Shown: one piece after another, positions 1 to 64,000 of the stretch
Numbering within the stretch: position 1 is the stretch's first letter
Layout of the letters: every line of letters starts with the position of its first letter
Assembly: GCF_000934685.1 (NCBI RefSeq)
Contig: NZ_JYNQ01000001.1
Location: 2,034,501 to 2,098,500 of the forward strand
DNA length: 64,000 nucleotides
Direction of reading: 5' to 3'
Source of the DNA: Lacinutrix sp. Hel_I_90
GTDB lineage: Bacteria > Bacteroidota > Bacteroidia > Flavobacteriales > Flavobacteriaceae
Made by a program: the position numbers and the translations under genes
The notes under the pieces: generated by a model
The model's input: the letters and a program-made list of their open reading frames with translations, nothing else
Databases searched by the model: none
Told to the model about the DNA's origin: nothing

Positions 1-874
1 CTGAAGTGAAATTTATATTATTATAGTCTGAAGCCGAAACGGTAAAAACTTCTACAAAATCGTCTGTATAAACGAAGGCGGTTTTTTGAATGGTTACCAC
101 GAGATTCTCATTTATATAGTGCATGTCTAATGGCAGAGTAGCATATGTAAATAAAGAAACAGGAACCGCGTTAGTTATATCGTATAAACTTCTATTGGTA
201 CTCGTTCCATAAAGTTTTAAACCCGTAGACTCAATTCCATTAAACGGAATTGTTGTAACCAATTCCCATTGTTGATAATCTATAAGATTAGGGTTATCTA
301 TAGCCGCTTTTCTTAATCCCGTTGCTGTTGCTGCATAAATAAAGCCATTGAAGACTGCTGTTTCATAGATTTTAATTTGAGTTCCATTTGGTCCGATAAA
401 ATAGGTGTCACCAAATTCTAAGGCACTAGCGTTATATACAGAAATGCCATAATTAGTCGAAATAAAAACAGCATCACCAACCAAGTTAAAATCGTTAATT
501 GTTTTATCGTTAGGCGGAATAGAAGGTTTGTCTAAAATATCGACTACTGTTTTAACAGCACCACTCGACTCAATATAAATCTGCATCAATCCATTTTCAA
601 AACCAATAAAAAGCAAGCCTTTATTTTCAATATATTTTATACTGGAAATAATCTCTCCTGAAAGACCTTCAATTGTAGATATTTTATCGATCTCATTCGT
701 ATTTCTATCGTAAACAAAAATAGCATTTTCTGCAGCTCCAAAAACTTTTGTTTCTCCATATGAAATATCTGAGACATCGAGATATGAAAAATGTCCAGTC
801 CAATCTTTATAAAGTTCTTGACAGAAGATTAGCGTTGGAATTAAAAAGAAAACAAATAAAAACTTAAATTTCAT
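1..874 (-). CDS. porZ: PorZ-like type IX secretion beta-propeller protein (3' end cut by window)
   Basis: The minus-strand frame is open from an ATG at 874 to the window edge, so about 291 N-terminal residues are present. A signal peptide (MKFKFLFVFFLIPTLIFCQ) is followed by repeated blade-like strands such as GAAENAIFVYDR, GLLFIGFENGLMQIY and VFISTNYGISVYN, which fit the N-terminal two-component-regulator-like propeller of PorZ. In the type IX secretion system PorZ is a surface attachment-complex protein that supplies anionic LPS to the sortase PorU. The C-terminal sorting domain is outside the window, so the family call rests on the N-terminal half only; another propeller protein is possible. 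It lies downstream of gdhA on the same strand but behind gdhA's terminator, so it is probably transcribed separately. Confidence 0.72.
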   Translation of the reverse strand, partial: MKFKFLFVFFLIPTLIFCQELYKDWTGHFSYLDVSDISYGETKVFGAAENAIFVYDRNTNEIDKISTIEGLSGEIISSIKYIENKGLLFIGFENGLMQIYIESSGAVKTVVDILDKPSIPPNDKTINDFNLVGDAVFISTNYGISVYNASALEFGDTYFIGPNGTQIKIYETAVFNGFIYAATATGLRKAAIDNPNLIDYQQWELVTTIPFNGIESTGLKLYGTSTNRSLYDITNAVPVSLFTYATLPLDMHYINENLVVTIQKTAFVYTDDFVEVFTVSASDYNNINFTS

Positions 875-930
875 AGCTTATAATTACGTACACATAACGT
901 AGAATTATGATAAAAATATATACAAATAAA

Positions 931-960
931 AAAAAAGCTCCTAAATTGAGGAGCTTTTTT
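931..960 (-). terminator. intrinsic terminator of gdhA
   Basis: A-rich/T-rich flanks with stem GCTCCT...AGGAGC and a short loop make a symmetrical hairpin. It lies just 3' of gdhA and upstream of the porZ start, so it should separate the two transcripts. Confidence 0.75.
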
Positions 961-977
961 ATTCTTATCGAAACTAT

Positions 978-2378
<1,401 letters not shown>

Positions 2379-2470
2379 TTATCTTTAAAAATGACCTTGT
2401 ATTTTTTTAAAATTCACAAAAGAAAAATTCATATTTAAAAAAATTAATCTTCTGCATTTCATCTATATTA

Positions 2471-2501
2471 TTTGTTAGTTAATCGGATTTTTTTATATTT
2501 G
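2471..2501 (+). promoter_or_regulatory. Bacteroidota-type promoter for the 2535 gene
   Basis: TTTG at 2471-2474, 19 bp, then TATATTTG at 2494-2501: a full match to the TTTG-N19-TAnnTTTG promoter. It lies 33 bp before the ATG at 2535 and overlaps any longer start at 2472, which argues for the downstream start. Confidence 0.75.
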
Positions 2502-2534
2502 CTTTATATATTGCCTCTAAACTTGAACAATACG

Positions 2535-3362
2535 ATGTTTAAAACAAAACAAATAGTTGTGCTATTCTTTATTTGCTTCACCATGCAAACTGCAAAAGCA
2601 CAGTTAGGATTCTCTCACGAGTTAGGCATTATTGCTGGTCCTGTGGCTCTTAAGTCTGATTTTGGCGTTCGCTCTGATTTTAAAACAAATGCAGAAAATA
2701 CCGGAATTGGCGTTGGTTTAGTACATTACATCAATTTCGCGTATCGTGCAGATTGTAATTGTTATACTACAGACAATTATTTTAACGACCATTTCAAATT
2801 ACGTACCGAACTTTCTTGGAATAAAACAAAACTAGAACATGTTGGCGAGTTCGTTGCACCTAATAAAATCAGTGAAGAATCTAACCGTTTAAGGGCTCAT
2901 ACTGGTGAGGCGAATAATTTTGATATAGGCATGCAACTTGAATATTTTCCTTTAAGTATTCGTTCGTTTCAGGCCTATAGCTATAAATTTGCTCCTTTTT
3001 TAAGTCTTGGTGCACATTATGTGGCATACAACCCAAAGGTTAATACAGATTACGGTAATGGTAACGAACAAAATTTTTCTAATTTTTACAATCCTTGGTA
3101 TGCAGACAACCCCTTTGACGCAGACACCAATCCAACGGGATTACAAATACCTGTAGACCCAAGCTCTGGAAGTACCTGGTCTATCGTTTCAAGTGTTGGT
3201 GTTCGCTACAAAATATCACCTTTAGCAGATATCATGTTAGATCTTCGTGGTCAATACTATTTTAGTGATTGGGTAGATGGCTTAAACCATGAATTGGAAT
3301 ATAACAAGCATAACGATTGGTTAGTTTGGTTAAACTTTGGTTATATTTATTACTTAAATTAA
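2535..3362 (+). CDS. conserved flavobacterial secreted protein (THC0290_0291-like)
   Basis: 275 aa from the ATG at 2535; an upstream TTG in the same frame is rejected because a complete promoter overlaps it. A signal peptide (residues about 1-23, ending AKAQ) precedes a mature protein beginning LGFSHELGIIAGPVAL. The rest has alternating strands and aromatic-rich segments (YSYKFAPFLSLGAHYV, SVGVRYKISPLADIMLDLRGQYYF) that look like a small outer-membrane beta-barrel. It resembles the family NCBI calls THC0290_0291, found across Flavobacteriaceae, whose function is not known. The gene is monocistronic, with its own promoter and a shared terminator. Confidence 0.75.
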   Translation: MFKTKQIVVLFFICFTMQTAKAQLGFSHELGIIAGPVALKSDFGVRSDFKTNAENTGIGVGLVHYINFAYRADCNCYTTDNYFNDHFKLRTELSWNKTKLEHVGEFVAPNKISEESNRLRAHTGEANNFDIGMQLEYFPLSIRSFQAYSYKFAPFLSLGAHYVAYNPKVNTDYGNGNEQNFSNFYNPWYADNPFDADTNPTGLQIPVDPSSGSTWSIVSSVGVRYKISPLADIMLDLRGQYYFSDWVDGLNHELEYNKHNDWLVWLNFGYIYYLN

Positions 3363-3377
3363 TCTAAAAAAAACAAT

Positions 3378-3412
3378 AAAAAAGCTCAAGTGTCTATAAC
3401 TTGAGCTTTTTT
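3378..3412. terminator. bidirectional terminator between convergent genes
   Basis: Symmetric hairpin AAAAAAGCTCAAGT / ACTTGAGCTTTTTT with a 7-nt loop. The A-run on one side and T-run on the other let it serve the plus-strand gene ending at 3362 and the minus-strand gene ending at 3433. Confidence 0.8.
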
Positions 3413-3432
3413 GTTATACGAAAGATTTACTT

Positions 3433-4572
3433 TTATCCTAAAGCCTGCTTTAAATCGCTTACTAAATCTTCTTCATCTTCAATACCAACACTTAATCTAA
3501 TTAAAGAATCTACCACGCCCGTTTTTTCACGTTCTTTCTTTGGAATACTTGCATGTGTCATACTTGCAGGGTGTCCAGCTAAAGACTCAACGCCGCCTAA
3601 AGATTCTGCTAGTGTGAAAATTTTTAGTTTCTCAACGAATTTAATCGCTTCTTCATAATTGTTTCCTTTTGTAGTAAAAGAAACCATCCCTCCAAAGTCA
3701 TTCATTTGAGATTTGGCAATATCATGATTTGGGTGGTCTTCAAAACCTGGCCAATACACCTTTTCTACTTTAGGATGAGACGCCAAATACTCTGCAACAG
3801 CCTTGCCATTTTCACAGTGCCGTTGCATTCTTACATGCAGGGTTTTAATGCCGCGAAGTGCTAAAAATGCATCCTGTGGTCCACAAATAGCGCCACTTGC
3901 ATTCTGTATAAAATACAATTGGTCTGCCAATTCTTTATCTTTCACCACTAATGCCCCTAAAACCAAATCACTATGTCCACCAATGTATTTTGTTGCAGAA
4001 TGCATTACGATATCTGCACCTAAATCTAAAGGTTGTTGTAAGTATGGGGTTGCAAATGTATTATCAACAGCCAATAAAAGCTTGTGCTTTTCCGCAATTG
4101 CAGCAGTTGCTTTAATGTCTATAATAGTCATCATTGGGTTTGTTGGTGTTTCTACCCATATCAATTTTGTGTTATCATTTATATAGTCTTCAATATTAGC
4201 GACATTTTGCATACCAATAAAATGAAATTTAATGCCGAAGCCTTCAAAAATGGAAGTAAACAAACGGTAGGTTCCTCCATACAAATCGTTAGTAGAGATT
4301 ACCTCATCTCCAGATTTAAGAAGTTTCATTACCGCATCAATGGCTGCAAGACCAGAGCCAAAAGCCAAGCCAAATGCTCCATTTTCTATACTTGCAAAAG
4401 CATTTTCTAATGCCTGGCGTGTTGGATTATGTGATCTCGAATAGGCAAAACCTTTATGTCCACCAGGTGTGCTTTGCGCATAGGTTGATGTTTGATATAT
4501 TGGTGGCATTACGGCTCCATAGGCAGGGTCATATTTTTGCTTACCATGAATTGTTTTAGTATTAAATTTCAT
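3433..4572 (-). CDS. PLP-dependent trans-sulfuration enzyme (cystathionine gamma-synthase/lyase type)
   Basis: 379 aa, a Cys/Met metabolism PLP enzyme acting in the cytoplasm. The pyridoxal lysine is Lys195 in HSATKYIGGHSD. Other family marks are YSRSHNPTR near residue 44, the FGSGLAA phosphate-binding turn near 71, ETPTNP at 141 and the VDNTFATP aspartate loop at 169. It could be a gamma-synthase, beta-lyase or gamma-lyase; these are not separable by eye, so no symbol is given. The frame stays open upstream to 4671, but the N-terminus MKFNTKTIHG at 4572 is the family start. The 100-bp leader contains a perfect hairpin that could be regulatory. The gene is monocistronic. Confidence 0.9.
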   Translation of the reverse strand: MKFNTKTIHGKQKYDPAYGAVMPPIYQTSTYAQSTPGGHKGFAYSRSHNPTRQALENAFASIENGAFGLAFGSGLAAIDAVMKLLKSGDEVISTNDLYGGTYRLFTSIFEGFGIKFHFIGMQNVANIEDYINDNTKLIWVETPTNPMMTIIDIKATAAIAEKHKLLLAVDNTFATPYLQQPLDLGADIVMHSATKYIGGHSDLVLGALVVKDKELADQLYFIQNASGAICGPQDAFLALRGIKTLHVRMQRHCENGKAVAEYLASHPKVEKVYWPGFEDHPNHDIAKSQMNDFGGMVSFTTKGNNYEEAIKFVEKLKIFTLAESLGGVESLAGHPASMTHASIPKKEREKTGVVDSLIRLSVGIEDEEDLVSDLKQALG

Positions 4573-4658
4573 CTTTTTATAATTATTGTTTTCTAGTTTT
4601 AGCCTTGAGATAGTGCATCTAAAACAAAAAAATGTTTCCATGACTAAAATATTTAGCC

Positions 4659-4674
4659 CTGGTCCTCTCACCAG
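4659..4674 (-). promoter_or_regulatory. leader hairpin upstream of the trans-sulfuration gene
   Basis: On the minus strand CTGGT-GAGAGG-ACCAG forms a perfect 5-bp stem about 85 nt before the ATG, followed by GGCTAAA. It does not match the SAM-I or SAM-II cores as I know them. It may be part of an attenuator or riboswitch-like leader; this is only a suggestion. Confidence 0.25.
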
Positions 4675-4737
4675 TTGGTCAACAACAAAAATAACCTTTC
4701 ATTCGTTGTATTCAAATTGAATTAATACCTTTAGCCT

Positions 4738-5481
4738 ATGTTCAACACCCGGCCTTTTAAATTTCTGAAAACATTCTGTTTTATTCTGCTTCTAACCATT
4801 TTATTTTCTTGCGAAAAGGAAGCCGCTTTAAGTTTTACTGAAATCCAAATTTTAGCCGAAGGAGAAACGACTATTGAAATCAATATTCCAAAGGCAGAAG
4901 GCCAATCGGAAGCTGCTAAACAAATCAACAGCACTTTGAATAGGTTTGTTAATTCAGTCTTAAACATAGGAAACTTTTATCCTCTTAAAGTAGATACTAA
5001 AAAAAGTATTGCTGGTTTTAATAAAGCCTACACCGATTTCAAAACACAATTAGGAAAAACGCTCTATACAGAACTCCCTGCATGGTCTGTTTTAATTGAT
5101 GGTGAAGTCCTTTATAAAAGTAAGACTCTAGTTTCTATGGCCATGACTTCCAGTATTAATACTGGTGGCGCACATAGCAACCTCGTTTTTGAGTTTTATA
5201 ATTTTGATCTGAAAACCGGAAAACAACTCACTACAAAAAATTTAATTAACGACGTTGAAGCCTTTACTGCTTTAGCTAAAAAATACTATGATAAAGAATT
5301 ACTCTCTGCAGAAGAAAGTCGGGTTTCAGCCTTTAAAACTAAGGCATTTGAAATTCCTGAAAATATAGGATTTAGCGATGACGGTGTCATTTTAGTTTAT
5401 GATACTTTTAATCCTGTAAGTAACAAGGTGATTGAATTTACCATTCCTTATATTATAGCAGAACCCTATTTAAACTTTTAA
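4738..5481 (+). CDS. DUF4163/DUF3298 lipoprotein
   Basis: 247 aa. The N-terminus has a lipoprotein signal with lipobox LFSC (Cys near residue 24), so it should be anchored to a membrane from the periplasmic or outer face. The middle (SMAMTSSINTGGAHSNLVFEFYNFDLKTGKQL) and end (SDDGVILVYDTFNP...IEFTIPYIIAEPYL) match the DUF4163-DUF3298 pair also seen in the anti-sigma factor RsiV; here no anti-sigma region is present. Its role is unknown. Its stop overlaps the end of the convergent DinB-like gene by 12 bp. Confidence 0.8.
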   Translation: MFNTRPFKFLKTFCFILLLTILFSCEKEAALSFTEIQILAEGETTIEINIPKAEGQSEAAKQINSTLNRFVNSVLNIGNFYPLKVDTKKSIAGFNKAYTDFKTQLGKTLYTELPAWSVLIDGEVLYKSKTLVSMAMTSSINTGGAHSNLVFEFYNFDLKTGKQLTTKNLINDVEAFTALAKKYYDKELLSAEESRVSAFKTKAFEIPENIGFSDDGVILVYDTFNPVSNKVIEFTIPYIIAEPYLNF

Positions 5482-5934
5482 AACACGTAATAGCGCTAAA
5501 ATATAACCCGCATGCATGCCTTCGTGAACCAGTGCAAATTGAATCGCTTCATTAACATTGGTTAACGTATTTCCTGTTGTTGATAAGGTATATTCATGAA
5601 AGGTACTAAAGGTTTTGGAGCCAAAATCGGCTTTGGTATGCTCTATAGTAGTGAATGCTAATGCGTTTAATTCATCGACATCTGCTTGTGTCGCCAAACC
5701 ATCTGGTTTCGTTCCTTTTTTATATTTTTCAATAAGCGCTTCGCTTACATTAGGTTTCAATCCAGACAGTTTATACACTAGAATCTGTTCAGTAACAATA
5801 CAATGTCCAATATTCCAAAGCACGTTATTATTAAATCCATTAGGAATGGCATTAAGTTGGGCCAACGACAATTGTTCCAAATAGGCCTTAAAAAAGCCTC
5901 GAGTTTTAGCAAAAACATCAAAAGTAAAATCCAT
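5470..5934 (-). CDS. DinB-family four-helix protein
   Basis: 154 aa. The DinB/YfiT-type helical bundle shows in FFKAYLEQLSLAQLNAIPNGFNNNVLWNIGHCIVTEQILVYKLSG, with the HC of NIGHC and a second histidine in FALVHEGMHAGYILALLR; such histidines bind a metal in related thiol-dependent enzymes. Substrate unknown. DinB here is the DUF664-type protein, not DNA polymerase IV. The 3' end overlaps the convergent lipoprotein gene by 12 bp. Confidence 0.8.
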   Translation of the reverse strand: MDFTFDVFAKTRGFFKAYLEQLSLAQLNAIPNGFNNNVLWNIGHCIVTEQILVYKLSGLKPNVSEALIEKYKKGTKPDGLATQADVDELNALAFTTIEHTKADFGSKTFSTFHEYTLSTTGNTLTNVNEAIQFALVHEGMHAGYILALLRVLKV

Positions 5935-6042
5935 AATTCATTTTTTTTATAAATATAATAGAATCTAATACAAATGAATTTACTTTGCAGTATTAAATGT
6001 TTTAGATATTTCTGTTCACGCGGAAATGCAAAAGAAATTTGA

Positions 6043-6399
6043 ATGAACAAAGTATACTATCTTAAATCGTGCAGTACCTGTATTCGTATTCTAAAAGAAC
6101 TAGATTTACCTGAAAACACAGTGCTTCAGAACATCAAAACAGAGGCTATTACTGAAGCTCAAATAGATGAAATGAAAGACCTAGCGGGAAGCTACGAAGC
6201 ACTTTTCAGCAAAAGAGCAACACTGTATAAGCAGCGCGATTTAAAAAACAAAAAGCTTACGGAAACAGCGTATAGAAGCCTCATCTTAGAACACTACACT
6301 TTTTTAAGTCGTCCCGTTTTTATTTTAAATAACGCCATCTTTATTGGTAATTCTAAAAGCAATGTTGAAGCTGTAAAAATAGCTTTAAATGAAAACTAG
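6043..6399 (+). CDS. ArsC/Spx-like thioredoxin-fold reductase
   Basis: 118 aa, with the N-terminal redox motif CSTC at residues 10-13 and the C-terminal SRPVFILNNAIFIGNS segment of the ArsC family. Family members reduce arsenate with glutathione or thioredoxin, or act as Spx-type regulators. No arsenic-resistance genes lie nearby, so arsenate as substrate is uncertain. The 3' end overlaps the next gene, an EamA transporter, by 11 bp, so the two are probably co-translated. A degenerate inverted repeat sits about 16 bp before the ATG. Confidence 0.8.
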   Translation: MNKVYYLKSCSTCIRILKELDLPENTVLQNIKTEAITEAQIDEMKDLAGSYEALFSKRATLYKQRDLKNKKLTETAYRSLILEHYTFLSRPVFILNNAIFIGNSKSNVEAVKIALNEN

Positions 6400-7300
6400 A
6401 TCTTGGGCTTTAATTGCTGCTTTTGCTGTACAACTACTGTATGGCTTAAACTACACTTTTGTAAAAGTGATACTAGCCGGTGGACATATGCGCTCTAACG
6501 GGCTCGTGCTATTGCGAATAATAGGTGCAGCCTCACTATTCTGGCTTTTTAAAAGCATTGGCCCCAAAGAAAAAATTGATAAAAAAGACTACAAAACTTT
6601 CTTTTTTGGCGCTGTCTTTGGTGTTGCAGTAAACATGCTACTCTTTATAAAAGGATTAGAATATACCACTCCTATTCATGCCTCTGTAATCATGATTACC
6701 GTTCCAATAATTGTTTTAGTCCTGTCTTCTTTTTTTTTAAAAGAGCGCATTACAATACTTAAAGTATTAGGTGTCGTTTTGGGCTTTTCAGGCGCTCTGG
6801 TTTTAAGTATTTATGGTCGCGGGAATCTCGTTGGCGAAAATATTTCGTTAGGTAATTTGTTTATTTTTATAAATGCGGTGTCTTACAGTATTTATATCAT
6901 CATTATTAAAAAGCTAACCGATAAATACCATCCTTTCACTTTTATACGTTGGCTATTTTTATTTGGCTTTGTTATGGTTCTACCTTTTGGATTCAATGAT
7001 TTAATAGCAACCCCACTAGAAACCTTTACCCCTTATATTTACTTTTCTGTTTTTTTTGTAGTTATCGGCGCCACTTTTGGCACCTATGTTTTGAACCCTT
7101 TATCGCTTCTCTATTTAAAAGCCTCCACTGTAAGTACCTTTATATATCTTCAACCCGTAATCGCCGGTATATTTGCTATAATTATGGGTAGCGACGGCAT
7201 AACAGCAGTAAAGCTCATCGCATCAACTTTAATATTCACAGGCGTTTATTTAGTCACTAAAAAGCCAAAAACACTTATAGACGACAAGCTACAGGTTTAG
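6389..7300 (+). CDS. EamA/DMT-family transporter
   Basis: 303 aa with about ten hydrophobic segments and two EamA halves (residues about 10-140 and 155-292). The first half ends with the typical HASVIMITVPIIVLVLSSFFLKERIT, the second with STVSTFIYLQPVIAGIFAIIMG. The family moves amino acids or metabolites across the inner membrane, mostly outward; the substrate cannot be read. It overlaps the ArsC-like gene by 11 bp and, at its 3' end, a convergent thioesterase gene by 12 bp. Confidence 0.88.
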   Translation: MKTRSWALIAAFAVQLLYGLNYTFVKVILAGGHMRSNGLVLLRIIGAASLFWLFKSIGPKEKIDKKDYKTFFFGAVFGVAVNMLLFIKGLEYTTPIHASVIMITVPIIVLVLSSFFLKERITILKVLGVVLGFSGALVLSIYGRGNLVGENISLGNLFIFINAVSYSIYIIIIKKLTDKYHPFTFIRWLFLFGFVMVLPFGFNDLIATPLETFTPYIYFSVFFVVIGATFGTYVLNPLSLLYLKASTVSTFIYLQPVIAGIFAIIMGSDGITAVKLIASTLIFTGVYLVTKKPKTLIDDKLQV

Positions 7301-7768
7301 GTTTTTAGGTCTTCTACCATTCGCTCGCGTATCTTCTTTAGTCAACCTTTTATACTCCTCAGATTTTGGAAAATGCTCTGCTAGGTCTAACAAAAATGTA
7401 GGTAAACCCGTCATTTTTCTTGCGCCTAAATCAATCCATGCGCCAAGCATTTCGCAAAAGGCTATATTCTCACCTTTATGATTGTAAAAATTATGATCGA
7501 ATTTAAAGAACGTACCGTCTTCACTTAGTCCAGACACCTCTAAAGAGACGGTTATGGGCTGCCCCAAAAAGGCTTCTTTAAAATAATGCATGTGTTCGTA
7601 AAAAACTACAGGACCAATGTTGTATGTCGCTAATTCTTTCATGGTAAACCCTTGCTCTATTAAAAAGGCCATACGTGTATGACTCATAAAATTAGTATAC
7701 GCAGAATTGGCTAAATGTCTATTGGCATCGACATCACTCCAACGTATTTCGAACTGTTTTGTGTACAT
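7289..7768 (-). CDS. hotdog-fold acyl-CoA thioesterase
   Basis: 159 aa. The start has the 4HBT signature IRWSDVDANRHLANSAYTNF, with the catalytic-type Asp of SDVDANRH, as in YbgC/FadM-type thioesterases that hydrolyse acyl-CoA in the cytoplasm. The middle keeps the hotdog strands (EHMHYFKEAFLGQPITVSLEVSGL). Substrate not readable. Monocistronic; the 3' end overlaps the convergent transporter gene. Confidence 0.82.
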   Translation of the reverse strand: MYTKQFEIRWSDVDANRHLANSAYTNFMSHTRMAFLIEQGFTMKELATYNIGPVVFYEHMHYFKEAFLGQPITVSLEVSGLSEDGTFFKFDHNFYNHKGENIAFCEMLGAWIDLGARKMTGLPTFLLDLAEHFPKSEEYKRLTKEDTRANGRRPKNLNL

Positions 7769-8068
7769 TTTTAATTCATTATTTTTAAACGGTTAGATCA
7801 CATTCGGCAAAACTTATTTTTATTGCTCTAAACTTGTTTACTGGCTTATATCTTCCATGAGCACCGAAGGTTCGGGTACAAAAATACTATTTTCTTAGGA
7901 TTAAGGTTTCACTATCTTTAATATATAACAGAAGACTTGTAGCACAAATCTTCAACATTATTCTGTAAATAAGAAATTGCTTCACTAGTCTGAGAGTTAT
8001 TTTATTTGGCTGCCAAATTCACAAACAAAAAAAAACCCTTACTTTTGTTCAACTTTAGACATGATTTT
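7769..8068. other. 300-bp intergenic region, no gene seen
   Basis: Upstream regions of the divergent thioesterase and yicC genes. A TACTTTTG box at about 8040 resembles a -7 element for yicC, but no -33 box is at the right distance. I see no RNA gene. Confidence 0.5.
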
Positions 8069-8926
8069 ATGATACATTCAATGACAGGTTATGGTAAATC
8101 TGTATTACAATTACCAACAAAGAAAATAACAATTGAGCTTAAATCGCTTAATAGTAAAAGCTTAGACTTGAATGCCAGGATGCCTTCTATTTATAGAGAA
8201 AAAGAATTGTATTTGCGTAAATTAATGGCTCAAGAATTAGATCGTGGAAAAATAGACTTCTCGATTTATGTAGAGGCTACTGCCGAGGACACGTCCACTA
8301 AAATTAACACTCCTGTTGTAAAACAGTACATACAGCAATTAAAAAATGTAGTTGACGGCGATGAGATGGATTTACTAAAAATGGCTGTACGTTTTCCAGA
8401 TGCATTAAATACAGAGCGTGAAGAAATAGACGAAAACGAATGGAAGCAAATAGAAGCTGAAATTAAAAACGCCATCAAAGCTATAAATGAGTATCGCTTA
8501 AATGAAGGTCAAGTTTTAGAGCAAGATTTTAAAAACCGCGTGGAAAGCATTAGTGATTTATTAGAGCAAGTGATTACTATGGACCCTGAGCGTATTGAAG
8601 GTGTTCGTGAACGACTAAAGAAAGGGGTTGAAGAGTTACGCGAGAAATATGATGAAAACCGTTTTGAGCAGGAATTAGTCTATTACATAGAAAAATTTGA
8701 TATCACAGAAGAAAAAGTAAGATTAAAAAACCACTTAGATTATTTTATAGAAACGCTAAACTCTAAAGATTCTAATGGGAAAAAATTAGGGTTTATAGGT
8801 CAAGAAATGGGTAGAGAAATCAACACTATAGGTTCAAAAAGTAATTATGCACCAATGCAGCAATTAGTAGTACAAATGAAGGATGAACTCGAGAAAATTA
8901 AGGAACAACTTCTAAATGTACTTTAA
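8069..8926 (+). CDS. yicC: YicC/YloC-family endoribonuclease-like protein
   Basis: 285 aa from the ATG at 8069, where the family start MIHSMTGYGKS begins; a longer frame from 8006 adds a non-conserved stretch. The C-terminus ETLNSKDSNGKKLGFIGQEMGREINTIGSK is typical of the DUF1732 domain. YicC proteins are linked to stationary-phase growth and RNA cleavage. The stop overlaps the start of gmk (TAATG), and the yicC-gmk-nadD order points to one operon. Confidence 0.9.
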   Translation: MIHSMTGYGKSVLQLPTKKITIELKSLNSKSLDLNARMPSIYREKELYLRKLMAQELDRGKIDFSIYVEATAEDTSTKINTPVVKQYIQQLKNVVDGDEMDLLKMAVRFPDALNTEREEIDENEWKQIEAEIKNAIKAINEYRLNEGQVLEQDFKNRVESISDLLEQVITMDPERIEGVRERLKKGVEELREKYDENRFEQELVYYIEKFDITEEKVRLKNHLDYFIETLNSKDSNGKKLGFIGQEMGREINTIGSKSNYAPMQQLVVQMKDELEKIKEQLLNVL

Positions 8927-9510
8927 TGAAACAAGGTAAACTTATTGTATTCTCTGCTCCATCAGGATCTGGAAAAACAACCATTGTAAGACATTTACTA
9001 AATCAAGAAGACTTAAACCTTGCGTTTTCAATCTCTGCTACATCCAGAGAAAAACGTGGGCAAGAAAGCCACGCGGAAGACTATTATTTTATGTCTGCCC
9101 AGGAATTTAAGCAGCACATAAAAGATGAAGACTTTCTTGAATGGGAAGAAGTTTACAGAGACAATTTTTATGGAACTCTTAAAACTGAGGTAGAGCGCCT
9201 ATGGGCTTTAGGTAAAAATGTTATTTTTGATATAGACGTATCGGGAGGGCTACGTATAAAGCGAAAATTTCCAGAGCAAACCTTATCTATTTTTGTTAAA
9301 CCGCCAAGTATTGATGAGTTAAAAATTAGGTTAAAAAAGCGAAAAACCGAAAGTGATGATAAAATAAATATGCGTGTTGCTAAAGCTAGTGCCGAATTAG
9401 CGACTGCTCCTCTTTTTGATGTTATTATAGAAAATGATAATTTAGAAAAAGCATTAAAAGAAGCTGAAGCTGTGGTTGGACATTTTATAATCACAGAAAT
9501 TAAAAAATAA
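8926..9510 (+). CDS. gmk: guanylate kinase
   Basis: 194 aa. It phosphorylates GMP to GDP with ATP in the cytoplasm. The P-loop SAPSGSGKTT is at residues 10-19, followed by SATSREKRGQESHAEDYYFMS (GMP-binding region) and DIDVSGGLRIK. Translationally coupled to yicC by a one-base overlap. Confidence 0.95.
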   Translation: MKQGKLIVFSAPSGSGKTTIVRHLLNQEDLNLAFSISATSREKRGQESHAEDYYFMSAQEFKQHIKDEDFLEWEEVYRDNFYGTLKTEVERLWALGKNVIFDIDVSGGLRIKRKFPEQTLSIFVKPPSIDELKIRLKKRKTESDDKINMRVAKASAELATAPLFDVIIENDNLEKALKEAEAVVGHFIITEIKK

Positions 9511-9559
9511 GCATAACGCCTTGATAATACTAAATATCACAACAAGACTTAATTAAATA

Positions 9560-10138
9560 ATGAACATTGGTCTCTATTTTGGTTCTTTTAACCCCATACA
9601 TGTTGGGCATTTAATCATTGCTAACCAACTGGTAGAAAATAGCGATTTGGATGAGATATGGTTTGTAGTAACCCCTCATAATCCTTTTAAAAAGAAGCAG
9701 ACGTTGTTAGCTGATTATCAACGTTTGGAAATGGTCTATCGTGCGACAAAAGACTACACCAAACTAAAGCCAACTGACATAGAGTTTAATTTACCGCAAC
9801 CTAATTATACGATTAACACCCTTACTTATCTCCAAGAGAAACACCCAAAACATCTATTCTCTCTTATTATGGGAGAGGATAATTTAAAAAGTTTTCACAA
9901 GTGGAAAAATTATGAGCGTATACTTCAAAATCATAGTATTTATGTCTATCCAAGAATTTCTGAAGGCACAGTAGAAACACGGTTTACCGGACATAAAAAG
10001 ATTCATAAAATTGATGCACCAATCATAGAACTCTCTTCTACCATGATTCGAAAAGCCATACAGGCAGGAAAAAACGTGAAGCCACTATTGCCTAAAAATG
10101 TTTGGGAGTACTTAGATGAGATGAACTTTTATAGGTAA
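9560..10138 (+). CDS. nadD: nicotinate-nucleotide adenylyltransferase
   Basis: 192 aa. It makes deamido-NAD from nicotinate mononucleotide and ATP. The nucleotidyltransferase motif GSFNPIHVGHL is at residues 8-18, and the SSTMIRKAIQ (ISSTxIR) motif lies near the C-terminus. It follows gmk after 49 bp and is likely the last gene of the yicC operon. Confidence 0.95.
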   Translation: MNIGLYFGSFNPIHVGHLIIANQLVENSDLDEIWFVVTPHNPFKKKQTLLADYQRLEMVYRATKDYTKLKPTDIEFNLPQPNYTINTLTYLQEKHPKHLFSLIMGEDNLKSFHKWKNYERILQNHSIYVYPRISEGTVETRFTGHKKIHKIDAPIIELSSTMIRKAIQAGKNVKPLLPKNVWEYLDEMNFYR

Positions 10139-10249
10139 TTACTCAAACCAAAAAACGAAGAGTACAGTAGGCGTATTACACCCTCAACGTTCCATTTAAC
10201 AAAAAAACAGTTCCTTTTTTAAACCCTAAAAAGTAGCCCGTTTCTTCAT

Positions 10250-10267
10250 TTACGGTTTTTACCGTAA
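10250..10267 (+). promoter_or_regulatory. palindromic operator, copy 0
   Basis: TTACGGTTTTTACCGTAA, a perfect dyad with 7-bp arms. It ends exactly 58 bp before the TTTG of the copy 0 promoter. The following GGCAAAGTGCC is a second perfect dyad. Confidence 0.65.
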
Positions 10268-10325
10268 GGCAAAGTGCCTAAAAACAGTACTTTTCGACGA
10301 ACGACACAAAAACAGCAAAAAAACT

Positions 10326-10357
10326 TTTGTAAGCAAAGTATCATTCGAATAGCTTTG
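10326..10357 (+). promoter_or_regulatory. promoter copy 0, upstream of the small membrane-protein gene
   Basis: TTTG at 10326-10329, 20 bp, TAGCTTTG at 10350-10357. The spacing and boxes fit the Bacteroidota promoter. The ATG of the next gene is 15 bp downstream, giving a short leader. Confidence 0.75.
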
Positions 10358-10372
10358 ATAAAAAATCAAGAA

Positions 10373-10585
10373 ATGAACGTAGTAAGCCCTACAAATTTAT
10401 TGCTTTTATTGTTACTCTTATTTGGCTATACAGCCTTGAGCCTTTGGCTAGTTAACAAAAATTACAATCAGAATAAATTGTATTGGGTTTTTTTCATTTT
10501 AGGTATTCCATTTATAGGCTCAACAGCGTATTTTATTAATTATTTAATCCAAAGTGATTCACATGTATCACTAACAAACAAGTAA
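10373..10585 (+). CDS. small two-TM membrane protein, PLDc_N-like
   Basis: 70 aa from the ATG at 10373; the longer frame from 10274 runs through the operator and promoter and is rejected. It holds two hydrophobic segments (about residues 7-23 and 36-56) and the pattern YWVFFILGIPFIGSTAYFI, which resembles the phospholipase-D nuclease N-terminal (PLDc_N) membrane domain. No catalytic domain is present and the function is unknown. It is the only protein gene directly behind one of the four repeated promoters, and a strong terminator closes the unit. Confidence 0.7.
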   Translation: MNVVSPTNLLLLLLLLFGYTALSLWLVNKNYNQNKLYWVFFILGIPFIGSTAYFINYLIQSDSHVSLTNK

Positions 10586-10615
10586 GCTCATATTTATCCC
10601 TTAAACTATTAGCTT

Positions 10616-10649
10616 AAAAAAAGCCAACTCAAATGAGTTGGCTTTTTTT
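10616..10649 (+). terminator. terminator copy 0
   Basis: Perfect hairpin GCCAACTC-AAAT-GAGTTGGC with A-run and T-run flanks. The same stem recurs behind copies 2 and 3, and in changed form behind copy 1. Confidence 0.85.
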
Positions 10650-10658
10650 GTGCTATTA

Positions 10659-10730
10659 AAAGGTTGGTGAACAAAAAGTCTGCCTTTGGACTGCTTTCGA
10701 TTGGGTATTTTTGAAAAATGCGAATACTAA
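10659..10730 (+). pseudogene. 3' remnant of a DUF2459 gene (copy 1)
   Basis: About 72 bp matching the last codons of the 11117-11788 gene (protein-level CLWTALDSGIFEKYD, here CLWTAFDWVFLKNAN-like after changes) and still followed by a stop near 10730. Only the 3' tip remains. Confidence 0.65.
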
Positions 10731-10801
10731 TAATTGCTATTTCATCCCTTTTTTAATAAAACACTACTTTTTAAAATCCTAAAAAAGCTTTTTTTTGCAC
10801 T

Positions 10802-10819
10802 TTACGGTTTTTACCGTAA
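10802..10819 (+). promoter_or_regulatory. palindromic operator, copy 1
   Basis: Same 18-bp dyad as copy 0, again ending 58 bp before the TTTG of its promoter. Confidence 0.65.
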
Positions 10820-10877
10820 TGCAAACTGCCTAAAAGTACTGTTTTTCGATGAAATGCATAAAAATGCAAAAAAATCA

Positions 10878-10909
10878 TTTGTAGACTCTCTACGTTTGCC
10901 CTAGTTTTG
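10878..10909 (+). promoter_or_regulatory. promoter copy 1
   Basis: TTTG at 10878-10881, 20 bp, TAGTTTTG at 10902-10909. Confidence 0.7.
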
Positions 10910-10913
10910 GTGT

Positions 10914-11036
10914 AGTACTTTACTTAACACTTTTTAAAAAGTAATTATAAAGTATATCTAATAAGTAATGTAGGTTTTATTTATTAGTTTGATTAATAGC
11001 GAAAAAACGCCAGCTCAAATAGAGTTGGCGTTTTTT
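10914..11036 (+). ncRNA. putative small RNA, copy 1
   Basis: A stretch of about 123 nt runs from the expected transcription start, about 5 nt past the -7 box, to an intrinsic terminator. No ORF is present; the one conserved ATG (10968) is followed at once by TAG. Possible conserved folds are TACTTTA (10916-10922) with TAAAGTA (10948-10954) around an inner ACTTTTT/AAAAAGT stem, then a TATTA...TAATA stem, then the terminator. Function unknown. It could also be a decayed leader. Confidence 0.5.
11002..11036 (+). terminator. terminator copy 1
   Basis: Hairpin CGCCAGCTC-AAATA-GAGTTGGCG with A and T flanks. Compared with copies 0, 2 and 3 the outer pair changed on both sides (AG to CG, CT to CG) and one G-T wobble appeared, so the pairing is kept. 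Confidence 0.8.
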
Positions 11037-11116
11037 GTTATATTAAGTTTATCAAGTATAAGTATTCAGAAATAGTCCACTTTATTTAGTAACTTACAAT
11101 TAAAAACAGACCCATT

Positions 11117-11788
11117 ACAAAATACTTAAAAATATTAGGCAAAACAGCACTTTCTCTTGTAGCTTTAATAACTTTATATCTTATTGTGGGTTATGGCTTA
11201 TCTAAAATCAGCATTGATGAAGAAGCCGATGCTCCCGATGAGATGGCTATTTATATTAAAACGAACGGGGTACATACAGACATTATTTTACCTGTAAAGA
11301 CTGAACAAATAAATTGGAGTAAACTAATAAAGCAGGAGCAGATAAATAATGACAGCAATACCTATGAATACATTGCTTTTGGTTGGGGAGACAAAGGTTT
11401 TTATTTAGAAACACCTACCTGGTCTGAATTAAAATTCTCAACGGCATTTAAAGCGACTACTGGTCTTGGCACAACTGCTATGCATACTACTTATTATAAT
11501 CGTTTACAAGAAAATAGTAATTGCCGTAAAATCATGATAAGTAAGGAACAATATGCCCGCATTATTTCACACATTGAAAAAAGCTTTAAAAAAGACGAAA
11601 ATGGCTTTTTTATAAAAATCAAAACCAATGCCCATTATGGCTATACAGATGCCTTTTATGAAGGCACTGGAAGTTATAGCTTATTTAAAACCTGCAATAG
11701 CTGGGCAAATGAAACTTTAAAAGTTAGCGGACAAAAAGCCTGCCTTTGGACTGCCTTAGATTCGGGTATTTTTGAAAAATACGACTAA
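11117..11788 (+). CDS. DUF2459 (TIGR02117) family protein, no standard start codon for full length
   Basis: The frame is open from 11093. The full-length protein, with an N-terminal membrane segment KILGKTALSLVALITLYLIVGYG, would start at ATT 11117 (ITKYLK...), giving 223 aa, the usual family size. The only standard start is GTG at 11186, which gives 200 aa and removes the membrane segment. Family marks are YIKTNGVHTDIILP, FGWGDKGFYLETPTW and the C-terminal TCNSWANETLK. Function is unknown; the family was first noted near urease genes. ATT may be a mutated ATG, so this could be an early pseudogene. Decayed copies lie on both sides. Confidence 0.75.
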   Translation, partial: TKYLKILGKTALSLVALITLYLIVGYGLSKISIDEEADAPDEMAIYIKTNGVHTDIILPVKTEQINWSKLIKQEQINNDSNTYEYIAFGWGDKGFYLETPTWSELKFSTAFKATTGLGTTAMHTTYYNRLQENSNCRKIMISKEQYARIISHIEKSFKKDENGFFIKIKTNAHYGYTDAFYEGTGSYSLFKTCNSWANETLKVSGQKACLWTALDSGIFEKYD

Positions 11789-11864
11789 TGCCAATTGCTG
11801 TTTTCAGCACTTTTTTAATAAAACACTCCTTTTTAAACCCCTAAAAAAACCTTTTTTTATCGAT

Positions 11865-11882
11865 TTACGGTTTTTACCGTAA
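11865..11882 (+). promoter_or_regulatory. palindromic operator, copy 2
   Basis: Same 18-bp dyad as copies 0 and 1, 58 bp before its TTTG, followed by the dyad GGCAAACTGCC. Confidence 0.65.
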
Positions 11883-11940
11883 GGCAAACTGCCCAAAAGC
11901 ACTGTTTTTCGATGAAATGCATAAAAATGCAAAAAATTCA

Positions 11941-11972
11941 TTTGTGGACTCTCTAAGTTACCCCTAGTTTTG
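11941..11972 (+). promoter_or_regulatory. promoter copy 2
   Basis: TTTG at 11941-11944, 20 bp, TAGTTTTG at 11965-11972. Confidence 0.7.
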
Positions 11973-11976
11973 GTGT

Positions 11977-12098
11977 AGTACTTTACTAAACACTTTTAAA
12001 AAGTAATTATAAAGTATATCTAATAAGTAATGTAGGTTTTATTTATTAGTTTGATTAATAGCGAAAAAAAGCCAACTCGTCAGAGTTGGCTTTTTTTT
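11977..12098 (+). ncRNA. putative small RNA, copy 2
   Basis: About 122 nt from the expected start to the terminator, nearly identical to copy 1. It keeps the TACTTTA/TAAAGTA pairing and the ATG-TAG start-stop. Confidence 0.5.
12064..12098 (+). terminator. terminator copy 2
   Basis: Perfect hairpin GCCAACTC-GTCA-GAGTTGGC with a run of eight T. Confidence 0.85.
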
Positions 12099-12111
12099 GT
12101 TCTACTAAATA

Positions 12112-12338
12112 GAACTGCCATAAAATCATAATAAGTTAAGTAAGGAACAATATGCCCGACTTATTTTACACATTGAAAAAAGTTTTAAAAAAGAGGAAAT
12201 GCCTTTTATGAAGGTAGTGGAAGTTATAGCTTATTTAAAACTTGCAATAGCCAGGCAAATGAAACTTTAAAAGTTAGCGGACAAAAAGCCTGCCTTTGGA
12301 CTGCCTTAGATTCGGGTATTTTTGAAAAATACGAATAA
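12112..12338 (+). pseudogene. truncated DUF2459 pseudogene (copy 3)
   Basis: The DNA matches the last 270 or so bases of the 11117-11788 gene, but with small insertions near 12135 and an internal deletion of roughly 50 bp after the AAAAAAGA stretch near 12195, so the frame is broken. It ends with the same codons (GIFEKYE, stop at 12336-12338). The 5' part is missing. Confidence 0.8.
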
Positions 12339-12414
12339 TGACAATTGCTGTTTTCAGCCCTTTTTTAATAAAATACTCCTTTTTAAAAACCTAAAAAAGC
12401 CTTTTTTTATCGAT

Positions 12415-12432
12415 TTACGGTTTTCACCGTAA
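12415..12432 (+). promoter_or_regulatory. palindromic operator, copy 3
   Basis: TTACGGTTTTCACCGTAA: the centre changed by one base but both arms are kept. It ends 58 bp before its TTTG. The second dyad is degenerate here (CGCAAACTACC). Confidence 0.6.
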
Positions 12433-12490
12433 CGCAAACTACCTAAAAGTACTGTTTTTCGATGAAATGCATAAAAATGCAAAAAATTCA

Positions 12491-12522
12491 TTTGTGGACT
12501 CTCTAAGTTTCCCCTAGTTTTG
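12491..12522 (+). promoter_or_regulatory. promoter copy 3
   Basis: TTTG at 12491-12494, 20 bp, TAGTTTTG at 12515-12522. Confidence 0.7.
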
Positions 12523-12526
12523 GGGT

Positions 12527-12648
12527 AGTACTTTACTAAACACTTTCTCAAAAGTAATTATAAAGTATCTCTAATAGGTAATGTAGGTTTTATTTATTAG
12601 TTTGATTAATAGCGAAAAAAAGCCAACTCGTCAGAGTTGGCTTTTTTT
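12527..12648 (+). ncRNA. putative small RNA, copy 3
   Basis: About 122 nt, like copies 1 and 2. The inner stem changed to ACTTT-CTC-AAAAGT, which still pairs. It ends at the terminator at 12615-12648. Confidence 0.5.
12615..12648. terminator. terminator copy 3, shared with the LysM gene
   Basis: Perfect hairpin as in copy 2 with A and T flanks. It can also end the minus-strand transcript of the LysM gene, whose stop is 22 bp away. Confidence 0.85.
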
Positions 12649-12670
12649 ATTTCCGTAAAACAGGAACTTT

Positions 12671-13156
12671 TTAGTCTAAAGCAGGAATACGTAATACTTG
12701 GCCAGGATAAATTTTATCTGGATGCTCTAACATAGGTTTGTTAGCTTCAAAAATAACTGGATATTTCATTGCATTACCATAAAATTTCTTAGCTATTTTC
12801 CCTAAAGTATCTCCACTCACAACCGTGTGAAATTGTGCTTCTGGCTCTTTATGTTCAACCGTCATTTGGTCATCTACCGTGGCAATACCTTCACTGTTTC
12901 CAACCACCAAAATTGTTTTCTCTCTAGTCGCCTGATCTTTTGCCAAACCAGAAACAGTCGCTTTATCATCATCAATATGTACAATTAGTCCTTCAACATC
13001 TAAGTTTAAGTCTCTTATTGTTTCTTCTAATTTTCGTGATGCAGCCGCTTCTTTATCTACTTCTGTAGTAGCAGCTCCTTTAGTATCTTCTTTATCCGTT
13101 TTTCCTAAACCGAAAATTTTAGCTCCCGCGTTTTTAATAAATGAAAATAATCCCAT
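12671..13156 (-). CDS. lysM: BON-LysM domain protein (YgaU/LysM type)
   Basis: 161 aa from the ATG at 13156 (MGLFSFIKNAGAKIFG), the family start; a longer frame to 13222 is not typical. A BON domain spans about residues 40-100 (IRDLNLDVEGLIVHIDDDKATVSG...ILVVGNSEGIATVDD), and a C-terminal LysM spans about 110-160 (HTVVSGDTLGKIAKKFYGN...IYPGQVLRIP). In E. coli the homologue is a potassium-binding protein (Kbp). There is no signal peptide, so it is cytoplasmic. Single gene. Confidence 0.88.
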   Translation of the reverse strand: MGLFSFIKNAGAKIFGLGKTDKEDTKGAATTEVDKEAAASRKLEETIRDLNLDVEGLIVHIDDDKATVSGLAKDQATREKTILVVGNSEGIATVDDQMTVEHKEPEAQFHTVVSGDTLGKIAKKFYGNAMKYPVIFEANKPMLEHPDKIYPGQVLRIPALD

Positions 13157-13322
13157 AGTCTCTGTTTTTTTTAATTGGTTCGTACTACTTGTAAAGTTGG
13201 ATAAATTCTCTTTCAATTGCAACTTATAAATCTTATTATTATCATAAAATCAGTTTAGAGCAAAAAGAAACTGTTTTAAGATTACTCCTTAAACAGTTTC
13301 ATAAAATTAACTAATCAAAATT

Positions 13323-14279
13323 TTATTTTTCTCGTGTGCTTTCGCGTGTGTTTTCTTTTTTTGCTGTGTGTTGCTTACGTTTCTTTTCTGCTGAAGACTT
13401 AGATTTATCTAAAGTCTTTCCTTCTTTTAAATATGCTATATAACCACGTCCTTTAAATTCATAGACTGTTCCTGAAGAAGCGTGAAATAATTCTACTGTC
13501 TGATCATTAATGACACTTAATTCAAATTGTTCGTTATCAAAATAATCATACTCTAATGTCATTATTTTTGAATACATATTCCCTGACACCTCAGCCACAC
13601 CATAAAATCCTGTAAAATCCCAGTATAAGTTATTTGGATTTGTACCAACTTGATCTTGTGAACTTCTAAAGGTGTTGTCATTTCCACCAGCTAAAAACTG
13701 CAGGTAGTTTTCATTATCAAACTCATTCAAAGCACCATATTCACTGGTATATGTTTTTTCCCATGCTTCATATTCTTGCATGAAATAACGAATGTTATCA
13801 TAAAACACATAGTCATAATCAAAATTTGAGCGCTGGTATCCATTTAAAAAGTATGAGGTATCATTAAACGGATTGTATAATTCTATTGTGTTATTATCTA
13901 TTTGATACACATCAAAGCTATCATAACCGTCAACAGTATGATCGATATCCAATATCATATTATTTGTATTGTAATAGCCTATAGGAACCCCAAAGCCGTT
14001 ACCCTGACTTCCAATACCCACTAAATTATTGTTTGCATATAAAGCACCATTTCTAAAAGAAACTGTAAAAGCGATTTGTAAAAAAGGAGTTTCACCATAA
14101 CCAACCGTTTGATTTATATCTACATACCATAATTCATGTGAACGTAACATTTGTTCTAATGTAATTACGGGAACTACTGGTGATCCTCCTGCATAATCAT
14201 CTACAACTACCTCTGTGTAACACGAAGTAAATAAAGTTGCTGTTAAAGCAAATATCGAGAGTAATTTAAATGTTTTCAT
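13323..14279 (-). CDS. conserved flavobacterial lipoprotein with basic tail
   Basis: 318 aa. A lipoprotein signal with lipobox TSC is at residues 18-20. The mature part has repeated aromatic strand patterns (ELWYVDINQTVGYGETPFLQIAFTVSFRNGALYANNNLVGIG), then a very basic, Ser/Lys-rich tail from residue about 285 to the end. Relatives in flavobacteria sometimes carry the misleading name nicotinic acid mononucleotide adenyltransferase; no nucleotidyltransferase motif is visible here, so I do not use it. Function unknown. Confidence 0.7.
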   Translation of the reverse strand: MKTFKLLSIFALTATLFTSCYTEVVVDDYAGGSPVVPVITLEQMLRSHELWYVDINQTVGYGETPFLQIAFTVSFRNGALYANNNLVGIGSQGNGFGVPIGYYNTNNMILDIDHTVDGYDSFDVYQIDNNTIELYNPFNDTSYFLNGYQRSNFDYDYVFYDNIRYFMQEYEAWEKTYTSEYGALNEFDNENYLQFLAGGNDNTFRSSQDQVGTNPNNLYWDFTGFYGVAEVSGNMYSKIMTLEYDYFDNEQFELSVINDQTVELFHASSGTVYEFKGRGYIAYLKEGKTLDKSKSSAEKKRKQHTAKKENTRESTREK

Positions 14280-14409
14280 AATCTGTCGTTTTAAAGATTG
14301 ATATTACAAGGTTTTCAAAAGACGTGCCAAAAATGTTATTCTTTTGATTATCACCTGTTTAATAAATATTATTATTTCCGTATTTTTGAACGAGATTAGA
14401 AATTGATTT

Positions 14410-15411
14410 ATGAGTAAAAAATTAAAATTTGCTGTTTTTGGTTCTGGAAGTTGGGCCACCGCCATTGTGAAGATGTTATGTGAAAACCAGGAAAAGGTAG
14501 GCTGGTATATGCGTAGTGTTTATACTAAAGAGCATCTGTTAAAAGAACAGCACAATCCAAGCTATTTAAGCTCGGTAGAGTTCAATTTAGAAAAACTAAA
14601 GCTTAGTAATGACATTAATGAAATGGTCGCTTATGCCGATGTATTAATCTTTGTTATTCCTTCTGCATTTATTAGTACTGAATTAAAAAAGCTACATTTA
14701 GAACTTACAGATAAGATTGTGGTAAGTGCTGTAAAAGGAATTATCCCAGAAACTGGCTTGCTTTTAGGGCAACACTTTCACAATAATTATAACGTCCCTT
14801 TTGAAAACATTGGCGTTATTGCCGGGCCTTGCCATGCGGAAGAAGTTGCTTTAGAGCGTTTGTCTTACCTCACGATTTCATGTACTGACGCAGAAAAAGC
14901 AACACTTATTGCTGATGCTTTATCGAGTGACTATATAAAAACTAAAATTAGTGATGATGTTATTGGTACTGAGTACGCTGTTATGCTAAAAAACATTTAT
15001 GCCATTGCTGCCGGAATCGCTCACGGATTGGGTTACGGCGATAATTTCCAGAGTGTATTAATGAGTAATGCTATTCGTGAAATGAAACGCTTTATTAAGA
15101 AAATGCATAAAATGAAACGCAACATTAATAACTCGGCTTACCTAGGCGATTTACTGGTAACCGGATATTCTGTTTTTTCGAGAAATAGGATGTTTGGGAA
15201 TATGATTGGTAAAGGTTACACGGTTAAATCTGCACAAATGGAAATGAGTATGGTTGCTGAAGGTTATTATGCCACTAAAAGTGCTTTTGAACTAAATAAA
15301 ACTAATAAAAAGAAAACGCAACTTCCTATTATTAATGCAGTTTATGATATTTTATATGAAGGTAAAGATGCAAAAAAGGTGTTTATAAAATTAACTGATA
15401 AGTTGGATTAA
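14410..15411 (+). CDS. gpsA: NAD(P)H-dependent glycerol-3-phosphate dehydrogenase
   Basis: 333 aa. It reduces dihydroxyacetone phosphate to sn-glycerol 3-phosphate for phospholipid synthesis. The N-terminal Rossmann motif GSGSWATA is at residues 11-18, with SAVKGIIPETG, IAGPCHAEEVA and the catalytic lysine region YAVMLKNIYAIAAGIAHGLGYGDN. A TATTTTTG box at 14381-14388 fits a -7 element. It is divergent from the lipoprotein gene. Confidence 0.93.
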   Translation: MSKKLKFAVFGSGSWATAIVKMLCENQEKVGWYMRSVYTKEHLLKEQHNPSYLSSVEFNLEKLKLSNDINEMVAYADVLIFVIPSAFISTELKKLHLELTDKIVVSAVKGIIPETGLLLGQHFHNNYNVPFENIGVIAGPCHAEEVALERLSYLTISCTDAEKATLIADALSSDYIKTKISDDVIGTEYAVMLKNIYAIAAGIAHGLGYGDNFQSVLMSNAIREMKRFIKKMHKMKRNINNSAYLGDLLVTGYSVFSRNRMFGNMIGKGYTVKSAQMEMSMVAEGYYATKSAFELNKTNKKKTQLPIINAVYDILYEGKDAKKVFIKLTDKLD

Positions 15412-15789
15412 TCCAATGCCTTAGCAAAAGATTCGTCTCAATTTTTATCGTGTTATCATAAAGTTCGTGCTTTCATGATTCGGTTTTTTGGTAGAAAAAA
15501 GTCTAAAAAAAACGCTCAACAATAAAACGATTACCATTACTTTCTGAACGACAACAAGTAATAGCTAACCCACCTATTTAAAACATAAATATATAGTCTA
15601 AAAAATACTTCGTTTCTAATATGTTTCTATTTATACAATAATAAAGATCATTTCATTCCTGCAGTAAACACACATTACCTAAAGAAACATATAATTAATT
15701 TCTCTGGAAATTAGTAATCTAACTACTTATAAAAAATAAAAAAATGAGATTTTTAGTTTTTTAAAAATCTTTATACTAGAGAAATACAA
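15412..15789. other. intergenic stretch, no gene seen
   Basis: AT-rich, about 380 bp. Only very short frames occur (for example 16 codons from about 15477). No recognisable RNA gene. Confidence 0.4.
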
Positions 15790-15836
15790 TTATACTTAAC
15801 ACTGCTGGTTTCTTAAACCAGCAGTGTTAAGTATAA
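15790..15836. terminator. perfect 22-bp inverted repeat
   Basis: The arms TTATACTTAACACTGCTGGTTT and its exact complement are separated by a 3-nt loop (CTT). There is no T-run on either side, unlike the terminators elsewhere in this window. It lies 3' of both gpsA (plus) and the small peptide gene (minus). It may still stop transcription, or it may be an RNA-processing or protein-binding site. Confidence 0.45.
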
Positions 15837-15860
15837 CTTTAAATTTCACAAACACTATTT

Positions 15861-15894
15861 AATACTCTTTTTATTATAAATTAAGAGTGTTTTT
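15861..15894 (+). terminator. hairpin with T-run
   Basis: AATACTCTT pairs with AAGAGTGTT (9 bp, one G-T) across a 13-nt loop, followed by five T. It is terminator-like for plus-strand transcription and sits next to the peptide gene's 3' end. Confidence 0.4.
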
Positions 15895-15932
15895 AATTGA
15901 AATATAAAAGAACACTCAGAACTTAATAAGAG

Positions 15933-16088
15933 CTAAACTAAACACAAAATAGTAGAACTCCTCGTTTCTGTAATACTTGTAGGTATTATAGTGTCACCAC
16001 CAGCGACAACAGTTTTCAATTGTTCAACGTTTAATTCCAAAACGGTTTGTTTTATTAAATATAAATTTACCTTTGTTTGAGACTTCAT
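15933..16088 (-). CDS. double-glycine leader peptide, lanthipeptide/bacteriocin-like
   Basis: 51 aa, found by reading the minus strand. The leader MKSQTKVNLYLIKQTVLELN...LKTVVAGG ends with Gly30-Gly31; its pattern (basic start, Leu-x-Leu, Lys, ELN, then GG) fits the Bacteroidota class I lanthipeptide-type leader. The 20-residue core holds five Thr, three Ser and one Cys (Cys49), suitable for Ser/Thr modification. No modification enzyme or peptidase-transporter is in the window. It is divergent from the TPR-AraC regulator gene, 123 bp away, with a dyad between. A second peptide with a similar leader lies beyond the regulator. Alternative: a secreted signal peptide. Confidence 0.65.
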   Translation of the reverse strand: MKSQTKVNLYLIKQTVLELNVEQLKTVVAGGDTIIPTSITETRSSTILCLV

Positions 16089-16125
16089 AGTATGTTTTAA
16101 TTTTAGCTGTAAACTTATTGTAATT

Positions 16126-16151
16126 CTAACTGAAACGGAAACTACAGTTAG
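16126..16151. promoter_or_regulatory. dyad between the peptide and regulator genes
   Basis: CTAACTG at 16126-16132 and CAGTTAG at 16145-16151 form a perfect 7-bp inverted repeat, separated by 12 bp, in the 123-bp divergent intergenic region. A TAAATTTA box just downstream resembles a -7 element for the regulator gene. It is a possible operator for that regulator. Confidence 0.35.
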
Positions 16152-16211
16152 CTATTTTTATAAATTTAGCGAAAATGTTAGTCGCCTAAAAGAACAAACC
16201 GCTCACCTTCA

Positions 16212-17969
16212 ATGATTAAACCTAAAATCGCCACAAAACAACTCTTTCATCTTATAATCCTTTCTTTTATTATCTCATTTACCACTCTCTCTTTTAGAGG
16301 TGGTAATTCTGTTGTTCAAGATCCTAAAAACACTTTAGTAGATTCTATTAAAAAATACCTTTATAATGAACCTGAAAAAGCTATTCCACTCATTAAAAAA
16401 TTGATTAAACAAAGTAAAAAAAACGAGTATGTATTAATGGGCTACGGTGCTTTGGCAGTAGCTCATAACATAAAAGGAGATATAGACAGTACTCTGTTTT
16501 ATTATAACAAAGGCCTTTTTCATTGTAAGAGCCCCGCAGATATTTTTAGATTTAAATATGACATTGGTAAAGTATATGAAAAACAGCATAACTACAAATA
16601 TGCTCTATTATGTTATCAAGAGTGTAATGACATCCTAGAAAAAGAGGGCTTACCAGAACAAAAAGATTTTATAAAACACTCTCTAGCAATCATGGAGAAT
16701 AAAATTGGCCAACCAGAAAAAGCCTTAAAAATATTGCGAGAAATTTATACTTTAGAAAAAAAGAAAGGAAAAAATGTAAAAAAATTAAGGTATACAAGAA
16801 AGTACTTGGCGGAGATCTATTTAAACACTAAAAAACCAGATAGTGCTTTAATACTCATTGATGAGGGAATGCGAGATGCCAAGTCAGAAAACAATAGAGA
16901 ACTTCAATATTATTTCTTTAAATTAAAAGCAGAATGCTTACTATACCAGAAGCAACATAAAAAAGCACTAATAGAGATTGATAGTGCACTAAAAATAGCA
17001 AAAAATCTTAACAACCTAAAATTTAAAAATCAGGCTAATTATCTTTTGTCTCTAACCCAAGGAAATTTAGGAGATTATTTAAATTCTATTACCATAGTTA
17101 AATCTATTCTTAGTACTAATTCAGAAAAAACGGAAGAAGAACTCTCTAAATACTATAAATTACTAGCCACAAACTATGAAGCTATTGACAGCAGTACTCT
17201 TTCTGTTATATATTATAAAAAGTTTACAATTGAAAAACAAAAATTAACAGATAAACGCTTAGCTACCTTAGATAATATTTACAGTATTGATGTAAAGGAA
17301 CAAATAGATAAAAAAGACCATCATAAAAATAAATCTCAATTTTGGCTCTTTCTTTCTCTAGTCTTATGTTTTATTTCACTTACGCTAATTATTACATCAA
17401 AAACTAGAAAAAGAAAGAGCCAAAAACATTTTGATTATCTAATGGTTAAAATAAAAAATCATGAAAATAATGAAGCTTTAATAAAAAATTCAATAATTAC
17501 TATCAAATCCACATCAGAGCAATTTAAAGCTAATGATAAAACTAGTAATGATTCGGTTATGGAGAACGAAGAATTCTTAAAAACTTCAGCAAAAACAGCT
17601 TATATTATTGATAATGAACAGGCAGAAAAAATACTTATAAAAGTAAAAGAATTTGAAGATAAAAAATATTATTTAAATCAGGATTGCACAATGCATAATA
17701 TGGCTAAGCGTCTTAAAACAAACACTTCATACCTCTCACAGGTCATAAACAAACATTTAGATAAAACATTTAGTGCTTATATAAATGAACTAAGAATAAA
17801 CTATGTTATTCTTGAACTCAAAAATAATAAAAGATTAAGATCATATTCTGTACAAGCAATTTCTCAAGAGATTGGCTATAAAAGCACGTATTCCTTTTCA
17901 AAATACTTTAAAGAAGCTACTGGATTGACTCCTTCCGTTTATATCAAAAAAATAAGTAGTATTTCTTAA
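16212..17969 (+). CDS. membrane-anchored TPR-AraC family regulator
   Basis: 585 aa. The N-terminal signal or anchor (about residues 10-28) is followed by a helical TPR region (about 60-345, for example YALLCYQECNDILEKEG, DSALILIDEGMRDAKSENN, KALIEIDSALKIAKNLNN), one membrane segment (about 377-396, WLFLSLVLCFISLTLIIT), a linker, and a C-terminal AraC double helix-turn-helix (about 480-583: MHNMAKRLKTNTSYLSQVIN ... SVQAISQEIGYKSTYSFSKYF). The TPR part should face the periplasm and sense a protein or peptide, with the HTH in the cytoplasm. It lies between two double-glycine peptide genes, so it may control them or sense them; that link is inferred from position only. Confidence 0.8.
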   Translation: MIKPKIATKQLFHLIILSFIISFTTLSFRGGNSVVQDPKNTLVDSIKKYLYNEPEKAIPLIKKLIKQSKKNEYVLMGYGALAVAHNIKGDIDSTLFYYNKGLFHCKSPADIFRFKYDIGKVYEKQHNYKYALLCYQECNDILEKEGLPEQKDFIKHSLAIMENKIGQPEKALKILREIYTLEKKKGKNVKKLRYTRKYLAEIYLNTKKPDSALILIDEGMRDAKSENNRELQYYFFKLKAECLLYQKQHKKALIEIDSALKIAKNLNNLKFKNQANYLLSLTQGNLGDYLNSITIVKSILSTNSEKTEEELSKYYKLLATNYEAIDSSTLSVIYYKKFTIEKQKLTDKRLATLDNIYSIDVKEQIDKKDHHKNKSQFWLFLSLVLCFISLTLIITSKTRKRKSQKHFDYLMVKIKNHENNEALIKNSIITIKSTSEQFKANDKTSNDSVMENEEFLKTSAKTAYIIDNEQAEKILIKVKEFEDKKYYLNQDCTMHNMAKRLKTNTSYLSQVINKHLDKTFSAYINELRINYVILELKNNKRLRSYSVQAISQEIGYKSTYSFSKYFKEATGLTPSVYIKKISSIS

Positions 17970-18001
17970 ATCCCTTCTAAAACCAATAGAATCAATACTT
18001 T

Positions 18002-18037
18002 TTCTAATCGCTAGTTTTATAAAACTAGCGATTAGAA
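18002..18037 (+). terminator. perfect 17-bp inverted repeat after the regulator gene
   Basis: TTCTAATCGCTAGTTTT and its exact complement around a 2-nt centre, 33 bp after the regulator stop. There is no long T-run. It is a likely terminator or processing hairpin. Confidence 0.5.
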
Positions 18038-18150
18038 CTTTGTTTTACGCGTTCATTATAAATTTCTTTGTAGAAAAAAAATTGCAATAGACTATTTAAT
18101 TCTAAAAGCACAACCCTTTTTTTCATAAGAAACAGAGCTAAAAAAATTAA

Positions 18151-18384
18151 GATATATTAAAAAATCATGATAAGGTAAAATTAGTATTTACAGAAAGTTC
18201 AAATGCGGAAATTAATAACAAACTGTTTCCTGAAAAATTGGAGCTACTACATATGCGCATGGCGTTTGTATTCCAGACTCTATTTCAGATAAGTTTAGAA
18301 ACGGATTATCAAAATCTGATGCTAGTCTGCACTAAATATTTAATTAAAAAACTTATACAGAAATCATTAAAACAATACTATTAA
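18151..18384 (+). pseudogene. possible remnant of a coding sequence, no start codon
   Basis: A 77-codon stop-free stretch with no usable ATG at its start (DILKNHDKVKLVFTESS...). Shifting the frame near 18235 gives a second protein-like run (GATTYAHGVCIPDSISDKF) ending at a stop at 18333-18335. This looks like a frameshifted gene fragment, but it could be chance in AT-rich DNA. No family recognised. Confidence 0.25.
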
Positions 18385-18523
18385 TTAATCTAACTCTTTT
18401 TACGTTTGCTGAAGCCATCGACTTTATCGATTAAAAGACAAAAGCATCTAAAAAATGATTAGAGCGGAAAACTTGTATGCCGTTAAAAAAATACAACATA
18501 AACTAAATTTAAAAACAAAAATC

Positions 18524-18688
18524 ATGAAAACACAAAACTCAAAGCTAACATTTAGCAAAAACTCAATTACAGAATTAAATGATTCAAAAATGCTTTTGGT
18601 TGACGGAGGTTCAACTCCGGCATGCGTTATTTCTGCCATGAACTTAATTGCCTGGACTATTGTAGCTTATACAGTTACTAAAGATTAG
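18524..18688 (+). CDS. double-glycine leader peptide, lanthipeptide/bacteriocin-like
   Basis: 54 aa from the ATG at 18524; the longer frame from 18455 adds a non-conserved extension. The leader MKTQNSKLTFSKNSITELND...MLLVDGG ends at Gly28-Gly29, a good match to the Bacteroidota class I lanthipeptide-type leader (Lys-x-Leu, Lys, ITELN, GG). The 25-residue core is hydrophobic, with one Cys (Cys34), two Ser and four Thr. A terminator follows directly. No modification or export genes are in the window; if real, it must rely on machinery elsewhere. It resembles the 15933-16088 peptide only in the leader. Confidence 0.72.
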   Translation: MKTQNSKLTFSKNSITELNDSKMLLVDGGSTPACVISAMNLIAWTIVAYTVTKD

Positions 18689-18713
18689 AAATAATTATTT
18701 TTTTTTATCAAAA

Positions 18714-18747
18714 AAAATGCGTGTAACTTAAACGTTACACGCATTTT
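18714..18747 (+). terminator. terminator of the peptide gene
   Basis: Stem AAAATGCGTGTAAC / GTTACACGCATTTT with a 6-nt loop, 25 bp after the peptide stop. Confidence 0.75.
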
Positions 18748-18918
18748 AAAAAAAAACTATACTTCCATAGTGCCTCAAGTTCAACGAAAATATATTCAGC
18801 ATATAAATTCTTATCTTATTTAAACATTAATATATGGTTTTATGACTACTTAAAAGAGATCACATTCTTTGATCTCTCCAATAAATAAAAAACCCTGTTG
18901 ACTACTTTAAGAGAAAAA

Positions 18919-19314
18919 CTACTTCACCATAACTCCTCGTGCTTCCATTAATGGTATGGGCTGTAAGGCCTTTAAATTAATAGTGTTTTTTCTAAAGGTA
19001 TAGGTTTTATCAAACATCTTATTTCCTTCAAAAAAAGACACTTTAAACTGATTGTTTAAAGCAAATAAATCGTCTTGCATCAATTCGATTTTAGCATAGC
19101 TTTTTTTTGGCAAAAGGTCTAATTTCTTACGAAAAATAGAAGTCATTTTATCTGCGTTATATCCACTAGTTACGATCAATACCATTTCTAGGTCTACCGC
19201 TTTATCATTAATAATATAGGCATTCCAATCTTGCGTTTTGTAGAGGTCATTGTACTCGTTTACAATGGCAATGTATACGCCTTCAACTTTAGGGATTTCA
19301 ATGTCGTTTTTCAT
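18919..19314 (-). CDS. conserved flavobacterial hypothetical protein next to pheS
   Basis: 131 aa from the ATG at 19314 (MKNDIEIPKVEGVYIAIV); an upstream TTG adds only five residues. It has no signal or membrane segment, so it is cytoplasmic. Segments such as KTQDWNAYIINDKAVDLEMVLIV and TYTFRKNTINLKALQPIPLM show an alternating strand pattern. Relatives are sometimes mislabelled phenylalanyl-tRNA synthetase subunit alpha because of this position; no synthetase motif is present. It lies behind pheS on the same strand but after pheS's terminator. Confidence 0.7.
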   Translation of the reverse strand: MKNDIEIPKVEGVYIAIVNEYNDLYKTQDWNAYIINDKAVDLEMVLIVTSGYNADKMTSIFRKKLDLLPKKSYAKIELMQDDLFALNNQFKVSFFEGNKMFDKTYTFRKNTINLKALQPIPLMEARGVMVK

Positions 19315-19487
19315 GCTTACTTGCCGCAATAGCGGTTCTCTTTATTTTATTTCTTTCCTTTATCTTCTCAATAGAGACAAAATGCTTACAAAAAGCGATA
19401 GTGCTTATAATTTAAAACACTAAATTCTTTACTGATTCTATAGCTTTTAGTAATCTCATATTGTGTTTTTTAAGATTTTAAAGTGAG

Positions 19488-19526
19488 AAAAAAGCCCAAC
19501 TGAGGGTTTCAGTTGGGCTTTTTTTT
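19488..19526 (-). terminator. terminator of pheS
   Basis: Symmetric hairpin with stem GCCCAACTGA / TTCAGTTGGGC and A/T flanks, 12 bp after the pheS stop. Confidence 0.8.
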
Positions 19527-19538
19527 ATAGGTCTTTAT

Positions 19539-20558
19539 TTATAAAGCACTTTTAAACTGTTCTAAGAAACGCACGTCGTTCTCGCTTAATAACCGAATAT
19601 CGCTTATTTGATGTAATAACATCGCGATACGATCGACACCAACGCCAAAGGCAAAACCTGAGTATTCATTGGCATCAATACCACAGTTAGTTAATACGTT
19701 TGGATCTACCATCCCACAACCGCCTATTTCTAACCAACCTGTCCCTTTGGTGATTTTATAATCGGTTTCCGTTTCTAGTCCCCAATACACATCTATTTCT
19801 GCACTTGGTTCTGTAAATGGGAAATAAGAGGGACGTAACCTTATCTTAGATTTCCCAAATAACTCTGTTGTAAAATATTGTAGGGTCTGCTTTAAATCTG
19901 CAAAACTCACATCTTTATCGATATACAAACCTTCTACCTGATGGAAAAAACAATGTGAACGGGCAGAAATAGCCTCATTTCTATACACACGCCCCGGTGA
20001 AATAGTACGAATAGGCGGTGGATTATTTTCCATATAACGCACTTGCACAGAACTGGTGTGTGTACGTAATAAAATATCGGGATTCGTTTGAATAAAAAAG
20101 GTGTCCTGCATGTCTCGTGCCGGATGGTATTCTGGTAAGTTTAAGGCCGTAAAATTATGCCAGTCATCTTCTATTTCCGGACCCTCGCTAACATTAAATC
20201 CTATTTGAGAAAAGATATCAATAATCTGGTTTTTAACCAATGAAATGGGATGACGTGCACCTAAAGCTACGGGTTCTCCAGGTCGTGATAAATCACCGTA
20301 CGCGCCAGAATTCTCAGTGGTACTATCCAACTCCTCTTTTAAAGTATTAACCTTTTCTTGAGCGGTGTTTTTTAACTCATTTATGACTTGTCCAAACTCC
20401 TTTTTATGTTCGTTAGCAACGTTTTTAAACTCTGCAAAGTATTCATTAAGCAGGCCTTTTTTACCCAAGTATTTTATACGAAAGGCTTCAACCTCGTCTT
20501 TAGACTGCGTTTTAAAGCTTTCTGCTTCAGCAATGAGTTCTTTTATCTTATCTATCAT
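19539..20558 (-). CDS. pheS: phenylalanine-tRNA ligase alpha subunit
   Basis: 339 aa, normal length. An N-terminal coiled coil (about residues 1-90) is followed by the class II catalytic core: HPISLVKNQIIDIFSQIGF, TSSVQVRYM, the motif 2 region RTISPGRVYRNEAISARSHCFFHQVEGLYID and motif 3 FAFGVGVDRIAMLLHQISDIR. It charges tRNA-Phe together with PheT, which is not in this window. It ends at its own terminator. Confidence 0.96.
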   Translation of the reverse strand: MIDKIKELIAEAESFKTQSKDEVEAFRIKYLGKKGLLNEYFAEFKNVANEHKKEFGQVINELKNTAQEKVNTLKEELDSTTENSGAYGDLSRPGEPVALGARHPISLVKNQIIDIFSQIGFNVSEGPEIEDDWHNFTALNLPEYHPARDMQDTFFIQTNPDILLRTHTSSVQVRYMENNPPPIRTISPGRVYRNEAISARSHCFFHQVEGLYIDKDVSFADLKQTLQYFTTELFGKSKIRLRPSYFPFTEPSAEIDVYWGLETETDYKITKGTGWLEIGGCGMVDPNVLTNCGIDANEYSGFAFGVGVDRIAMLLHQISDIRLLSENDVRFLEQFKSAL

Positions 20559-20712
20559 AATCTTCTAAATGAATGGCAAATTTACTATTTTTTATGAGAT
20601 CTGCCTTAAGTAAATAGTCAGGAATCTTCAAGATTAAACCCATTTTATGGGCGACTACCTATAGACTAATCTTTCTGGAATGGTCCACCTATAAGTGGAT
20701 GACTAATAACTA

Positions 20713-21069
20713 TTACTCTATATATTCTGTTTCAATAAAATAATTAACAATCGCTTCTTTCATTAACACACTTTGCTCACCAGCTTTTAAATGTGGTAAT
20801 TCTTCTTTGATTGTATAATGTGGCCAACCTTCGTCGTCAACAAAATCTAATTCATAATAGCCATAAGGAGATAGTACCTTACAGATTGCTATGTGCATAA
20901 GGTCTAACTTTTGGTCTTTTTTAAAAGCTCTATCTAGCTGTCCTAATTCTTGTACACCAATAAGATAAATAATAGCATCCAAATCTAGTGTATCTCCATC
21001 TGCAAATTGATTGGATAACTTAGTAACTACCAAATCCCAGCGTTCTTTTAATGCTTCGTCTCTTGCCAT
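20713..21069 (-). CDS. conserved hypothetical cytoplasmic protein
   Basis: 118 aa (MARDEALKERWDLVVTKLSNQFADG), acidic, without signal or membrane segment. Conserved-looking stretches are LDLDAIIYLIGVQELG and VLSPYGYYELDFVDDEGWPHY. I do not recognise the family beyond flavobacterial hypothetical proteins. It is divergent from cvpA, 116 bp away. Confidence 0.65.
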   Translation of the reverse strand: MARDEALKERWDLVVTKLSNQFADGDTLDLDAIIYLIGVQELGQLDRAFKKDQKLDLMHIAICKVLSPYGYYELDFVDDEGWPHYTIKEELPHLKAGEQSVLMKEAIVNYFIETEYIE

Positions 21070-21161
21070 TTTATATATTCAAAATAAAGTTTGAAAAGTT
21101 CAAAGTTAGCAAACTAAACCGTTCTCTATGAACCTTATTTATTAAAATGTAAAAATTTGTG

Positions 21162-21169
21162 TAGGTTTG
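21162..21169 (+). promoter_or_regulatory. -7 box of cvpA
   Basis: TAGGTTTG, 16 bp before the ATG; the -33 box is not clear. Confidence 0.4.
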
Positions 21170-21185
21170 TGTAAAATCTAATTTT

Positions 21186-21710
21186 ATGGCGGTTATTGAT
21201 ATTGTTTTAGGTGCGCTCTTGCTATTTGGACTCGTTCGTGGTTTTATGAAAGGGCTTTTTGTTGAAATCGCTTCTCTTGTTGCTTTAGTTGCAGGCGTTT
21301 ACGGCGCGATTCACTTTAGTTATTATGTGGCTGAATTTCTTCAAACCAGAACAGAATGGGCCGAAAAAACCATCAACATTACTGCCTTTGCTATTACTTT
21401 TGTGATTATTATCGTTGTTATTGCTTTAGCAGGAAAAGCGCTGACAAAATTAGCCGACTTTGCGGCTTTAGGCATATTAAATAAGTTGCTTGGTGGTCTG
21501 TTTGGTGTTTTAAAGGTTGGTTTGATTTTAAGTATTTTATTGATTGTGTTTAATAAGCTTAATAGCACTATAACCTTTGTAGATGAGGAACACATTGAGG
21601 ATTCCCTTTTATACGAACCAGTAAAATCGATTGCGCCTTTAATTTTTCCGAATATTATTAAAACGGAAAGTGACGAAGACGAAGAAACTATTCCAGAAAA
21701 TGGCATCTAA
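21186..21710 (+). CDS. cvpA: CvpA family membrane protein
   Basis: 174 aa with four hydrophobic segments (about residues 5-20, 25-45, 60-85, 95-120), preceded by the family start VIDIVLGALLLFGLVRGFMKGLFVEIASL. The C-terminus is acidic. CvpA proteins are linked to colicin V production and envelope homeostasis. Its stop codon lies at the edge of a shared terminator. Confidence 0.88.
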   Translation: MAVIDIVLGALLLFGLVRGFMKGLFVEIASLVALVAGVYGAIHFSYYVAEFLQTRTEWAEKTINITAFAITFVIIIVVIALAGKALTKLADFAALGILNKLLGGLFGVLKVGLILSILLIVFNKLNSTITFVDEEHIEDSLLYEPVKSIAPLIFPNIIKTESDEDEETIPENGI

Positions 21711-21740
21711 AAAAAGCGGCTATTAATCGCCGCTTTTTTT
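21709..21740. terminator. bidirectional terminator, cvpA and carbonic anhydrase
   Basis: Hairpin AAAAAAAGCGGC-TATTAATC-GCCGCTTTTTTT between convergent genes. It overlaps the last base of the minus-strand carbonic anhydrase gene. Confidence 0.85.
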
Positions 21741-22366
21741 TAATCTAGATGATAGATTTCCATAATATCTTTTAAATAATGTTCAAAATCTATTTTTAAA
21801 TCTATTAATTTTCCGGTGTGTACATCAAATACCCACCCGTGTACTTTTAACCCTCTATCTCTATACGCTTTTTGGACTGCTGCCGTTTTTATAAGATTAA
21901 CACATTGCTCTTTTACATTGAGTTCTACTAAACGATCATACTTTTTTTCTTCGTCTTTAATGTCATTAAGCTCCTCTTTGTGAATGCGATACACGTCACG
22001 AATATTACGCAACCATGAATTTAAAATACCTAAATCTGCAGATTGCATGGCTGCTTTTACACCACCGCAAGCATAATGACCACAAACCACAACGTGGTTT
22101 ACTTTTAAATGCACAACGGCATATTCAACCACAGACATGGCGCTTAAATCTATCCCAGAAACCATATTAGCAATGTTTCTATGCACAAACACCTCTCCTG
22201 GACCCAGTCCCATTAAATCCTCTGCAGTAACGCGACTATCACTGCACCCTATATAAAGCAGTTCTGGATTCTGACCTTTTCCTAAATCTTCAAAATAATT
22301 TTTGTCTTTAGCTAACTTTTCTTTTATAAACTTTTCATTATTATCAAATACGTGCTTTAAATCCAT
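21740..22366 (-). CDS. can: beta-class carbonic anhydrase (first)
   Basis: 208 aa. It interconverts CO2 and bicarbonate in the cytoplasm. Zinc ligands are visible: Cys41 with Asp43 and Arg45 (CSDSR), and His97 with Cys100 (HYACGG). It lies 7 bp behind the SulP transporter gene, so the two are coupled; such pairs are known or proposed to work in bicarbonate uptake. It is the last gene of the minus-strand inorganic-carbon cluster. Confidence 0.93.
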   Translation of the reverse strand: MDLKHVFDNNEKFIKEKLAKDKNYFEDLGKGQNPELLYIGCSDSRVTAEDLMGLGPGEVFVHRNIANMVSGIDLSAMSVVEYAVVHLKVNHVVVCGHYACGGVKAAMQSADLGILNSWLRNIRDVYRIHKEELNDIKDEEKKYDRLVELNVKEQCVNLIKTAAVQKAYRDRGLKVHGWVFDVHTGKLIDLKIDFEHYLKDIMEIYHLD

Positions 22367-22373
22367 AGTGCTT

Positions 22374-24236
22374 TTAAAATTTATCTTCCACGTTATTTTT
22401 GACCCAATTAAGACAAGATTTAAAATCTTTAAAAATATGCTCTTTTGGTATTAAATCTGGAATAATATCTATGCGTTCCATCATATACCTAGGTTGTTCT
22501 AACAAGTTAACAAATAAGACATTAATCTTTTGTTTTCTAAGGTCTACTAAAACATCTTCCATGGCATATAATCCTGACTGATCCATGTACTGCATCCGAC
22601 CTAACCTAATAATAACCGTTTTGGCCGTAATTGGTATTTGTTTTGATAACGCTTGAAAATCTGAAGTTGAACCAAAGAACAATGGGCCTTTTATGTGTTT
22701 TATAAAGACTTCTTCTTTTAAATTTTCAGGAAAATTACTTTCATCAGACCACGCTTCTTCCTTTAATGATTTCACATCACTTCTTCTGGCTGTGAGATCT
22801 CCTATTTTTTTCATGAATAATAAAGAAGCAATCACTAAACCTATTCCAACAGCATACACTAAGTTCCAAAAAGTTGAGAGTAAAAGAACGACTATCATTA
22901 TCAATACTTCTGAACTCACCTTTACTGGACCAATTTTCATATCCTTTGGTAAATACGGAATTGCCTTAAGCCCTTTATAATCCATAACACCAATTCCAAC
23001 CGTTATTAAAATCCCTGCCAAAACAGCTGCTGGAATTTTTGAAGCTACAGGGCCTAAAGCAAGTAAAATGACAAGAAGCAAGATCCCTGCAATCATTCCT
23101 GAAAGCTTGGTCTTACCTCCAGCGTTAATGTTAACTACGGTTCTAATCGTGGCTCCAGCACCTGGAATACCACCAAAAATAGCACCTATACTATTACCTA
23201 TCCCTTGTCCAACCAACTCTTTATTAGGTTGGTGTTTGGTCTTGGTCATGTTGTCTGCCACTACACTCGTTAGTAAAGAGTCTATGGCCCCTAAGAGGGC
23301 TAAAGTAATTGCTGTAAATATGTAAGGGGTTACGGAGGCTAATTTAAATCCTGTAAAAATTTCAAGATTAGGGATTGGTAATCCTGATGGAATTTCTTCA
23401 ATAGGTCGGTAGTCTAATCCAAATCCAAATGCGATCCCAGAGACCACAATTAATGCCACTAATGCACTTGGTATTTTTGTGGTAATCTTTTTAAAACCAT
23501 AAACAATAAATATGGTGGATAATGCCAAAGCGAGTTCCAGCCAATTTATGTTTTTCATAGCTCTAGGTAATGTTTTAATGGTTCCCATAACCCCAGAAGT
23601 TGCAGATTTGGCCAAAGTTTGAGATTCTTTTGCAATATCTTCTTCTGTTAAGGAATTAGCACGTAAAATAGTTTCTTGAAAATTTTCTAAAACCAAAATA
23701 CCTTCCCCTGCTTCTTCTCTTAAAATATTTTCTAAAATGAGTTCTTCTGCCTGCGGCTTAAATTGGCTTACTAGATCTAAGTCCTCTTTAGGGTAATACC
23801 CAACGGCTGGTAAAATTTGAGTCACCAAAATAATCACTCCAATAGCGGTCATAAAACCGGAAACTACAGGATACGGAATGTATTTTATGTACTTTCCAAA
23901 ACCCAGAACACCTAGTCCTACTTGGAACAGACCTGCCAGTAAAAACACAGTTAAAATAGCTGGCAATGCTTTTTCTACACTACCATCATTTGCTGCTATT
24001 ATTGTAGCTATAACAATCATACTTACGGCAGTCATTGGCGCCGTTGGTCCAGAAATCTGTGTATTTGTTCCTCCAAAAAGTGCTGCAAAGAAACTAATAA
24101 ATATTGCACCATAAAGCCCTGCCTGAGGTCCTAAACCTGACGACACACCAAAGGCTAATGCTAAAGGTAATGCTACAATCCCTGCAGTGATACCTCCAAA
24201 TGCGTCTCCTTTTAAATGGGTAAAAAATTTCTTCAT
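22374..24236 (-). CDS. SulP-family anion transporter with STAS domain (first)
   Basis: 620 aa. The N-terminal SulP membrane part (about residues 10-480) has GGITAGIVALPLALAFGVSSGLGPQAGLYG and GGTNTQISGPTAPMT; the C-terminal STAS domain (about 505-615) has IRLGRMQYMDQSGLYAMEDVL. An insert of about 60 residues follows residue 150 (PKEDLDLVSQFKPQAEEL...). SulP proteins carry sulfate, bicarbonate or other anions. The carbonic anhydrase 7 bp downstream favours bicarbonate (as for BicA), but this is inferred from context. Confidence 0.9.
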   Translation of the reverse strand: MKKFFTHLKGDAFGGITAGIVALPLALAFGVSSGLGPQAGLYGAIFISFFAALFGGTNTQISGPTAPMTAVSMIVIATIIAANDGSVEKALPAILTVFLLAGLFQVGLGVLGFGKYIKYIPYPVVSGFMTAIGVIILVTQILPAVGYYPKEDLDLVSQFKPQAEELILENILREEAGEGILVLENFQETILRANSLTEEDIAKESQTLAKSATSGVMGTIKTLPRAMKNINWLELALALSTIFIVYGFKKITTKIPSALVALIVVSGIAFGFGLDYRPIEEIPSGLPIPNLEIFTGFKLASVTPYIFTAITLALLGAIDSLLTSVVADNMTKTKHQPNKELVGQGIGNSIGAIFGGIPGAGATIRTVVNINAGGKTKLSGMIAGILLLVILLALGPVASKIPAAVLAGILITVGIGVMDYKGLKAIPYLPKDMKIGPVKVSSEVLIMIVVLLLSTFWNLVYAVGIGLVIASLLFMKKIGDLTARRSDVKSLKEEAWSDESNFPENLKEEVFIKHIKGPLFFGSTSDFQALSKQIPITAKTVIIRLGRMQYMDQSGLYAMEDVLVDLRKQKINVLFVNLLEQPRYMMERIDIIPDLIPKEHIFKDFKSCLNWVKNNVEDKF

Positions 24237-24342
24237 TAACTGTGATTTTGGTTTTACACTAATTTAGTACTAATTCTCAACATAAAACGCTGATATTTAT
24301 CTTTTGTCTTTTACAATTATCAAATTATAAGTTTACTGTACT

Positions 24343-25026
24343 TTAGAAATTAACAAAAGCAATAATATTGATTTGATCTCTACCTGAGGTTTCAAAAAAC
24401 TGATTCATATAGCCTAATTCTAACCGCAATGCTTCTGAAAACTGATAGCCCAAGCCGCCATATAATCTGTTCCTATCAAAAATTGATGATTCGGTATTTA
24501 AAAAAATCTCATTATATGCTGAAAGATACAAAGGGTTTTTACCTTCTTCCTTATATTGAAGTGGTATTTTTATTCCTAAAAAATAACGGAATCGCATTTT
24601 AAAATCGTCTTCTACAAAACGTTGTTCAAATCGGTAACGATGACTTAAACCAACTTTACCAACCTCTTGCTTAGTTGTAAACTGCTGGAAAATTCGGTGT
24701 TCGTTTACACTTAGCTTTTCGTCTGTTTCTCCTATGTAATTTTCAGAGAGAATATAACCATACCCTAACAGGAGATTATTGTTGTTTTCGGTTAAATTAT
24801 AACCCACTCCTGTTCTCAATAAAAGTTGTTCTAAATCACCAATGGCATCATAATTTCGGTATTGCACTTCATTATGAATATTCCAACCGTTATTCAAGTT
24901 TTTACTCCCTATATAAATTAGCCAATTCCCTAAATCGTTCGCTTGACCTAAAGCATAAAAAGGCAACACTAACGATAAAGTTAGTGTTGCTATGATATTT
25001 TTATTTTTTAATTTAATTTTTCCCAT
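24343..25026 (-). CDS. DUF2490 outer-membrane-type protein
   Basis: 227 aa. A signal peptide (about residues 10-28, ending LGQ) is followed by beta strands with YRNYDAIGDLEQLLLRTGVGYNL, HRYRFEQRF and a C-terminal GLGYQFSEALRLELGYMNQFF...NIIAFVNF that ends in Phe, all typical of a DUF2490 barrel. It may provide an outer-membrane pore or sensor for this cluster; the function is unknown. It lies 15 bp behind the second carbonic anhydrase gene. Confidence 0.85.
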   Translation of the reverse strand: MGKIKLKNKNIIATLTLSLVLPFYALGQANDLGNWLIYIGSKNLNNGWNIHNEVQYRNYDAIGDLEQLLLRTGVGYNLTENNNNLLLGYGYILSENYIGETDEKLSVNEHRIFQQFTTKQEVGKVGLSHRYRFEQRFVEDDFKMRFRYFLGIKIPLQYKEEGKNPLYLSAYNEIFLNTESSIFDRNRLYGGLGYQFSEALRLELGYMNQFFETSGRDQINIIAFVNF

Positions 25027-25041
25027 TAAGCTTATTCTATA

Positions 25042-25668
25042 TTAATAAAAATCTACCGCACCTGTATTGATATCATACATGGCACCTACTATTTTGATTT
25101 CACCGCTTTTCTCCATTTCTGTTAAAATTGGACTTTCATCATGAATTCTATCTATAGTTAATAGGACGTTTTTCTTAGATACTTCATCAACAAATTCTAG
25201 ATTTGCTGACGTTCTTAAGCTTTCATCCTTAGGCTCTATAACGGCGTTTACAGCCGGTGTTATTTTTTGAATTAGCTTTGTTAGATTTCCCATTTCGGCG
25301 TGATCACAAGCTCCCTTAATTGCGCCACAACTGGTATGACCCAAAACAACAATAAGTTTTGTACCAGCTAATTTACTTGCAAACTCCATACTCCCTAAAA
25401 TATCTTCGTTTACAAAATTTCCTGCAATACGAACGCTAAATATGTCACCTAGTCCTTGGTCAAAAACTAACTCTGCAGAGACACGTGAGTCTATACAGCT
25501 AAGTATTGTGGCAAATGGAAATTGGCCATCACTAGTATCATTAACCTGCTCTAAAAGATTACGATTTGCCTTTAAGTTGTTTTGAAACCTCTCATTACCT
25601 TCTTTTAAGAACTGTATTGCCTTGTCTGGTGTTAGTGTTGCTTGTGTTTCTTTTGTATGTGCTTTCAT
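25042..25668 (-). CDS. beta-class carbonic anhydrase (second)
   Basis: 208 aa, only distantly similar to the other one. Ligands are Cys58, Asp60 and Arg62 (CIDSR), and His111 and Cys114 (LGHTSCGAIKGAC). There is no signal peptide, so it is cytoplasmic. It sits between the universal stress protein and the DUF2490 gene in the same minus-strand run. Confidence 0.92.
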   Translation of the reverse strand: MKAHTKETQATLTPDKAIQFLKEGNERFQNNLKANRNLLEQVNDTSDGQFPFATILSCIDSRVSAELVFDQGLGDIFSVRIAGNFVNEDILGSMEFASKLAGTKLIVVLGHTSCGAIKGACDHAEMGNLTKLIQKITPAVNAVIEPKDESLRTSANLEFVDEVSKKNVLLTIDRIHDESPILTEMEKSGEIKIVGAMYDINTGAVDFY

Positions 25669-25688
25669 AATTATTTAATATTTTAGTA

Positions 25689-26501
25689 CTACTTGTGTAG
25701 CATTTGTTTTTGTTTCCCTACTAATAATAGTGAAACGTTAAGTTTATTTATAACGTTTTTAATAGTTTTACTTGCTTTATCATTGTTTCTTGTATCTACA
25801 CACATCAGGTTTATATTGTTTTTTGATGCATATTTAGAAACATTATCGATTGCTTTAGCACCTTGCTCAAAGACAAATTCTATCGCGCCTTTGCCTAAAG
25901 CTGTCTCTGTTTTGAGAGTGCTATTCGTGTTTTTAGAAATTTCAAAATACCTTACGGGGTGTTTTGTTTTATTAATTAATCCTTCAATAACACCCGTATT
26001 GTTAGTGTGTTCCGTGGTATTTAAAACGCCTAAAGAAAACTCTTGATTTGGTTGTAGTGCATGTTGTTTCGCTGCTATCATAATAATACCATCATGCTTT
26101 TTTAAAACAAAATCGATAAGATTATCGCCTATAAAGTTAAGTTTTTTTGGATTTCTCTTTCCAAGCACAATAATGTCTGGCTGATATTTATTTATATAAT
26201 TCTCAATTTCATGCTTAGCATTACCAAGCGCCAATTCACATTCTATGTGTAATCCGAATTCTTTGCAGATAGGTTGCACCAAATTTTCAATCGTTTTGCT
26301 GGTGATAATATGTTCCTCATTAATAGAACGCATAGCAGACAATTGACTATCTGTTTCTACAACGTCTATTGGTTTTTTAACATGGAAAAGCGTAATCTCA
26401 CCATCAACTAATTTTGCTAAACTTACAGTGCTTTTTAATTCTGACTCGGCAGAGGTTTTCAAATCTGAAAGTACTAGTATTTTATATTTGTTGTATTTCA
26501 T
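25689..26501 (-). CDS. UspA-type universal stress protein
   Basis: 270 aa, two Usp-like halves. The first is clear (KILVLSDLKTSAESELKSTVSLAKLVDGEITLFHV, then PDIIVLGKRNPKKLNFIGDN); the second is weaker (about residues 150-268, ending NVSLLLVGKQ). Within a SulP-carbonic anhydrase cluster it may act as a regulator of transport; this is inferred. It lies 12 bp downstream of the larger SulP-cluster gene. Confidence 0.82.
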   Translation of the reverse strand: MKYNKYKILVLSDLKTSAESELKSTVSLAKLVDGEITLFHVKKPIDVVETDSQLSAMRSINEEHIITSKTIENLVQPICKEFGLHIECELALGNAKHEIENYINKYQPDIIVLGKRNPKKLNFIGDNLIDFVLKKHDGIIMIAAKQHALQPNQEFSLGVLNTTEHTNNTGVIEGLINKTKHPVRYFEISKNTNSTLKTETALGKGAIEFVFEQGAKAIDNVSKYASKNNINLMCVDTRNNDKASKTIKNVINKLNVSLLLVGKQKQMLHK

Positions 26502-26512
26502 GATTTGAACTT

Positions 26513-28093
26513 TTAGGCTGTTTTTGGTCTAAATTTGAAAAATTCGATGAAGCTTTCTGGGTTTTCAACAATTCCTTTTTCTGATATTAAGCGGATGTCT
26601 ATATTTCGCTCTTTGGCTTTAAAGGCGAAATCTTCTAAAATCTCAATAATATCATTATCTAAATATCTGGTTTTTCTTACATCCAATTCTAAATACGTAT
26701 CTCTAGGCAAGCTATCTAATTCTTTTAGTATGGCTCCTTTATTAAAAAAGGTCACCTCTTCCGCTAGCGTCATTTTTATATTATGTTGTCCATTACTTTT
26801 ATCTTCTATGTGTAAAAAGTGAGAATTCTGGAAGCTTTTAATTAGAATAACGACAATTCCTACCCCTAAACCTAAGCCAATTCCCCAAAGAAGATCTATA
26901 AAAACAATACCCAAAACTGTTATTGCGAATGGAATAGATTGTTTCCAACCCAGTTCATACATTTTTATAAACAATCCTGGTTTTGCTAACTTATAACCTA
27001 CCACTAAAAGGATTGCAGCCAAGACAGAAAGTGGAATCATGTTGAGTAATCTTGGAATTAAAATCACAGAAATTAACAAGAGAAAACCATGGATTATTGC
27101 AGACATTTTACTTCGACCACCAGACTGTATATTAGCAGAACTCCTAACAATTACCTGAGTGATTGGCAAGCCACCAATCATTCCAGAAATGATGTTTCCT
27201 GTACCTTGTGCAAGTAACTCCCTATTCGTTGGAGTCACATATTTATTTGGGTCTAGCTTATCTGTAGCTTCAACACATAAGAGTGTTTCCAAACTAGCCA
27301 CTAGAGCGATTGTAAAGGCGACTATCCAAACGTCTATATTACTTATAATGCTAAAATTTGGAAAACTAAACTGCCCAATAAATGAGGTTAAATCATCTGG
27401 AACTGGAACATTTACCAAGTGTGAATTTTCAATCGATAAAACAGAATTTCCTTGAGTAACAGCATAAAAGATAATACCTACCACAACAGCAACTAAAGGC
27501 CCTTGAATTAACTGAAATATCTTGCCTTTTTTAGAAAGCACCTTGTCCCAAAGCACTAAAATAGCTAAGCCTAGGATACCAACCAAAGCGGCTCCTGGTT
27601 GAATATTATTTACAGAGTTAATGATTTCTGAAAAGGTATTTTCTCCGTCGACCTGAAAAAAGGCAAAATCACCTTCGGGATCTGCATCATAACCAAAAAA
27701 ATGTGGAATTTGTTTAAGAATAATAATAATTCCAATACCTGTTAGCATTCCTTTAATTACCGAAGACGGAAAATAATAGCCAATAATTCCCAATCTTAAA
27801 ATACCAAAAATAATTTGAATAGCACCTCCTAAAACAACCGCTACAAGGAAATTTTGATACCCTCCCAATGAGCCAATTGCTGTTAATACAATGGCTGCTA
27901 AACCTGCTGCCGGTCCACTAACACCTATTTTAGAACCACTTAAGGCTCCAACAATAATACCACCAATAATTCCTGCAATTACTCCCGAAAATAATGGCGC
28001 TCCACTGGCCAAGGCAATACCTAAACATAGTGGTAAAGCTACAAAAAACACGACTATACTCGCTGGCAAGTCATTCTTCAACGTTTTAAACAT
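26513..28093 (-). CDS. SulP-family anion transporter (second)
   Basis: 526 aa from the ATG at 28093 (MFKTLKNDLPASIVVF); an ATG four codons earlier at 28105 is also possible. The membrane part spans about residues 8-410, with FVALPLCLGIALASGAPLFSGVIAGIIGG and SGSKIGVSGPAAGLAA. The C-terminal STAS-like region (about 430-520, LELDVRKTRYLDNDIIEILEDFAF) has the Asp-Asn-Asp pattern instead of the usual Ser. First transporter of the cluster, probably for bicarbonate or another oxyanion. Confidence 0.9.
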   Translation of the reverse strand: MFKTLKNDLPASIVVFFVALPLCLGIALASGAPLFSGVIAGIIGGIIVGALSGSKIGVSGPAAGLAAIVLTAIGSLGGYQNFLVAVVLGGAIQIIFGILRLGIIGYYFPSSVIKGMLTGIGIIIILKQIPHFFGYDADPEGDFAFFQVDGENTFSEIINSVNNIQPGAALVGILGLAILVLWDKVLSKKGKIFQLIQGPLVAVVVGIIFYAVTQGNSVLSIENSHLVNVPVPDDLTSFIGQFSFPNFSIISNIDVWIVAFTIALVASLETLLCVEATDKLDPNKYVTPTNRELLAQGTGNIISGMIGGLPITQVIVRSSANIQSGGRSKMSAIIHGFLLLISVILIPRLLNMIPLSVLAAILLVVGYKLAKPGLFIKMYELGWKQSIPFAITVLGIVFIDLLWGIGLGLGVGIVVILIKSFQNSHFLHIEDKSNGQHNIKMTLAEEVTFFNKGAILKELDSLPRDTYLELDVRKTRYLDNDIIEILEDFAFKAKERNIDIRLISEKGIVENPESFIEFFKFRPKTA

Positions 28094-28180
28094 ATATAAA
28101 TTCATTTGCGCTATTGAAAAAATTCAATAGCTAGTTTTAATAATTTTTTTTGGACTAAGCAGTCCTTTTTTAAAAAAGTA

Positions 28181-28480
28181 TTAAATGAATTCGGGTGGTG
28201 GAGAAATTAAATTAAGGTGTGGTTTAGAATACTTTTTGTAAGTATATCTTACATTATCTTCGGTTTCTGAATTTGAAAAGTGATCTGAACCCAACGAAGT
28301 ATTTGAAACAAAAACTTCTAATTCTTTATTTTTGGTGTTGCCCTTTTCTTCCTCTTCTTCAGAAACATTCATTAGAAATGAGATATCTATAGAATTATCG
28401 ACGAATACCAATATTGATGGCAACGTTGTAAACGCCATAAATAAGACAGTCAAGAAAATAGATACACTGTTTTTAAACAT
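28181..28480 (-). CDS. small membrane protein at the head of the SulP cluster
   Basis: 99 aa. An N-terminal hydrophobic segment (about residues 5-27) is followed by an acidic run (SEEEEEKG), a polar middle, and the C-terminal end KPHLNLISPPPEFI. That tail looks like a short motif I have seen in other small Bacteroidota proteins, but I cannot name a family. It is first in the minus-strand run, 88 bp before the SulP gene, with a -7 box upstream. Likely periplasmic; function unknown. Confidence 0.6.
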   Translation of the reverse strand: MFKNSVSIFLTVLFMAFTTLPSILVFVDNSIDISFLMNVSEEEEEKGNTKNKELEVFVSNTSLGSDHFSNSETEDNVRYTYKKYSKPHLNLISPPPEFI

Positions 28481-28497
28481 TTCTTAGTATTGAAATG

Positions 28498-28505
28498 CAA
28501 ATATA
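28498..28505 (-). promoter_or_regulatory. -7 box for the SulP/carbonic anhydrase cluster
   Basis: TATATTTG on the minus strand, about 18 bp before the ATG of the 99-aa gene. The -33 box is not clear. Confidence 0.45.
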
Positions 28506-28538
28506 TGATTTGTGAAGCAAAAAAAGGTTAAGGAATCT

Positions 28539-29294
28539 TTAAAAGATATTCAGCAATTTAATGTCAGTTTCTGGTATCCATCCTGTTTTTCCGTCTGAAA
28601 GTTTAATTTTTTTCCAGTGACTCACAGTATCTAAAACCTGGACTTTTGTGCCTTCATGGAGAACAAAGGCCTCTACGCTTCTTGAATTGGGTTCACTTGT
28701 TACTTGAGCTTCCTGAGCAAAAACTATGGCTGGTTTATTATTTTTTGCTACATTATACGTGTGAAAAGTAAACGCTAATGCCGTAAAGGTTAAAAAAATG
28801 GACAGTACACTTCCTGTAAAAAATAATCGTTTTTTTCCTGTTTCAAAAGTAAAATAATAGGCTAAATAAAGTAAGACAAATAAGACAACCGAGATAACAG
28901 AGAGTAGTGCCCAACCATCAAAAGAAAAGACGTTTTTAATTTTATTTAGCGTTTTAGAAATGCTGGTCTCTGGTATATTCTCTATGGCATCTATTGTCAT
29001 GTTATTTGCAAAGGCCAAATTATTCATTATCTCCTCATCTTTTGGCGCCATAGCTGCGGCCTTTTCATAATAATAAATACTTGGAGCAATATGGTTTAGC
29101 TTATAATGTGCATTGGCGATATTAAAATACAATTCGGCAGAATGCTGATTACCCTTTAAAATCGTTTCATATTTATCTAATGCTTCAGCAAACTTACCTT
29201 CATTATATAAGGTGTTAGCCTGATCAAATACCACTTCATTTTGTGCAGAAAGTAGTCCGCAAATGAATAGAAATATGTAGCTTAATTTTTTCAT
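28539..29294 (-). CDS. batE: BatE: TPR and SH3-like domain protein
   Basis: 251 aa from the ATG at 29294, where a proper signal peptide starts (MKKLSYIFLFICGLLSAQ); a longer frame to 29324 is rejected. Two TPRs (about residues 25-100, FAEALDKYETILKGNQHSAELYFNIANAHYKL), two membrane segments (about 130-185) and a C-terminal SH3-like domain (about 195-250, VTSEPNSRSVEAFVLHEGTKVQVLDTVSHWKKIKL). Last gene of the Bat operon, whose products support aerotolerance and envelope function. Confidence 0.85.
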   Translation of the reverse strand: MKKLSYIFLFICGLLSAQNEVVFDQANTLYNEGKFAEALDKYETILKGNQHSAELYFNIANAHYKLNHIAPSIYYYEKAAAMAPKDEEIMNNLAFANNMTIDAIENIPETSISKTLNKIKNVFSFDGWALLSVISVVLFVLLYLAYYFTFETGKKRLFFTGSVLSIFLTFTALAFTFHTYNVAKNNKPAIVFAQEAQVTSEPNSRSVEAFVLHEGTKVQVLDTVSHWKKIKLSDGKTGWIPETDIKLLNIF

Positions 29295-29365
29295 TTTATT
29301 TTCTTTGAAAACGAAACATTTCATTTAAAAATAGAGTCCTGCTTACACAGTAATAGTGTTAAACG

Positions 29366-31138
29366 TTATTTAATTTGTTTGTCAATTAAGTTAATAGTAT
29401 TTGCAGCCTTTTCATAATCCTGTTTCATTGTTACCGTCGTTATTGGCGAATATCGGGCCAATTCACAGTTTTCAAGAATACTTTCAAAATCTGAAATCAC
29501 TTCTTTTTCAACGTCTCCTTCAGCCAGTAATCTTTTGATTTTATCTTTACTTAAATCACTGGTTTCTATATTTAATTTAGCTTTTAAATAATTGTGTAAT
29601 GCTTTTTCTAAGGCAACATAAAAAGCTTCTTTTTGACCTAAAGCTTTCTTCGCCTCCCCTAAATACTTTTTCGATAATCTATCTGCTTTTCTTAAGCGAT
29701 TGCCTACAATATCTCCAGCGCGTGCTTCTCTTTTTCTTCGGAAAACAATAGCCAATGGAATCGCCAACAAAGGGCTTAATAAACTCACCCAAAAGACCGT
29801 AGATTTAAAAAAGTAGGTTCTCTGCTTTGGTTCTAAATTGGCATCAGTTTTAATAAAAGCAAACTGGTCATTGTTTAGAATAACACGTTTTTTATTTGCG
29901 CCTTGCGCCACCAAGTTATTGTCTGAAGCACCGTAAACAGGACCTTCTAAAACATTTATTGTACGCTCTTCAGAGGATAGGCGCTTGTAACTATTGGTTT
30001 CTAAATCAAAATATGAAAATGAAATCGCTGGTATTGGATATTTCCCTTTATACTGTGGAACAATCGTATAGCTATCGGAAATTTTCCCTTGCATTCCGTT
30101 AAAGTTAGTATTTATGTTTTCTTCATGTTCTGGTTCATAAACTTCTAAAGAACTAGGCACATTAAGTTTAGGCAGTGCAAACAATTTCAAATTTCCTTGA
30201 CCAGAAACTTCTACTTTGGCTTGTAAGGATTCGTTTGCATTTAATTCGGTTTTCGAAGTGATTAGTTTAAAATCGAAATTACCAACGGCTCCTGTAAAAT
30301 CTAAAGGTTTTCCTTCTTCTGGGAGCGGTTTTACATCAATAATACGTACGTTCGCAGCAACCGTTTTGTGTACTTGCCTCATTAAGCGACCTCCAAAGAT
30401 ATCGCGTCGCGTTGTTGGGACATCTACGGTGATTTCTAATTTTAAGGGCTCTATTTCTAATTTACCTGTTTTTTGAGGAAATAACACTGTTTTGCGCAGT
30501 ACCACATATCTATAGTCTTCTCCTTTGTATTTTCCATTCTGGACTTTTAAACTTTTGTCATTTATATTTTGACTCCAGAAATCATCAAACTTAGGATCTT
30601 CAATTTCACGCCAATTACTAACGCCAGTATTTGAAGATACATATAATTTGTAAACAACCGTTATGGCTTCGTTCAGGTAGGGATTATTTTTAGAGACCTC
30701 AGCGACCAAGTGTATGTTGTCTGCAACAATCACATCTGGATCATTAGGATCTTTAGGCTTATCTATGGCTTTTGTTACTTTAATAACAATAGGTGTTGTT
30801 TTGTAAGTTTCACCTCCAATCTCTATAGTAGCTTGTGTAATCATGAATTCGCCTTCACGATCTGGTGCTAAAAAGTAACTGTATGTTTTTTCAAAAGAGC
30901 GGTTTCCATTAATCCAAGAATTACTTACCGATTGATTTGGGCCTCCAATAATAGTAAAGCCTTCAAAGCTTGGCGGATTGAAATTATCGCCATCTTGATT
31001 CATAGAGAAATCAACACGTAAACGCTCATTAACACCTAAGATTTTCTTGCTTACTTTAGCTTGAAATTCAACTTGTGCGGTAGCAATACTTGTTGAAAGT
31101 ATGATTAATAAAAGCGCTATTTTTTTTATCAGTTTCAT
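29366..31138 (-). CDS. batD: BatD family protein
   Basis: 590 aa. Signal peptide to about residue 21 (TSIATAQ); repeated Ig-like oxygen-tolerance domains (VEFQAKVSKKILGVNERLRVDFSMNQDGDNFNPPSFEGF); one membrane segment near residues 443-462 (STVFWVSLLSPLLAIPLAIVF); and a cytoplasmic helical tail (LGQKEAFYVALEKALHNYLKAKLN). Inner-membrane protein of the Bat system. It is separated from batC by 65 bp of repeat-like DNA. Confidence 0.9.
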   Translation of the reverse strand: MKLIKKIALLLIILSTSIATAQVEFQAKVSKKILGVNERLRVDFSMNQDGDNFNPPSFEGFTIIGGPNQSVSNSWINGNRSFEKTYSYFLAPDREGEFMITQATIEIGGETYKTTPIVIKVTKAIDKPKDPNDPDVIVADNIHLVAEVSKNNPYLNEAITVVYKLYVSSNTGVSNWREIEDPKFDDFWSQNINDKSLKVQNGKYKGEDYRYVVLRKTVLFPQKTGKLEIEPLKLEITVDVPTTRRDIFGGRLMRQVHKTVAANVRIIDVKPLPEEGKPLDFTGAVGNFDFKLITSKTELNANESLQAKVEVSGQGNLKLFALPKLNVPSSLEVYEPEHEENINTNFNGMQGKISDSYTIVPQYKGKYPIPAISFSYFDLETNSYKRLSSEERTINVLEGPVYGASDNNLVAQGANKKRVILNNDQFAFIKTDANLEPKQRTYFFKSTVFWVSLLSPLLAIPLAIVFRRKREARAGDIVGNRLRKADRLSKKYLGEAKKALGQKEAFYVALEKALHNYLKAKLNIETSDLSKDKIKRLLAEGDVEKEVISDFESILENCELARYSPITTVTMKQDYEKAANTINLIDKQIK

Positions 31139-31203
31139 AATAATTCACGATGTTAGATTTTAGATTTACAATTAATATCATAATTCCTAAATCATAGTTC
31201 GTA

Positions 31204-32040
31204 TTACCAATCTTTATCGGTTTGTACTTTAACGCCTTTTACTTTTTCGGCATTCATTTTTTCCTGTACTTTCTGTTCTTGATTATTCATCGCTTCTAGC
31301 AAGTTTTTAATTTGCTGAGGCGATAATTGTCCTGGTTGCTGCTGTGGATTTGGTTGTTCTTTTTTCTTATCATCCCCTTGACCCTCTTGATCTTTTTTCT
31401 CATCAGGCTTTCCTTCATCTTTTTTATCTTCACCTTCCTTTTTATCCTCATTCTCACCTTCACCTTCCTTATCTTTTTGGTCTTCCTGCTCTTTATCTTT
31501 GTTTTGCTCGTCCTCGTTTTCTTTCTTATCTTTTTCCTTATCGTCTTTGTTGTCTTCTTCCTGAGGTGGTTCTTTTTCATCTTTAGCACAGTCTTTAGCC
31601 AGAGCTAAATTGTATCGTGTTTCATCATCTGTTGGGTCGTTTCTTAACGCATTTTTAAAAGCCTCTACAGCCTCTTTACATTTTTTATTTTGCATTAAAA
31701 TATTTCCGATATTATGAAAAGCCCTGTGTTTTTCTTGCTTAGCTGTCGCATTTTTAGCCGCTTGCTGATTGCGATATAACGCCTCGTCATAATTTCCTTT
31801 CTCATAATATGAATGTCCTAAATTATAAGTACCTGCAACACTAGTGGGTTTAGTAGAAATCGCTTTTCTATATTCCATTTCTGCCAACACAAAGTTATCA
31901 TTGCTCGCTAAATCATTAGCTTCATTGATTAAATCATTGGCTTTCTTTGTTATTTTGGCTTGCTCCTTTTTATTGCCTTCTTCTTGAGCAAACGCAAATC
32001 CTGCTATTAAAAGGAATATGTAGGTTATTATTAGTTTCAT
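31204..32040 (-). CDS. batC: BatC: TPR protein with long charged region
   Basis: 278 aa. A signal peptide (about residues 1-18), then three TPRs (about 30-150: NFVLAEMEYRKAISTKPTSVAGTYNLGHSYYEKGNYDEAL). A low-complexity Lys/Glu/Asp region of about 80 residues (155-235) leads to a Gln/Pro-rich hinge and a conserved C-terminal helix QQIKNLLEAMNNQEQKVQEKM. The charged region explains the long hydrophobic frames on the opposite strand, which are not genes. Confidence 0.85.
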   Translation of the reverse strand: MKLIITYIFLLIAGFAFAQEEGNKKEQAKITKKANDLINEANDLASNDNFVLAEMEYRKAISTKPTSVAGTYNLGHSYYEKGNYDEALYRNQQAAKNATAKQEKHRAFHNIGNILMQNKKCKEAVEAFKNALRNDPTDDETRYNLALAKDCAKDEKEPPQEEDNKDDKEKDKKENEDEQNKDKEQEDQKDKEGEGENEDKKEGEDKKDEGKPDEKKDQEGQGDDKKKEQPNPQQQPGQLSPQQIKNLLEAMNNQEQKVQEKMNAEKVKGVKVQTDKDW

Positions 32041-32173
32041 ATTTACTTTTGTAAATGTGGGTGTTATTATTGTTTTTTCAACGTCTAAATATATGAAAGC
32101 CCTGGATTCAAACGTGTTAAGGATTTTATAAAATTTAGAGTCTCAATTATTTAAAGCGCGCGCTCTAAAAAAA

Positions 32174-33214
32174 CTAAAGGTTCTCATTGAATAGATTAAG
32201 CTTCTTCAACCATGCCGTTTTACGTTCTAACAAGAAAATATCAAGGAATAAAAGGAGAATTCCGAAACCTAAAAACCACTGAAACTGGTCTTCGAAATCG
32301 GCAAATTGCTTCGCTTCAAATTCAGTTTTATCCATTTTATTTAAGATTTCCTTTATTTCTTCAACTACTTTATCTGTGTTATTACCATTAATATAAGCAC
32401 CATTAGCTTCTTTTGCTATGGTTTTTAAGGTCTCTTCGTCTAAACGGGTGATTACTGTTTCACCTTCGTTGTCTTTCTTATAATTAAGAATAACACCGTT
32501 ACGTTTTATAGGAATTGGACCTCCATTTACATCGCCAACACCAATGGTGAAAATTCTAATTCCTTCTTCACTGGCTTCTTCTGCTATTCTTGCTGAAACC
32601 TCACTATGATCTTCTCCATCTGATATGATAATAAGCACGCGATTGGTTTGCTCATCGTCATCATAATAGGTTTTAGCTAACTCAATCGCCTCGTTAATTG
32701 CAGTGCCTTGAGAAGATAACATGTCTGTATTCATATTAGACAAAAACATCTTTGCTGATGCATAATCCGTTGTTATTGGCAACTGCGGAAATGCCTTACC
32801 CGCATAGGCAATAATACCGACACGATCACTCGCTAAATTATTAATAATTTGTGTGACCAATTGCTTCGATTTTTCTAATCTATTTGGCGCAATATCTTCG
32901 GCCAACATACTTTTAGAAACATCTACTGCAAAGACAATATCTACCCCTTCGCGTTTAACCGTTTCCAATTTTGAGCCATTTTTAGGATTGACTAAAGCAA
33001 TGACTAAACAGGCAAAAGCCAAACATAAAATCACAATTTTTAATACGGGTTTAAACAAGGATCTGTTTGGGCTTAGCCGTTTTAACAATGTCTTATCGGC
33101 AAACTTTTTTTGGGCACTTCGTCTCCATAATTGTTGTCCTAAAAACAAAACAATTATTAATGGAATGACCAGCAATCCCCAAAACCATATTTTTTCTTCT
33201 AATAAATCAAACAT
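32174..33214 (-). CDS. batB: BatB: membrane VWA-domain protein
   Basis: 346 aa. Two N-terminal membrane segments (about 11-28 and 56-76), a VWA domain (about 88-290) with an intact MIDAS motif DVSKS in VFAVDVSKSMLAEDIAPNRLEKSKQ, and a C-terminal membrane segment (about 315-332). The metal site should bind a partner at the periplasmic face. It lies 27 bp behind batA. Confidence 0.9.
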   Translation of the reverse strand: MFDLLEEKIWFWGLLVIPLIIVLFLGQQLWRRSAQKKFADKTLLKRLSPNRSLFKPVLKIVILCLAFACLVIALVNPKNGSKLETVKREGVDIVFAVDVSKSMLAEDIAPNRLEKSKQLVTQIINNLASDRVGIIAYAGKAFPQLPITTDYASAKMFLSNMNTDMLSSQGTAINEAIELAKTYYDDDEQTNRVLIIISDGEDHSEVSARIAEEASEEGIRIFTIGVGDVNGGPIPIKRNGVILNYKKDNEGETVITRLDEETLKTIAKEANGAYINGNNTDKVVEEIKEILNKMDKTEFEAKQFADFEDQFQWFLGFGILLLFLDIFLLERKTAWLKKLNLFNENL

Positions 33215-33241
33215 CTTTAATGTTTAGTATTTTGACTTTTA

Positions 33242-34246
33242 TTAAACAAAACTTCTAAAAATAGTAATTCGCAACAATAGCTCAATGAGTAATAAAACGC
33301 CTGCTACGCATACAAACCATCGAAATTTCTCTTCATAGTTATAGAATTTAAACTCTTCTACTTCGGTTTTTTCAAGTTTGTTTATCTCGTTATAAATTTC
33401 TACCAGCTTCTTGTTATTTGTTGCTCTAAAATATTTTCCGCCTGTTACTTGTGCAATTTCCTTTAATAAAGCCTCATCAATTTCTACCTGAACTCTTCCA
33501 TACTGAAATTCGCCGTTTGGTTTGATTTGAATTGGTGATAGTGCCATCCCATTGGTTCCTAAACCAATAGTATAGGTTTTAATACCAAACTCGACGGCTA
33601 ATTCACTGGCAATTGTAGGGTTTATTGCCCCTGAATTGTTTACGCCATCTGTTAATAAAATAATGACTTTACTTTTTGCTTTACTATCTTTTAGACGATT
33701 GACAGCAGTTGCCAAACCCATACCAATAGCTGTTCCTCCTTCAATAATGGTATTATATTTTATGTCCCCTAATGAACGTAAAACAATGCTTTTATCGCTT
33801 GTTATTGGTGTTTTCGTGTAGCTTTCTCCCGCATATTCTACCAAACCAATGCGATCGTTTGGTCGCCCTTTAATAAACTCTGAAGCCACATTTTTTAGTG
33901 CCTCTAAGCGATTTGGTTTTAAATCTCTTGCTAGCATACTGGCAGAAACATCGATTGCCATAACAATATCTATCCCACGGGTTGTTTTTGTTTTTGAAGA
34001 GACATCAACCGTTCTTGGTCTTGCTAAAGCAATGATTAAAAAGGTTAATGCTACCAATCTAAAAACAAATAACAAATGCTTAAATTTTGGCAACCAAGAG
34101 TTGGTGATTTTAAACCCTTTTAAGGTTGATATTTTTAGTTCTGCTGTTTGCCCTTTGTATTTAAAAAGATACCAAAGCATAGCCAACGGGAGCAATAACA
34201 ACAGCCAGAAAAATTCTATATTTAAAAATTCTATGCCTTCGAACAT
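33242..34246 (-). CDS. batA: BatA: membrane VWA-domain protein
   Basis: 334 aa. Same architecture as BatB: N-terminal membrane segments, a VWA domain with MIDAS DVSAS (IVMAIDVSASMLARDLKPNRLEALK) and a C-terminal membrane helix. Its ATG overlaps the stop of the upstream gene by one base (TAATG), so translation is coupled. Confidence 0.92.
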   Translation of the reverse strand: MFEGIEFLNIEFFWLLLLLPLAMLWYLFKYKGQTAELKISTLKGFKITNSWLPKFKHLLFVFRLVALTFLIIALARPRTVDVSSKTKTTRGIDIVMAIDVSASMLARDLKPNRLEALKNVASEFIKGRPNDRIGLVEYAGESYTKTPITSDKSIVLRSLGDIKYNTIIEGGTAIGMGLATAVNRLKDSKAKSKVIILLTDGVNNSGAINPTIASELAVEFGIKTYTIGLGTNGMALSPIQIKPNGEFQYGRVQVEIDEALLKEIAQVTGGKYFRATNNKKLVEIYNEINKLEKTEVEEFKFYNYEEKFRWFVCVAGVLLLIELLLRITIFRSFV

Positions 34247-35928
34247 TAGTCTTGTTTTGGTTTTACTTCAACTGAATTTAAAATGCGTGTAATCATTTGA
34301 TCTGCATAATCGTCATTATCTGGTGCTGTAATAATAACTTGTTGTAATATATTTTGTACCGTGAATTGTAATAAAATAAATTTACCTGCTCTTAGTTTAT
34401 CACTTCCTGGACTTGGCATATTTAATGTCCCATATGTTTTTAAGCCTTGAGCCCCACTTGGCGTTTCAAACTTGTCTCGCAACAATACGATGTCTTTTAC
34501 GCCTTTAGATTCTAAGCTTTTTATGACTAACTCTGATACTTCATTCAAATCAATTTCTGGAGTGTTTGCTTCTTCTTGGGTCTCGCCTTGTTTTTGTTGT
34601 TGTGGTAATACTTGTATATTAACAGTAACACTAAACAAATCTAAAACGGTTCCATATGAAAAAGCACTTGTCTTTACCTCATTTTGATTTTCGTTTTCAG
34701 GAATTTCAACGCGCCTTAGAACTTTTGGTGTACTTATAGTAATAGGAGGGCTCCCATAGGCACTCGTTACCCAATTGCCTTCGAGTAATTCTTTACTTTC
34801 ATGCCCAATGACAGTATCTTTTACGTAATCGAATCCGAATTTAATTACAAATCCTGTTATCGTTGCAAATAACAAAAACACCGAAATAAAAACGGTCACC
34901 AGTATTTTTTTACGTTTCTTTTTTCGCTCTTGAGCTTCCTTGTACTGAGCGTCCAATAGCTTCTCGTCTTCAGAAGGTTCGGGTAGAGCTTCTTGAACAT
35001 GATCGATTTCTAAAGCAATGGTTTTTCTATCAATCTCGGCCAAAGCAACGTCTGGTGCAGACTTAGCAAATTTCACTAAATCGGCTCGGTTTAATATCGT
35101 TTCGATGTTTCGAATATCTTCTTTACTTAATTCTATTTGATTACCGTCTTTAAGCAAATTCAACCTTGAAACGAGTTCGGAAGTCGTACTTTCTAGTGCG
35201 CGATCGTATACTTTCTCGTCTAAATATTTTCTAATAATGAAGGTTAAATCAGAATAGTAATCTTTTAAATTTTTATTCTGTAAATAGCCACTTTCATCTA
35301 ATTTCTGTAATGCTAATTTTGCACGATCATAAGGCGGAAGCAAAGCAATTTCTTCTTCTTCACTTAAGGGTTTTTGCCTCCAGATAAACCACCATAACAA
35401 GAACGCTGCTAAAGCAAACCCCAATAAAATGCCCAGTAAATACTTCCACCAATTACCCGTGCTTTTTTCAACTTCTATAATGGGTTTAATATCATACAAG
35501 CCTTGTTTAGTAGTATCTACAGCGATTTCTCGCACCTCCACGCTAAGAGAATCTGTATAAAATGCTTTAGTACCTATTAGTATTTTTTGCTTAGGAATAG
35601 TATAGGTTCCAGAATCAAATCTGGTCAATCCATATTTTTTAATAAGGTTAAATCTGGCGTCTTTTTTAGTCGTGTCTATTTTATAAGACTCTATGATCTC
35701 TAAAGCACCAAATGTTTGCCCTTCAGGAAAGATAACAACCTCTGAAGTGTCTGCTTCTACGGCAACTTTAAACGTAATTTGTTCTCCAATTTTTATAGAA
35801 TCCACATCTATAGAAGACTGGACTTGACAGAAAGAGAAGAAAGAAAAAAGAGCAAAGAAAAAAGACAAAAAAACTGTTTTATTCTGCTTTAATTCATGAT
35901 TCGTCATTGGTAATTCGTTATTCATCAT
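34246..35928 (-). CDS. BatD-like membrane protein of the Bat operon
   Basis: About 560 aa. A signal peptide (KTVFLSFFFALFSFFSFCQ), a periplasmic domain (VQSSIDVDSIKIGEQITFKVAVEADTSEV), a membrane segment (about 163-185, YLLGILLGFALAAFLLWWF), a cytoplasmic helical region and a second membrane segment near 343-365. The first 15 or so codons (MNNELPMTNHEL) look like translated intergenic repeat DNA, so the true start may be the ATG at 35907 or further in. It is coupled to batA by overlap and lies 6 bp behind the DUF58 gene. Confidence 0.82.
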   Translation of the reverse strand: MMNNELPMTNHELKQNKTVFLSFFFALFSFFSFCQVQSSIDVDSIKIGEQITFKVAVEADTSEVVIFPEGQTFGALEIIESYKIDTTKKDARFNLIKKYGLTRFDSGTYTIPKQKILIGTKAFYTDSLSVEVREIAVDTTKQGLYDIKPIIEVEKSTGNWWKYLLGILLGFALAAFLLWWFIWRQKPLSEEEEIALLPPYDRAKLALQKLDESGYLQNKNLKDYYSDLTFIIRKYLDEKVYDRALESTTSELVSRLNLLKDGNQIELSKEDIRNIETILNRADLVKFAKSAPDVALAEIDRKTIALEIDHVQEALPEPSEDEKLLDAQYKEAQERKKKRKKILVTVFISVFLLFATITGFVIKFGFDYVKDTVIGHESKELLEGNWVTSAYGSPPITISTPKVLRRVEIPENENQNEVKTSAFSYGTVLDLFSVTVNIQVLPQQQKQGETQEEANTPEIDLNEVSELVIKSLESKGVKDIVLLRDKFETPSGAQGLKTYGTLNMPSPGSDKLRAGKFILLQFTVQNILQQVIITAPDNDDYADQMITRILNSVEVKPKQD

Positions 35929-35934
35929 TCTTAA

Positions 35935-36801
35935 TTATCCTCTTCTTTTAAAATACCCCAGTAGTTTTCTTACGTAGCTTTCATCCACTCTACAATCTAT
36001 AGTTCCTGCTCCTGCTTTTGCAAAACTATCCTTATAATATTCTACTTTCTCATGGTAAAATTTACTGTAGTTTTGTCGTACTTTTTTAGAGGAGGTATTG
36101 ACCAACATTAACTCTCCAGATTCTTCATCCTGCATTTGCACCATTCCTAGATTTGGGATTGCTTCTTCTTTTTTATCATACACACGAATACCAGTAACAT
36201 CATGTTTTCCCGCTGCAATTTTTAATGTTTGTTTATAATCGTCTGCAATAAAATCGCTCAATACAAATACTATGGCTTTTTTCTTCATCACATTACGCAT
36301 GAATTTTAAGGCCTCAACGATATTTGTGCCTTTGCTTTTTGGTTCGAATTCTAGTAACTCACGAATAATTCTAAGCACGTGAGAACTTCCTTTTTTTGGC
36401 GGGATGAATAATTCAACTTGGTCTGAAAATAAAATCAGGCCTATTTTATCATTATTCTGTGTAGCAGAAAACGCTAAAGTCGCAGAAATTTCTGTAATAA
36501 TTTCATTTTTAAATTGCTGATCTGTACCAAACAATTCAGAACCAGAAACATCAACCATTAATAGCATTGTTAATTCTCGTTCTTCTTCAAATACTTTAAT
36601 ATGAGGTTCGTTTGTACGGGCTGTAACATTCCAATCAATATTACGAACATCATCTCCATATTGGTACTGGCGCACTTCAGAAAAAGTCATACCGCGACCT
36701 TTGAAAGTAGAATGGTATTCACCTCCAAAAATATGATCAGACAACCGGCGTGTCTTAATCTCAATTTTACGTACTTTTTTAAGTAATTCTTTAGTATCCA
36801 T
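35935..36801 (-). CDS. DUF58 domain protein of the MoxR/Bat system
   Basis: 288 aa. The DUF58 core shows in RGMTFSEVRQYQYGDDVRNIDWNVTART and a VWA-like metal motif DVSGS (LLMVDVSGSELFGTDQ). It is cytoplasmic, with no membrane segments. In moxR-DUF58-VWA operons it is thought to work with the MoxR ATPase on membrane VWA proteins. Confidence 0.92.
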   Translation of the reverse strand: MDTKELLKKVRKIEIKTRRLSDHIFGGEYHSTFKGRGMTFSEVRQYQYGDDVRNIDWNVTARTNEPHIKVFEEERELTMLLMVDVSGSELFGTDQQFKNEIITEISATLAFSATQNNDKIGLILFSDQVELFIPPKKGSSHVLRIIRELLEFEPKSKGTNIVEALKFMRNVMKKKAIVFVLSDFIADDYKQTLKIAAGKHDVTGIRVYDKKEEAIPNLGMVQMQDEESGELMLVNTSSKKVRQNYSKFYHEKVEYYKDSFAKAGAGTIDCRVDESYVRKLLGYFKRRG

Positions 36802-36917
36802 GTATTCAGTAAACAGTTTTCAGTCTCCGTATTCAGTTATCAACTAAACCTCTAGTTTTGAGCAAGTATCCAGTACGAGTAAGCAACTGCAAACGGCGAC
36901 TGAATACCGATAACTAT
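36802..36917. repeat. decayed tandem repeat between moxR and the DUF58 gene
   Basis: Variants of ATTCAGT and CAGTTTTCAGT recur in this 116-bp gap, in the style of the degenerate intergenic repeats of flavobacteria. No gene is present. Confidence 0.5.
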
Positions 36918-37919
36918 TTAAGGTACTTCAACCACATTTACAATCTTGTTAATGATATCTTCTGAAGTGACATTTTCAGCTTCAGCTTCGTAAGTAATCC
37001 CGATTCTGTGACGCAATACATCGTGAACCACTGCTCGAACATCTTCTGGAATAACATAACCACGACGCTTAATAAAAGCATAGCATTTTGCAGCTGTTGC
37101 TAAATTAATACTTCCACGAGGCGATGCTCCAAACGAAATTAAGGGTTTTAAATCGGCAAGTTTATATTGTTCTGGAAAACGTGTTGCAAAAACAATATCG
37201 AGAATGTATTTTTCAATTTTCTCATCCATATAGACTTCGCGAACCGCTTCTTGAGCTCTTAATATTTGAGCGATAGACACTACAGGATTTACCTTCTCCC
37301 AGCTTCCTTTTAAATTCGCTCGCATAATGAGTTGCTCCTCATCTTTCTTTGGGTAATTTATCACTGTTTTTAGCATGAAACGATCCACTTGCGCTTCTGG
37401 TAAAGGATAGGTTCCTTCTTGTTCCACAGGATTCTGCGTTGCCATTACTAAAAAAGGTTTATCTAAAATAAACGTTTCATCACCAATAGTGACTTGTTTT
37501 TCCTGCATTGCTTCTAGTAAGGCAGATTGTACTTTTGCTGGCGCTCTGTTTATCTCATCTGCCAATACAAAATTGGCGAATATTGGTCCTTTTTTAATTG
37601 AGAAATCATTCTCTTTCATATTAAAAATTAAAGTCCCAACAACATCTGATGGTAATAAGTCTGGCGTAAATTGAATTCTGCTAAAGCTTGCGTCTATAGC
37701 CTTCGATAAGGTATTAATCGCTAATGTTTTTGCTAATCCGGGCACTCCTTCAAGTAAAATATGTCCTTGACCTAACAAGCCAATAAGCAACCGCTCAATC
37801 ATGCCTTTCTGGCCAACGATTACCTTGTTCATTTCATAGATCAACAAATCGACAAAAGCACTTTCCTTTTCAATTTTCTCGTTAATTGATTTAATATCAA
37901 TTGTATTGGTTTCTTCCAT
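36918..37919 (-). CDS. moxR: MoxR-family AAA ATPase
   Basis: 333 aa from the ATG at 37919 (MEETNTIDIKSINEKIE); the longer frame to 37979 is not conserved. Walker A GVPGLAKT, Walker B VLADEINRAPAK, the sensor region MATQNPVEQEGTYPLPEAQVDRF, and the C-terminal lid. It is a chaperone-like ATPase and the first gene of the Bat operon. Upstream, TTTG and TATATTCG are 20 bp apart, close to the promoter consensus. Confidence 0.94.
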   Translation of the reverse strand: MEETNTIDIKSINEKIEKESAFVDLLIYEMNKVIVGQKGMIERLLIGLLGQGHILLEGVPGLAKTLAINTLSKAIDASFSRIQFTPDLLPSDVVGTLIFNMKENDFSIKKGPIFANFVLADEINRAPAKVQSALLEAMQEKQVTIGDETFILDKPFLVMATQNPVEQEGTYPLPEAQVDRFMLKTVINYPKKDEEQLIMRANLKGSWEKVNPVVSIAQILRAQEAVREVYMDEKIEKYILDIVFATRFPEQYKLADLKPLISFGASPRGSINLATAAKCYAFIKRRGYVIPEDVRAVVHDVLRHRIGITYEAEAENVTSEDIINKIVNVVEVP

Positions 37920-38020
37920 CTTTTTATAAATTTTAAACGTCGAATATAATATCGGAAATTTAGATCTGCAAATTGTCACTTTTTTAACTAATATCTTGTT
38001 AATAATTGGTTAAAAATAAA

Positions 38021-38049
38021 AAAGCCAGTATCATACTGATACTGGCTTT
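38021..38049 (-). terminator. terminator of the DUF4382 gene
   Basis: Perfect hairpin AAAGCCAGTATCA-TAC-TGATACTGGCTTT, 19 bp after the stop. Confidence 0.75.
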
Positions 38050-38067
38050 ATATAAAAAAAAGACCTT

Positions 38068-38877
38068 TTATTCAAATGTAATGGTACCAATGTCTGTTGA
38101 TGCTCCAACAACGACCTCTACATTCTCAAATATTTGAGCTGTAAATCCCGAAGCAGCATCTGGAGTGGCAGTAACGGTATAAGTTCCCGAACCAAGTCCT
38201 GCTAAAACAAATTGTCCCGTTTCATCAGCATAAGCCGAAATCGTTTCAACGCCATTAGTTGCCTCGATTAAAACTTGTAAATCCAGCGGTGTTACCATTC
38301 CTGTAATATAACCTGATTGTGCTTCAACGCTTGCTCTAATTACTGGTTTTAAATTAATATTTTCAGAATTTGAAGCCATAACAATAGACGCGTCTACATT
38401 AAAGTCAAGTAAAAAGGTGTAATTAATATTTGGTTGTAAATCTTGATTTACTTTGATTTTTAATCCTGATTGTTGTGCACTAGGCGTATTTAGAGGAAAG
38501 GTCTCTCCATCAATCACCACTGTGTTATCAGTACCCAAAACCAAGCGGATTTGATTTAAATATCCCGATGGCAATTCAAAGTCATCTAATAACAACACAT
38601 CAATACCTCCTGTCAATTCGAGTAAATCGTAGACTCCAGTGTTTATTGCTTCCACACTTACCCAACCTGAATCGTCTTCACTATCATCATTCAATTTTAT
38701 CATGACATCTTGAACATCTACAAATACGTTATCAAAATCGCCTGGCATATCCATTAGTCTAACAGATATTTTAGAAGTTCCCTCTACAGGGTTAGTATCA
38801 TCAGATTTGTTACAGCTGAAAGCAAATACCAGTGATAATGATAAAATTGCGTAATTTAAAAATTTCATTTTATTCAT
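38068..38877 (-). CDS. DUF4382 lipoprotein
   Basis: 269 aa (a second ATG at 38868 is equally likely). Lipobox FSC near residue 22. The DUF4382 domain (about 35-170) shows in ISVRLMDMPGDFDNVFVDVQDVMIKL and YDLLELTGGIDVLLLDDFELPSGYLNQIRLVLG. A carboxypeptidase-like Ig fold follows (ISAYADETGQFVLAGLGSGTYTVTATP). It is exposed on the cell envelope; function unknown. Own terminator; divergent from the aldo/keto reductase gene. Confidence 0.88.
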   Translation of the reverse strand: MNKMKFLNYAILSLSLVFAFSCNKSDDTNPVEGTSKISVRLMDMPGDFDNVFVDVQDVMIKLNDDSEDDSGWVSVEAINTGVYDLLELTGGIDVLLLDDFELPSGYLNQIRLVLGTDNTVVIDGETFPLNTPSAQQSGLKIKVNQDLQPNINYTFLLDFNVDASIVMASNSENINLKPVIRASVEAQSGYITGMVTPLDLQVLIEATNGVETISAYADETGQFVLAGLGSGTYTVTATPDAASGFTAQIFENVEVVVGASTDIGTITFE

Positions 38878-39048
38878 AATAATAATTTTTGTTTATTAAA
38901 AGTTTGTACTCTAATTTACGTGAGCTGTGAACTTACAGACTTCTTGTAAACCCGTATTATAATAAGTTTAACAATTAAGCGTCTTTTTTTAAAGAGAATT
39001 TATAGGCTATTCCTTATTTTTAAGGAAACTATTTTAACCCGTTTTTAA

Positions 39049-39915
39049 GTGAACTATTCTAAAATTATTGCCGGTACTATGACTTGGGGCGTTTGGGGAA
39101 AGAAACTCTCTAAAACTGAAATGATAAAACGTATCAACCATTGTATTGAAAATGGTATTACCGCTTTTGATCACGCCGATATTTATGGTGATTATACTAC
39201 AGAAGCTGAATTTGGTAGTGCTTTCGCTGAAAGCGGAGCCAACAGAAGTAGCCTTCAATTTATATCCAAATGCGGCATTCAATATTTAGGCAAAACACGC
39301 CATTATAATAAAGTGAAGCATTACGATTACAGTAAGGCCTATATAATTGCTTCGGCGGAAGCATCCCTAAAACACTTGAAAACAGAGTATTTAGACTTAC
39401 TGCTATTACACAGACCTAGTCCGTTAATGGAAGCTGAAGTTATTGCCGAAGCTTTTTCACAGCTCAAAAAGCAAGGTAAAGTGAGGGCTTTTGGTGTTTC
39501 GAATTTTACACCCTCGCAGATGGACTTGATTCGAAAAGAAACGGAAGTGTCTGCGAATCAAATTGAATTTTCTTTAACGCAACATACCGCGATACATGAT
39601 GGTACGCTTGATTATTTAACCACGAATAACATACAAGCCATGGCTTGGTCGCCACTAGGCACTGTTTTTAAAGAAGATACGGAGCAAATTAGACGCATTC
39701 GTAAGCAATTAGATGAATTAACACATAAGTATAATGCAACCGAAGATCAGTTATTATTAGCCTGGTTGTTAAAACATCCCGCAGCTATTCACCCAGTTAT
39801 TGGAACAACCAATTTAGACAGGATGACAAATGCCGCAAAGACAGTGGCTATTGATTTAGATTTAGAAGACTGGTTTTTAATATTAGTGTCTTGTCAAGGG
39901 CATAAAGTGCCTTAA
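39049..39915 (+). CDS. aldo/keto reductase
   Basis: 288 aa with a GTG start at 39049, the first start in frame and the family N-terminus (NYSKIIAGTMTWGVWG). Tetrad residues are visible: Asp and Tyr in FDHADIYG, Lys in FISKCG, His in LLLHRPSPL. NADPH-binding features lie in GTTNLDRM. It reduces an unknown carbonyl substrate in the cytoplasm and resembles the YdhF type. Confidence 0.88.
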   Translation: MNYSKIIAGTMTWGVWGKKLSKTEMIKRINHCIENGITAFDHADIYGDYTTEAEFGSAFAESGANRSSLQFISKCGIQYLGKTRHYNKVKHYDYSKAYIIASAEASLKHLKTEYLDLLLLHRPSPLMEAEVIAEAFSQLKKQGKVRAFGVSNFTPSQMDLIRKETEVSANQIEFSLTQHTAIHDGTLDYLTTNNIQAMAWSPLGTVFKEDTEQIRRIRKQLDELTHKYNATEDQLLLAWLLKHPAAIHPVIGTTNLDRMTNAAKTVAIDLDLEDWFLILVSCQGHKVP

Positions 39916-40028
39916 CCAATTCCTAGGTAGTCAGGAATTTCATGTTATGAAAACCAATGTTACGCAGCCCAAAATAAGAGAAAAATAAACATAACTTTAA
40001 AAAGAGTCCTGCTCACGCGGGAAATAGT

Positions 40029-40781
40029 ATGAAAAAAACAGCATTAATTACTGGGGCAACCAGTGGAATAGGAAAAGCAACCGCTCATGAATTTGCAAAA
40101 CAGGGCATTCGATTAATTATTTGTGGCAGGCGCCAAGAGCGCTTGGATACGATCGAGCTAGCGTTAAGTAAGCATACCGAAGTGCACACTTTAAACTTTG
40201 ATGTCAGCGACAAAGCAGCCGTTTTTGAAGCCATCGCCGCTTTACCAGAAGCCTTTAAAAACATAGATATTTTAATCAATAATGCTGGCAATGCCCATGG
40301 TTTAGATCCCATTCATGAAGGCAGTATTGCCGATTGGGATGCTATGATAGATATTAATGTAAAAGGATTACTCTATGTTAGTAAAGCGGTGATTCCGCAA
40401 ATGACAGCACGCCAATCTGGACATATTATTAACATTGGCTCATCGGCTGGAAAAGAAGTTTATCCAAAAGGCAATGTGTATTGTGCTAGTAAACATGCTG
40501 TTGTTGCTATTACAGAAGGCATGCGTATCGATCTTAATCCGTTTGGAATAAAGGTGTGTGCTATTAATCCTGGATTAGTAGAGACCGAATTTTCTCAAGT
40601 GCGTTTTAAAGGTGAAAGCTTAGCAGACAATGTTTATAAAGGCTATAAAGCCTTGCAACCAGAAGATATTGCAGATGTTATTTATTTTGCTATTTCTCGT
40701 CCAGCTCATGTTAATATTGCAGACGTCTTAATGTTCTGTACGGCACAAGCTAGCTCTACTATTGTTAAGAAAGACCTATGA
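40029..40781 (+). CDS. short-chain dehydrogenase/reductase
   Basis: 250 aa. Classical SDR: TGxxxGIG motif GATSGIGKAT (residues 8-17), NNAG, the catalytic serine region INIGSSAG and YCASK with Tyr and Lys. Close to the YdfG type of 3-hydroxy-acid dehydrogenases. Its stop overlaps the next gene by 4 bp. A short inverted repeat lies 7 bp before the ATG. Confidence 0.9.
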   Translation: MKKTALITGATSGIGKATAHEFAKQGIRLIICGRRQERLDTIELALSKHTEVHTLNFDVSDKAAVFEAIAALPEAFKNIDILINNAGNAHGLDPIHEGSIADWDAMIDINVKGLLYVSKAVIPQMTARQSGHIINIGSSAGKEVYPKGNVYCASKHAVVAITEGMRIDLNPFGIKVCAINPGLVETEFSQVRFKGESLADNVYKGYKALQPEDIADVIYFAISRPAHVNIADVLMFCTAQASSTIVKKDL

Positions 40782-41404
40782 TTGATTGGTTAAAAACGGA
40801 ATGGTACCATTTGATTTCAGTATACTGTGATGATTCTTTAATTGAAGAACTTTGGACTGAAATTGAAACTAGATACACTTCGAAAACCAGATATTACCAT
40901 AACCTTTTACATATTTATAATATGTTATTTCAAGCTGAAGATTTAAAAGCTGAAATTCAAGATTTAGAAGCTTTCAAATTAGCTGTTTGGTATCACGACA
41001 GTATCTATAAATCACACAAAAAAGACAACGAAGAGAAAAGTGCTGTTTTAGCTGAAAAACGCCTAAACTCATTTGGTTTCAATCCAAAACGAGTAGAAAT
41101 CGTTATGAATTTGATTGTTTCAACAAAAAAACACCAAATAATTTTAAAAGAAAACAAGGATAACGCCTATCTTTTAGATCTAGATTTATCAATTCTAGGC
41201 ACAGATTGGAAAACCTATAAAAGATACATAACTAACATTAGAAAGGAATACAAACGCTATCCTAATTTTATGTATAAGCCTGGACGAAAAAAAGTATTAC
41301 AGTATTTTTTAGAAAGAGAAACCATCTATTTTACAGAAGCATTTCAAACCAAATATGAAAAACAGGCTAGAGAGAATTTAAAGAAAGAAATTGCGTTACT
41401 TTGA
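40778..41404 (+). CDS. HD-superfamily-like predicted metal-dependent hydrolase
   Basis: 208 aa. The pattern RYYHNLLHIYNML ... LAVWYHDSIYKSHKKDNEEKSA gives the H...HD of an HD-type metal site. Family members are predicted phosphohydrolases of unknown substrate. A 4-bp ATGA overlap couples it to the SDR gene. Confidence 0.78.
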   Translation: MIDWLKTEWYHLISVYCDDSLIEELWTEIETRYTSKTRYYHNLLHIYNMLFQAEDLKAEIQDLEAFKLAVWYHDSIYKSHKKDNEEKSAVLAEKRLNSFGFNPKRVEIVMNLIVSTKKHQIILKENKDNAYLLDLDLSILGTDWKTYKRYITNIRKEYKRYPNFMYKPGRKKVLQYFLERETIYFTEAFQTKYEKQARENLKKEIALL

Positions 41405-41487
41405 TATGGATTCCACATCAAATGTGGCATAACATAGCGATAAGTCAATTGCTTACCCCAATAGAAGTTTAGAAATAACTAATAAGA

Positions 41488-41505
41488 TTCCTGCCCGTAC
41501 AGGAA
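41488..41505. repeat. TTCCTG/CAGGAA inverted repeat before the AlbA_2 gene
   Basis: TTCCTG-CCCGTA-CAGGAA, directly before the ATG at 41506 or 41512. Related degenerate copies precede the genes at 6043, 40029 and 53439. Confidence 0.5.
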
Positions 41506-41511
41506 ATGAAT

Positions 41512-42645
41512 ATGATTAACAAACGCCTTTTAATTAAAAACCTACTTGCCCATAACGACGAGAACAGTTTCTATGACAAAAAGCGAAAAATTGATATTAG
41601 CCTAAAAGAGGGGAAAGCGAAGTTTTTAAAACACGTATGCGCACTCTCAAACAGCAATCCTAAAAACAATTCGTTTATTGTTATTGGCGTAGAAGACGAG
41701 GATAACGCTATTGTTGGTGTTGATTTTTTTGATGATTCTAAAATTCAAAACCTTATTAATGCTTACCTCACAAATCCACCAGTTGTACAGTATGAGAACA
41801 TTCCATTTCCACATTTACCAGACCATAAAGTTGTTGGTTTAGTTACTATTCGCGGTAATGACGGTTTAACGTCATTACGAAAAAACATCTGGAAATATTA
41901 TGGTGGCTCTGTTTTTTTTAGAGACGGTAGCATGAGCATGCCTAAAGTGTTTAAAAGCGATATTAAAGATGTTAATTCCGAAATAGTTGAAGCTATTGAA
42001 AGTCACTCGCACAATAATATCGAATACACGTTGGACGGTGTTTTCGATTTTATGAATAAACGAAAAGACTACCACCCACAATACAAAGTCTTCAAAGAAT
42101 ATTTTGTAGTTTGTTGGGCTGGGCAGCGTAAAGAAGTGAAAGACACCGTGTTCTTCTCACGAGTAGACATTGAGCTCATTAATGAGCAGGTTCGTTTATT
42201 TTATTCAGCTTTAGATGACGTTTCTATTTCGTTTGATGAGGACACCTTTAAAATAATAGAATACGTGTCTTTGGGGCTTCAGGACAATTTTAAATACTAT
42301 CCTTTAGAAGAAACAATCATTCAATTTAACGACAACGCTAATTATACTATTGATTCTACTCTAGTGTTTCAACCACCAGAATTTGACAAAAAAGTATTGC
42401 ACCATATCTACAATACTAACAATGCCATTTTAGAAAAATTAAAAAAAGGGGGCACTCTAAACCTTTCCGAAACGAGTGATCTTGAAAACTTATCTGCAAC
42501 GTATTTAATCTGTTATTTAAATTTATTTCATGAAGCTATAGATAAATTAATGGAAGCAAAGCCTTACTTAAAAGCCTATAGCGATGCTGTTTATATTAAG
42601 TTTAAAGAATCTGTAAGGATTTTACGTAAAGTAAAATATAGTTAG
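41512..42645 (+). CDS. AlbA_2/Schlafen-type putative nucleic-acid-binding protein
   Basis: About 377 aa; ATGs at 41506 and 41512 are both possible. The N-terminal part (about 15-130) has ISLKEGKAKFLKHVCALSNSNPKNNSFIVIGVEDEDNAIVGVD, typical of the AlbA_2 (Schlafen-like) domain. The rest has a conserved-looking QPPEFDKKVLHHIYNTNNAIL region but no helicase motifs. Such proteins are often annotated as ATP-binding and may act on RNA or DNA. Alone, with a strong terminator after it. Confidence 0.75.
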   Translation: MINKRLLIKNLLAHNDENSFYDKKRKIDISLKEGKAKFLKHVCALSNSNPKNNSFIVIGVEDEDNAIVGVDFFDDSKIQNLINAYLTNPPVVQYENIPFPHLPDHKVVGLVTIRGNDGLTSLRKNIWKYYGGSVFFRDGSMSMPKVFKSDIKDVNSEIVEAIESHSHNNIEYTLDGVFDFMNKRKDYHPQYKVFKEYFVVCWAGQRKEVKDTVFFSRVDIELINEQVRLFYSALDDVSISFDEDTFKIIEYVSLGLQDNFKYYPLEETIIQFNDNANYTIDSTLVFQPPEFDKKVLHHIYNTNNAILEKLKKGGTLNLSETSDLENLSATYLICYLNLFHEAIDKLMEAKPYLKAYSDAVYIKFKESVRILRKVKYS

Positions 42646-43072
42646 ACTGAAGTTTACCAATTATACTTTTCGTAAACTAAAATTACATCTGCTTTATCTA
42701 TTTACGCTACGATTAATCATTTATTTAAATCTAAGCGCTACCAATAGACCTTTGCCATTAAGTTAATAGTTTAAAAAAACCAGTACTCCTGAAATTTTAG
42801 GAGTACTGGTTTTTGGTTTTAAAAGTATGCCGTTTATTGGCCTCTACTTGAGGTCCTTTCTATACTTTTATTTTTTGCCATCCTACATGAACAGCAACAT
42901 GGGCTTGGTCTATCTAAATTAGTTTTATAAATATTGCTATTGAAGCGACTCCGCTATTTAAAATATCTAAGCATTTCCAGACTATAAAAGCTACCAAGAT
43001 TTGGCTCTTTTGTTATGTTTTACATTTAGCAACTTTTAGCTTTAGCGGCATGCATCAGTAAGTACTTTAAAT
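42646..43072. other. 427-bp intergenic region with one terminator
   Basis: The hairpin at 42775-42814 is the only clear element. The remaining 250 bp hold no frame of note on either strand. Confidence 0.5.
42775..42814. terminator. strong hairpin terminator
   Basis: AAAAACCAGTACTCCT and its complement, perfect over 16 bp, with an 8-nt loop and T/A flanks. It lies 129 bp after the AlbA_2 gene and is bidirectional in form. Confidence 0.8.
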
Positions 43073-43354
43073 TTAATTAAAATCGTGTACCAAATCTCTA
43101 TCTTTAGCCATCATGACCGATCGAACACCAGAATTTCCAGCACCTGAGGAAATTCCATTTCCTGAGACTACAAAACTTCCATTACTAGACTTATGAGCAG
43201 TAAGATCTGCTTCTAATTTTGAAATTCTATTTTTATAAACGTCTACGACACTAGTATTGGAAGGGTTGTTTTCTCCTAAAAATTTTCCTAAAAAATACCC
43301 CAATAAACCACAAATAAGTCCGACTAGAATTGGAATTAATAAATACATATCCAT
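43073..43354 (-). CDS. small membrane protein downstream of the OmpA-like gene
   Basis: 93 aa. One glycine-rich membrane segment (about residues 5-28, LIPILVGLICGLLGYFLGKFLG), a predicted short coiled region (VYKNRISKLEADL), a Gly/Ser-rich linker and a charged end. It lies 14 bp behind the OmpA-like gene, so both are probably one transcript. Function unknown. Confidence 0.6.
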   Translation of the reverse strand: MDMYLLIPILVGLICGLLGYFLGKFLGENNPSNTSVVDVYKNRISKLEADLTAHKSSNGSFVVSGNGISSGAGNSGVRSVMMAKDRDLVHDFN

Positions 43355-43368
43355 AATTTTAATTTTTG

Positions 43369-44307
43369 TTAATTAATTGTTACTATTACTCTTCTGTTTA
43401 TAGACTGTCCGTCTTTTGTTTTATTATCTGCAATAGGTTGGTCTGGTCCATTTGAAGATGTTTCTATTTTACTTTCTAAAATCATATTTTTTACTAAATA
43501 TTGCTTTACAATATTTGCCCTACTTAGTCCAAGCTTAATATTCTCTGAACGATTTCCAATATCATCAGTATGTCCAACAATTTGTATTAATGTTTTTTCA
43601 TCAGCTTTATCTATATAACTGGCAATTTTAGCAAATGTTGACCTCTGCGCATTAGAGAGTTCTATGTTAGCATTTCCAATATCAAAATGAATCACTAAAG
43701 GATTGGCTTTAATCTCTTTTCCTAAACCATTTACAACGTCCTTAATATGTGTATCGCCTTCTATAACTGTCTTTATATTATAATCTAAAGGGCCATAATA
43801 AATGCCATTTGTACTTAAGATTATATCATCATCTAACTTTCCAAAAATATTGAGTGCATGTGAAGGAATGCCTTGAGAAACAAGATATGATTTTACAGAA
43901 TAAGCTCGTGCTAATCCTAAATTAGGAAATGCAGAATTGTTTTGCTCATTACTTTCGTAATTCCCTATAATTTCTAATTGTTTTTTAGGATTATCAATAA
44001 TATATCTTGTTAATTTAGAAACCACTTCATGTAGTTCTTCTGATAAAGGGTTAACGATTAGAAAGCCTGAGTTTTCAAAATTAAAATTGTCATTTGCATT
44101 AAATGACATTCCATTTTTAGAATCAATAGCTGAAAACACTTTTTTTGAGACTTTATCAACTTTTGATTCTTGCACGACTATCGCTCGCGCTTCACCCTTT
44201 TTTTCTTGAGCATCAAAATACCCCTTACCACCTAAAAAATAAGAGAAAATAGTTCCAAGCACAATTGTTAGTGAAATACCCAATAAATAACTGGTTTTTT
44301 TACTCAT
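43369..44307 (-). CDS. OmpA-family protein with one canonical and one degenerate OmpA-like domain
   Basis: 312 aa. The N-terminal signal or membrane anchor is at residues 5-25. A first OmpA-like region (about 70-165: LTRYIIDNPKKQLEIIGNYES...LGLARAYSVKSYLVSQGIP) lacks several peptidoglycan-binding residues. A second, canonical one (about 195-312) has IQIVGHTDDIGNRSENIKLGLSRANIVKQYLV with the TD...LS..RA pattern. It should bind peptidoglycan in the periplasm. Confidence 0.85.
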   Translation of the reverse strand: MSKKTSYLLGISLTIVLGTIFSYFLGGKGYFDAQEKKGEARAIVVQESKVDKVSKKVFSAIDSKNGMSFNANDNFNFENSGFLIVNPLSEELHEVVSKLTRYIIDNPKKQLEIIGNYESNEQNNSAFPNLGLARAYSVKSYLVSQGIPSHALNIFGKLDDDIILSTNGIYYGPLDYNIKTVIEGDTHIKDVVNGLGKEIKANPLVIHFDIGNANIELSNAQRSTFAKIASYIDKADEKTLIQIVGHTDDIGNRSENIKLGLSRANIVKQYLVKNMILESKIETSSNGPDQPIADNKTKDGQSINRRVIVTIN

Positions 44308-44473
44308 GGTAATATTGATTAATAGCTTATTGAATATTAAGTTATCAAAATATTAATATATTTTGTAAACATTTAGAGTTTAATTTCTTAAAATTCGATG
44401 AAATAAACAAAATAAACGACTAACACACAAAGGATTATAGAAACCTGGTTTCTTAAAAGCGTTTTTTTATCTT

Positions 44474-44758
44474 TTATTTTTTTAAACCCGAAATTACGGG
44501 CGCCTTTCCAAATTGAAAATTAATCCCAATCCCGAAATTAGAAAACTGGGCACGATCAAATCTTGATTGTAAATTAGAAGAGGTGCGAATTTTTGTTTTA
44601 TCATTGCGATACATGTAGGAGAGATTAATTGAGATATTTGGTATCGCTGTGTTATTTTCATCGACCACTTTACCTAAATTTTCAACGCTCACATTCGCAT
44701 CAAACTCAAGGTTGCAACTAAAAAATAGTAATGCTATAAAAAAATAAAATGGTGTTAT
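44474..44758 (-). pseudogene. small lipoprotein frame without a standard start codon
   Basis: Read from ATA at 44758, the frame gives ITPFYFFIALLFFSCNLEF, a good lipoprotein signal with lipobox, then NVSVENLGKVVDENNTAIPNISI and ends in strands like a barrel tail (FSNFGIGINFQFGKAPV), 94 residues in all. No ATG, GTG or TTG precedes the signal; an in-frame TAG lies nine bases before the ATA. The GTG at 44692 would lose the signal. It is probably a gene that lost its start, or an intact gene with an unusual start. Family not recognised. Confidence 0.4.
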
Positions 44759-44843
44759 TCGTAACTAATTTTAGTCAGCTTATTACTGTTTAAGTATAGA
44801 TGCAAAAAGACTTAAAGGTTGCTTGGTAAGCTGTTAAATAAAA

Positions 44844-44869
44844 AAAGCCACATCTTTCGATGTGGCTTT
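44844..44869 (-). terminator. terminator of the aldehyde dehydrogenase gene
   Basis: AAAGCCACATC-TTTC-GATGTGGCTTT, 20 bp after the stop. Confidence 0.75.
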
Positions 44870-44889
44870 CCAATTTGAATTAACACTTC

Positions 44890-46443
44890 TTATAAATCAA
44901 ATTTAATCCCTTGTGCTAAAGGTAATTCATCTGAATAATTAACAGTATTTGTTTGCCTTCTCATATACACTTTCCATGCATCAGATCCAGACTCACGTCC
45001 TCCGCCAGTTTCTTTTTCACCTCCAAAAGCACCTCCAATTTCGGCACCAGAAGTTCCAATGTTTACGTTTGCGATACCACAATCTGATCCTGAGAATGAT
45101 AAGAATTTTTCAGCTTCTTTCATTTCGTTAGTCATAATTGCAGACGACAACCCTTGTGCAACACCGTTTTGAGCTTCAATAGCATTTTCAACCTCTCCTG
45201 AGTACTTCATTAAGTATAAGATAGGTGCAAAAGTTTCGTGTTGTACAATTTCAAAACTATTTTCTGCTTCAATAATTGCTGGTTTTACATAGCATCCAGA
45301 TTCGTAACCTTCACCTTCCAAAACACCTCCTTCAACTAATACGTTTCCGCCCTCAGCTTTTGCTTTTTCAATAGCCGCTAAATAGGTGTTTACAGACTCT
45401 TTATCGATTAATGGTCCAATATGATTTTTTTGATCTAAAGGGTTCCCAATGGTTAATTGTCCATAGGCTCCAACAATAGCATCTCTTACTTTATCGTAAA
45501 CAGATTCATGAATTATTAATCGTCTTGTTGAAGTACAACGTTGTCCACAGGTTCCAACAGCTCCAAACACAGCACCAGGTACTACTACTTTTAAGTCGGC
45601 CGTTGGCGTAATAATGATGGCGTTGTTTCCACCTAATTCTAATAAGGATTTTCCAAAACGTTCTGCAACAGTTGTTCCCACAATACGTCCCATTCTTGTA
45701 GAACCTGTAGCAGATATTAATGGAATTCTTTTGTCAGTAGTCATCATTTCACCTACTTTATAATCTCCATTAATAATACAAGAAATACCTTCTGGCAAAT
45801 TATTTTCTTTTAATACTCCTGCAATAATATTTTGACAAGCTATTGAGCAAAGTGGTACTTTTTCTGAAGCTTTCCAAACACAAACATCACCACAAACCCA
45901 TGCTAGAGCTGTGTTCCAAGCCCAAACTGCCACTGGAAAATTAAAGGCTGAAATAATACCTACAACACCAATAGAGTGCCATTGTTCTCTCATGACGTGC
46001 CCTGGACGCTCAGAAGGCATGGTTTGACCGTTTAACTGGCGTGATAATCCTACCGCGAAATCACAGATGTCAATCATTTCCTGAACTTCACCGTAACCTT
46101 CTTGTAAAGATTTACCCATTTCATAAGACACCAATTTTCCTAATGGCTCTTTTAACTCTCTTAATTTATTTCCAAACTGGCGAACAATCTCCCCTCTTTG
46201 AGGCGCAGGCATGGCTCTAAATGTAGGATATGCAGTAGTTGCAGCATCCATCATTTTTTCATAATCTGCTTTTGTTGTTGTTGTCACTTTTGCAATTAAA
46301 GAACCGTCTGTTGGCGAATAAGAAGAAATCAATTCCCCACTTCCAAAGCTTTTAGAGCCTGTAGAGGTTCCATCATTTACATCTTTAATACCTAACTGTT
46401 GTAAGGCTTCTTTTATTCCGAAATCAGCTGAAACTGTTATCAT
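44890..46443 (-). CDS. amaB: ALDH7-type aldehyde dehydrogenase (piperideine-6-carboxylate dehydrogenase-like)
   Basis: 517 aa. NAD-binding and catalytic motifs are FNFPVAVWAWN, WKASEKVPL, ISATGSTRMG, the glutamate motif LELGGNNAI and the catalytic cysteine Cys303 in GTCGQRCTSTRR. The antiquitin-like features (ALDH7) point to oxidation of alpha-aminoadipic semialdehyde in lysine breakdown; the exact substrate is not proven by sequence. A TATATTTG -7 box lies upstream. Confidence 0.88.
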   Translation of the reverse strand: MITVSADFGIKEALQQLGIKDVNDGTSTGSKSFGSGELISSYSPTDGSLIAKVTTTTKADYEKMMDAATTAYPTFRAMPAPQRGEIVRQFGNKLRELKEPLGKLVSYEMGKSLQEGYGEVQEMIDICDFAVGLSRQLNGQTMPSERPGHVMREQWHSIGVVGIISAFNFPVAVWAWNTALAWVCGDVCVWKASEKVPLCSIACQNIIAGVLKENNLPEGISCIINGDYKVGEMMTTDKRIPLISATGSTRMGRIVGTTVAERFGKSLLELGGNNAIIITPTADLKVVVPGAVFGAVGTCGQRCTSTRRLIIHESVYDKVRDAIVGAYGQLTIGNPLDQKNHIGPLIDKESVNTYLAAIEKAKAEGGNVLVEGGVLEGEGYESGCYVKPAIIEAENSFEIVQHETFAPILYLMKYSGEVENAIEAQNGVAQGLSSAIMTNEMKEAEKFLSFSGSDCGIANVNIGTSGAEIGGAFGGEKETGGGRESGSDAWKVYMRRQTNTVNYSDELPLAQGIKFDL

Positions 46444-46479
46444 ATATAATCAATTTTTACGAATTATTTAATTTTGGTG

Positions 46480-46487
46480 CAAATATA
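46480..46487 (-). promoter_or_regulatory. -7 box of the aldehyde dehydrogenase gene
   Basis: TATATTTG on the minus strand, about 37 bp before the ATG. The -33 region has only CTTTT at the expected distance. Confidence 0.45.
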
Positions 46488-46561
46488 CTAATAAATGTGC
46501 GTTTTAAAAGTTATAGCTCTCTTAAAAATAGTAACTTTAATGTTTACAAAACCAAAACAAA

Positions 46562-47635
46562 ATGAAAAAAACGGTATCCATGCTCTTTGTCTTTTTCGTG
46601 CTACTCAACTGTGGAGAGCTTACTCGAAAGCCCAATGAGCGTTCTGAAAACACTTCAAGTGAAAACCCTAAAGAAGCTCAAGTAAACGAATTTGCCATTG
46701 TTATTCATGGTGGTGCGGGTACTATTCTTAAAGAAAACCTGTCTGATGAAAAGGAAGCAGAATACAGAGCGAAATTAGAAGAAGCCATTCGTGTTGGTTA
46801 TACAATTCTTGAAGAAGGCGGAACCAGCCTCGATGCTGTTGAGAAAACCATCAACGTTTTAGAAGACTCCCCATTATTCAACGCTGGAAAAGGCGCTGTA
46901 TTTACTAATGCTGAAACCAATGAGCTTGATGCTTCAATAATGGACGGCAGTAATTTAAATGCAGGGGCTTCCGCAGGAACTAAAACGGTAAAAAACCCTA
47001 TTAATTTAGCGCGAAAAATAATGGAAAATTCACCACATGTCATGATGGCTGGCGATGGCGCAGAAACCTATGCAAAAGAACAGGGTTTAGAATTGGTGTC
47101 TCCAGAGTATTTCTATGTTGAAAATAGAATGCAATCCTTAAAAAGAGTAAAGGAAAAAGACGCACAAAAAGAAAGTGATAATGCCTCGGCATTTTACGAT
47201 GCAACTATTAAAGACAGTAAATTTGGTACTGTTGGTTGTGTCGCTCTGGATAAAAATGGCAACCTTGCTGCTGGAACTTCTACTGGCGGGATGACCAATA
47301 AAAGATATGGTCGTATTGGCGATGTGCCAATTATTGGAGCTGGAAACTACGCCAATAACGCGACTTGTGCTATATCTGGTACTGGCTGGGGAGAATTTTT
47401 TATTCGTGCAACAGTCGCCCATGATATTTCTGCTTTAATAGAATACAAAGGAGTATCATTAAAAGAAGCCGCGAACGAAGTCATTCAGAAAAAAGTCCCT
47501 GCACTGGGAGGAGATGGCGGCATAATTGCGGTGGATAAATATGGAAATATGGAAATGAATTTCAATACTGCTGGTATGTATCGCGCTGCTATGAATGATA
47601 AGGGTGAATTGGTTATTGGCATTTTTAAAGAATAA
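46562..47635 (+). CDS. isoaspartyl peptidase/L-asparaginase, lipoprotein
   Basis: 357 aa. An N-terminal lipobox LLNC (Cys near residue 17) makes it a lipoprotein. The N-terminal-nucleophile hydrolase fold shows in VIHGGAGTI, NAGKGAVFTNAETNELDASIMDG, and the self-cleavage site before Thr223 in KFGTVGCVALD, followed by GTSTGGMTNKRYGRIGD. It cleaves isoaspartyl dipeptides or asparagine in the periplasm. Upstream of and collinear with the A2M gene but 158 bp apart, probably a separate unit. Confidence 0.92.
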   Translation: MKKTVSMLFVFFVLLNCGELTRKPNERSENTSSENPKEAQVNEFAIVIHGGAGTILKENLSDEKEAEYRAKLEEAIRVGYTILEEGGTSLDAVEKTINVLEDSPLFNAGKGAVFTNAETNELDASIMDGSNLNAGASAGTKTVKNPINLARKIMENSPHVMMAGDGAETYAKEQGLELVSPEYFYVENRMQSLKRVKEKDAQKESDNASAFYDATIKDSKFGTVGCVALDKNGNLAAGTSTGGMTNKRYGRIGDVPIIGAGNYANNATCAISGTGWGEFFIRATVAHDISALIEYKGVSLKEAANEVIQKKVPALGGDGGIIAVDKYGNMEMNFNTAGMYRAAMNDKGELVIGIFKE

Positions 47636-47793
47636 TGTGTAACAGACCTACTAGTCTTTAAATACCTGTGATGACTTCTTACTATAACGCATACTCAAAC
47701 AAACCAAACGCATACTATTTTATTGATAACGTATAGTATATCTCATACAACAACCACAATACCCTCCACTAATTTTACCGAAAACTATAGATC

Positions 47794-50700
47794 ATGCAAT
47801 TAACATCACGCCTTGCCGTACTAATCTTTATTATTCTTGCAACTTCTTGTAAAAAAGAAGTCGTTGAAACCGATAATCTTTTCAAATTTAGAGACTACAT
47901 TAGCTATACAACTTCTGGCCGTGTGTCTGTTGCCAAGCCAATCACGATTAATCTAAATAAAGAAGTGCAAGGTTGGGATTTAGACCAAAATATCACAGAC
48001 GACATTGTCTCATTTAGTCCTAATGTGTCAGGACGTTTAATTGCTAAAAGCAAACATTCGTTAGTGTTCTACCCAGACGAACCTTTAAAACCAGATACAG
48101 AATATACGACTACGGTAAAATTGGGGGCTATTTATTCTGATATCCCTTCAGAATTAAAAAACTACACCTTTCAATTTAAGACCATTACACCAAATTTTAA
48201 TGTTGTCACCAATGATTTACAGTCGTACAGCAAAGCATGGCAATATCTTTTAGGGGTTGTAAAATCTGCTGATGATATTACTATTGAAGAAGCAAAACAG
48301 CTCGTTTCTGCCAGTCAGGATGGTAAAAATTTAAAAATAGAATGGAATGAATCAAGTCTACCGCAACGTGTTTTCGAATTTAAAATCGACAGCATCAATC
48401 GTAAAGTTGAAGACTCAAAAATAGAAGTCAAATGGAATGGAAAAGCAATAAGTGCTGACCATTCTGGCAGTAATCTCGTTACCATTCCAGGTAAAAATAA
48501 TTTTACGATTACACGTATTGACGTGGTTCAAAACCCTGAGCAATATCTACTCATTAATTTTTCTGACCCTATTAAAAAAGAACAAAATTTTGATGGATTG
48601 GTAACCATTCAGAATGCTAAAAGCCCAAAATATATTGTTGACGGCAATATATTAAAAGCCTACCCTGATACTAAAATAAATGGGACTGTTCTGGTCGATG
48701 TGTTTCAAGGGATTAAAAACACCGATGGCTATAAATTAAAGCAGCCCTTTTCTGAAACTATTTCTTTTGAAGAAGTTAAGCCTCAAGTCCGTTTGGTTAA
48801 TAATGGTGTGATTTTGCCTAACTCACAAGAGTTGAAATTCAATTTTGAAGCCGTCAATTTAAAAGCTGTAGATATTAAAGTGATTAAAATTTTTGAAGAT
48901 AATATTCTACAGTTTTTACAGGATAACGAATTGCATGGCGGTAATGATCATAGTATTCGGCAAGTAGGTCGCCGCATCGTTACAAAAACGATGCTATTAA
49001 CCAGCGAAGCGGCTCAGGACAATGACAAATGGAAAACCTATAGTGTAGATTTATCTCGTTTATTCAAAGCAGATCAAGGTGCCATTTATCGTATAGAAGT
49101 CGAATTTAAAAAGGAATATTCACTTTACGACTGTAACGTAAATCGTGAAATTACTAATTCTGAAAACAACGAAGACTACTACGAAGCGGATTATTACTAT
49201 GATGACTCTAACGAAAGTACAACCGAAGACGACGCGCTTCGCGAAGAAGCCTATTGGGATAATGTAACCTATCGCTATAGAAACAACAATTACAATTGGC
49301 GTGAACGCGACAATCCTTGTCATGATGCGTATTATAATACAGATCGTATTGTCGCACAAAACTTAATGGCATCAAATCTGGGCGTTATTGCTAAAAAAGG
49401 CGCAACTAACGAGTACTTTTTTGCAGTTACTAATATTTTAAGCACCAATGTAGAAGCCGATGCAACAGTTAAAATTTACAACTATCAGCAACAGGAGATT
49501 GCAAGTACCACAACAGATGTTGATGGCTTGGCAACCATTAGCTCTGAGAAACGTGCCGCTTTTGCCATCGTTTCCAAGCAAAACAATCACACCTACATTA
49601 AACTAAAAGACGGCAATTCCCTATCGTTAAGCAAATTTGACGTTTCCGGAAATCAGTTACAAAGAGGTCTTAAGGGATACATCTATGGCGAACGTGGTGT
49701 TTGGAGACCTGGAGATTCACTACACCTGTCTTTTATTTTAGATGATAATGCTAACAAGTTACCCAAAGGACACCCTGTGAAAATGGAAGTGACAGATCCT
49801 AACGGAAAGCTCGCTTACAAAAATATTACTAGCGATAACCTAAATAATTTCTACACCTTTACAGTACCAACGACGACCGAAAGCAAGACAGGAAATTGGA
49901 ATGCTAAAGTGAGTGTTGGTGGCGCCACGTTTTACAAAGGCTTAAAAGTGGAAACCGTAAAACCTAACCGCCTTAAAATTAAAGTCGATTTTAAAGATGA
50001 AATCTTATCTGGTTCTGCACCACTTAGTGGTACGCTTAACGTCAACTGGTTACACGGTGCGCCAGCAAAAAACGTAAAGACTGAAATTAAAGCAAAATTT
50101 AGCAATGCCTCTGCGCCTTTTAAAAACTATAAACACTATGTGTTTAGTGATCCCTCTCGTACTTTTTCTGGTGATGAAATCACTATTTTTGAAGGTAATG
50201 TAAACGAAGCTGGTTTTACAGAAATCACTAATAAGCTAAGTGTTGGAAAAAATGCGCCAGGCATGTTAAACGTACAGTTTCTAGTACGTGCCTTTGAAAA
50301 TGGTGGAGACTTTTCTATGGATGCTTTTACAAAACAATACGCGCCATACGCGTCTTTTGTGGGTTTGAAATCACCTAAAGATCGCGCCTATGGTTCTTTT
50401 TACACAGATGAAAACCAGACTTTTGATATAGTTGTGGTTGATGATCAAGGCATGCCAATACAACGAAACGGACTAGAAGTAAAAGTGTATAAAGTGGAAT
50501 GGCGCTGGTGGTGGAACTCCTCTTATGATAACTTATCAAAATACACCTCAAGCAGCTTTCATAAACCATTTATGAACAGTACCATAAATACTGATGCTAA
50601 AGGCAAGGCAAGTTTTAATATTAACGTCCCGGAAGAAGCGGGTGGTCGTTATTTAATTCGTGTATACGATCCAAAAAGTGGTCACGCCACTGGCCGCACC

Positions 50701-53361
50701 GCCTATTTTTACAAAAACTGGTGGAAAAAACAACCCTCAGGGGATAAAGAAGCCGCAAAAATGTTAGTCTTTGCTGCAGATAAAGAAAATTATAATGTTG
50801 GTGAAACAGCAAAAATCACGTTTCCAAGTGGTACAGAAGGCCGTGCCTTAATTTCTATTGAAAATGGCACTGAAGTGATTGAGCACCAATGGATAAAAAC
50901 AAATCAGGGTGAAACGGTTGTAAAAATTCCAATCACTAAAAAAATGGCTCCAAATGTGTTTGTTAATATTTCCTTATTACAACCGCATGCCACTACCGCT
51001 AACGATTTACCCATAAGGTTATATGGATTAATTCCGTTGTTAGTAGAAGACCCAAATACTAAATTAGAGCCTGAGATTAAAATGCCTAGTGTATTACGTC
51101 CAGAAGAAGAGTTTACGGTAATTGTTTCAGAAAAAAACAACAAACCCATGACCTATACCATTGCGATGGTTGAAGAAGGTTTGCTCGATCTTACCCGTTT
51201 TAAAACACCAAATGCTTGGGACGAATTTTACGCTCGAGAGGCATTAGGTGTAAAAACCTGGGATATGTTTGATGATGTTATTGGTGCTTATAGTGGGAGT
51301 ATCGATCAAGTTTTTGCTATTGGTGGTGATGGTAGTGCAGCTGGCGGAAAAAACAAAAAAGCAAACCGATTCAAGCCTGTTGTTAAATTTTTGGGACCTT
51401 TTAAAATGGAAGCTGGCGGAAGCCAAGCGCACACCCTTAAAATGCCAAATTATATTGGTGCCGTTCGCACCATGATTGTGGCTGGAAATGTGGACAATGA
51501 AGCTTACGGAAGCGCAGACAAATCGGTAGAAGTTAAAAAGCCATTGATGGTCTTAGCGACACTTCCACGTAAGTTGAGTCCAGGCGAAAAAGTAACCTTA
51601 CCAGTTACCGTTTTTGCTATGGAACCAAACGTGAAAAATGTAACTATAAAGCTAAAACTGAGCGATGGCATTTCAGTCGTTGGTGAAGCATCAAAAAACT
51701 TAACCTTTGCTAAGCCAGACGAACAAATGACCTATTTTGAGTTGGATGTTAGCAAAGCTAATGGCAGCAATACCGTTGAAGTCATTGCCACAGGAAATGG
51801 CGAAAAATCAACTTATAAAGTGGCATTGGATGTGGTGAACCCGAATCCGATAACCTCGAAAATATTGGATGAAACCTTAAAGGGAATTGGATCTAAAACT
51901 TTAGATTTTTCAACCTTTGGCGTTCCTGGAAGCAATAGCGCCACGGTCGAATTTTCAACAATGCCTCCAATGGATTTCTCTCGCAGATTACAATACTTGG
52001 TGCAATATCCTCATGGTTGTGTAGAGCAAATGACCTCGAGTGTATTTCCGCAGTTATTCTTAAACGACATTTTCGATTTGCCTTTAAAGAAAAAGCAAGA
52101 GATTCAGTCGAATATTACCAATGGTATTAAACGTTTAGGAAACTTCCAAAGGCCAAATGGCGGCATGAGCTATTGGATGGGAGAAAATAATGCTAATGAT
52201 TGGGGAACTAGCTATTCTGGGCACTTTATGATTGAAGCTGAAAAACAAGGCTATGTATTACCATTAACCTTTAAAACGAACTGGATAAAGTACCAAAAGC
52301 AAGCGGCTCGCGAATGGCGCCCAAGCTACAAAACCTATAATAGTGATTTAGCACAGGCTTATCGCCTATATACCTTGGCTTTGGCTGGCAGCCCAGATTT
52401 GGGTGCTATGAATCGTTTGCGAGAATTTAGCGAAATTTCTAATGAAGCGAAATGGCGATTAGCAGCGGCCTACGCCTTAGCAGGACAAAAGGAGGCTAGT
52501 GAGCAAATTTCGAAAACGGCCAATATAGAATTTCAACCACCAAGATATAATTATTATACCTATGGCTCATTAAACAGAAATCGTGCGATGGCTTTAGAAA
52601 CGATGATTATAACTAAAGACAAACGCGCACGAGAACTCTCGGAGGGTATTGCAAAGGCATTATCGAGTGAGTCATGGATGAGTACGCAAACTACAGCCTA
52701 TAGCTTAATGGCAATGGCAAAAATGGTAAAAGCCAATGGTGGTAAATCTGTGAATCTAGAATACACAATGAATGGTAAAACCCAAACCATTAACACGAAG
52801 AGCGCCATTGCACAACGTGAGTTAACAGTTAAACAAGGCGGAAACACACTCGCATTTAAAAACAATCAAGACAACGTGGTTTATGTGCGTGTTTTAAACT
52901 CTGGTAAACTGCCCTTAGGTGAAGAAATCACAGCACAACGTGGCTTAAGTATAAGTGTCGCTTATAAAGATTTAAAAGGGAATACTATCGCTATTAACAA
53001 GTTGCAACAAGGTCAGGATTTTATGGCAACAGTTACCGTTTCAAACCTTAAAAATGAACGGGTGAGTGACGTCGCACTCACGCAAATATTTCCATCAGGT
53101 TGGGAAATTGTGAATACCCGTTTTACAGCCTATGGCAGTAACACTAATAGTCAAGCTCGTTATACAGATATTCGTGACGACCGGGTGAATTTCTATTTTG
53201 ATTTGAATAAAAAAGGTCAATACGGAAGTAATACGTTTAATGTCATGCTCAATGCGTCCTATTTAGGTACGTATTATTTATACGGTGTGCAAGCGGAAGC
53301 GATGTATGACCATGACTTTTTAGTGCGAACCAAAGGACAATGGGTTACTGTAGAGAAATAA
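47794..53361 (+). CDS. bacterial alpha-2-macroglobulin
   Basis: 1855 aa. A lipobox at TSC (residues 18-20) makes it a lipoprotein. Repeated MG-type domains are followed by the MG2 region near residue 629 (LKGYIYGERGVWRPGDSLHLSFIL) and an intact thioester motif CVEQ (Cys1409 to Gln1412, in YPHGCVEQMTSS), then the alpha-alpha toroid. Such proteins trap attacking proteases in the periplasm by the thioester. A Tyr/Asp/Glu-rich insert (about 448-490, EDYYEADYYYDD) is unusual for the E. coli type but fits the Bacteroidota type. It lies upstream of pbpC, the same pairing as E. coli yfhM-pbpC. Confidence 0.94.
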   Translation: MQLTSRLAVLIFIILATSCKKEVVETDNLFKFRDYISYTTSGRVSVAKPITINLNKEVQGWDLDQNITDDIVSFSPNVSGRLIAKSKHSLVFYPDEPLKPDTEYTTTVKLGAIYSDIPSELKNYTFQFKTITPNFNVVTNDLQSYSKAWQYLLGVVKSADDITIEEAKQLVSASQDGKNLKIEWNESSLPQRVFEFKIDSINRKVEDSKIEVKWNGKAISADHSGSNLVTIPGKNNFTITRIDVVQNPEQYLLINFSDPIKKEQNFDGLVTIQNAKSPKYIVDGNILKAYPDTKINGTVLVDVFQGIKNTDGYKLKQPFSETISFEEVKPQVRLVNNGVILPNSQELKFNFEAVNLKAVDIKVIKIFEDNILQFLQDNELHGGNDHSIRQVGRRIVTKTMLLTSEAAQDNDKWKTYSVDLSRLFKADQGAIYRIEVEFKKEYSLYDCNVNREITNSENNEDYYEADYYYDDSNESTTEDDALREEAYWDNVTYRYRNNNYNWRERDNPCHDAYYNTDRIVAQNLMASNLGVIAKKGATNEYFFAVTNILSTNVEADATVKIYNYQQQEIASTTTDVDGLATISSEKRAAFAIVSKQNNHTYIKLKDGNSLSLSKFDVSGNQLQRGLKGYIYGERGVWRPGDSLHLSFILDDNANKLPKGHPVKMEVTDPNGKLAYKNITSDNLNNFYTFTVPTTTESKTGNWNAKVSVGGATFYKGLKVETVKPNRLKIKVDFKDEILSGSAPLSGTLNVNWLHGAPAKNVKTEIKAKFSNASAPFKNYKHYVFSDPSRTFSGDEITIFEGNVNEAGFTEITNKLSVGKNAPGMLNVQFLVRAFENGGDFSMDAFTKQYAPYASFVGLKSPKDRAYGSFYTDENQTFDIVVVDDQGMPIQRNGLEVKVYKVEWRWWWNSSYDNLSKYTSSSFHKPFMNSTINTDAKGKASFNINVPEEAGGRYLIRVYDPKSGHATGRTAYFYKNWWKKQPSGDKEAAKMLVFAADKENYNVGETAKITFPSGTEGRALISIENGTEVIEHQWIKTNQGETVVKIPITKKMAPNVFVNISLLQPHATTANDLPIRLYGLIPLLVEDPNTKLEPEIKMPSVLRPEEEFTVIVSEKNNKPMTYTIAMVEEGLLDLTRFKTPNAWDEFYAREALGVKTWDMFDDVIGAYSGSIDQVFAIGGDGSAAGGKNKKANRFKPVVKFLGPFKMEAGGSQAHTLKMPNYIGAVRTMIVAGNVDNEAYGSADKSVEVKKPLMVLATLPRKLSPGEKVTLPVTVFAMEPNVKNVTIKLKLSDGISVVGEASKNLTFAKPDEQMTYFELDVSKANGSNTVEVIATGNGEKSTYKVALDVVNPNPITSKILDETLKGIGSKTLDFSTFGVPGSNSATVEFSTMPPMDFSRRLQYLVQYPHGCVEQMTSSVFPQLFLNDIFDLPLKKKQEIQSNITNGIKRLGNFQRPNGGMSYWMGENNANDWGTSYSGHFMIEAEKQGYVLPLTFKTNWIKYQKQAAREWRPSYKTYNSDLAQAYRLYTLALAGSPDLGAMNRLREFSEISNEAKWRLAAAYALAGQKEASEQISKTANIEFQPPRYNYYTYGSLNRNRAMALETMIITKDKRARELSEGIAKALSSESWMSTQTTAYSLMAMAKMVKANGGKSVNLEYTMNGKTQTINTKSAIAQRELTVKQGGNTLAFKNNQDNVVYVRVLNSGKLPLGEEITAQRGLSISVAYKDLKGNTIAINKLQQGQDFMATVTVSNLKNERVSDVALTQIFPSGWEIVNTRFTAYGSNTNSQARYTDIRDDRVNFYFDLNKKGQYGSNTFNVMLNASYLGTYYLYGVQAEAMYDHDFLVRTKGQWVTVEK

Positions 53362-53370
53362 AATAATGAG

Positions 53371-53402
53371 AACCTACAAGGTTTTTGAAACCTTGCAGGT
53401 TT
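53371..53402. repeat. AACCT...AGGTT inverted repeat after the A2M gene
   Basis: AACCTACAAGGTTT and AAACCTTGCAGGTT around TTG, with one mismatch. This form is common as a dispersed intergenic repeat in flavobacteria. It may also act as a weak terminator. Confidence 0.5.
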
Positions 53403-53438
53403 GCCATTAAAACACCCTCCTGTATGGAAGTAAAATAA

Positions 53439-53750
53439 ATGAATAAAACCTTCAAGCCCTATTACGCCGTAATCTTCACTTCTACTAGAACTGAAGGCGA
53501 AAACGGCTACTCTGAAATGTCAGAACTCATGGAAACCTTAGCAAAAAAACAAGAGGGTTTTATTAGTATGGATTCTGCAAGAAGCGACCTTGGAATTACT
53601 GTTAGTTATTGGGAATCTTTAGAAGCCATAAAAAACTGGAAACAGCACACCGATCATATTGTAGCGCAAAAAAAAGGAATACAGGAGTGGTACCGTTGGT
53701 ATCATGTACGCATTTGTAAAGTAGAACGTGAGTATGATTTTAACAAATGA
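53439..53750 (+). CDS. ABM-family (antibiotic biosynthesis monooxygenase-like) protein
   Basis: 103 aa. The dimeric ferredoxin-like fold shows in YYAVIFTSTRTEGENGYSEMSELMETLAKKQEGFISMDSARSDLGITVSYWESLEAIKNWKQHTDH. The family includes heme-degrading and quinol monooxygenases; the typical Asn-Trp-His set is only partly visible, so the role is open. It is squeezed between the A2M and pbpC genes and overlaps pbpC by 4 bp (ATGA). Confidence 0.85.
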   Translation: MNKTFKPYYAVIFTSTRTEGENGYSEMSELMETLAKKQEGFISMDSARSDLGITVSYWESLEAIKNWKQHTDHIVAQKKGIQEWYRWYHVRICKVEREYDFNK

Positions 53751-56095
53751 AAATAATAGCCTACATAAAACGACATAAAATAAAATCTGTAATCTTAGCA
53801 GTGCTTTTAGTGGCCTATTACTTTTGCTTACCCAAGCAATTATTCAAAGCCCCAACAGCCACGGTCATTACAAGTGCAACTAACGATTTACTAGGTGCAC
53901 AAATTGCCAAAGATGGCCAATGGCGATTTCCAAAAAGAGATGCTGTACCTGAAAAATTTAAGGTTTGTATCGTTAATTTTGAAGATGAGTACTTCTATCA
54001 ACACCCTGGTTTTAATCTTGTTTCAATTTTTAAAGCCTTGAAACAGAATGTGTATTCTGGCGAAGTAAAGCGTGGTGGAAGCACATTAACACAGCAAGTC
54101 ATTCGCTTATCTCGAAAAGGACAATCCCGCACCTATATTGAAAAAATAAAAGAACTCATTCTTGCTACACGATTAGAATTGAGGTATAGTAAAGAAGACA
54201 TCCTGGCCTATTATGCCAGTTATGCACCTTTTGGAGGAAATGTTGTTGGTGTTGATGCCGCTTCATGGCGCTATTTTAATAGAAATCCTAACGAACTCTC
54301 CTGGTCTGAAAGTGCCACATTGGCTGTTTTACCAAATGCACCTAGCCTAATCTACCCAGGGAAAAACCAAAAACGACTACTAACAAAGCGTAATCGATTA
54401 TTAAAAAAATTACTCGGTCAGCAAATTATTGATAGCCTTACTTACGACTTATCCATTGCAGAAGGATTACCACAAAAACCATATCCCTTGCCTCAAATTG
54501 CACCACATTTATTACAAAAAGTGTCCAACACGAATGCTGGTGAACGCATACAAACCACTATTAATACCAAACTACAACAACAAACAAATCACATTGTTTT
54601 TAATCATTATAACCTCTTAAAACAAAATGAAATTTTTAATATTGCAGTCTTAGTGTTGGATGTTAAAACGCGTAAAGTGCTAACTTATGTTGGGAATACG
54701 CCAACAGATAAAGCGCATCAAAAAGATGTGGATATCATTAATAAGGCACGCAGTACCGGGAGTATTTTAAAGCCTTTTTTATATGCCGCGATGCTGGATG
54801 CTGGTGACTTACTGCCAAATGCATTGGTGCCAGATGTGCCTTCACAATTCGGGAATTATTCACCACAAAATTATTATAAAGAATTTGATGGTGCTGTACC
54901 AGCAAGTCGCGCTTTATCACGCTCTCTCAATGTACCTGCGGTATGGATGCTTCAAGATTTTGGACTTGATCGTTTTCATCATTATTTAAAAGCTTTAGAA
55001 TTAAAAGATATCAAGTATGACGCGAACCATTATGGCTTGTCTTTAATTTTGGGTGGTGCTGAAAGTAATTTATGGGATTTATGTAAAAGCTACGCTAGCT
55101 TTTCTTCAACGCTTAATCACTTTAATGACACCTCAAGTGAATATTTTTCAAATGAATTTTGTGAACCTACTTTTTTAGCTTCGGAAGTTATTGACTTCGG
55201 AAAAAAATCTACAGAAAAAACGGTGTTTAATGCGGCTTCCATATATCTTACTTACGAGAGTTTAAAAGAGGTGAACCGTCCCGAAAGAGACGAAAATTGG
55301 GAGTTTTTTGATGGTTCAAAACAAATCGCTTGGAAAACAGGAACCAGTTTTGGTTTTCGTGATGCCTGGGCCATCGGCACAACAAAGGATTATGTTGTAG
55401 GTGTTTGGGTGGGCAATGCCGATGGAGAAGGGCGCCCTGGCTTAGTTGGCGTGCAAACAGCTGCACCCATTTTATTTGATGTTTTCGATTTACTTCCAAA
55501 TAGCAATTGGTTTGATAAGCCATTTGATGACCTACAAGAAATAGCAATTTGTGAAAAAAGCGGCTATCGCGCTAGTGAAAATTGTGACAAAATACTCAAA
55601 CAATTTGTTCAACTTAGTGGGCTAAAAACAAAACCCTGCCCTTATCACAAACGTATTCACTTAGATAAAAACGAATTGCATCAAGTAAATTCGTCTTGCG
55701 AAGATTTAAACCAGATCACGCATAAGTCCTGGTTTGTATTACCGCCGCTAATGGAATTCTATTACAAAATTAAAAATCCGTTTTACAAACCACTACCCCC
55801 TTTTAGAAACGATTGTGTTACTAATGCTTCAGTGAGCATGCAATTTATTTACCCTAAAGTATCGAGCACCATTTTTCTTCCAAAGGATTTTGACGGACAA
55901 ACCAATGAACTCATATTGAAAGTGGCCCATTCAAAACCAGAATCTACATTATACTGGTATTTAGACCACACATTTGTTGGCACAACAAAAGACATTCATG
56001 ATTTACCTGTTATTCCTTCAGAAGGAAAACATCTAATAACTGTTGTTGATCAATTTGGAAATGATATTCAAAGAACCATAGAGGTAAGTAAATAA
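53747..56095 (+). CDS. pbpC: penicillin-binding protein 1C
   Basis: 782 aa. One membrane segment (about 12-30); glycosyltransferase 51 domain with catalytic Glu79 in NFEDEYFYQHPG and GGSTLTQQ; transpeptidase domain with S339-I-L-K342, S393-L-N and K530-T-G; C-terminal BiPBP_C domain (about 690-780). It builds and repairs peptidoglycan at the outer face of the inner membrane. Its link with alpha-2-macroglobulin is a known conserved pairing, thought to guard and repair the envelope when it is breached. Confidence 0.95.
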   Translation: MKIIAYIKRHKIKSVILAVLLVAYYFCLPKQLFKAPTATVITSATNDLLGAQIAKDGQWRFPKRDAVPEKFKVCIVNFEDEYFYQHPGFNLVSIFKALKQNVYSGEVKRGGSTLTQQVIRLSRKGQSRTYIEKIKELILATRLELRYSKEDILAYYASYAPFGGNVVGVDAASWRYFNRNPNELSWSESATLAVLPNAPSLIYPGKNQKRLLTKRNRLLKKLLGQQIIDSLTYDLSIAEGLPQKPYPLPQIAPHLLQKVSNTNAGERIQTTINTKLQQQTNHIVFNHYNLLKQNEIFNIAVLVLDVKTRKVLTYVGNTPTDKAHQKDVDIINKARSTGSILKPFLYAAMLDAGDLLPNALVPDVPSQFGNYSPQNYYKEFDGAVPASRALSRSLNVPAVWMLQDFGLDRFHHYLKALELKDIKYDANHYGLSLILGGAESNLWDLCKSYASFSSTLNHFNDTSSEYFSNEFCEPTFLASEVIDFGKKSTEKTVFNAASIYLTYESLKEVNRPERDENWEFFDGSKQIAWKTGTSFGFRDAWAIGTTKDYVVGVWVGNADGEGRPGLVGVQTAAPILFDVFDLLPNSNWFDKPFDDLQEIAICEKSGYRASENCDKILKQFVQLSGLKTKPCPYHKRIHLDKNELHQVNSSCEDLNQITHKSWFVLPPLMEFYYKIKNPFYKPLPPFRNDCVTNASVSMQFIYPKVSSTIFLPKDFDGQTNELILKVAHSKPESTLYWYLDHTFVGTTKDIHDLPVIPSEGKHLITVVDQFGNDIQRTIEVSK

Positions 56096-56150
56096 TTCTC
56101 GTTAATCTCATCGGTTACTAATTAAAGCATTAAGCTTTTCTGAATCCTTT

Positions 56151-56678
56151 TTATCTTAAATGATACCCTTTTGCTGCCCACCACGGGTGAATTTCAACTT
56201 CTAACCGCCCGGCTTTCACTATAGGATCAGATTTTGCTAAACTATCTGCCATAGCAAGCGTTGGTACATTATAAATAGTAACACCTCTAATGTCTCCATC
56301 GTCAATAAAGGGTTCAGAAATATCTGCATAACCTAGAGCATACATTTTTTCTAAATGACTAAGGTGTTCTTCCTGTAAAATAACAACTTCTTCTTCATTT
56401 TGATTTACAATAGGTCCCTTTTTTAAAAACGCCATAAAATATTTTTGCATGATTATGGTGTCTTTTGTTTTCTTGTCAACATAATCAAAAGTTTCAAAAC
56501 CTTGTGTTTTTAAAGTTTCAAGTATCTGCTTTGCTGTTGGTTTGACTTGGGTTCCGGTCTTCTCTATTGCAATCTCAAGTGGAGCTTCTTCTGGAATCTC
56601 TTTTGGGATTTCAACCACTTTGGTTTCATCTTTACAAGCTGAAACAATAATTAATAAAATAAAAAATGCTTTTCTCAT
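56151..56678 (-). CDS. YciI-domain lipoprotein
   Basis: 175 aa. Lipobox SAC near residue 15, a Pro/Glu-rich linker, then a YCII-like domain (about 75-170: YFMAFLKKGPIVNQNEEEVVILQEEHLSHLEKMYALGYADISEPFIDDGDIRGVTIYNV). YciI proteins are small ferredoxin-like dimers of unknown reaction, normally cytoplasmic; here one is exported and anchored, which is less usual. Alone on the minus strand. Confidence 0.8.
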   Translation of the reverse strand: MRKAFFILLIIVSACKDETKVVEIPKEIPEEAPLEIAIEKTGTQVKPTAKQILETLKTQGFETFDYVDKKTKDTIIMQKYFMAFLKKGPIVNQNEEEVVILQEEHLSHLEKMYALGYADISEPFIDDGDIRGVTIYNVPTLAMADSLAKSDPIVKAGRLEVEIHPWWAAKGYHLR

Positions 56679-56748
56679 ACCATCTGTTTTTATTCATTTC
56701 CTGATCCCGATTCTGAAACTCTTAGACGCCAGGACATGTGTTCATTAT

Positions 56749-57216
56749 TTACCATTTACAAAATGGATGTTTACTTATTTGTGAATTATAATATTTAGTC
56801 TCTCCAGTAACTTCTTTGCCTAGCCAATCTGGTTTTGTAAAGTGTTCATTTTCTGAATTTAGTTCCACCTCTGCAATAATTAAACCTTCATTATTTTCAA
56901 AAAACTCATCAACCTCAAAAGTGTGATTGTCAACTTTTATTTCATAGCGTATTTTATCGATGACCGCTTCTTTACAGAGCTTTAAAAGCGCTTCAGCTTC
57001 AGCTTTAGAAATTTCTTTTTCCCATTCAAAACGCGACATTCCATTTTTTGAAGACTCCCCTTTTATAGTTAAAAAGCCTTTTTCACCTCTTAATCTTACA
57101 CGAACGGTTCGCTTTTTATCTGTGCTTAAAAAGCCTTGAATGATGCGTGTGGAATTAAAGGCTTCCGTTTTAAAAGCTTCGGAATTTACTAAAAATTTAC
57201 GTTCTATTTCTATCAT
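56749..57216 (-). CDS. CYTH domain protein (triphosphate-tunnel enzyme)
   Basis: 155 aa. The ExExK signature EIERK is at residues 3-7, followed by VRVRLRGEKGFLTIKG and EWEKEISKAEAEALLKL, all typical of the CYTH tunnel. Reaction may be triphosphatase or adenylate cyclase; not readable. Its start overlaps the end of the upstream SDR-like gene by 4 bp. Confidence 0.88.
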   Translation of the reverse strand: MIEIERKFLVNSEAFKTEAFNSTRIIQGFLSTDKKRTVRVRLRGEKGFLTIKGESSKNGMSRFEWEKEISKAEAEALLKLCKEAVIDKIRYEIKVDNHTFEVDEFFENNEGLIIAEVELNSENEHFTKPDWLGKEVTGETKYYNSQISKHPFCKW

Positions 57217-57875
57217 GCCTTATCTGAAATTTTTTGAATAACACCTGATTTTATCCTACCACTTTCATAAGGGTTATTTGCTAGCCATACCATCGCACTT
57301 GCAATGGTTTCGGGATGAATAGATTTATATTTCTTTAGCGCTCCAATTAAAAAAGGGTTTATCAGTTTCATAAGGACTTTAGCGACATATTCCCCCAATC
57401 GCTTCTCCTCACGTTCTCCACCAATTAATGCGGGTTGCATAACATATATGGTATCTATATTTTTCGATAATACCGTATTTTCCATTAATCCTTTAATACG
57501 GTTATAAAATAGTTTACTCTCTGCATCTGCCCCTAAAGCCGAAATAACAATAAAATTATTGATGCCGTTTTCTGCTGCTAACTTTGCTGCAGCAACCGGA
57601 ATTACGTAATCTATTTTTTTATAAAGCACTTCGTCTTTTGTTTTCGCTTTCGTTGTGCCGATACAACAAAACACATCATCTGCTACAAAATCCTTTTTGT
57701 AATTTTCCAATTCAAAAAGGTCAATAAGGTGTTCTTCTATTTTATCGTGAGAAATCTCACAAGCGCTTCGACTAAACAAAATAATCTTAGAGTAACGTGC
57801 ATCTGCTAAAAGTTGCTGTAATACTTTGCCACCCGTTAATCCAGTTGCACCTAAAATAATTGCCGATTTACTCAT
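57213..57875 (-). CDS. atypical SDR, NAD(P)-binding oxidoreductase
   Basis: 220 aa. Rossmann motif GATGLTGGKVL (residues 9-19) and VFCCIGTTKAKTKDE, as in the HTATIP2/TIP30-like atypical SDR group. The tail FLIGALKKYKSIHPETIASAMV is conserved in that group. Substrate unknown. Coupled to the CYTH gene by the 4-bp overlap; divergent from dinB. Confidence 0.82.
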   Translation of the reverse strand: MSKSAIILGATGLTGGKVLQQLLADARYSKIILFSRSACEISHDKIEEHLIDLFELENYKKDFVADDVFCCIGTTKAKTKDEVLYKKIDYVIPVAAAKLAAENGINNFIVISALGADAESKLFYNRIKGLMENTVLSKNIDTIYVMQPALIGGEREEKRLGEYVAKVLMKLINPFLIGALKKYKSIHPETIASAMVWLANNPYESGRIKSGVIQKISDKA

Positions 57876-57904
57876 TTCTAAAATTCTTTTTGCTAAAGAT
57901 ATTA

Positions 57905-57912
57905 TAAATTTG
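57905..57912 (+). promoter_or_regulatory. -7 box directly before dinB
   Basis: TAAATTTG ends only 4 bp before the ATG at 57917. If it works, transcription starts at or very near the start codon, giving a leaderless mRNA. The -33 box is not clear. Confidence 0.3.
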
Positions 57913-57916
57913 TGTT

Positions 57917-59017
57917 ATGTCTGAAGCCTTACCAATAAGAAAGATTATCCACGTGGATATGGATGCTTTTTATGCGTCTGTAGAACAAATGGATAATCCT
58001 GAATTAAAAGGAAAGCCTTTAGCTGTTGGAGGAAGCAGCAACCGAGGTGTTGTTAGCGCAGCGAGTTACGAAGCTCGAAAATTTGGAGTAAAAAGCGCGA
58101 TGAGCGGCGTTCTGGCCAGACGCTTATGTCCAGAGCTTATTTTTGTAAAGACAAGATTTGATCGCTACAAAGAAATATCTTCTAAAATTAGAGCCATATT
58201 TCATGATTATACAGACTTGGTAGAGCCGCTTTCTTTAGATGAGGCTTACCTTGACGTCACCGAAAACAAAAAAGGAAATCCCAGCGCTTCCATGCTAGCT
58301 GAAGAAATTCGTGCCCGCATTTTTAATGAAGTTGGGTTAACAGCTTCTGCAGGTATTTCTATAAACAAATTTATTGCTAAAGTTGCTAGTGATTACAATA
58401 AACCTAACGGACAAAAAACAGTAAATCCTGAAGAAGTTTTAGATTTTTTAGAAGCCTTAGACATCAGGAAATTCTATGGTATAGGGAAAGTTACAGCCGA
58501 GAAAATGTACCAAAAGGGGATTTTTACTGGTGTGGATTTAAAAGCTAAATCCTTAGATTTTTTGGAGCAAAACTTCGGAAAGTCTGGCACTTACTATTAT
58601 TATGTGGTGCGTGGTGTTCATAATAGTGAGGTAAAACCAAATCGTATTCGAAAAAGCTTAGCTGCTGAACGCACCTTTAATGAAAATTTATCTTCAGAAA
58701 TTTTTATGCTCGAAAAACTAGAGCATATCGCCGAAGAAGTTTCCCGGCGTTTAAATAAAAGTAAAATCGCTGGAAAAACGGTGACTTTAAAAATAAAATA
58801 TAGTGATTTTACGTTGCAGACCCGCAGTAAAACCCTGCCTTACTTTATTAGTGATAAAGCTATTCTACTGGAAACTGCAAAAGACTTACTCTATCAAGAA
58901 AAACTAGACAATTCTGTGCGGCTTTTAGGTATTTCACTCTCTAATTTAAATACAGAAAAAAAGACTAAAAAAGAAGAACCAAAAGTAGTGAGTGTGCAGC
59001 TGAAATTTGAGTTTTAG
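57917..59017 (+). CDS. dinB: DNA polymerase IV (Y-family)
   Basis: 366 aa. Catalytic motifs HVDMDAFYASVEQ and SLDEAYLDVTE, the palm/fingers region SAASYEARKFGVKSAM and the HhH motif DIRKFYGIGKVTAEKM. It performs error-prone lesion bypass. Lone gene; no LexA-type box was recognised. Confidence 0.95.
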   Translation: MSEALPIRKIIHVDMDAFYASVEQMDNPELKGKPLAVGGSSNRGVVSAASYEARKFGVKSAMSGVLARRLCPELIFVKTRFDRYKEISSKIRAIFHDYTDLVEPLSLDEAYLDVTENKKGNPSASMLAEEIRARIFNEVGLTASAGISINKFIAKVASDYNKPNGQKTVNPEEVLDFLEALDIRKFYGIGKVTAEKMYQKGIFTGVDLKAKSLDFLEQNFGKSGTYYYYVVRGVHNSEVKPNRIRKSLAAERTFNENLSSEIFMLEKLEHIAEEVSRRLNKSKIAGKTVTLKIKYSDFTLQTRSKTLPYFISDKAILLETAKDLLYQEKLDNSVRLLGISLSNLNTEKKTKKEEPKVVSVQLKFEF

Positions 59018-59299
59018 GATTTGTCACAAAGGCGGCAAAACACAAGGTTACTTTTTATATTACCTAGAATTACGCTGCTCTTTAATGCGTTTCACCCCGA
59101 TTCACTGAGAAAATCTGAACAGATTAAAAAAACCAGCTACCTTATTGCAACTGGTTTTATTATATAAGCTCTGTTTTTAACTAAGCTTTGCGATTACTCA
59201 TCCCTTTTATTTAGGAAGACATCGTGATCACTTAGCAATGTCAGTGTTTTTTGATTGCTTCGCAGAGGGTGAGTAGTAAAAGCCCTGTGCTTAAAAGAT
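59018..59299. other. 282-bp intergenic region between dinB and pyk
   Basis: Holds one hairpin (59128-59159) and no gene. The remaining sequence shows no repeats. Confidence 0.5.
59128..59159. terminator. hairpin terminator between dinB and pyk
   Basis: AAAACCAG and CTGGTTTT around a 16-nt loop, with A and T flanks, between convergent genes. Confidence 0.6.
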
Positions 59300-60727
59300 T
59301 TAAATCTCAGTAACCCTTAACGTATTCACCATTCCCTTTTCTTGAATTGGCATGGCTGCTAAACTTACCAGCATGTCTCCTTTTTTTAGATAACCCATTT
59401 CTTGCGCCATCCTATTTACATCTTCTATGGTTTCATCTGTGCTTACGAACTTATCATAAAAAAAAGCTTTAACACCCCAAAGCAAATTGAGTTGCGTTAA
59501 AATACGTTTGTTTGAAGTGAAAACTAAAATATGTGCACTTGGTCTCCATGCCGAAATTTGAAAAGCCGTGTAACCACTATTTGTTAAGGTTGATATGCCA
59601 TTGGCATTAATTTCATTGGCCATAAGCGATGCGTGGTAACAAATAGATTTTGTAATGTAGCGCTTGGTACGAATTTGTGGCGGCTCTTGTGGTACATTAA
59701 TTAAATCACTGTCTTCTACACTACGTATAATGCTCGCCATTTGCCTAATCACTTCCACAGGGTATTTACCAACACTGGTTTCTCCCGAAAGCATTACGGC
59801 ATCTGCGCCATCCATTACAGAGTTAGCAACATCATTAACCTCAGCACGTGTTGGCGTTAGGCTATCGATCATGGTTTCCATCATTTGTGTCGCAATAATT
59901 ACTGGAATTCTTGCTCTCTTTGCACGAAGTACCAGTTGCTTTTGTACTAGTGGTACTTCTTGAGCTGGAATTTCTACACCTAAATCACCACGTGCTACCA
60001 TTAAACCATCACAATAGGCCACAATTTTATCGATATTTTCTACACCTTCCGGTTTTTCAATTTTAGCAATGATTGGTATTTTATGTTCACTGTGTTTCTT
60101 AATTAATTCCTGCAATACCATTAAATCTTCAGCGTGACGCACAAAAGACAGTGCCATCCAGTCGACCTGCAATTCGCAAGCAAATATGGCATCTTCAATA
60201 TCTTTTTCTGTTAACGCGGGTTGAGAAATATTTGTGTTTGGTAGGTTGACCCCTTTTCTAGACTTTAGGGGACCGCCTTGAATGACTCTGGCTTTTACTT
60301 CGGTTTTTTTATCTGTAGACACCACTTCGAAAATTAATTTTCCGTCGTCTAAAAGAATACGCTCTCCTGGTTTAGCATCTTGAGGAAAATTATCGTAAGT
60401 CATGTAAACACGTTTTTTAGTCCCTACAAAACGTTTACCGGTAGCAAAAATAATTTCATCGCCAGCATTCACAATCACCTCCCCTTTCATAATACCAACG
60501 CGAAGTTTTGGGCCTTGTAAATCTGCTAAAATGCAAGCGTTATAACCAAACTCTGCATTGAGTTCACGAATCATTTTTACACGTTCTTTTACATCTTCAT
60601 AATCTGCATGTGAAAAGTTAATTCTAAACACATCAGCGCCTTCTTCAAGCATGGCTTTTAAAACTTCTTTAGAACTGGTTGCCGGTCCTAACGTAGCAAC
60701 AATCTTCGTTTTTTTTCTTTTTAACAT
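59300..60727 (-). CDS. pyk: pyruvate kinase
   Basis: 475 aa. KIVATLGPATSSKE at the N-terminus, FRINFSHADYED, the active-site MVARGDLGVEIP and the K/Mg site KIEKPEGVENID. It makes ATP and pyruvate from phosphoenolpyruvate. Its ATG overlaps the stop of the upstream small gene by one base. Confidence 0.96.
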   Translation of the reverse strand: MLKRKKTKIVATLGPATSSKEVLKAMLEEGADVFRINFSHADYEDVKERVKMIRELNAEFGYNACILADLQGPKLRVGIMKGEVIVNAGDEIIFATGKRFVGTKKRVYMTYDNFPQDAKPGERILLDDGKLIFEVVSTDKKTEVKARVIQGGPLKSRKGVNLPNTNISQPALTEKDIEDAIFACELQVDWMALSFVRHAEDLMVLQELIKKHSEHKIPIIAKIEKPEGVENIDKIVAYCDGLMVARGDLGVEIPAQEVPLVQKQLVLRAKRARIPVIIATQMMETMIDSLTPTRAEVNDVANSVMDGADAVMLSGETSVGKYPVEVIRQMASIIRSVEDSDLINVPQEPPQIRTKRYITKSICYHASLMANEINANGISTLTNSGYTAFQISAWRPSAHILVFTSNKRILTQLNLLWGVKAFFYDKFVSTDETIEDVNRMAQEMGYLKKGDMLVSLAAMPIQEKGMVNTLRVTEI

Positions 60728-61215
60728 TAGTTAAATATTAGTTGATCTTTAGATTTTAAGGCATTCGCAGCAATACTGTACGCTGTAATGACATGATCTA
60801 TGTTAAGTATTTTTTCTAAAATGAGTTTTTCCTTTTTAAAATTCAACTCATTATTAATTTTTAATAGGAAATTTGCTTTCTTATATTCTGAAACTAAATG
60901 GTGCGTTTGCGTTGTCATTTGGTCAAAACTGAACAACGAATCCAAGTTTTCATTCATTTCGCTTGAAATAACCTTACACGTATTAGACACTAAATTCCAT
61001 GTATTAAATTGGGTATGATCTTCCCATTCAAAAATAGAAAAGGTTGTTTTCAAATTGTTATTATCGAAATCTTTGTCTTTTCTTGTAAGTCTAATACCTA
61101 AAGCTTTATTTAATAAAAAAGCCAACCTATAATCTTCTATCGTGCAATGAATACCAATTAAAGAAAAGTGATCTTCCTCATAAAAGTCATCTAAAACGAG
61201 TTTTTTAATAGCCAT
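60727..61215 (-). CDS. conserved flavobacterial protein upstream of pyk (IPExxxVDY family, likely)
   Basis: 162 aa from the ATG at 61215 (MAIKKLVLDDFYEEDHFSLIGIHCTIEDYRLAFLLNKALG). The N-terminal DDFYEEDHFSLIGIH...DYRLAFLLNK and the C-terminal LKSKDQLIF ending are typical of the small family that sits between rnc and pyk in flavobacteria; the name motif is only loosely visible (IDHVITAYSI). Function unknown. Translationally coupled to pyk. Confidence 0.72.
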   Translation of the reverse strand: MAIKKLVLDDFYEEDHFSLIGIHCTIEDYRLAFLLNKALGIRLTRKDKDFDNNNLKTTFSIFEWEDHTQFNTWNLVSNTCKVISSEMNENLDSLFSFDQMTTQTHHLVSEYKKANFLLKINNELNFKKEKLILEKILNIDHVITAYSIAANALKSKDQLIFN

Positions 61216-61221
61216 ACTCAC

Positions 61222-61797
61222 AACAGAATTAAATGTAAATATAACATTTAAAATCGTTCAACACATTGAATTTTAGGGAATCTTAAAAAGAAAAAGTAAC
61301 GCAAACGTTATAGTTTACACTGTTTTCGCTTAAAAAACAAGAACGTCTTGTTTTTTTCAAAAAAGCTTTCCAGATTTGATCTTGAAACACCAAAAACAGC
61401 TTAGACTTTAATTCCATTGTCTTCTACTCACTAGCGAATACGAAAAAGAGAACTTTAAGTTTCTGCTAAATTTAAAAGGTATTGTCTGTTTTAAAAAAAG
61501 TACTCGCCAAAGCAGAAATTCTCATAGTGAGGGTATTCTGTCAACCGTTTAAATTAACGTTCTCTAGCAGCATTCCGCTTTTAAGGTTTCTTTCCTATGG
61601 ACAATGCGTAAAGAAGAAGTAAAAGAAGTCGATGGTTTATGATTAAGAAGCTACCGGGTATTGTATTTATTATACCTGATTTTTTCAAATGTTTATAAAC
61701 ACCTCCGTTATTTGATGAAAATTTAAAGAACACCCTAAATCCTTGTTAAAAACTACTATTTTTAAATTTCAATTGCGTTTTTTTCTTATATTGAGGG
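61222..61797. other. 576-bp intergenic region, mostly empty
   Basis: Besides the small hairpin at 61332-61356 nothing coding or RNA-like was recognised. This and the next gene part rnc from its usual downstream neighbour. Confidence 0.5.
61332..61356 (+). terminator. hairpin with T-run
   Basis: AAAAAACAAGA-ACG-TCTTGTTTTTT, a perfect 11-bp stem. It is terminator-like, but no plus-strand gene lies directly upstream. Confidence 0.45.
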
Positions 61798-62508
61798 ATG
61801 AAAATTTTAAAAACAGTTGTTTTTATACTGGTCTCTCTTTCAGTGATGCACCAGTCTTACTCTCAAGTTGGTATTAACACGACCACGCCAGATGCCTCAT
61901 CAGTATTAGATATAAGCTCTACAACACAAGGCGTGTTAACCCCAAGAATGACCAGTGTACAGCGTGTAGCCATTGCCAGTCCGGCACAAGGGCTATTAGT
62001 CTTTGATACCGATGATACTTCTTTTTATTTTTATAATGGTACCATTTGGATACCCATTAGTTCTGGAAATAGTAATGATTATACAGGCTGGGCCGATTAC
62101 GTTGATGGCACTTATACTTCTGCAAGTCCTTTTGTGCTAACCGCTGCCAACAAGGTAACGTTACCAAACGACGCAGCTACCGTAAGAGATTCTCAAAAAC
62201 CGATAGATGTAACAACATTTTATGATACTACGAATTCTACAATTACAGGAAGAAATGGTGATGCTGTGAATATCGTAATAGAATTTAAAGCGAGACCAAC
62301 TACAGCTGCTATAACGAGACTAACAGTAGCTATTGATATTGGAGCACCTGTTGGAGAAATATATGTAAGGGATTTTGTATTAGCAAAAGGTAATGGAGTG
62401 GAACACTTTTATTTGAGTTCTTTCAATGCTTATACTTTAGGTACTTTTGAAGCGAATGGTGGTCAGTTAAAATTGAATCAACTGCGGCTGCCGACATTTA
62501 TGACATAA
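61798..62508 (+). CDS. secreted protein with VGINTTTPDASSVLDI repeat-type N-terminus
   Basis: 236 aa. A signal peptide (about residues 1-22, ending SYSQ) leads to VGINTTTPDASSVLDISSTTQGVLTPRM and LLVFDTDDTSFYFYNGTIWIPIS, the form seen in flavobacterial cell-surface or tail-fibre-like proteins. The C-terminal half (about 95-236) is a beta-rich domain without a known name; there is no sorting domain. It lies on the opposite strand within a conserved neighbourhood. Confidence 0.72.
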   Translation: MKILKTVVFILVSLSVMHQSYSQVGINTTTPDASSVLDISSTTQGVLTPRMTSVQRVAIASPAQGLLVFDTDDTSFYFYNGTIWIPISSGNSNDYTGWADYVDGTYTSASPFVLTAANKVTLPNDAATVRDSQKPIDVTTFYDTTNSTITGRNGDAVNIVIEFKARPTTAAITRLTVAIDIGAPVGEIYVRDFVLAKGNGVEHFYLSSFNAYTLGTFEANGGQLKLNQLRLPTFMT

Positions 62509-62771
62509 GATATGTTATAACAAGGACTCATAAGGCACGATAACCAATGCTATGCCTCGAACTATATTATATGAACAGACATACCATACTAACCTTGGGC
62601 ATCTGGGCATGAGCAGTCGTGTTAATTGAGTAAAAAACAACCTTTTATTACTAAAAAAAATCAACATGGCAGTCAAAGACTATTGAAATAAATACAATAG
62701 ATAAAAGGTTTCACGCATTGCTTTTCCGGACCTTTGTTTAGATCTCTGGATTGTTTATGAAATAAAACTAG
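62509..62771. other. 263-bp intergenic region, nothing recognised
   Basis: Convergent 3' ends of the secreted-protein gene and rnc. No terminator with a clear T-run was seen. Confidence 0.4.
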
Positions 62772-63515
62772 TTATAAAAACGCTTTAGAAATTTGATTTT
62801 GAAATACAAAAAAAGCACGCTTCGAGGCCTTTTCTTCGGCTTTCTTTTTTGAAGTCGCTCTACCTTTAGAGACTATTTTATCATCTATGGATAGTTTTAC
62901 AGAAAAATGGCGAATGTTATCATTTCCTGTATCTTCATAAACGTTGTAATCGAAGGTTTTCTTCTCTTTTTGGCACCACTCTATAAGTAAGCTCTTGTAG
63001 CTTATCACTTTCCCTTCCAATTGCTCAATGTCTACAAAAGGTGTGATGACGCGCTTATAAATAAATTTTTCGCAAGCCTTATAACCGCCATCCAGGTAAA
63101 TAGCACCAACTAAGGACTCAAATAGATTACCATGAATATTGTCTCCAAATTGTCCTTTTGGAATTTTGCTTTCTACTAAACTAATCAGTTTTAAATCACG
63201 CCCCAGCTCATTGAGATGCTCTCTGCTCACAATTTTAGAACGCATCTTCGTTAAATAGCCTTCATCACCGCTAGGCACCTCTTCATATAAGTGATGCGCA
63301 ATCACAGCACTTAACATGGCATCTCCCAAAAACTCTAAACGTTCATAATTTATAATATGCCCATTAGCATTTTTTATGTTCATAGAACGGTGCGTAAAAG
63401 CCGTCTTAAAATGCTTAATGTCCTTAGGCTTATAACCTATAATTTCTGAAATTGTGGTAAAAAAAATCCCGTTATCTTTTTTACGGGATGTGAATATGTT
63501 TCGAATGCGTTTCAT
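62772..63515 (-). CDS. rnc: ribonuclease III
   Basis: 247 aa. The RNase III signature YERLEFLGDA (residues 57-66, with acidic metal ligands), the second acidic motif NLFESLVGAIYLDGG and a C-terminal double-stranded-RNA-binding domain (about 170-240). It processes rRNA and structured RNAs. It follows fabF after 95 bp. Confidence 0.95.
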   Translation of the reverse strand: MKRIRNIFTSRKKDNGIFFTTISEIIGYKPKDIKHFKTAFTHRSMNIKNANGHIINYERLEFLGDAMLSAVIAHHLYEEVPSGDEGYLTKMRSKIVSREHLNELGRDLKLISLVESKIPKGQFGDNIHGNLFESLVGAIYLDGGYKACEKFIYKRVITPFVDIEQLEGKVISYKSLLIEWCQKEKKTFDYNVYEDTGNDNIRHFSVKLSIDDKIVSKGRATSKKKAEEKASKRAFFVFQNQISKAFL

Positions 63516-63610
63516 CTGATTACTAATAGTGTATTAAATAAATCAGATGTAATGAACCAAATATTTGTTTTAAGGGCTAAATATTTTGTCATAATTATTT
63601 CATTCGAGCA

Positions 63611-64000
63611 TTAGTCTAACTTCTTAAATAACACACAGGCATTATGTCCGCCAAATCCAAAAGTATTACTCATAGCAACCTTTATATCTCTTTTTTGAGG
63701 TTTATTTAGCGTTAAGTTTAAATTAGGATCTATTGTGTCGTCAATAGTTGTGTGATTAATTGTTGGTGGCACTATACCATGTTCCATTGCTAAAATAGAG
63801 GCAATAGACTCAATGGCTCCTGCGGCACCTAACAAATGACCCGTCATTGATTTCGTAGAATTAATATTAATGTTTTTGGCATGACTACCAAAAACCTCAG
63901 AAATTGCTTTCAGTTCGGCAACATCTCCCAAAGGTGTCGATGTACCGTGTGTATTTATATGATCTACATCTTCAGGCTTTAAGCCAGCGTTTTCTAAACA
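63611..64000 (-). CDS. fabF: beta-ketoacyl-ACP synthase II (5' end cut by window)
   Basis: The frame runs to the window edge, giving 129 C-terminal residues; a start at 63931 would be internal. Catalytic histidine motifs INTHGTSTPLGD and KSMTGHLLGAAGA are both present, as is the C-terminal NTFGFGGHNACV. It elongates fatty acids on ACP. Upstream of rnc in the usual fabF-rnc order. Confidence 0.95.
   Translation of the reverse strand, partial: CLENAGLKPEDVDHINTHGTSTPLGDVAELKAISEVFGSHAKNININSTKSMTGHLLGAAGAIESIASILAMEHGIVPPTINHTTIDDTIDPNLNLTLNKPQKRDIKVAMSNTFGFGGHNACVLFKKLD

Follow-up and report, generated by a model that had tools for sequence, protein, structure and literature searches.

The dyad–promoter array

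Four units lie on the forward strand of the 64,000-nucleotide window of Lacinutrix sp. Hel_I_90 (the window being the whole stretch of DNA analysed), each comprising a dyad, a second conserved motif, a promoter and a putative transcribed region. Three of the four look like small RNA genes, and behind the promoter of the other, copy 0, is an open reading frame for a 70-aa membrane peptide. The features are as follows.

10250..10267, +, dyad copy 0 (pattern search)
10290..10311, +, second conserved motif (TTTTCGAYRAAnnnCACA-like), copy 0 (31-module comparison)
10326..10357, +, promoter copy 0 (TTTG 10326-10329, N20, TAGCTTTG 10350-10357)
10373..10585, +, 70-aa membrane peptide ORF, behind the copy 0 promoter
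10616..10649, +, copy 0 terminator hairpin
10802..10819, +, dyad copy 1 (pattern search)
10842..10863, +, second conserved motif, copy 1 (31-module comparison)
10878..10909, +, promoter copy 1 (TTTG 10878-10881, N20, TAGTTTTG 10902-10909)
10914..11036, +, predicted small RNA Y copy 1 (start inferred from promoter)
11186..11788, +, DUF2459 protein gene (3' part repeated ahead of copies 1 and 3)
11865..11882, +, dyad copy 2 (pattern search)
11905..11926, +, second conserved motif, copy 2 (31-module comparison)
11941..11972, +, promoter copy 2 (TTTG 11941-11944, N20, TAGTTTTG 11965-11972)
11977..12097, +, predicted small RNA Y copy 2 (start inferred)
12415..12432, +, dyad copy 3, one central change (pattern search)
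12455..12476, +, second conserved motif, copy 3 (31-module comparison)
12491..12522, +, promoter copy 3 (TTTG 12491-12494, N20, TAGTTTTG 12515-12522)
12527..12649, +, predicted small RNA Y copy 3 (start inferred)

The dyad reads TTACGGTTTTTACCGTAA at 10250, 10802 and 11865 and TTACGGTTTTCACCGTAA at 12415, and these are the only four matches in the window at up to three mismatches (shuffle mean of 0.13, with 0/100 shuffles reaching four). Separating the end of the dyad from the TTTG box are 58 bases in 4/4 copies, with N20 and a TAGnTTTG box following, which confirms the constant layout described in the first-pass annotation. This last box is TAGCTTTG in copy 0 and TAGTTTTG in copies 1–3; TAnnTTTG is placed at −12 to −5 (PMC9723704). 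The element GGCAAAnTGCC, read in the same annotation as a second dyad, does follow the dyad in copies 0 and 2, but only there, and was rejected as a conserved dyad because only scattered A positions are kept at this place across the 31 modules compared.

Copies 1 and 3 share 90% identity over 249 bp, with copy 2 at 71% in ungapped scoring, and over 300 bp copies 2 and 3 share 94%; copy 0 matches the other copies at 73–77% over 90 bp. DUF2459 remnants stand before copies 1 and 3. Copies 1–3 are not independent, as all belong to one duplicated block, and expansion of the array by duplication in this genome would give a higher RNA dosage.

Predicted small RNA Y and the peptide unit

Copies 1–3 are predicted to drive non-coding RNAs of ~123 nt, referred to here as Y. 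The predicted anatomy of Y copy 1 is a 5' hairpin, a hairpin with a UGUAGGUU loop, a single-stranded UUUGAUUAAUAGCGA and a terminator. Conserved in 14 aligned Y copies are UUAAUAGCG and the terminator hairpin, and the Y core with its terminator is present in 10 of 13 Lacinutrix genomes. The middle hairpin has 11–12 bp with differing arms in 9/15 copies, 6–7 bp in three and 2 bp in both copies of G010, and for one G011 copy the scan picked the terminator instead. RNAalifold on A4 chose a different helix for this hairpin, and the values given here come instead from individual folds together with a scan for hairpins. R2 also has matches in 46 genomes beyond Lacinutrix at E ≤ 0.01, the best at 7.3e-7; many of them cover the terminator part only, and none was taken as a Y copy.

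The 70-aa peptide has a weak likeness to PLDc_N (E of 0.0015, under the cut-off), and similar peptides stand behind a module at L146 (G008) and L071 (G010). An Rfam search of window positions 9000-14500 gave nothing above gathering score; GibS scored 28.5 bits against 115 required and BTnc231 30.4 against 80.4, with sub-threshold BTnc231 matches also in 2/3 further Y loci. Thr/Phe leader matches in the window were discarded, being far under the gathering score and overlapping terminators.

Conservation of the module

The 58/20 spacing of the window recurs at L043, L053, L064, L071, L074 and L080. A GTDB scan permitting a first gap of 43–73 and a second of 18–22 found six loci, all titled Lacinutrix and all with exactly 58 and 20; shared 60-mers identify them with genomes G004, G005, G007, G010, G011 and G012, and thus they add nothing to the former set. 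Random spacing, or a dyad confined to the duplicated block, had been named in the first-pass annotation as speaking against a regulatory role; neither was found, and Lacinutrix relatives keep the spacing.

With its centre left free, the dyad has 50 sites in 12/13 Lacinutrix genomes against two reversed-pattern matches there, and two sites in 47 other genomes against four reversed-pattern matches, which equals background. A spacing of 82 from dyad to TAnnTTTG corresponds to a centre at about −103.5, and a spacing of 20–21 to one at about −41.5. TAnnTTTG at 82 occurs in 11/99 distinct flanks (shuffle mean of 0.11, with 0/1000 shuffles reaching 11), and TAnnTTTG/A at 20–21 in 10/99 (shuffle mean of 0.75, 0/1000 reaching 10); orthologous sites were each counted, and the dyads of G023 and G035, inside ORFs and treated as chance, were left out. 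By our own tally, 7/50 Lacinutrix dyads have no clear class. These shuffle tests, like the co-occurrence tests below, overstate independence because the genomes are related. Together, the cross-genome enrichment of the dyad and the fixed spacings of 82 and 20–21 support the activator-like arrangement, with a regulator at a fixed distance, that had been proposed from the window. A point against the proposed activation is that −103.5 is a long distance for direct contact with RNA polymerase.

Across the 31 modules, a set that includes the chance-looking L032 and L174, information content is 1.81 bits per column in the dyad and 1.27 in the second motif, which sits between the dyad and the promoter, against 0.66 in the stretch after the dyad and 0.53 in the promoter spacer. 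The reverse complement of the second motif contains GCATTTCAT, which resembles the YpdB site, a LytTR site (PMC4847170). LytTR binding sites are described as two repeats of 9–11 nt, 11–13 nt apart; judged by eye, a degenerate repeat lies 20–21 bp from GCATTTCAT. A LytTR-like site near −64 and a dyad-bound regulator might jointly activate the array promoters.

A kinase–regulator pair with an adjacent predicted small RNA

Directly 3' of a gene pair for a histidine kinase and a NarL-type response regulator is a second predicted small RNA, referred to here as X. In the genome of the window, the regulator gene (G000:C1:2635501-2636178) lies beside that of a TPR histidine kinase. X stands directly behind the regulator in 28/30 loci, 17 of these from other genera; in 10/10 loci compared, the kinase gene is upstream of the regulator and kinase, regulator and X are co-directional. 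X was found in 105/397 Flavobacteriaceae genomes, with one match each. Matches of R1 in G087 and G026 were judged to be chance, X of G026 sitting elsewhere. Rfam gave no match to X up to E 0.1 at six loci, and nothing over gathering score at nine X/Y loci. We found no earlier description of this cassette in the open-access literature.

The receiver domain of the regulator matches Pfam Response_reg (4.3e-9, 37 bits against a cut-off of 30.2). The Pfam model for the LuxR-type HTH, GerE, stays under its cut-off, with 15.8 bits against 23.5 in L136 and no match listed for L038; the regulator aligns over nearly its full length, HTH region included, with the structures of RcsB (1.1e-11) and NarL (5.8e-5). 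The kinase in the genome of the window matches HATPase_c (2.4e-10) and TPR_12, with HisKA_3 under the cut-off.

In 16/16 X promoters a dyad-like site ends 19–21 bp before TAnnTTTG, placing its centre at about −41.5; in five other genera the arms are imperfect and the call was made by eye. Orthologs of the regulator, set by us at ≥54% identity with paralogs at 35–42% left out, are present in 30/99 genomes. The 17-bp dyad occurs in 10/99 genomes, all ten of which carry the regulator; outside Lacinutrix this holds for 9/9, against a background of 18/86 (one-sided p of 1.1e-7) or 18/47 within the family (p of 3.6e-5), neither p being corrected for kinship. A few of the 27 matches to the 17-bp pattern may be chance, because the reversed control gives six, three of them in regulator-bearing genomes. 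The exact 17-bp dyad is absent from 9/18 non-Lacinutrix regulator genomes, and the X promoters of these nine carry variants such as TTACGGGTTTCCCGCAG (by eye). G003, the sole Lacinutrix of 13 without exact dyads, also has no regulator (its genome is 89% complete), and G001 has the regulator and three dyads, but no X behind the regulator and no full Y match. The dyad, as TACGGTT-TT-TACCGTA, shares its 7-2-7 inverted-repeat shape with NarL sites, and NarL activates from −44.5, −66.5 and −77.5 (PMC9314961).

Proposed regulon and alternative readings

The dyads are probably part of a sensor–regulator system, and the protein that binds them is likely to be the response regulator whose gene adjoins X. 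Motif, spacing, RNA anatomy, synteny and co-occurrence are properties of the sequences; from them we infer binding, activation, expression, RNA targets and a signal. At a probability of roughly 0.75, this protein recognises the dyad and switches on X together with the Y array and a regulon for extracellular proteolysis, in the manner of Gac/Rsm, though no CsrA was found over the cut-off. Once activated, this NarL/FixJ-type protein would bind near −41.5, over the −33 region, switching on the X promoter 3' of its own gene, and near −103.5, switching on the tandem Y genes and the small membrane-peptide gene of the window. X and Y may then act post-transcriptionally, either base-pairing with mRNAs or affecting them with the help of an RNA-binding protein.

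Further dyads stand ahead of genes for secreted metallopeptidases, the ATPase of an oligopeptide transporter and small exported peptides, and the regulon thus probably serves to degrade extracellular protein. Three Lacinutrix dyads each stand behind one peptidase gene and 149–216 bp before the next. The small exported peptides could belong to the signal of the cassette. That a widespread flavobacterial cassette of kinase, NarL-type regulator and adjacent small RNA controls extracellular proteolysis without CsrA, Lacinutrix having gained the Y array, is a broader proposal to which we give even odds.

The dyad might instead bind another dimeric factor, for example of Crp/Fnr type, with the response regulator merely adjoining X. 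ACGGT-N4-ACCGT would fit a 5-4-5 site, class II activation by Crp/Fnr proteins typically takes place from −41.5, and the genome has three HTH_Crp_2 matches over the cut-off, one with internal stop codons; a CRP site at −41.5 is also mentioned in PMC9314961. However, the dyad and the regulator gene are found together in genomes of different genera and X stays behind the regulator in nearly all loci, and we regard this reading as unlikely. Quite unlikely is repression by the dyad-bound factor, which would cover the −33 box from near −41.5 and act through looping or a partner at −103.5: the −41.5 sites do overlap the −33 region, but those at −103.5 leave the full TTTG/TAnnTTTG promoter uncovered. 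The two positions are 62 bp apart, about six helical turns, which would favour activation.

For the array itself, Y transcripts could be remnants or leaders of lost peptide genes, given the peptide ORF behind the same type of module in copy 0 and in the G008 and G010 units. Against this, UUAAUAGCG and the terminator hairpin are retained across the 14 aligned copies, core and terminator persist in 10/13 Lacinutrix genomes, the 11–12-bp hairpin is kept in 9/15 copies despite differing arms, and by eye no ORF common to the Y copies was seen, so that regulatory RNAs are preferred and this origin appears very unlikely. A recent duplication without regulatory meaning is scarcely credible as the source of the four copies: copies 1–3 are clearly duplicated, DUF2459 fragment included, but units of equal spacing stand in other Lacinutrix genomes.

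Comparison with known systems

GacA, the regulator of the Gac/Rsm system of Pseudomonas, is of LuxR/NarL type; for the regulator described here, the NCBIfam UvrY/SirA/GacA model gives a match of 3.9e-7, well short of its cut-off. The Gac/Rsm system likewise combines a response regulator and a conserved palindromic upstream activating sequence (PMC7911923) with an output of several small RNAs, RsmX, RsmY and RsmZ, including a tandem duplication, rsmX-1/rsmX-2 (PMC7911923; PMC2375449). It differs in several respects. Rsm RNAs are reported to hold 6–10 GGA motifs (PMC7911923), in contrast to 0–2 per sequence in 28 X and 15 Y sequences. CsrA (PF02599) was found over the cut-off in 0/40 genomes, with one weak match of 20.1 bits in G051, by a search that detected it in 3/14 known genomes. 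Here, X adjoins the regulator gene and the promoters are of TTTG/TAnnTTTG type.

Enterobacterial RcsB, the best solved-structure match of the regulator, activates the small RNA RprA, which is not known to be adjacent to rcsB. Activation of a small RNA by a response regulator, as proposed here, would be common to both, whereas the dyad is a different one and X adjoins the regulator gene.

FopS of Bacteroides thetaiotaomicron is also a multicopy Bacteroidota small RNA family with canonical sigma-ABfr promoters and an intrinsic terminator (PMC11697453). X and Y differ in having the dyad, and X in its fixed place behind the regulator; the GibS model stays far below threshold, as given above, and no FopS-named match is among the matches listed. 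Rfp18 of Flavobacterium psychrophilum, compared by description only, is a structured small RNA, and strains deleted for it have lower levels of the mRNAs for two secreted metalloproteases (PMC9723704); the dyads here likewise precede secreted metallopeptidase genes. For GibS and FopS of Bacteroides, the responsible transcription factors are still described as elusive or unknown (PMC11697453); the present comparison puts forward, together, one candidate regulator with its site and positions and two candidate small RNA families. Members of the Flavobacteriaceae, the setting of the proposed regulon, secrete many peptidases.

The dyad-promoter array

Re-reading of the window sequence confirms the layout described in the first-pass annotation: four dyads, at 10250, 10802, 11865 and 12415, each ending 58 bp before a promoter of the form TTTG-N20-TAGnTTTG. 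Copies 1–3 are parts of a single duplicated block that also includes the 3′ part of a DUF2459 gene, and copy 0 has diverged further. Remnants of this gene ahead of copies 1 and 3 show the route by which the array grew:

10656–10718, DUF2459 gene remnant upstream of copy 1
12137–12340, DUF2459 gene remnant upstream of copy 3

The window by itself cannot prove regulation. A further regulator encoded within it is a TPR protein with an AraC-type HTH (HTH_18; 16212–17969).

Conservation of the module

The comparison for TTACGGTNNNNACCGTAA comprised 13 Lacinutrix genomes, the window's own included, and 47 others. Among these genomes, which are related to each other, 12 of the 13 Lacinutrix have TTACGGTNNNNACCGTAA, at 50 sites in all (reversed-pattern control, 2 matches), and 2 of the 47 others have one site each, both within an ORF (reversed control, 4 matches); the exact form is therefore peculiar to Lacinutrix. 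Across the 31 modules collected, the information per column is 1.81 bits in the dyad, 1.27 in the second motif, 0.66 in the stretch between them and 0.53 in the promoter spacer. The second motif, TTTTCGAYRAAatnCACA, lies about 23 bp past the dyad in these modules. A search of 38 genomes for its strict form gave 21 matches in 13 of them, three of the 13 being non-Lacinutrix, and none for the reversed control; the strict form is absent from the own genome, the copies of which deviate slightly. By eye, L103 and L105 carry the second motif but no dyad, and similar copies of it recur there at distances of about 30 and 21 bp.

A candidate binder

The dyad-to-TAnnTTTG distance has two peaks, at 82 and at 20–21. 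With TAnnTTTG placed at −12 to −5, as in an excerpt of PMC9723704, the dyad centres fall at −103.5 and −41.5. One of the −41.5 promoters is found just behind a response-regulator gene and would drive X, a conserved predicted RNA. Kinase, regulator and X follow in this order on one strand in all ten first-examined loci (five Lacinutrix, five from other genera), in which dyads precede X and, in eight, a DUF456 gene faces it (exceptions, the own genome and the Lacinutrix genome G008). X follows a regulator ortholog in 28 of 30 loci, the exceptions being Lacinutrix G001 and the G027 fragment.

The 17-bp dyad TTACGGNTTTNCCGTAA has 27 matches in 10 of 99 genomes, every one with the regulator, and five of these matches lie directly behind the regulator gene; the reversed control gives six matches in six genomes, three of them with the regulator. 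Searches for the regulator and for exact dyads found neither in Lacinutrix G003. RcsB and NarL align with the regulator over nearly its full length, and the dyad has the 7-2-7 shape known for NarL sites (excerpt of PMC9314961). Every step from regulator binding through RNA function is one that we infer.

Genes next to dyads

The 50 Lacinutrix dyads were tallied by neighbouring gene, with class counts made by hand and several genes named by eye. Their positions suggest that the dyads control these neighbours.

Lacinutrix dyads by neighbouring gene (of 50)
Array units: 11
Small secreted peptide and Porph_ging-type genes: 9
Between tsaE and a 47-aa exported peptide: 6
Beta-barrel protein gene adjoining lepA: 5
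Peptidase M57: 5
X: 4
Upstream of an M12B or M4 peptidase gene: 3
No clear class: 7

The window's genome carries a tandem run of secreted metallopeptidase genes, M43 first, close to an ABC-transporter ATPase; the M12B, M36 and M4 genes of the run are preceded, at 149–165 bp, by three dyads, one exact and two degenerate. This run (M43, M4, M36, M12B) occupies G000:C1:2358700-2372500 (loci L041, L039 and L037), with dyads before three of its genes. Nine other genera contribute 26 dyads: five lie behind tsaE, five before X, one adjoining lepA and one, with spacing 82, upstream of a small-peptide unit; further ones neighbour an ABC ATPase, which in L225 is of the oligopeptide type, or M12B, M43, S8 or C10 peptidases, and several have no clear target.

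The 47-aa exported peptide is conserved, reads MKTKKYVLALAIFGG...KVPTHG in Lacinutrix (L045:3089-3232) and has no Pfam match; orthologs lie behind tsaE in L046, L049, L062, L073, L079 and, in G080, L222. Before the small secreted peptide gene, behind dyads in L044, L048, L051 (second site), L070 and L075, is a conserved leader of about 200 nt with TTAAGAAGC and repeated GCTTCTTAA, recognized by eye; most copies hold a AACCTGCGCAGGTT-like palindrome, and it looks like a switchable leader RNA.

Predicted small RNAs Y and X

The intervals inspected behind the module promoter contain no evident shared ORF; a terminator-ended RNA, Y, is predicted there instead. Y RNAs have in common a hairpin whose loop contains UAGG, a single-stranded stretch holding UUAAUAGCG, and a terminator. 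There is one Y each in G002, G004, G005, G007 and G012, two each in G009 and G011, one with one coding unit in G008, two with a coding unit in G010 and three with a coding unit in the own genome. In the window and in G004, G005, G010, G011 and G012, the units are flanked by nadD, named by eye, on one side and by a LysM gene on the other; the LysM side alone is kept in G009, and neither side in G007. A Y sequence model matches 10 of 13 Lacinutrix genomes at E ≤ 9.3e-19, with weaker matches in G003 (4.6e-10), G001 (5.4e-5) and G006 (0.002).

For X, a structured model from five Lacinutrix sequences has matches at E ≤ 8.4e-12 in 11 of the 13 genomes of the genus; elsewhere it weakly matches 7 of 86 genomes, five of the seven being supported by genomic place. 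A model from 17 non-Lacinutrix sequences finds one match each in 105 of 397 Flavobacteriaceae genomes, spanning 70 of 237 genera (E ≤ 1e-4). In the 17-sequence alignment, both partners vary yet still pair in eight of the ten base pairs of the terminator; the UCAAC/GUUGA stem is nearly invariant, so covariation gives no test of it. Rfam gave no match for six X loci up to E 0.1. In the X sequences of G018, G029, G031, G069, G071 and G079, the loop of the terminator contains GAGGTGAGAGA, which is complementary to CCUC in the first loop and makes a contact between the two loops possible.

Comparison with known systems

Among the multicopy small RNA families of the phylum, FopS comes closest (excerpt of PMC11697453); Rfam scans of the window stretch and tested loci gave no supporting model match for membership. 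Rfp18 may be related. CsrA was looked for in 40 genomes and multiple GGA motifs in the X and Y sequences, and neither was found, so the system is not a member of Gac/Rsm, but it resembles Gac/Rsm, as portrayed in an excerpt of PMC7911923, in combining a response regulator, a palindromic upstream site and several small RNAs, one of them duplicated.
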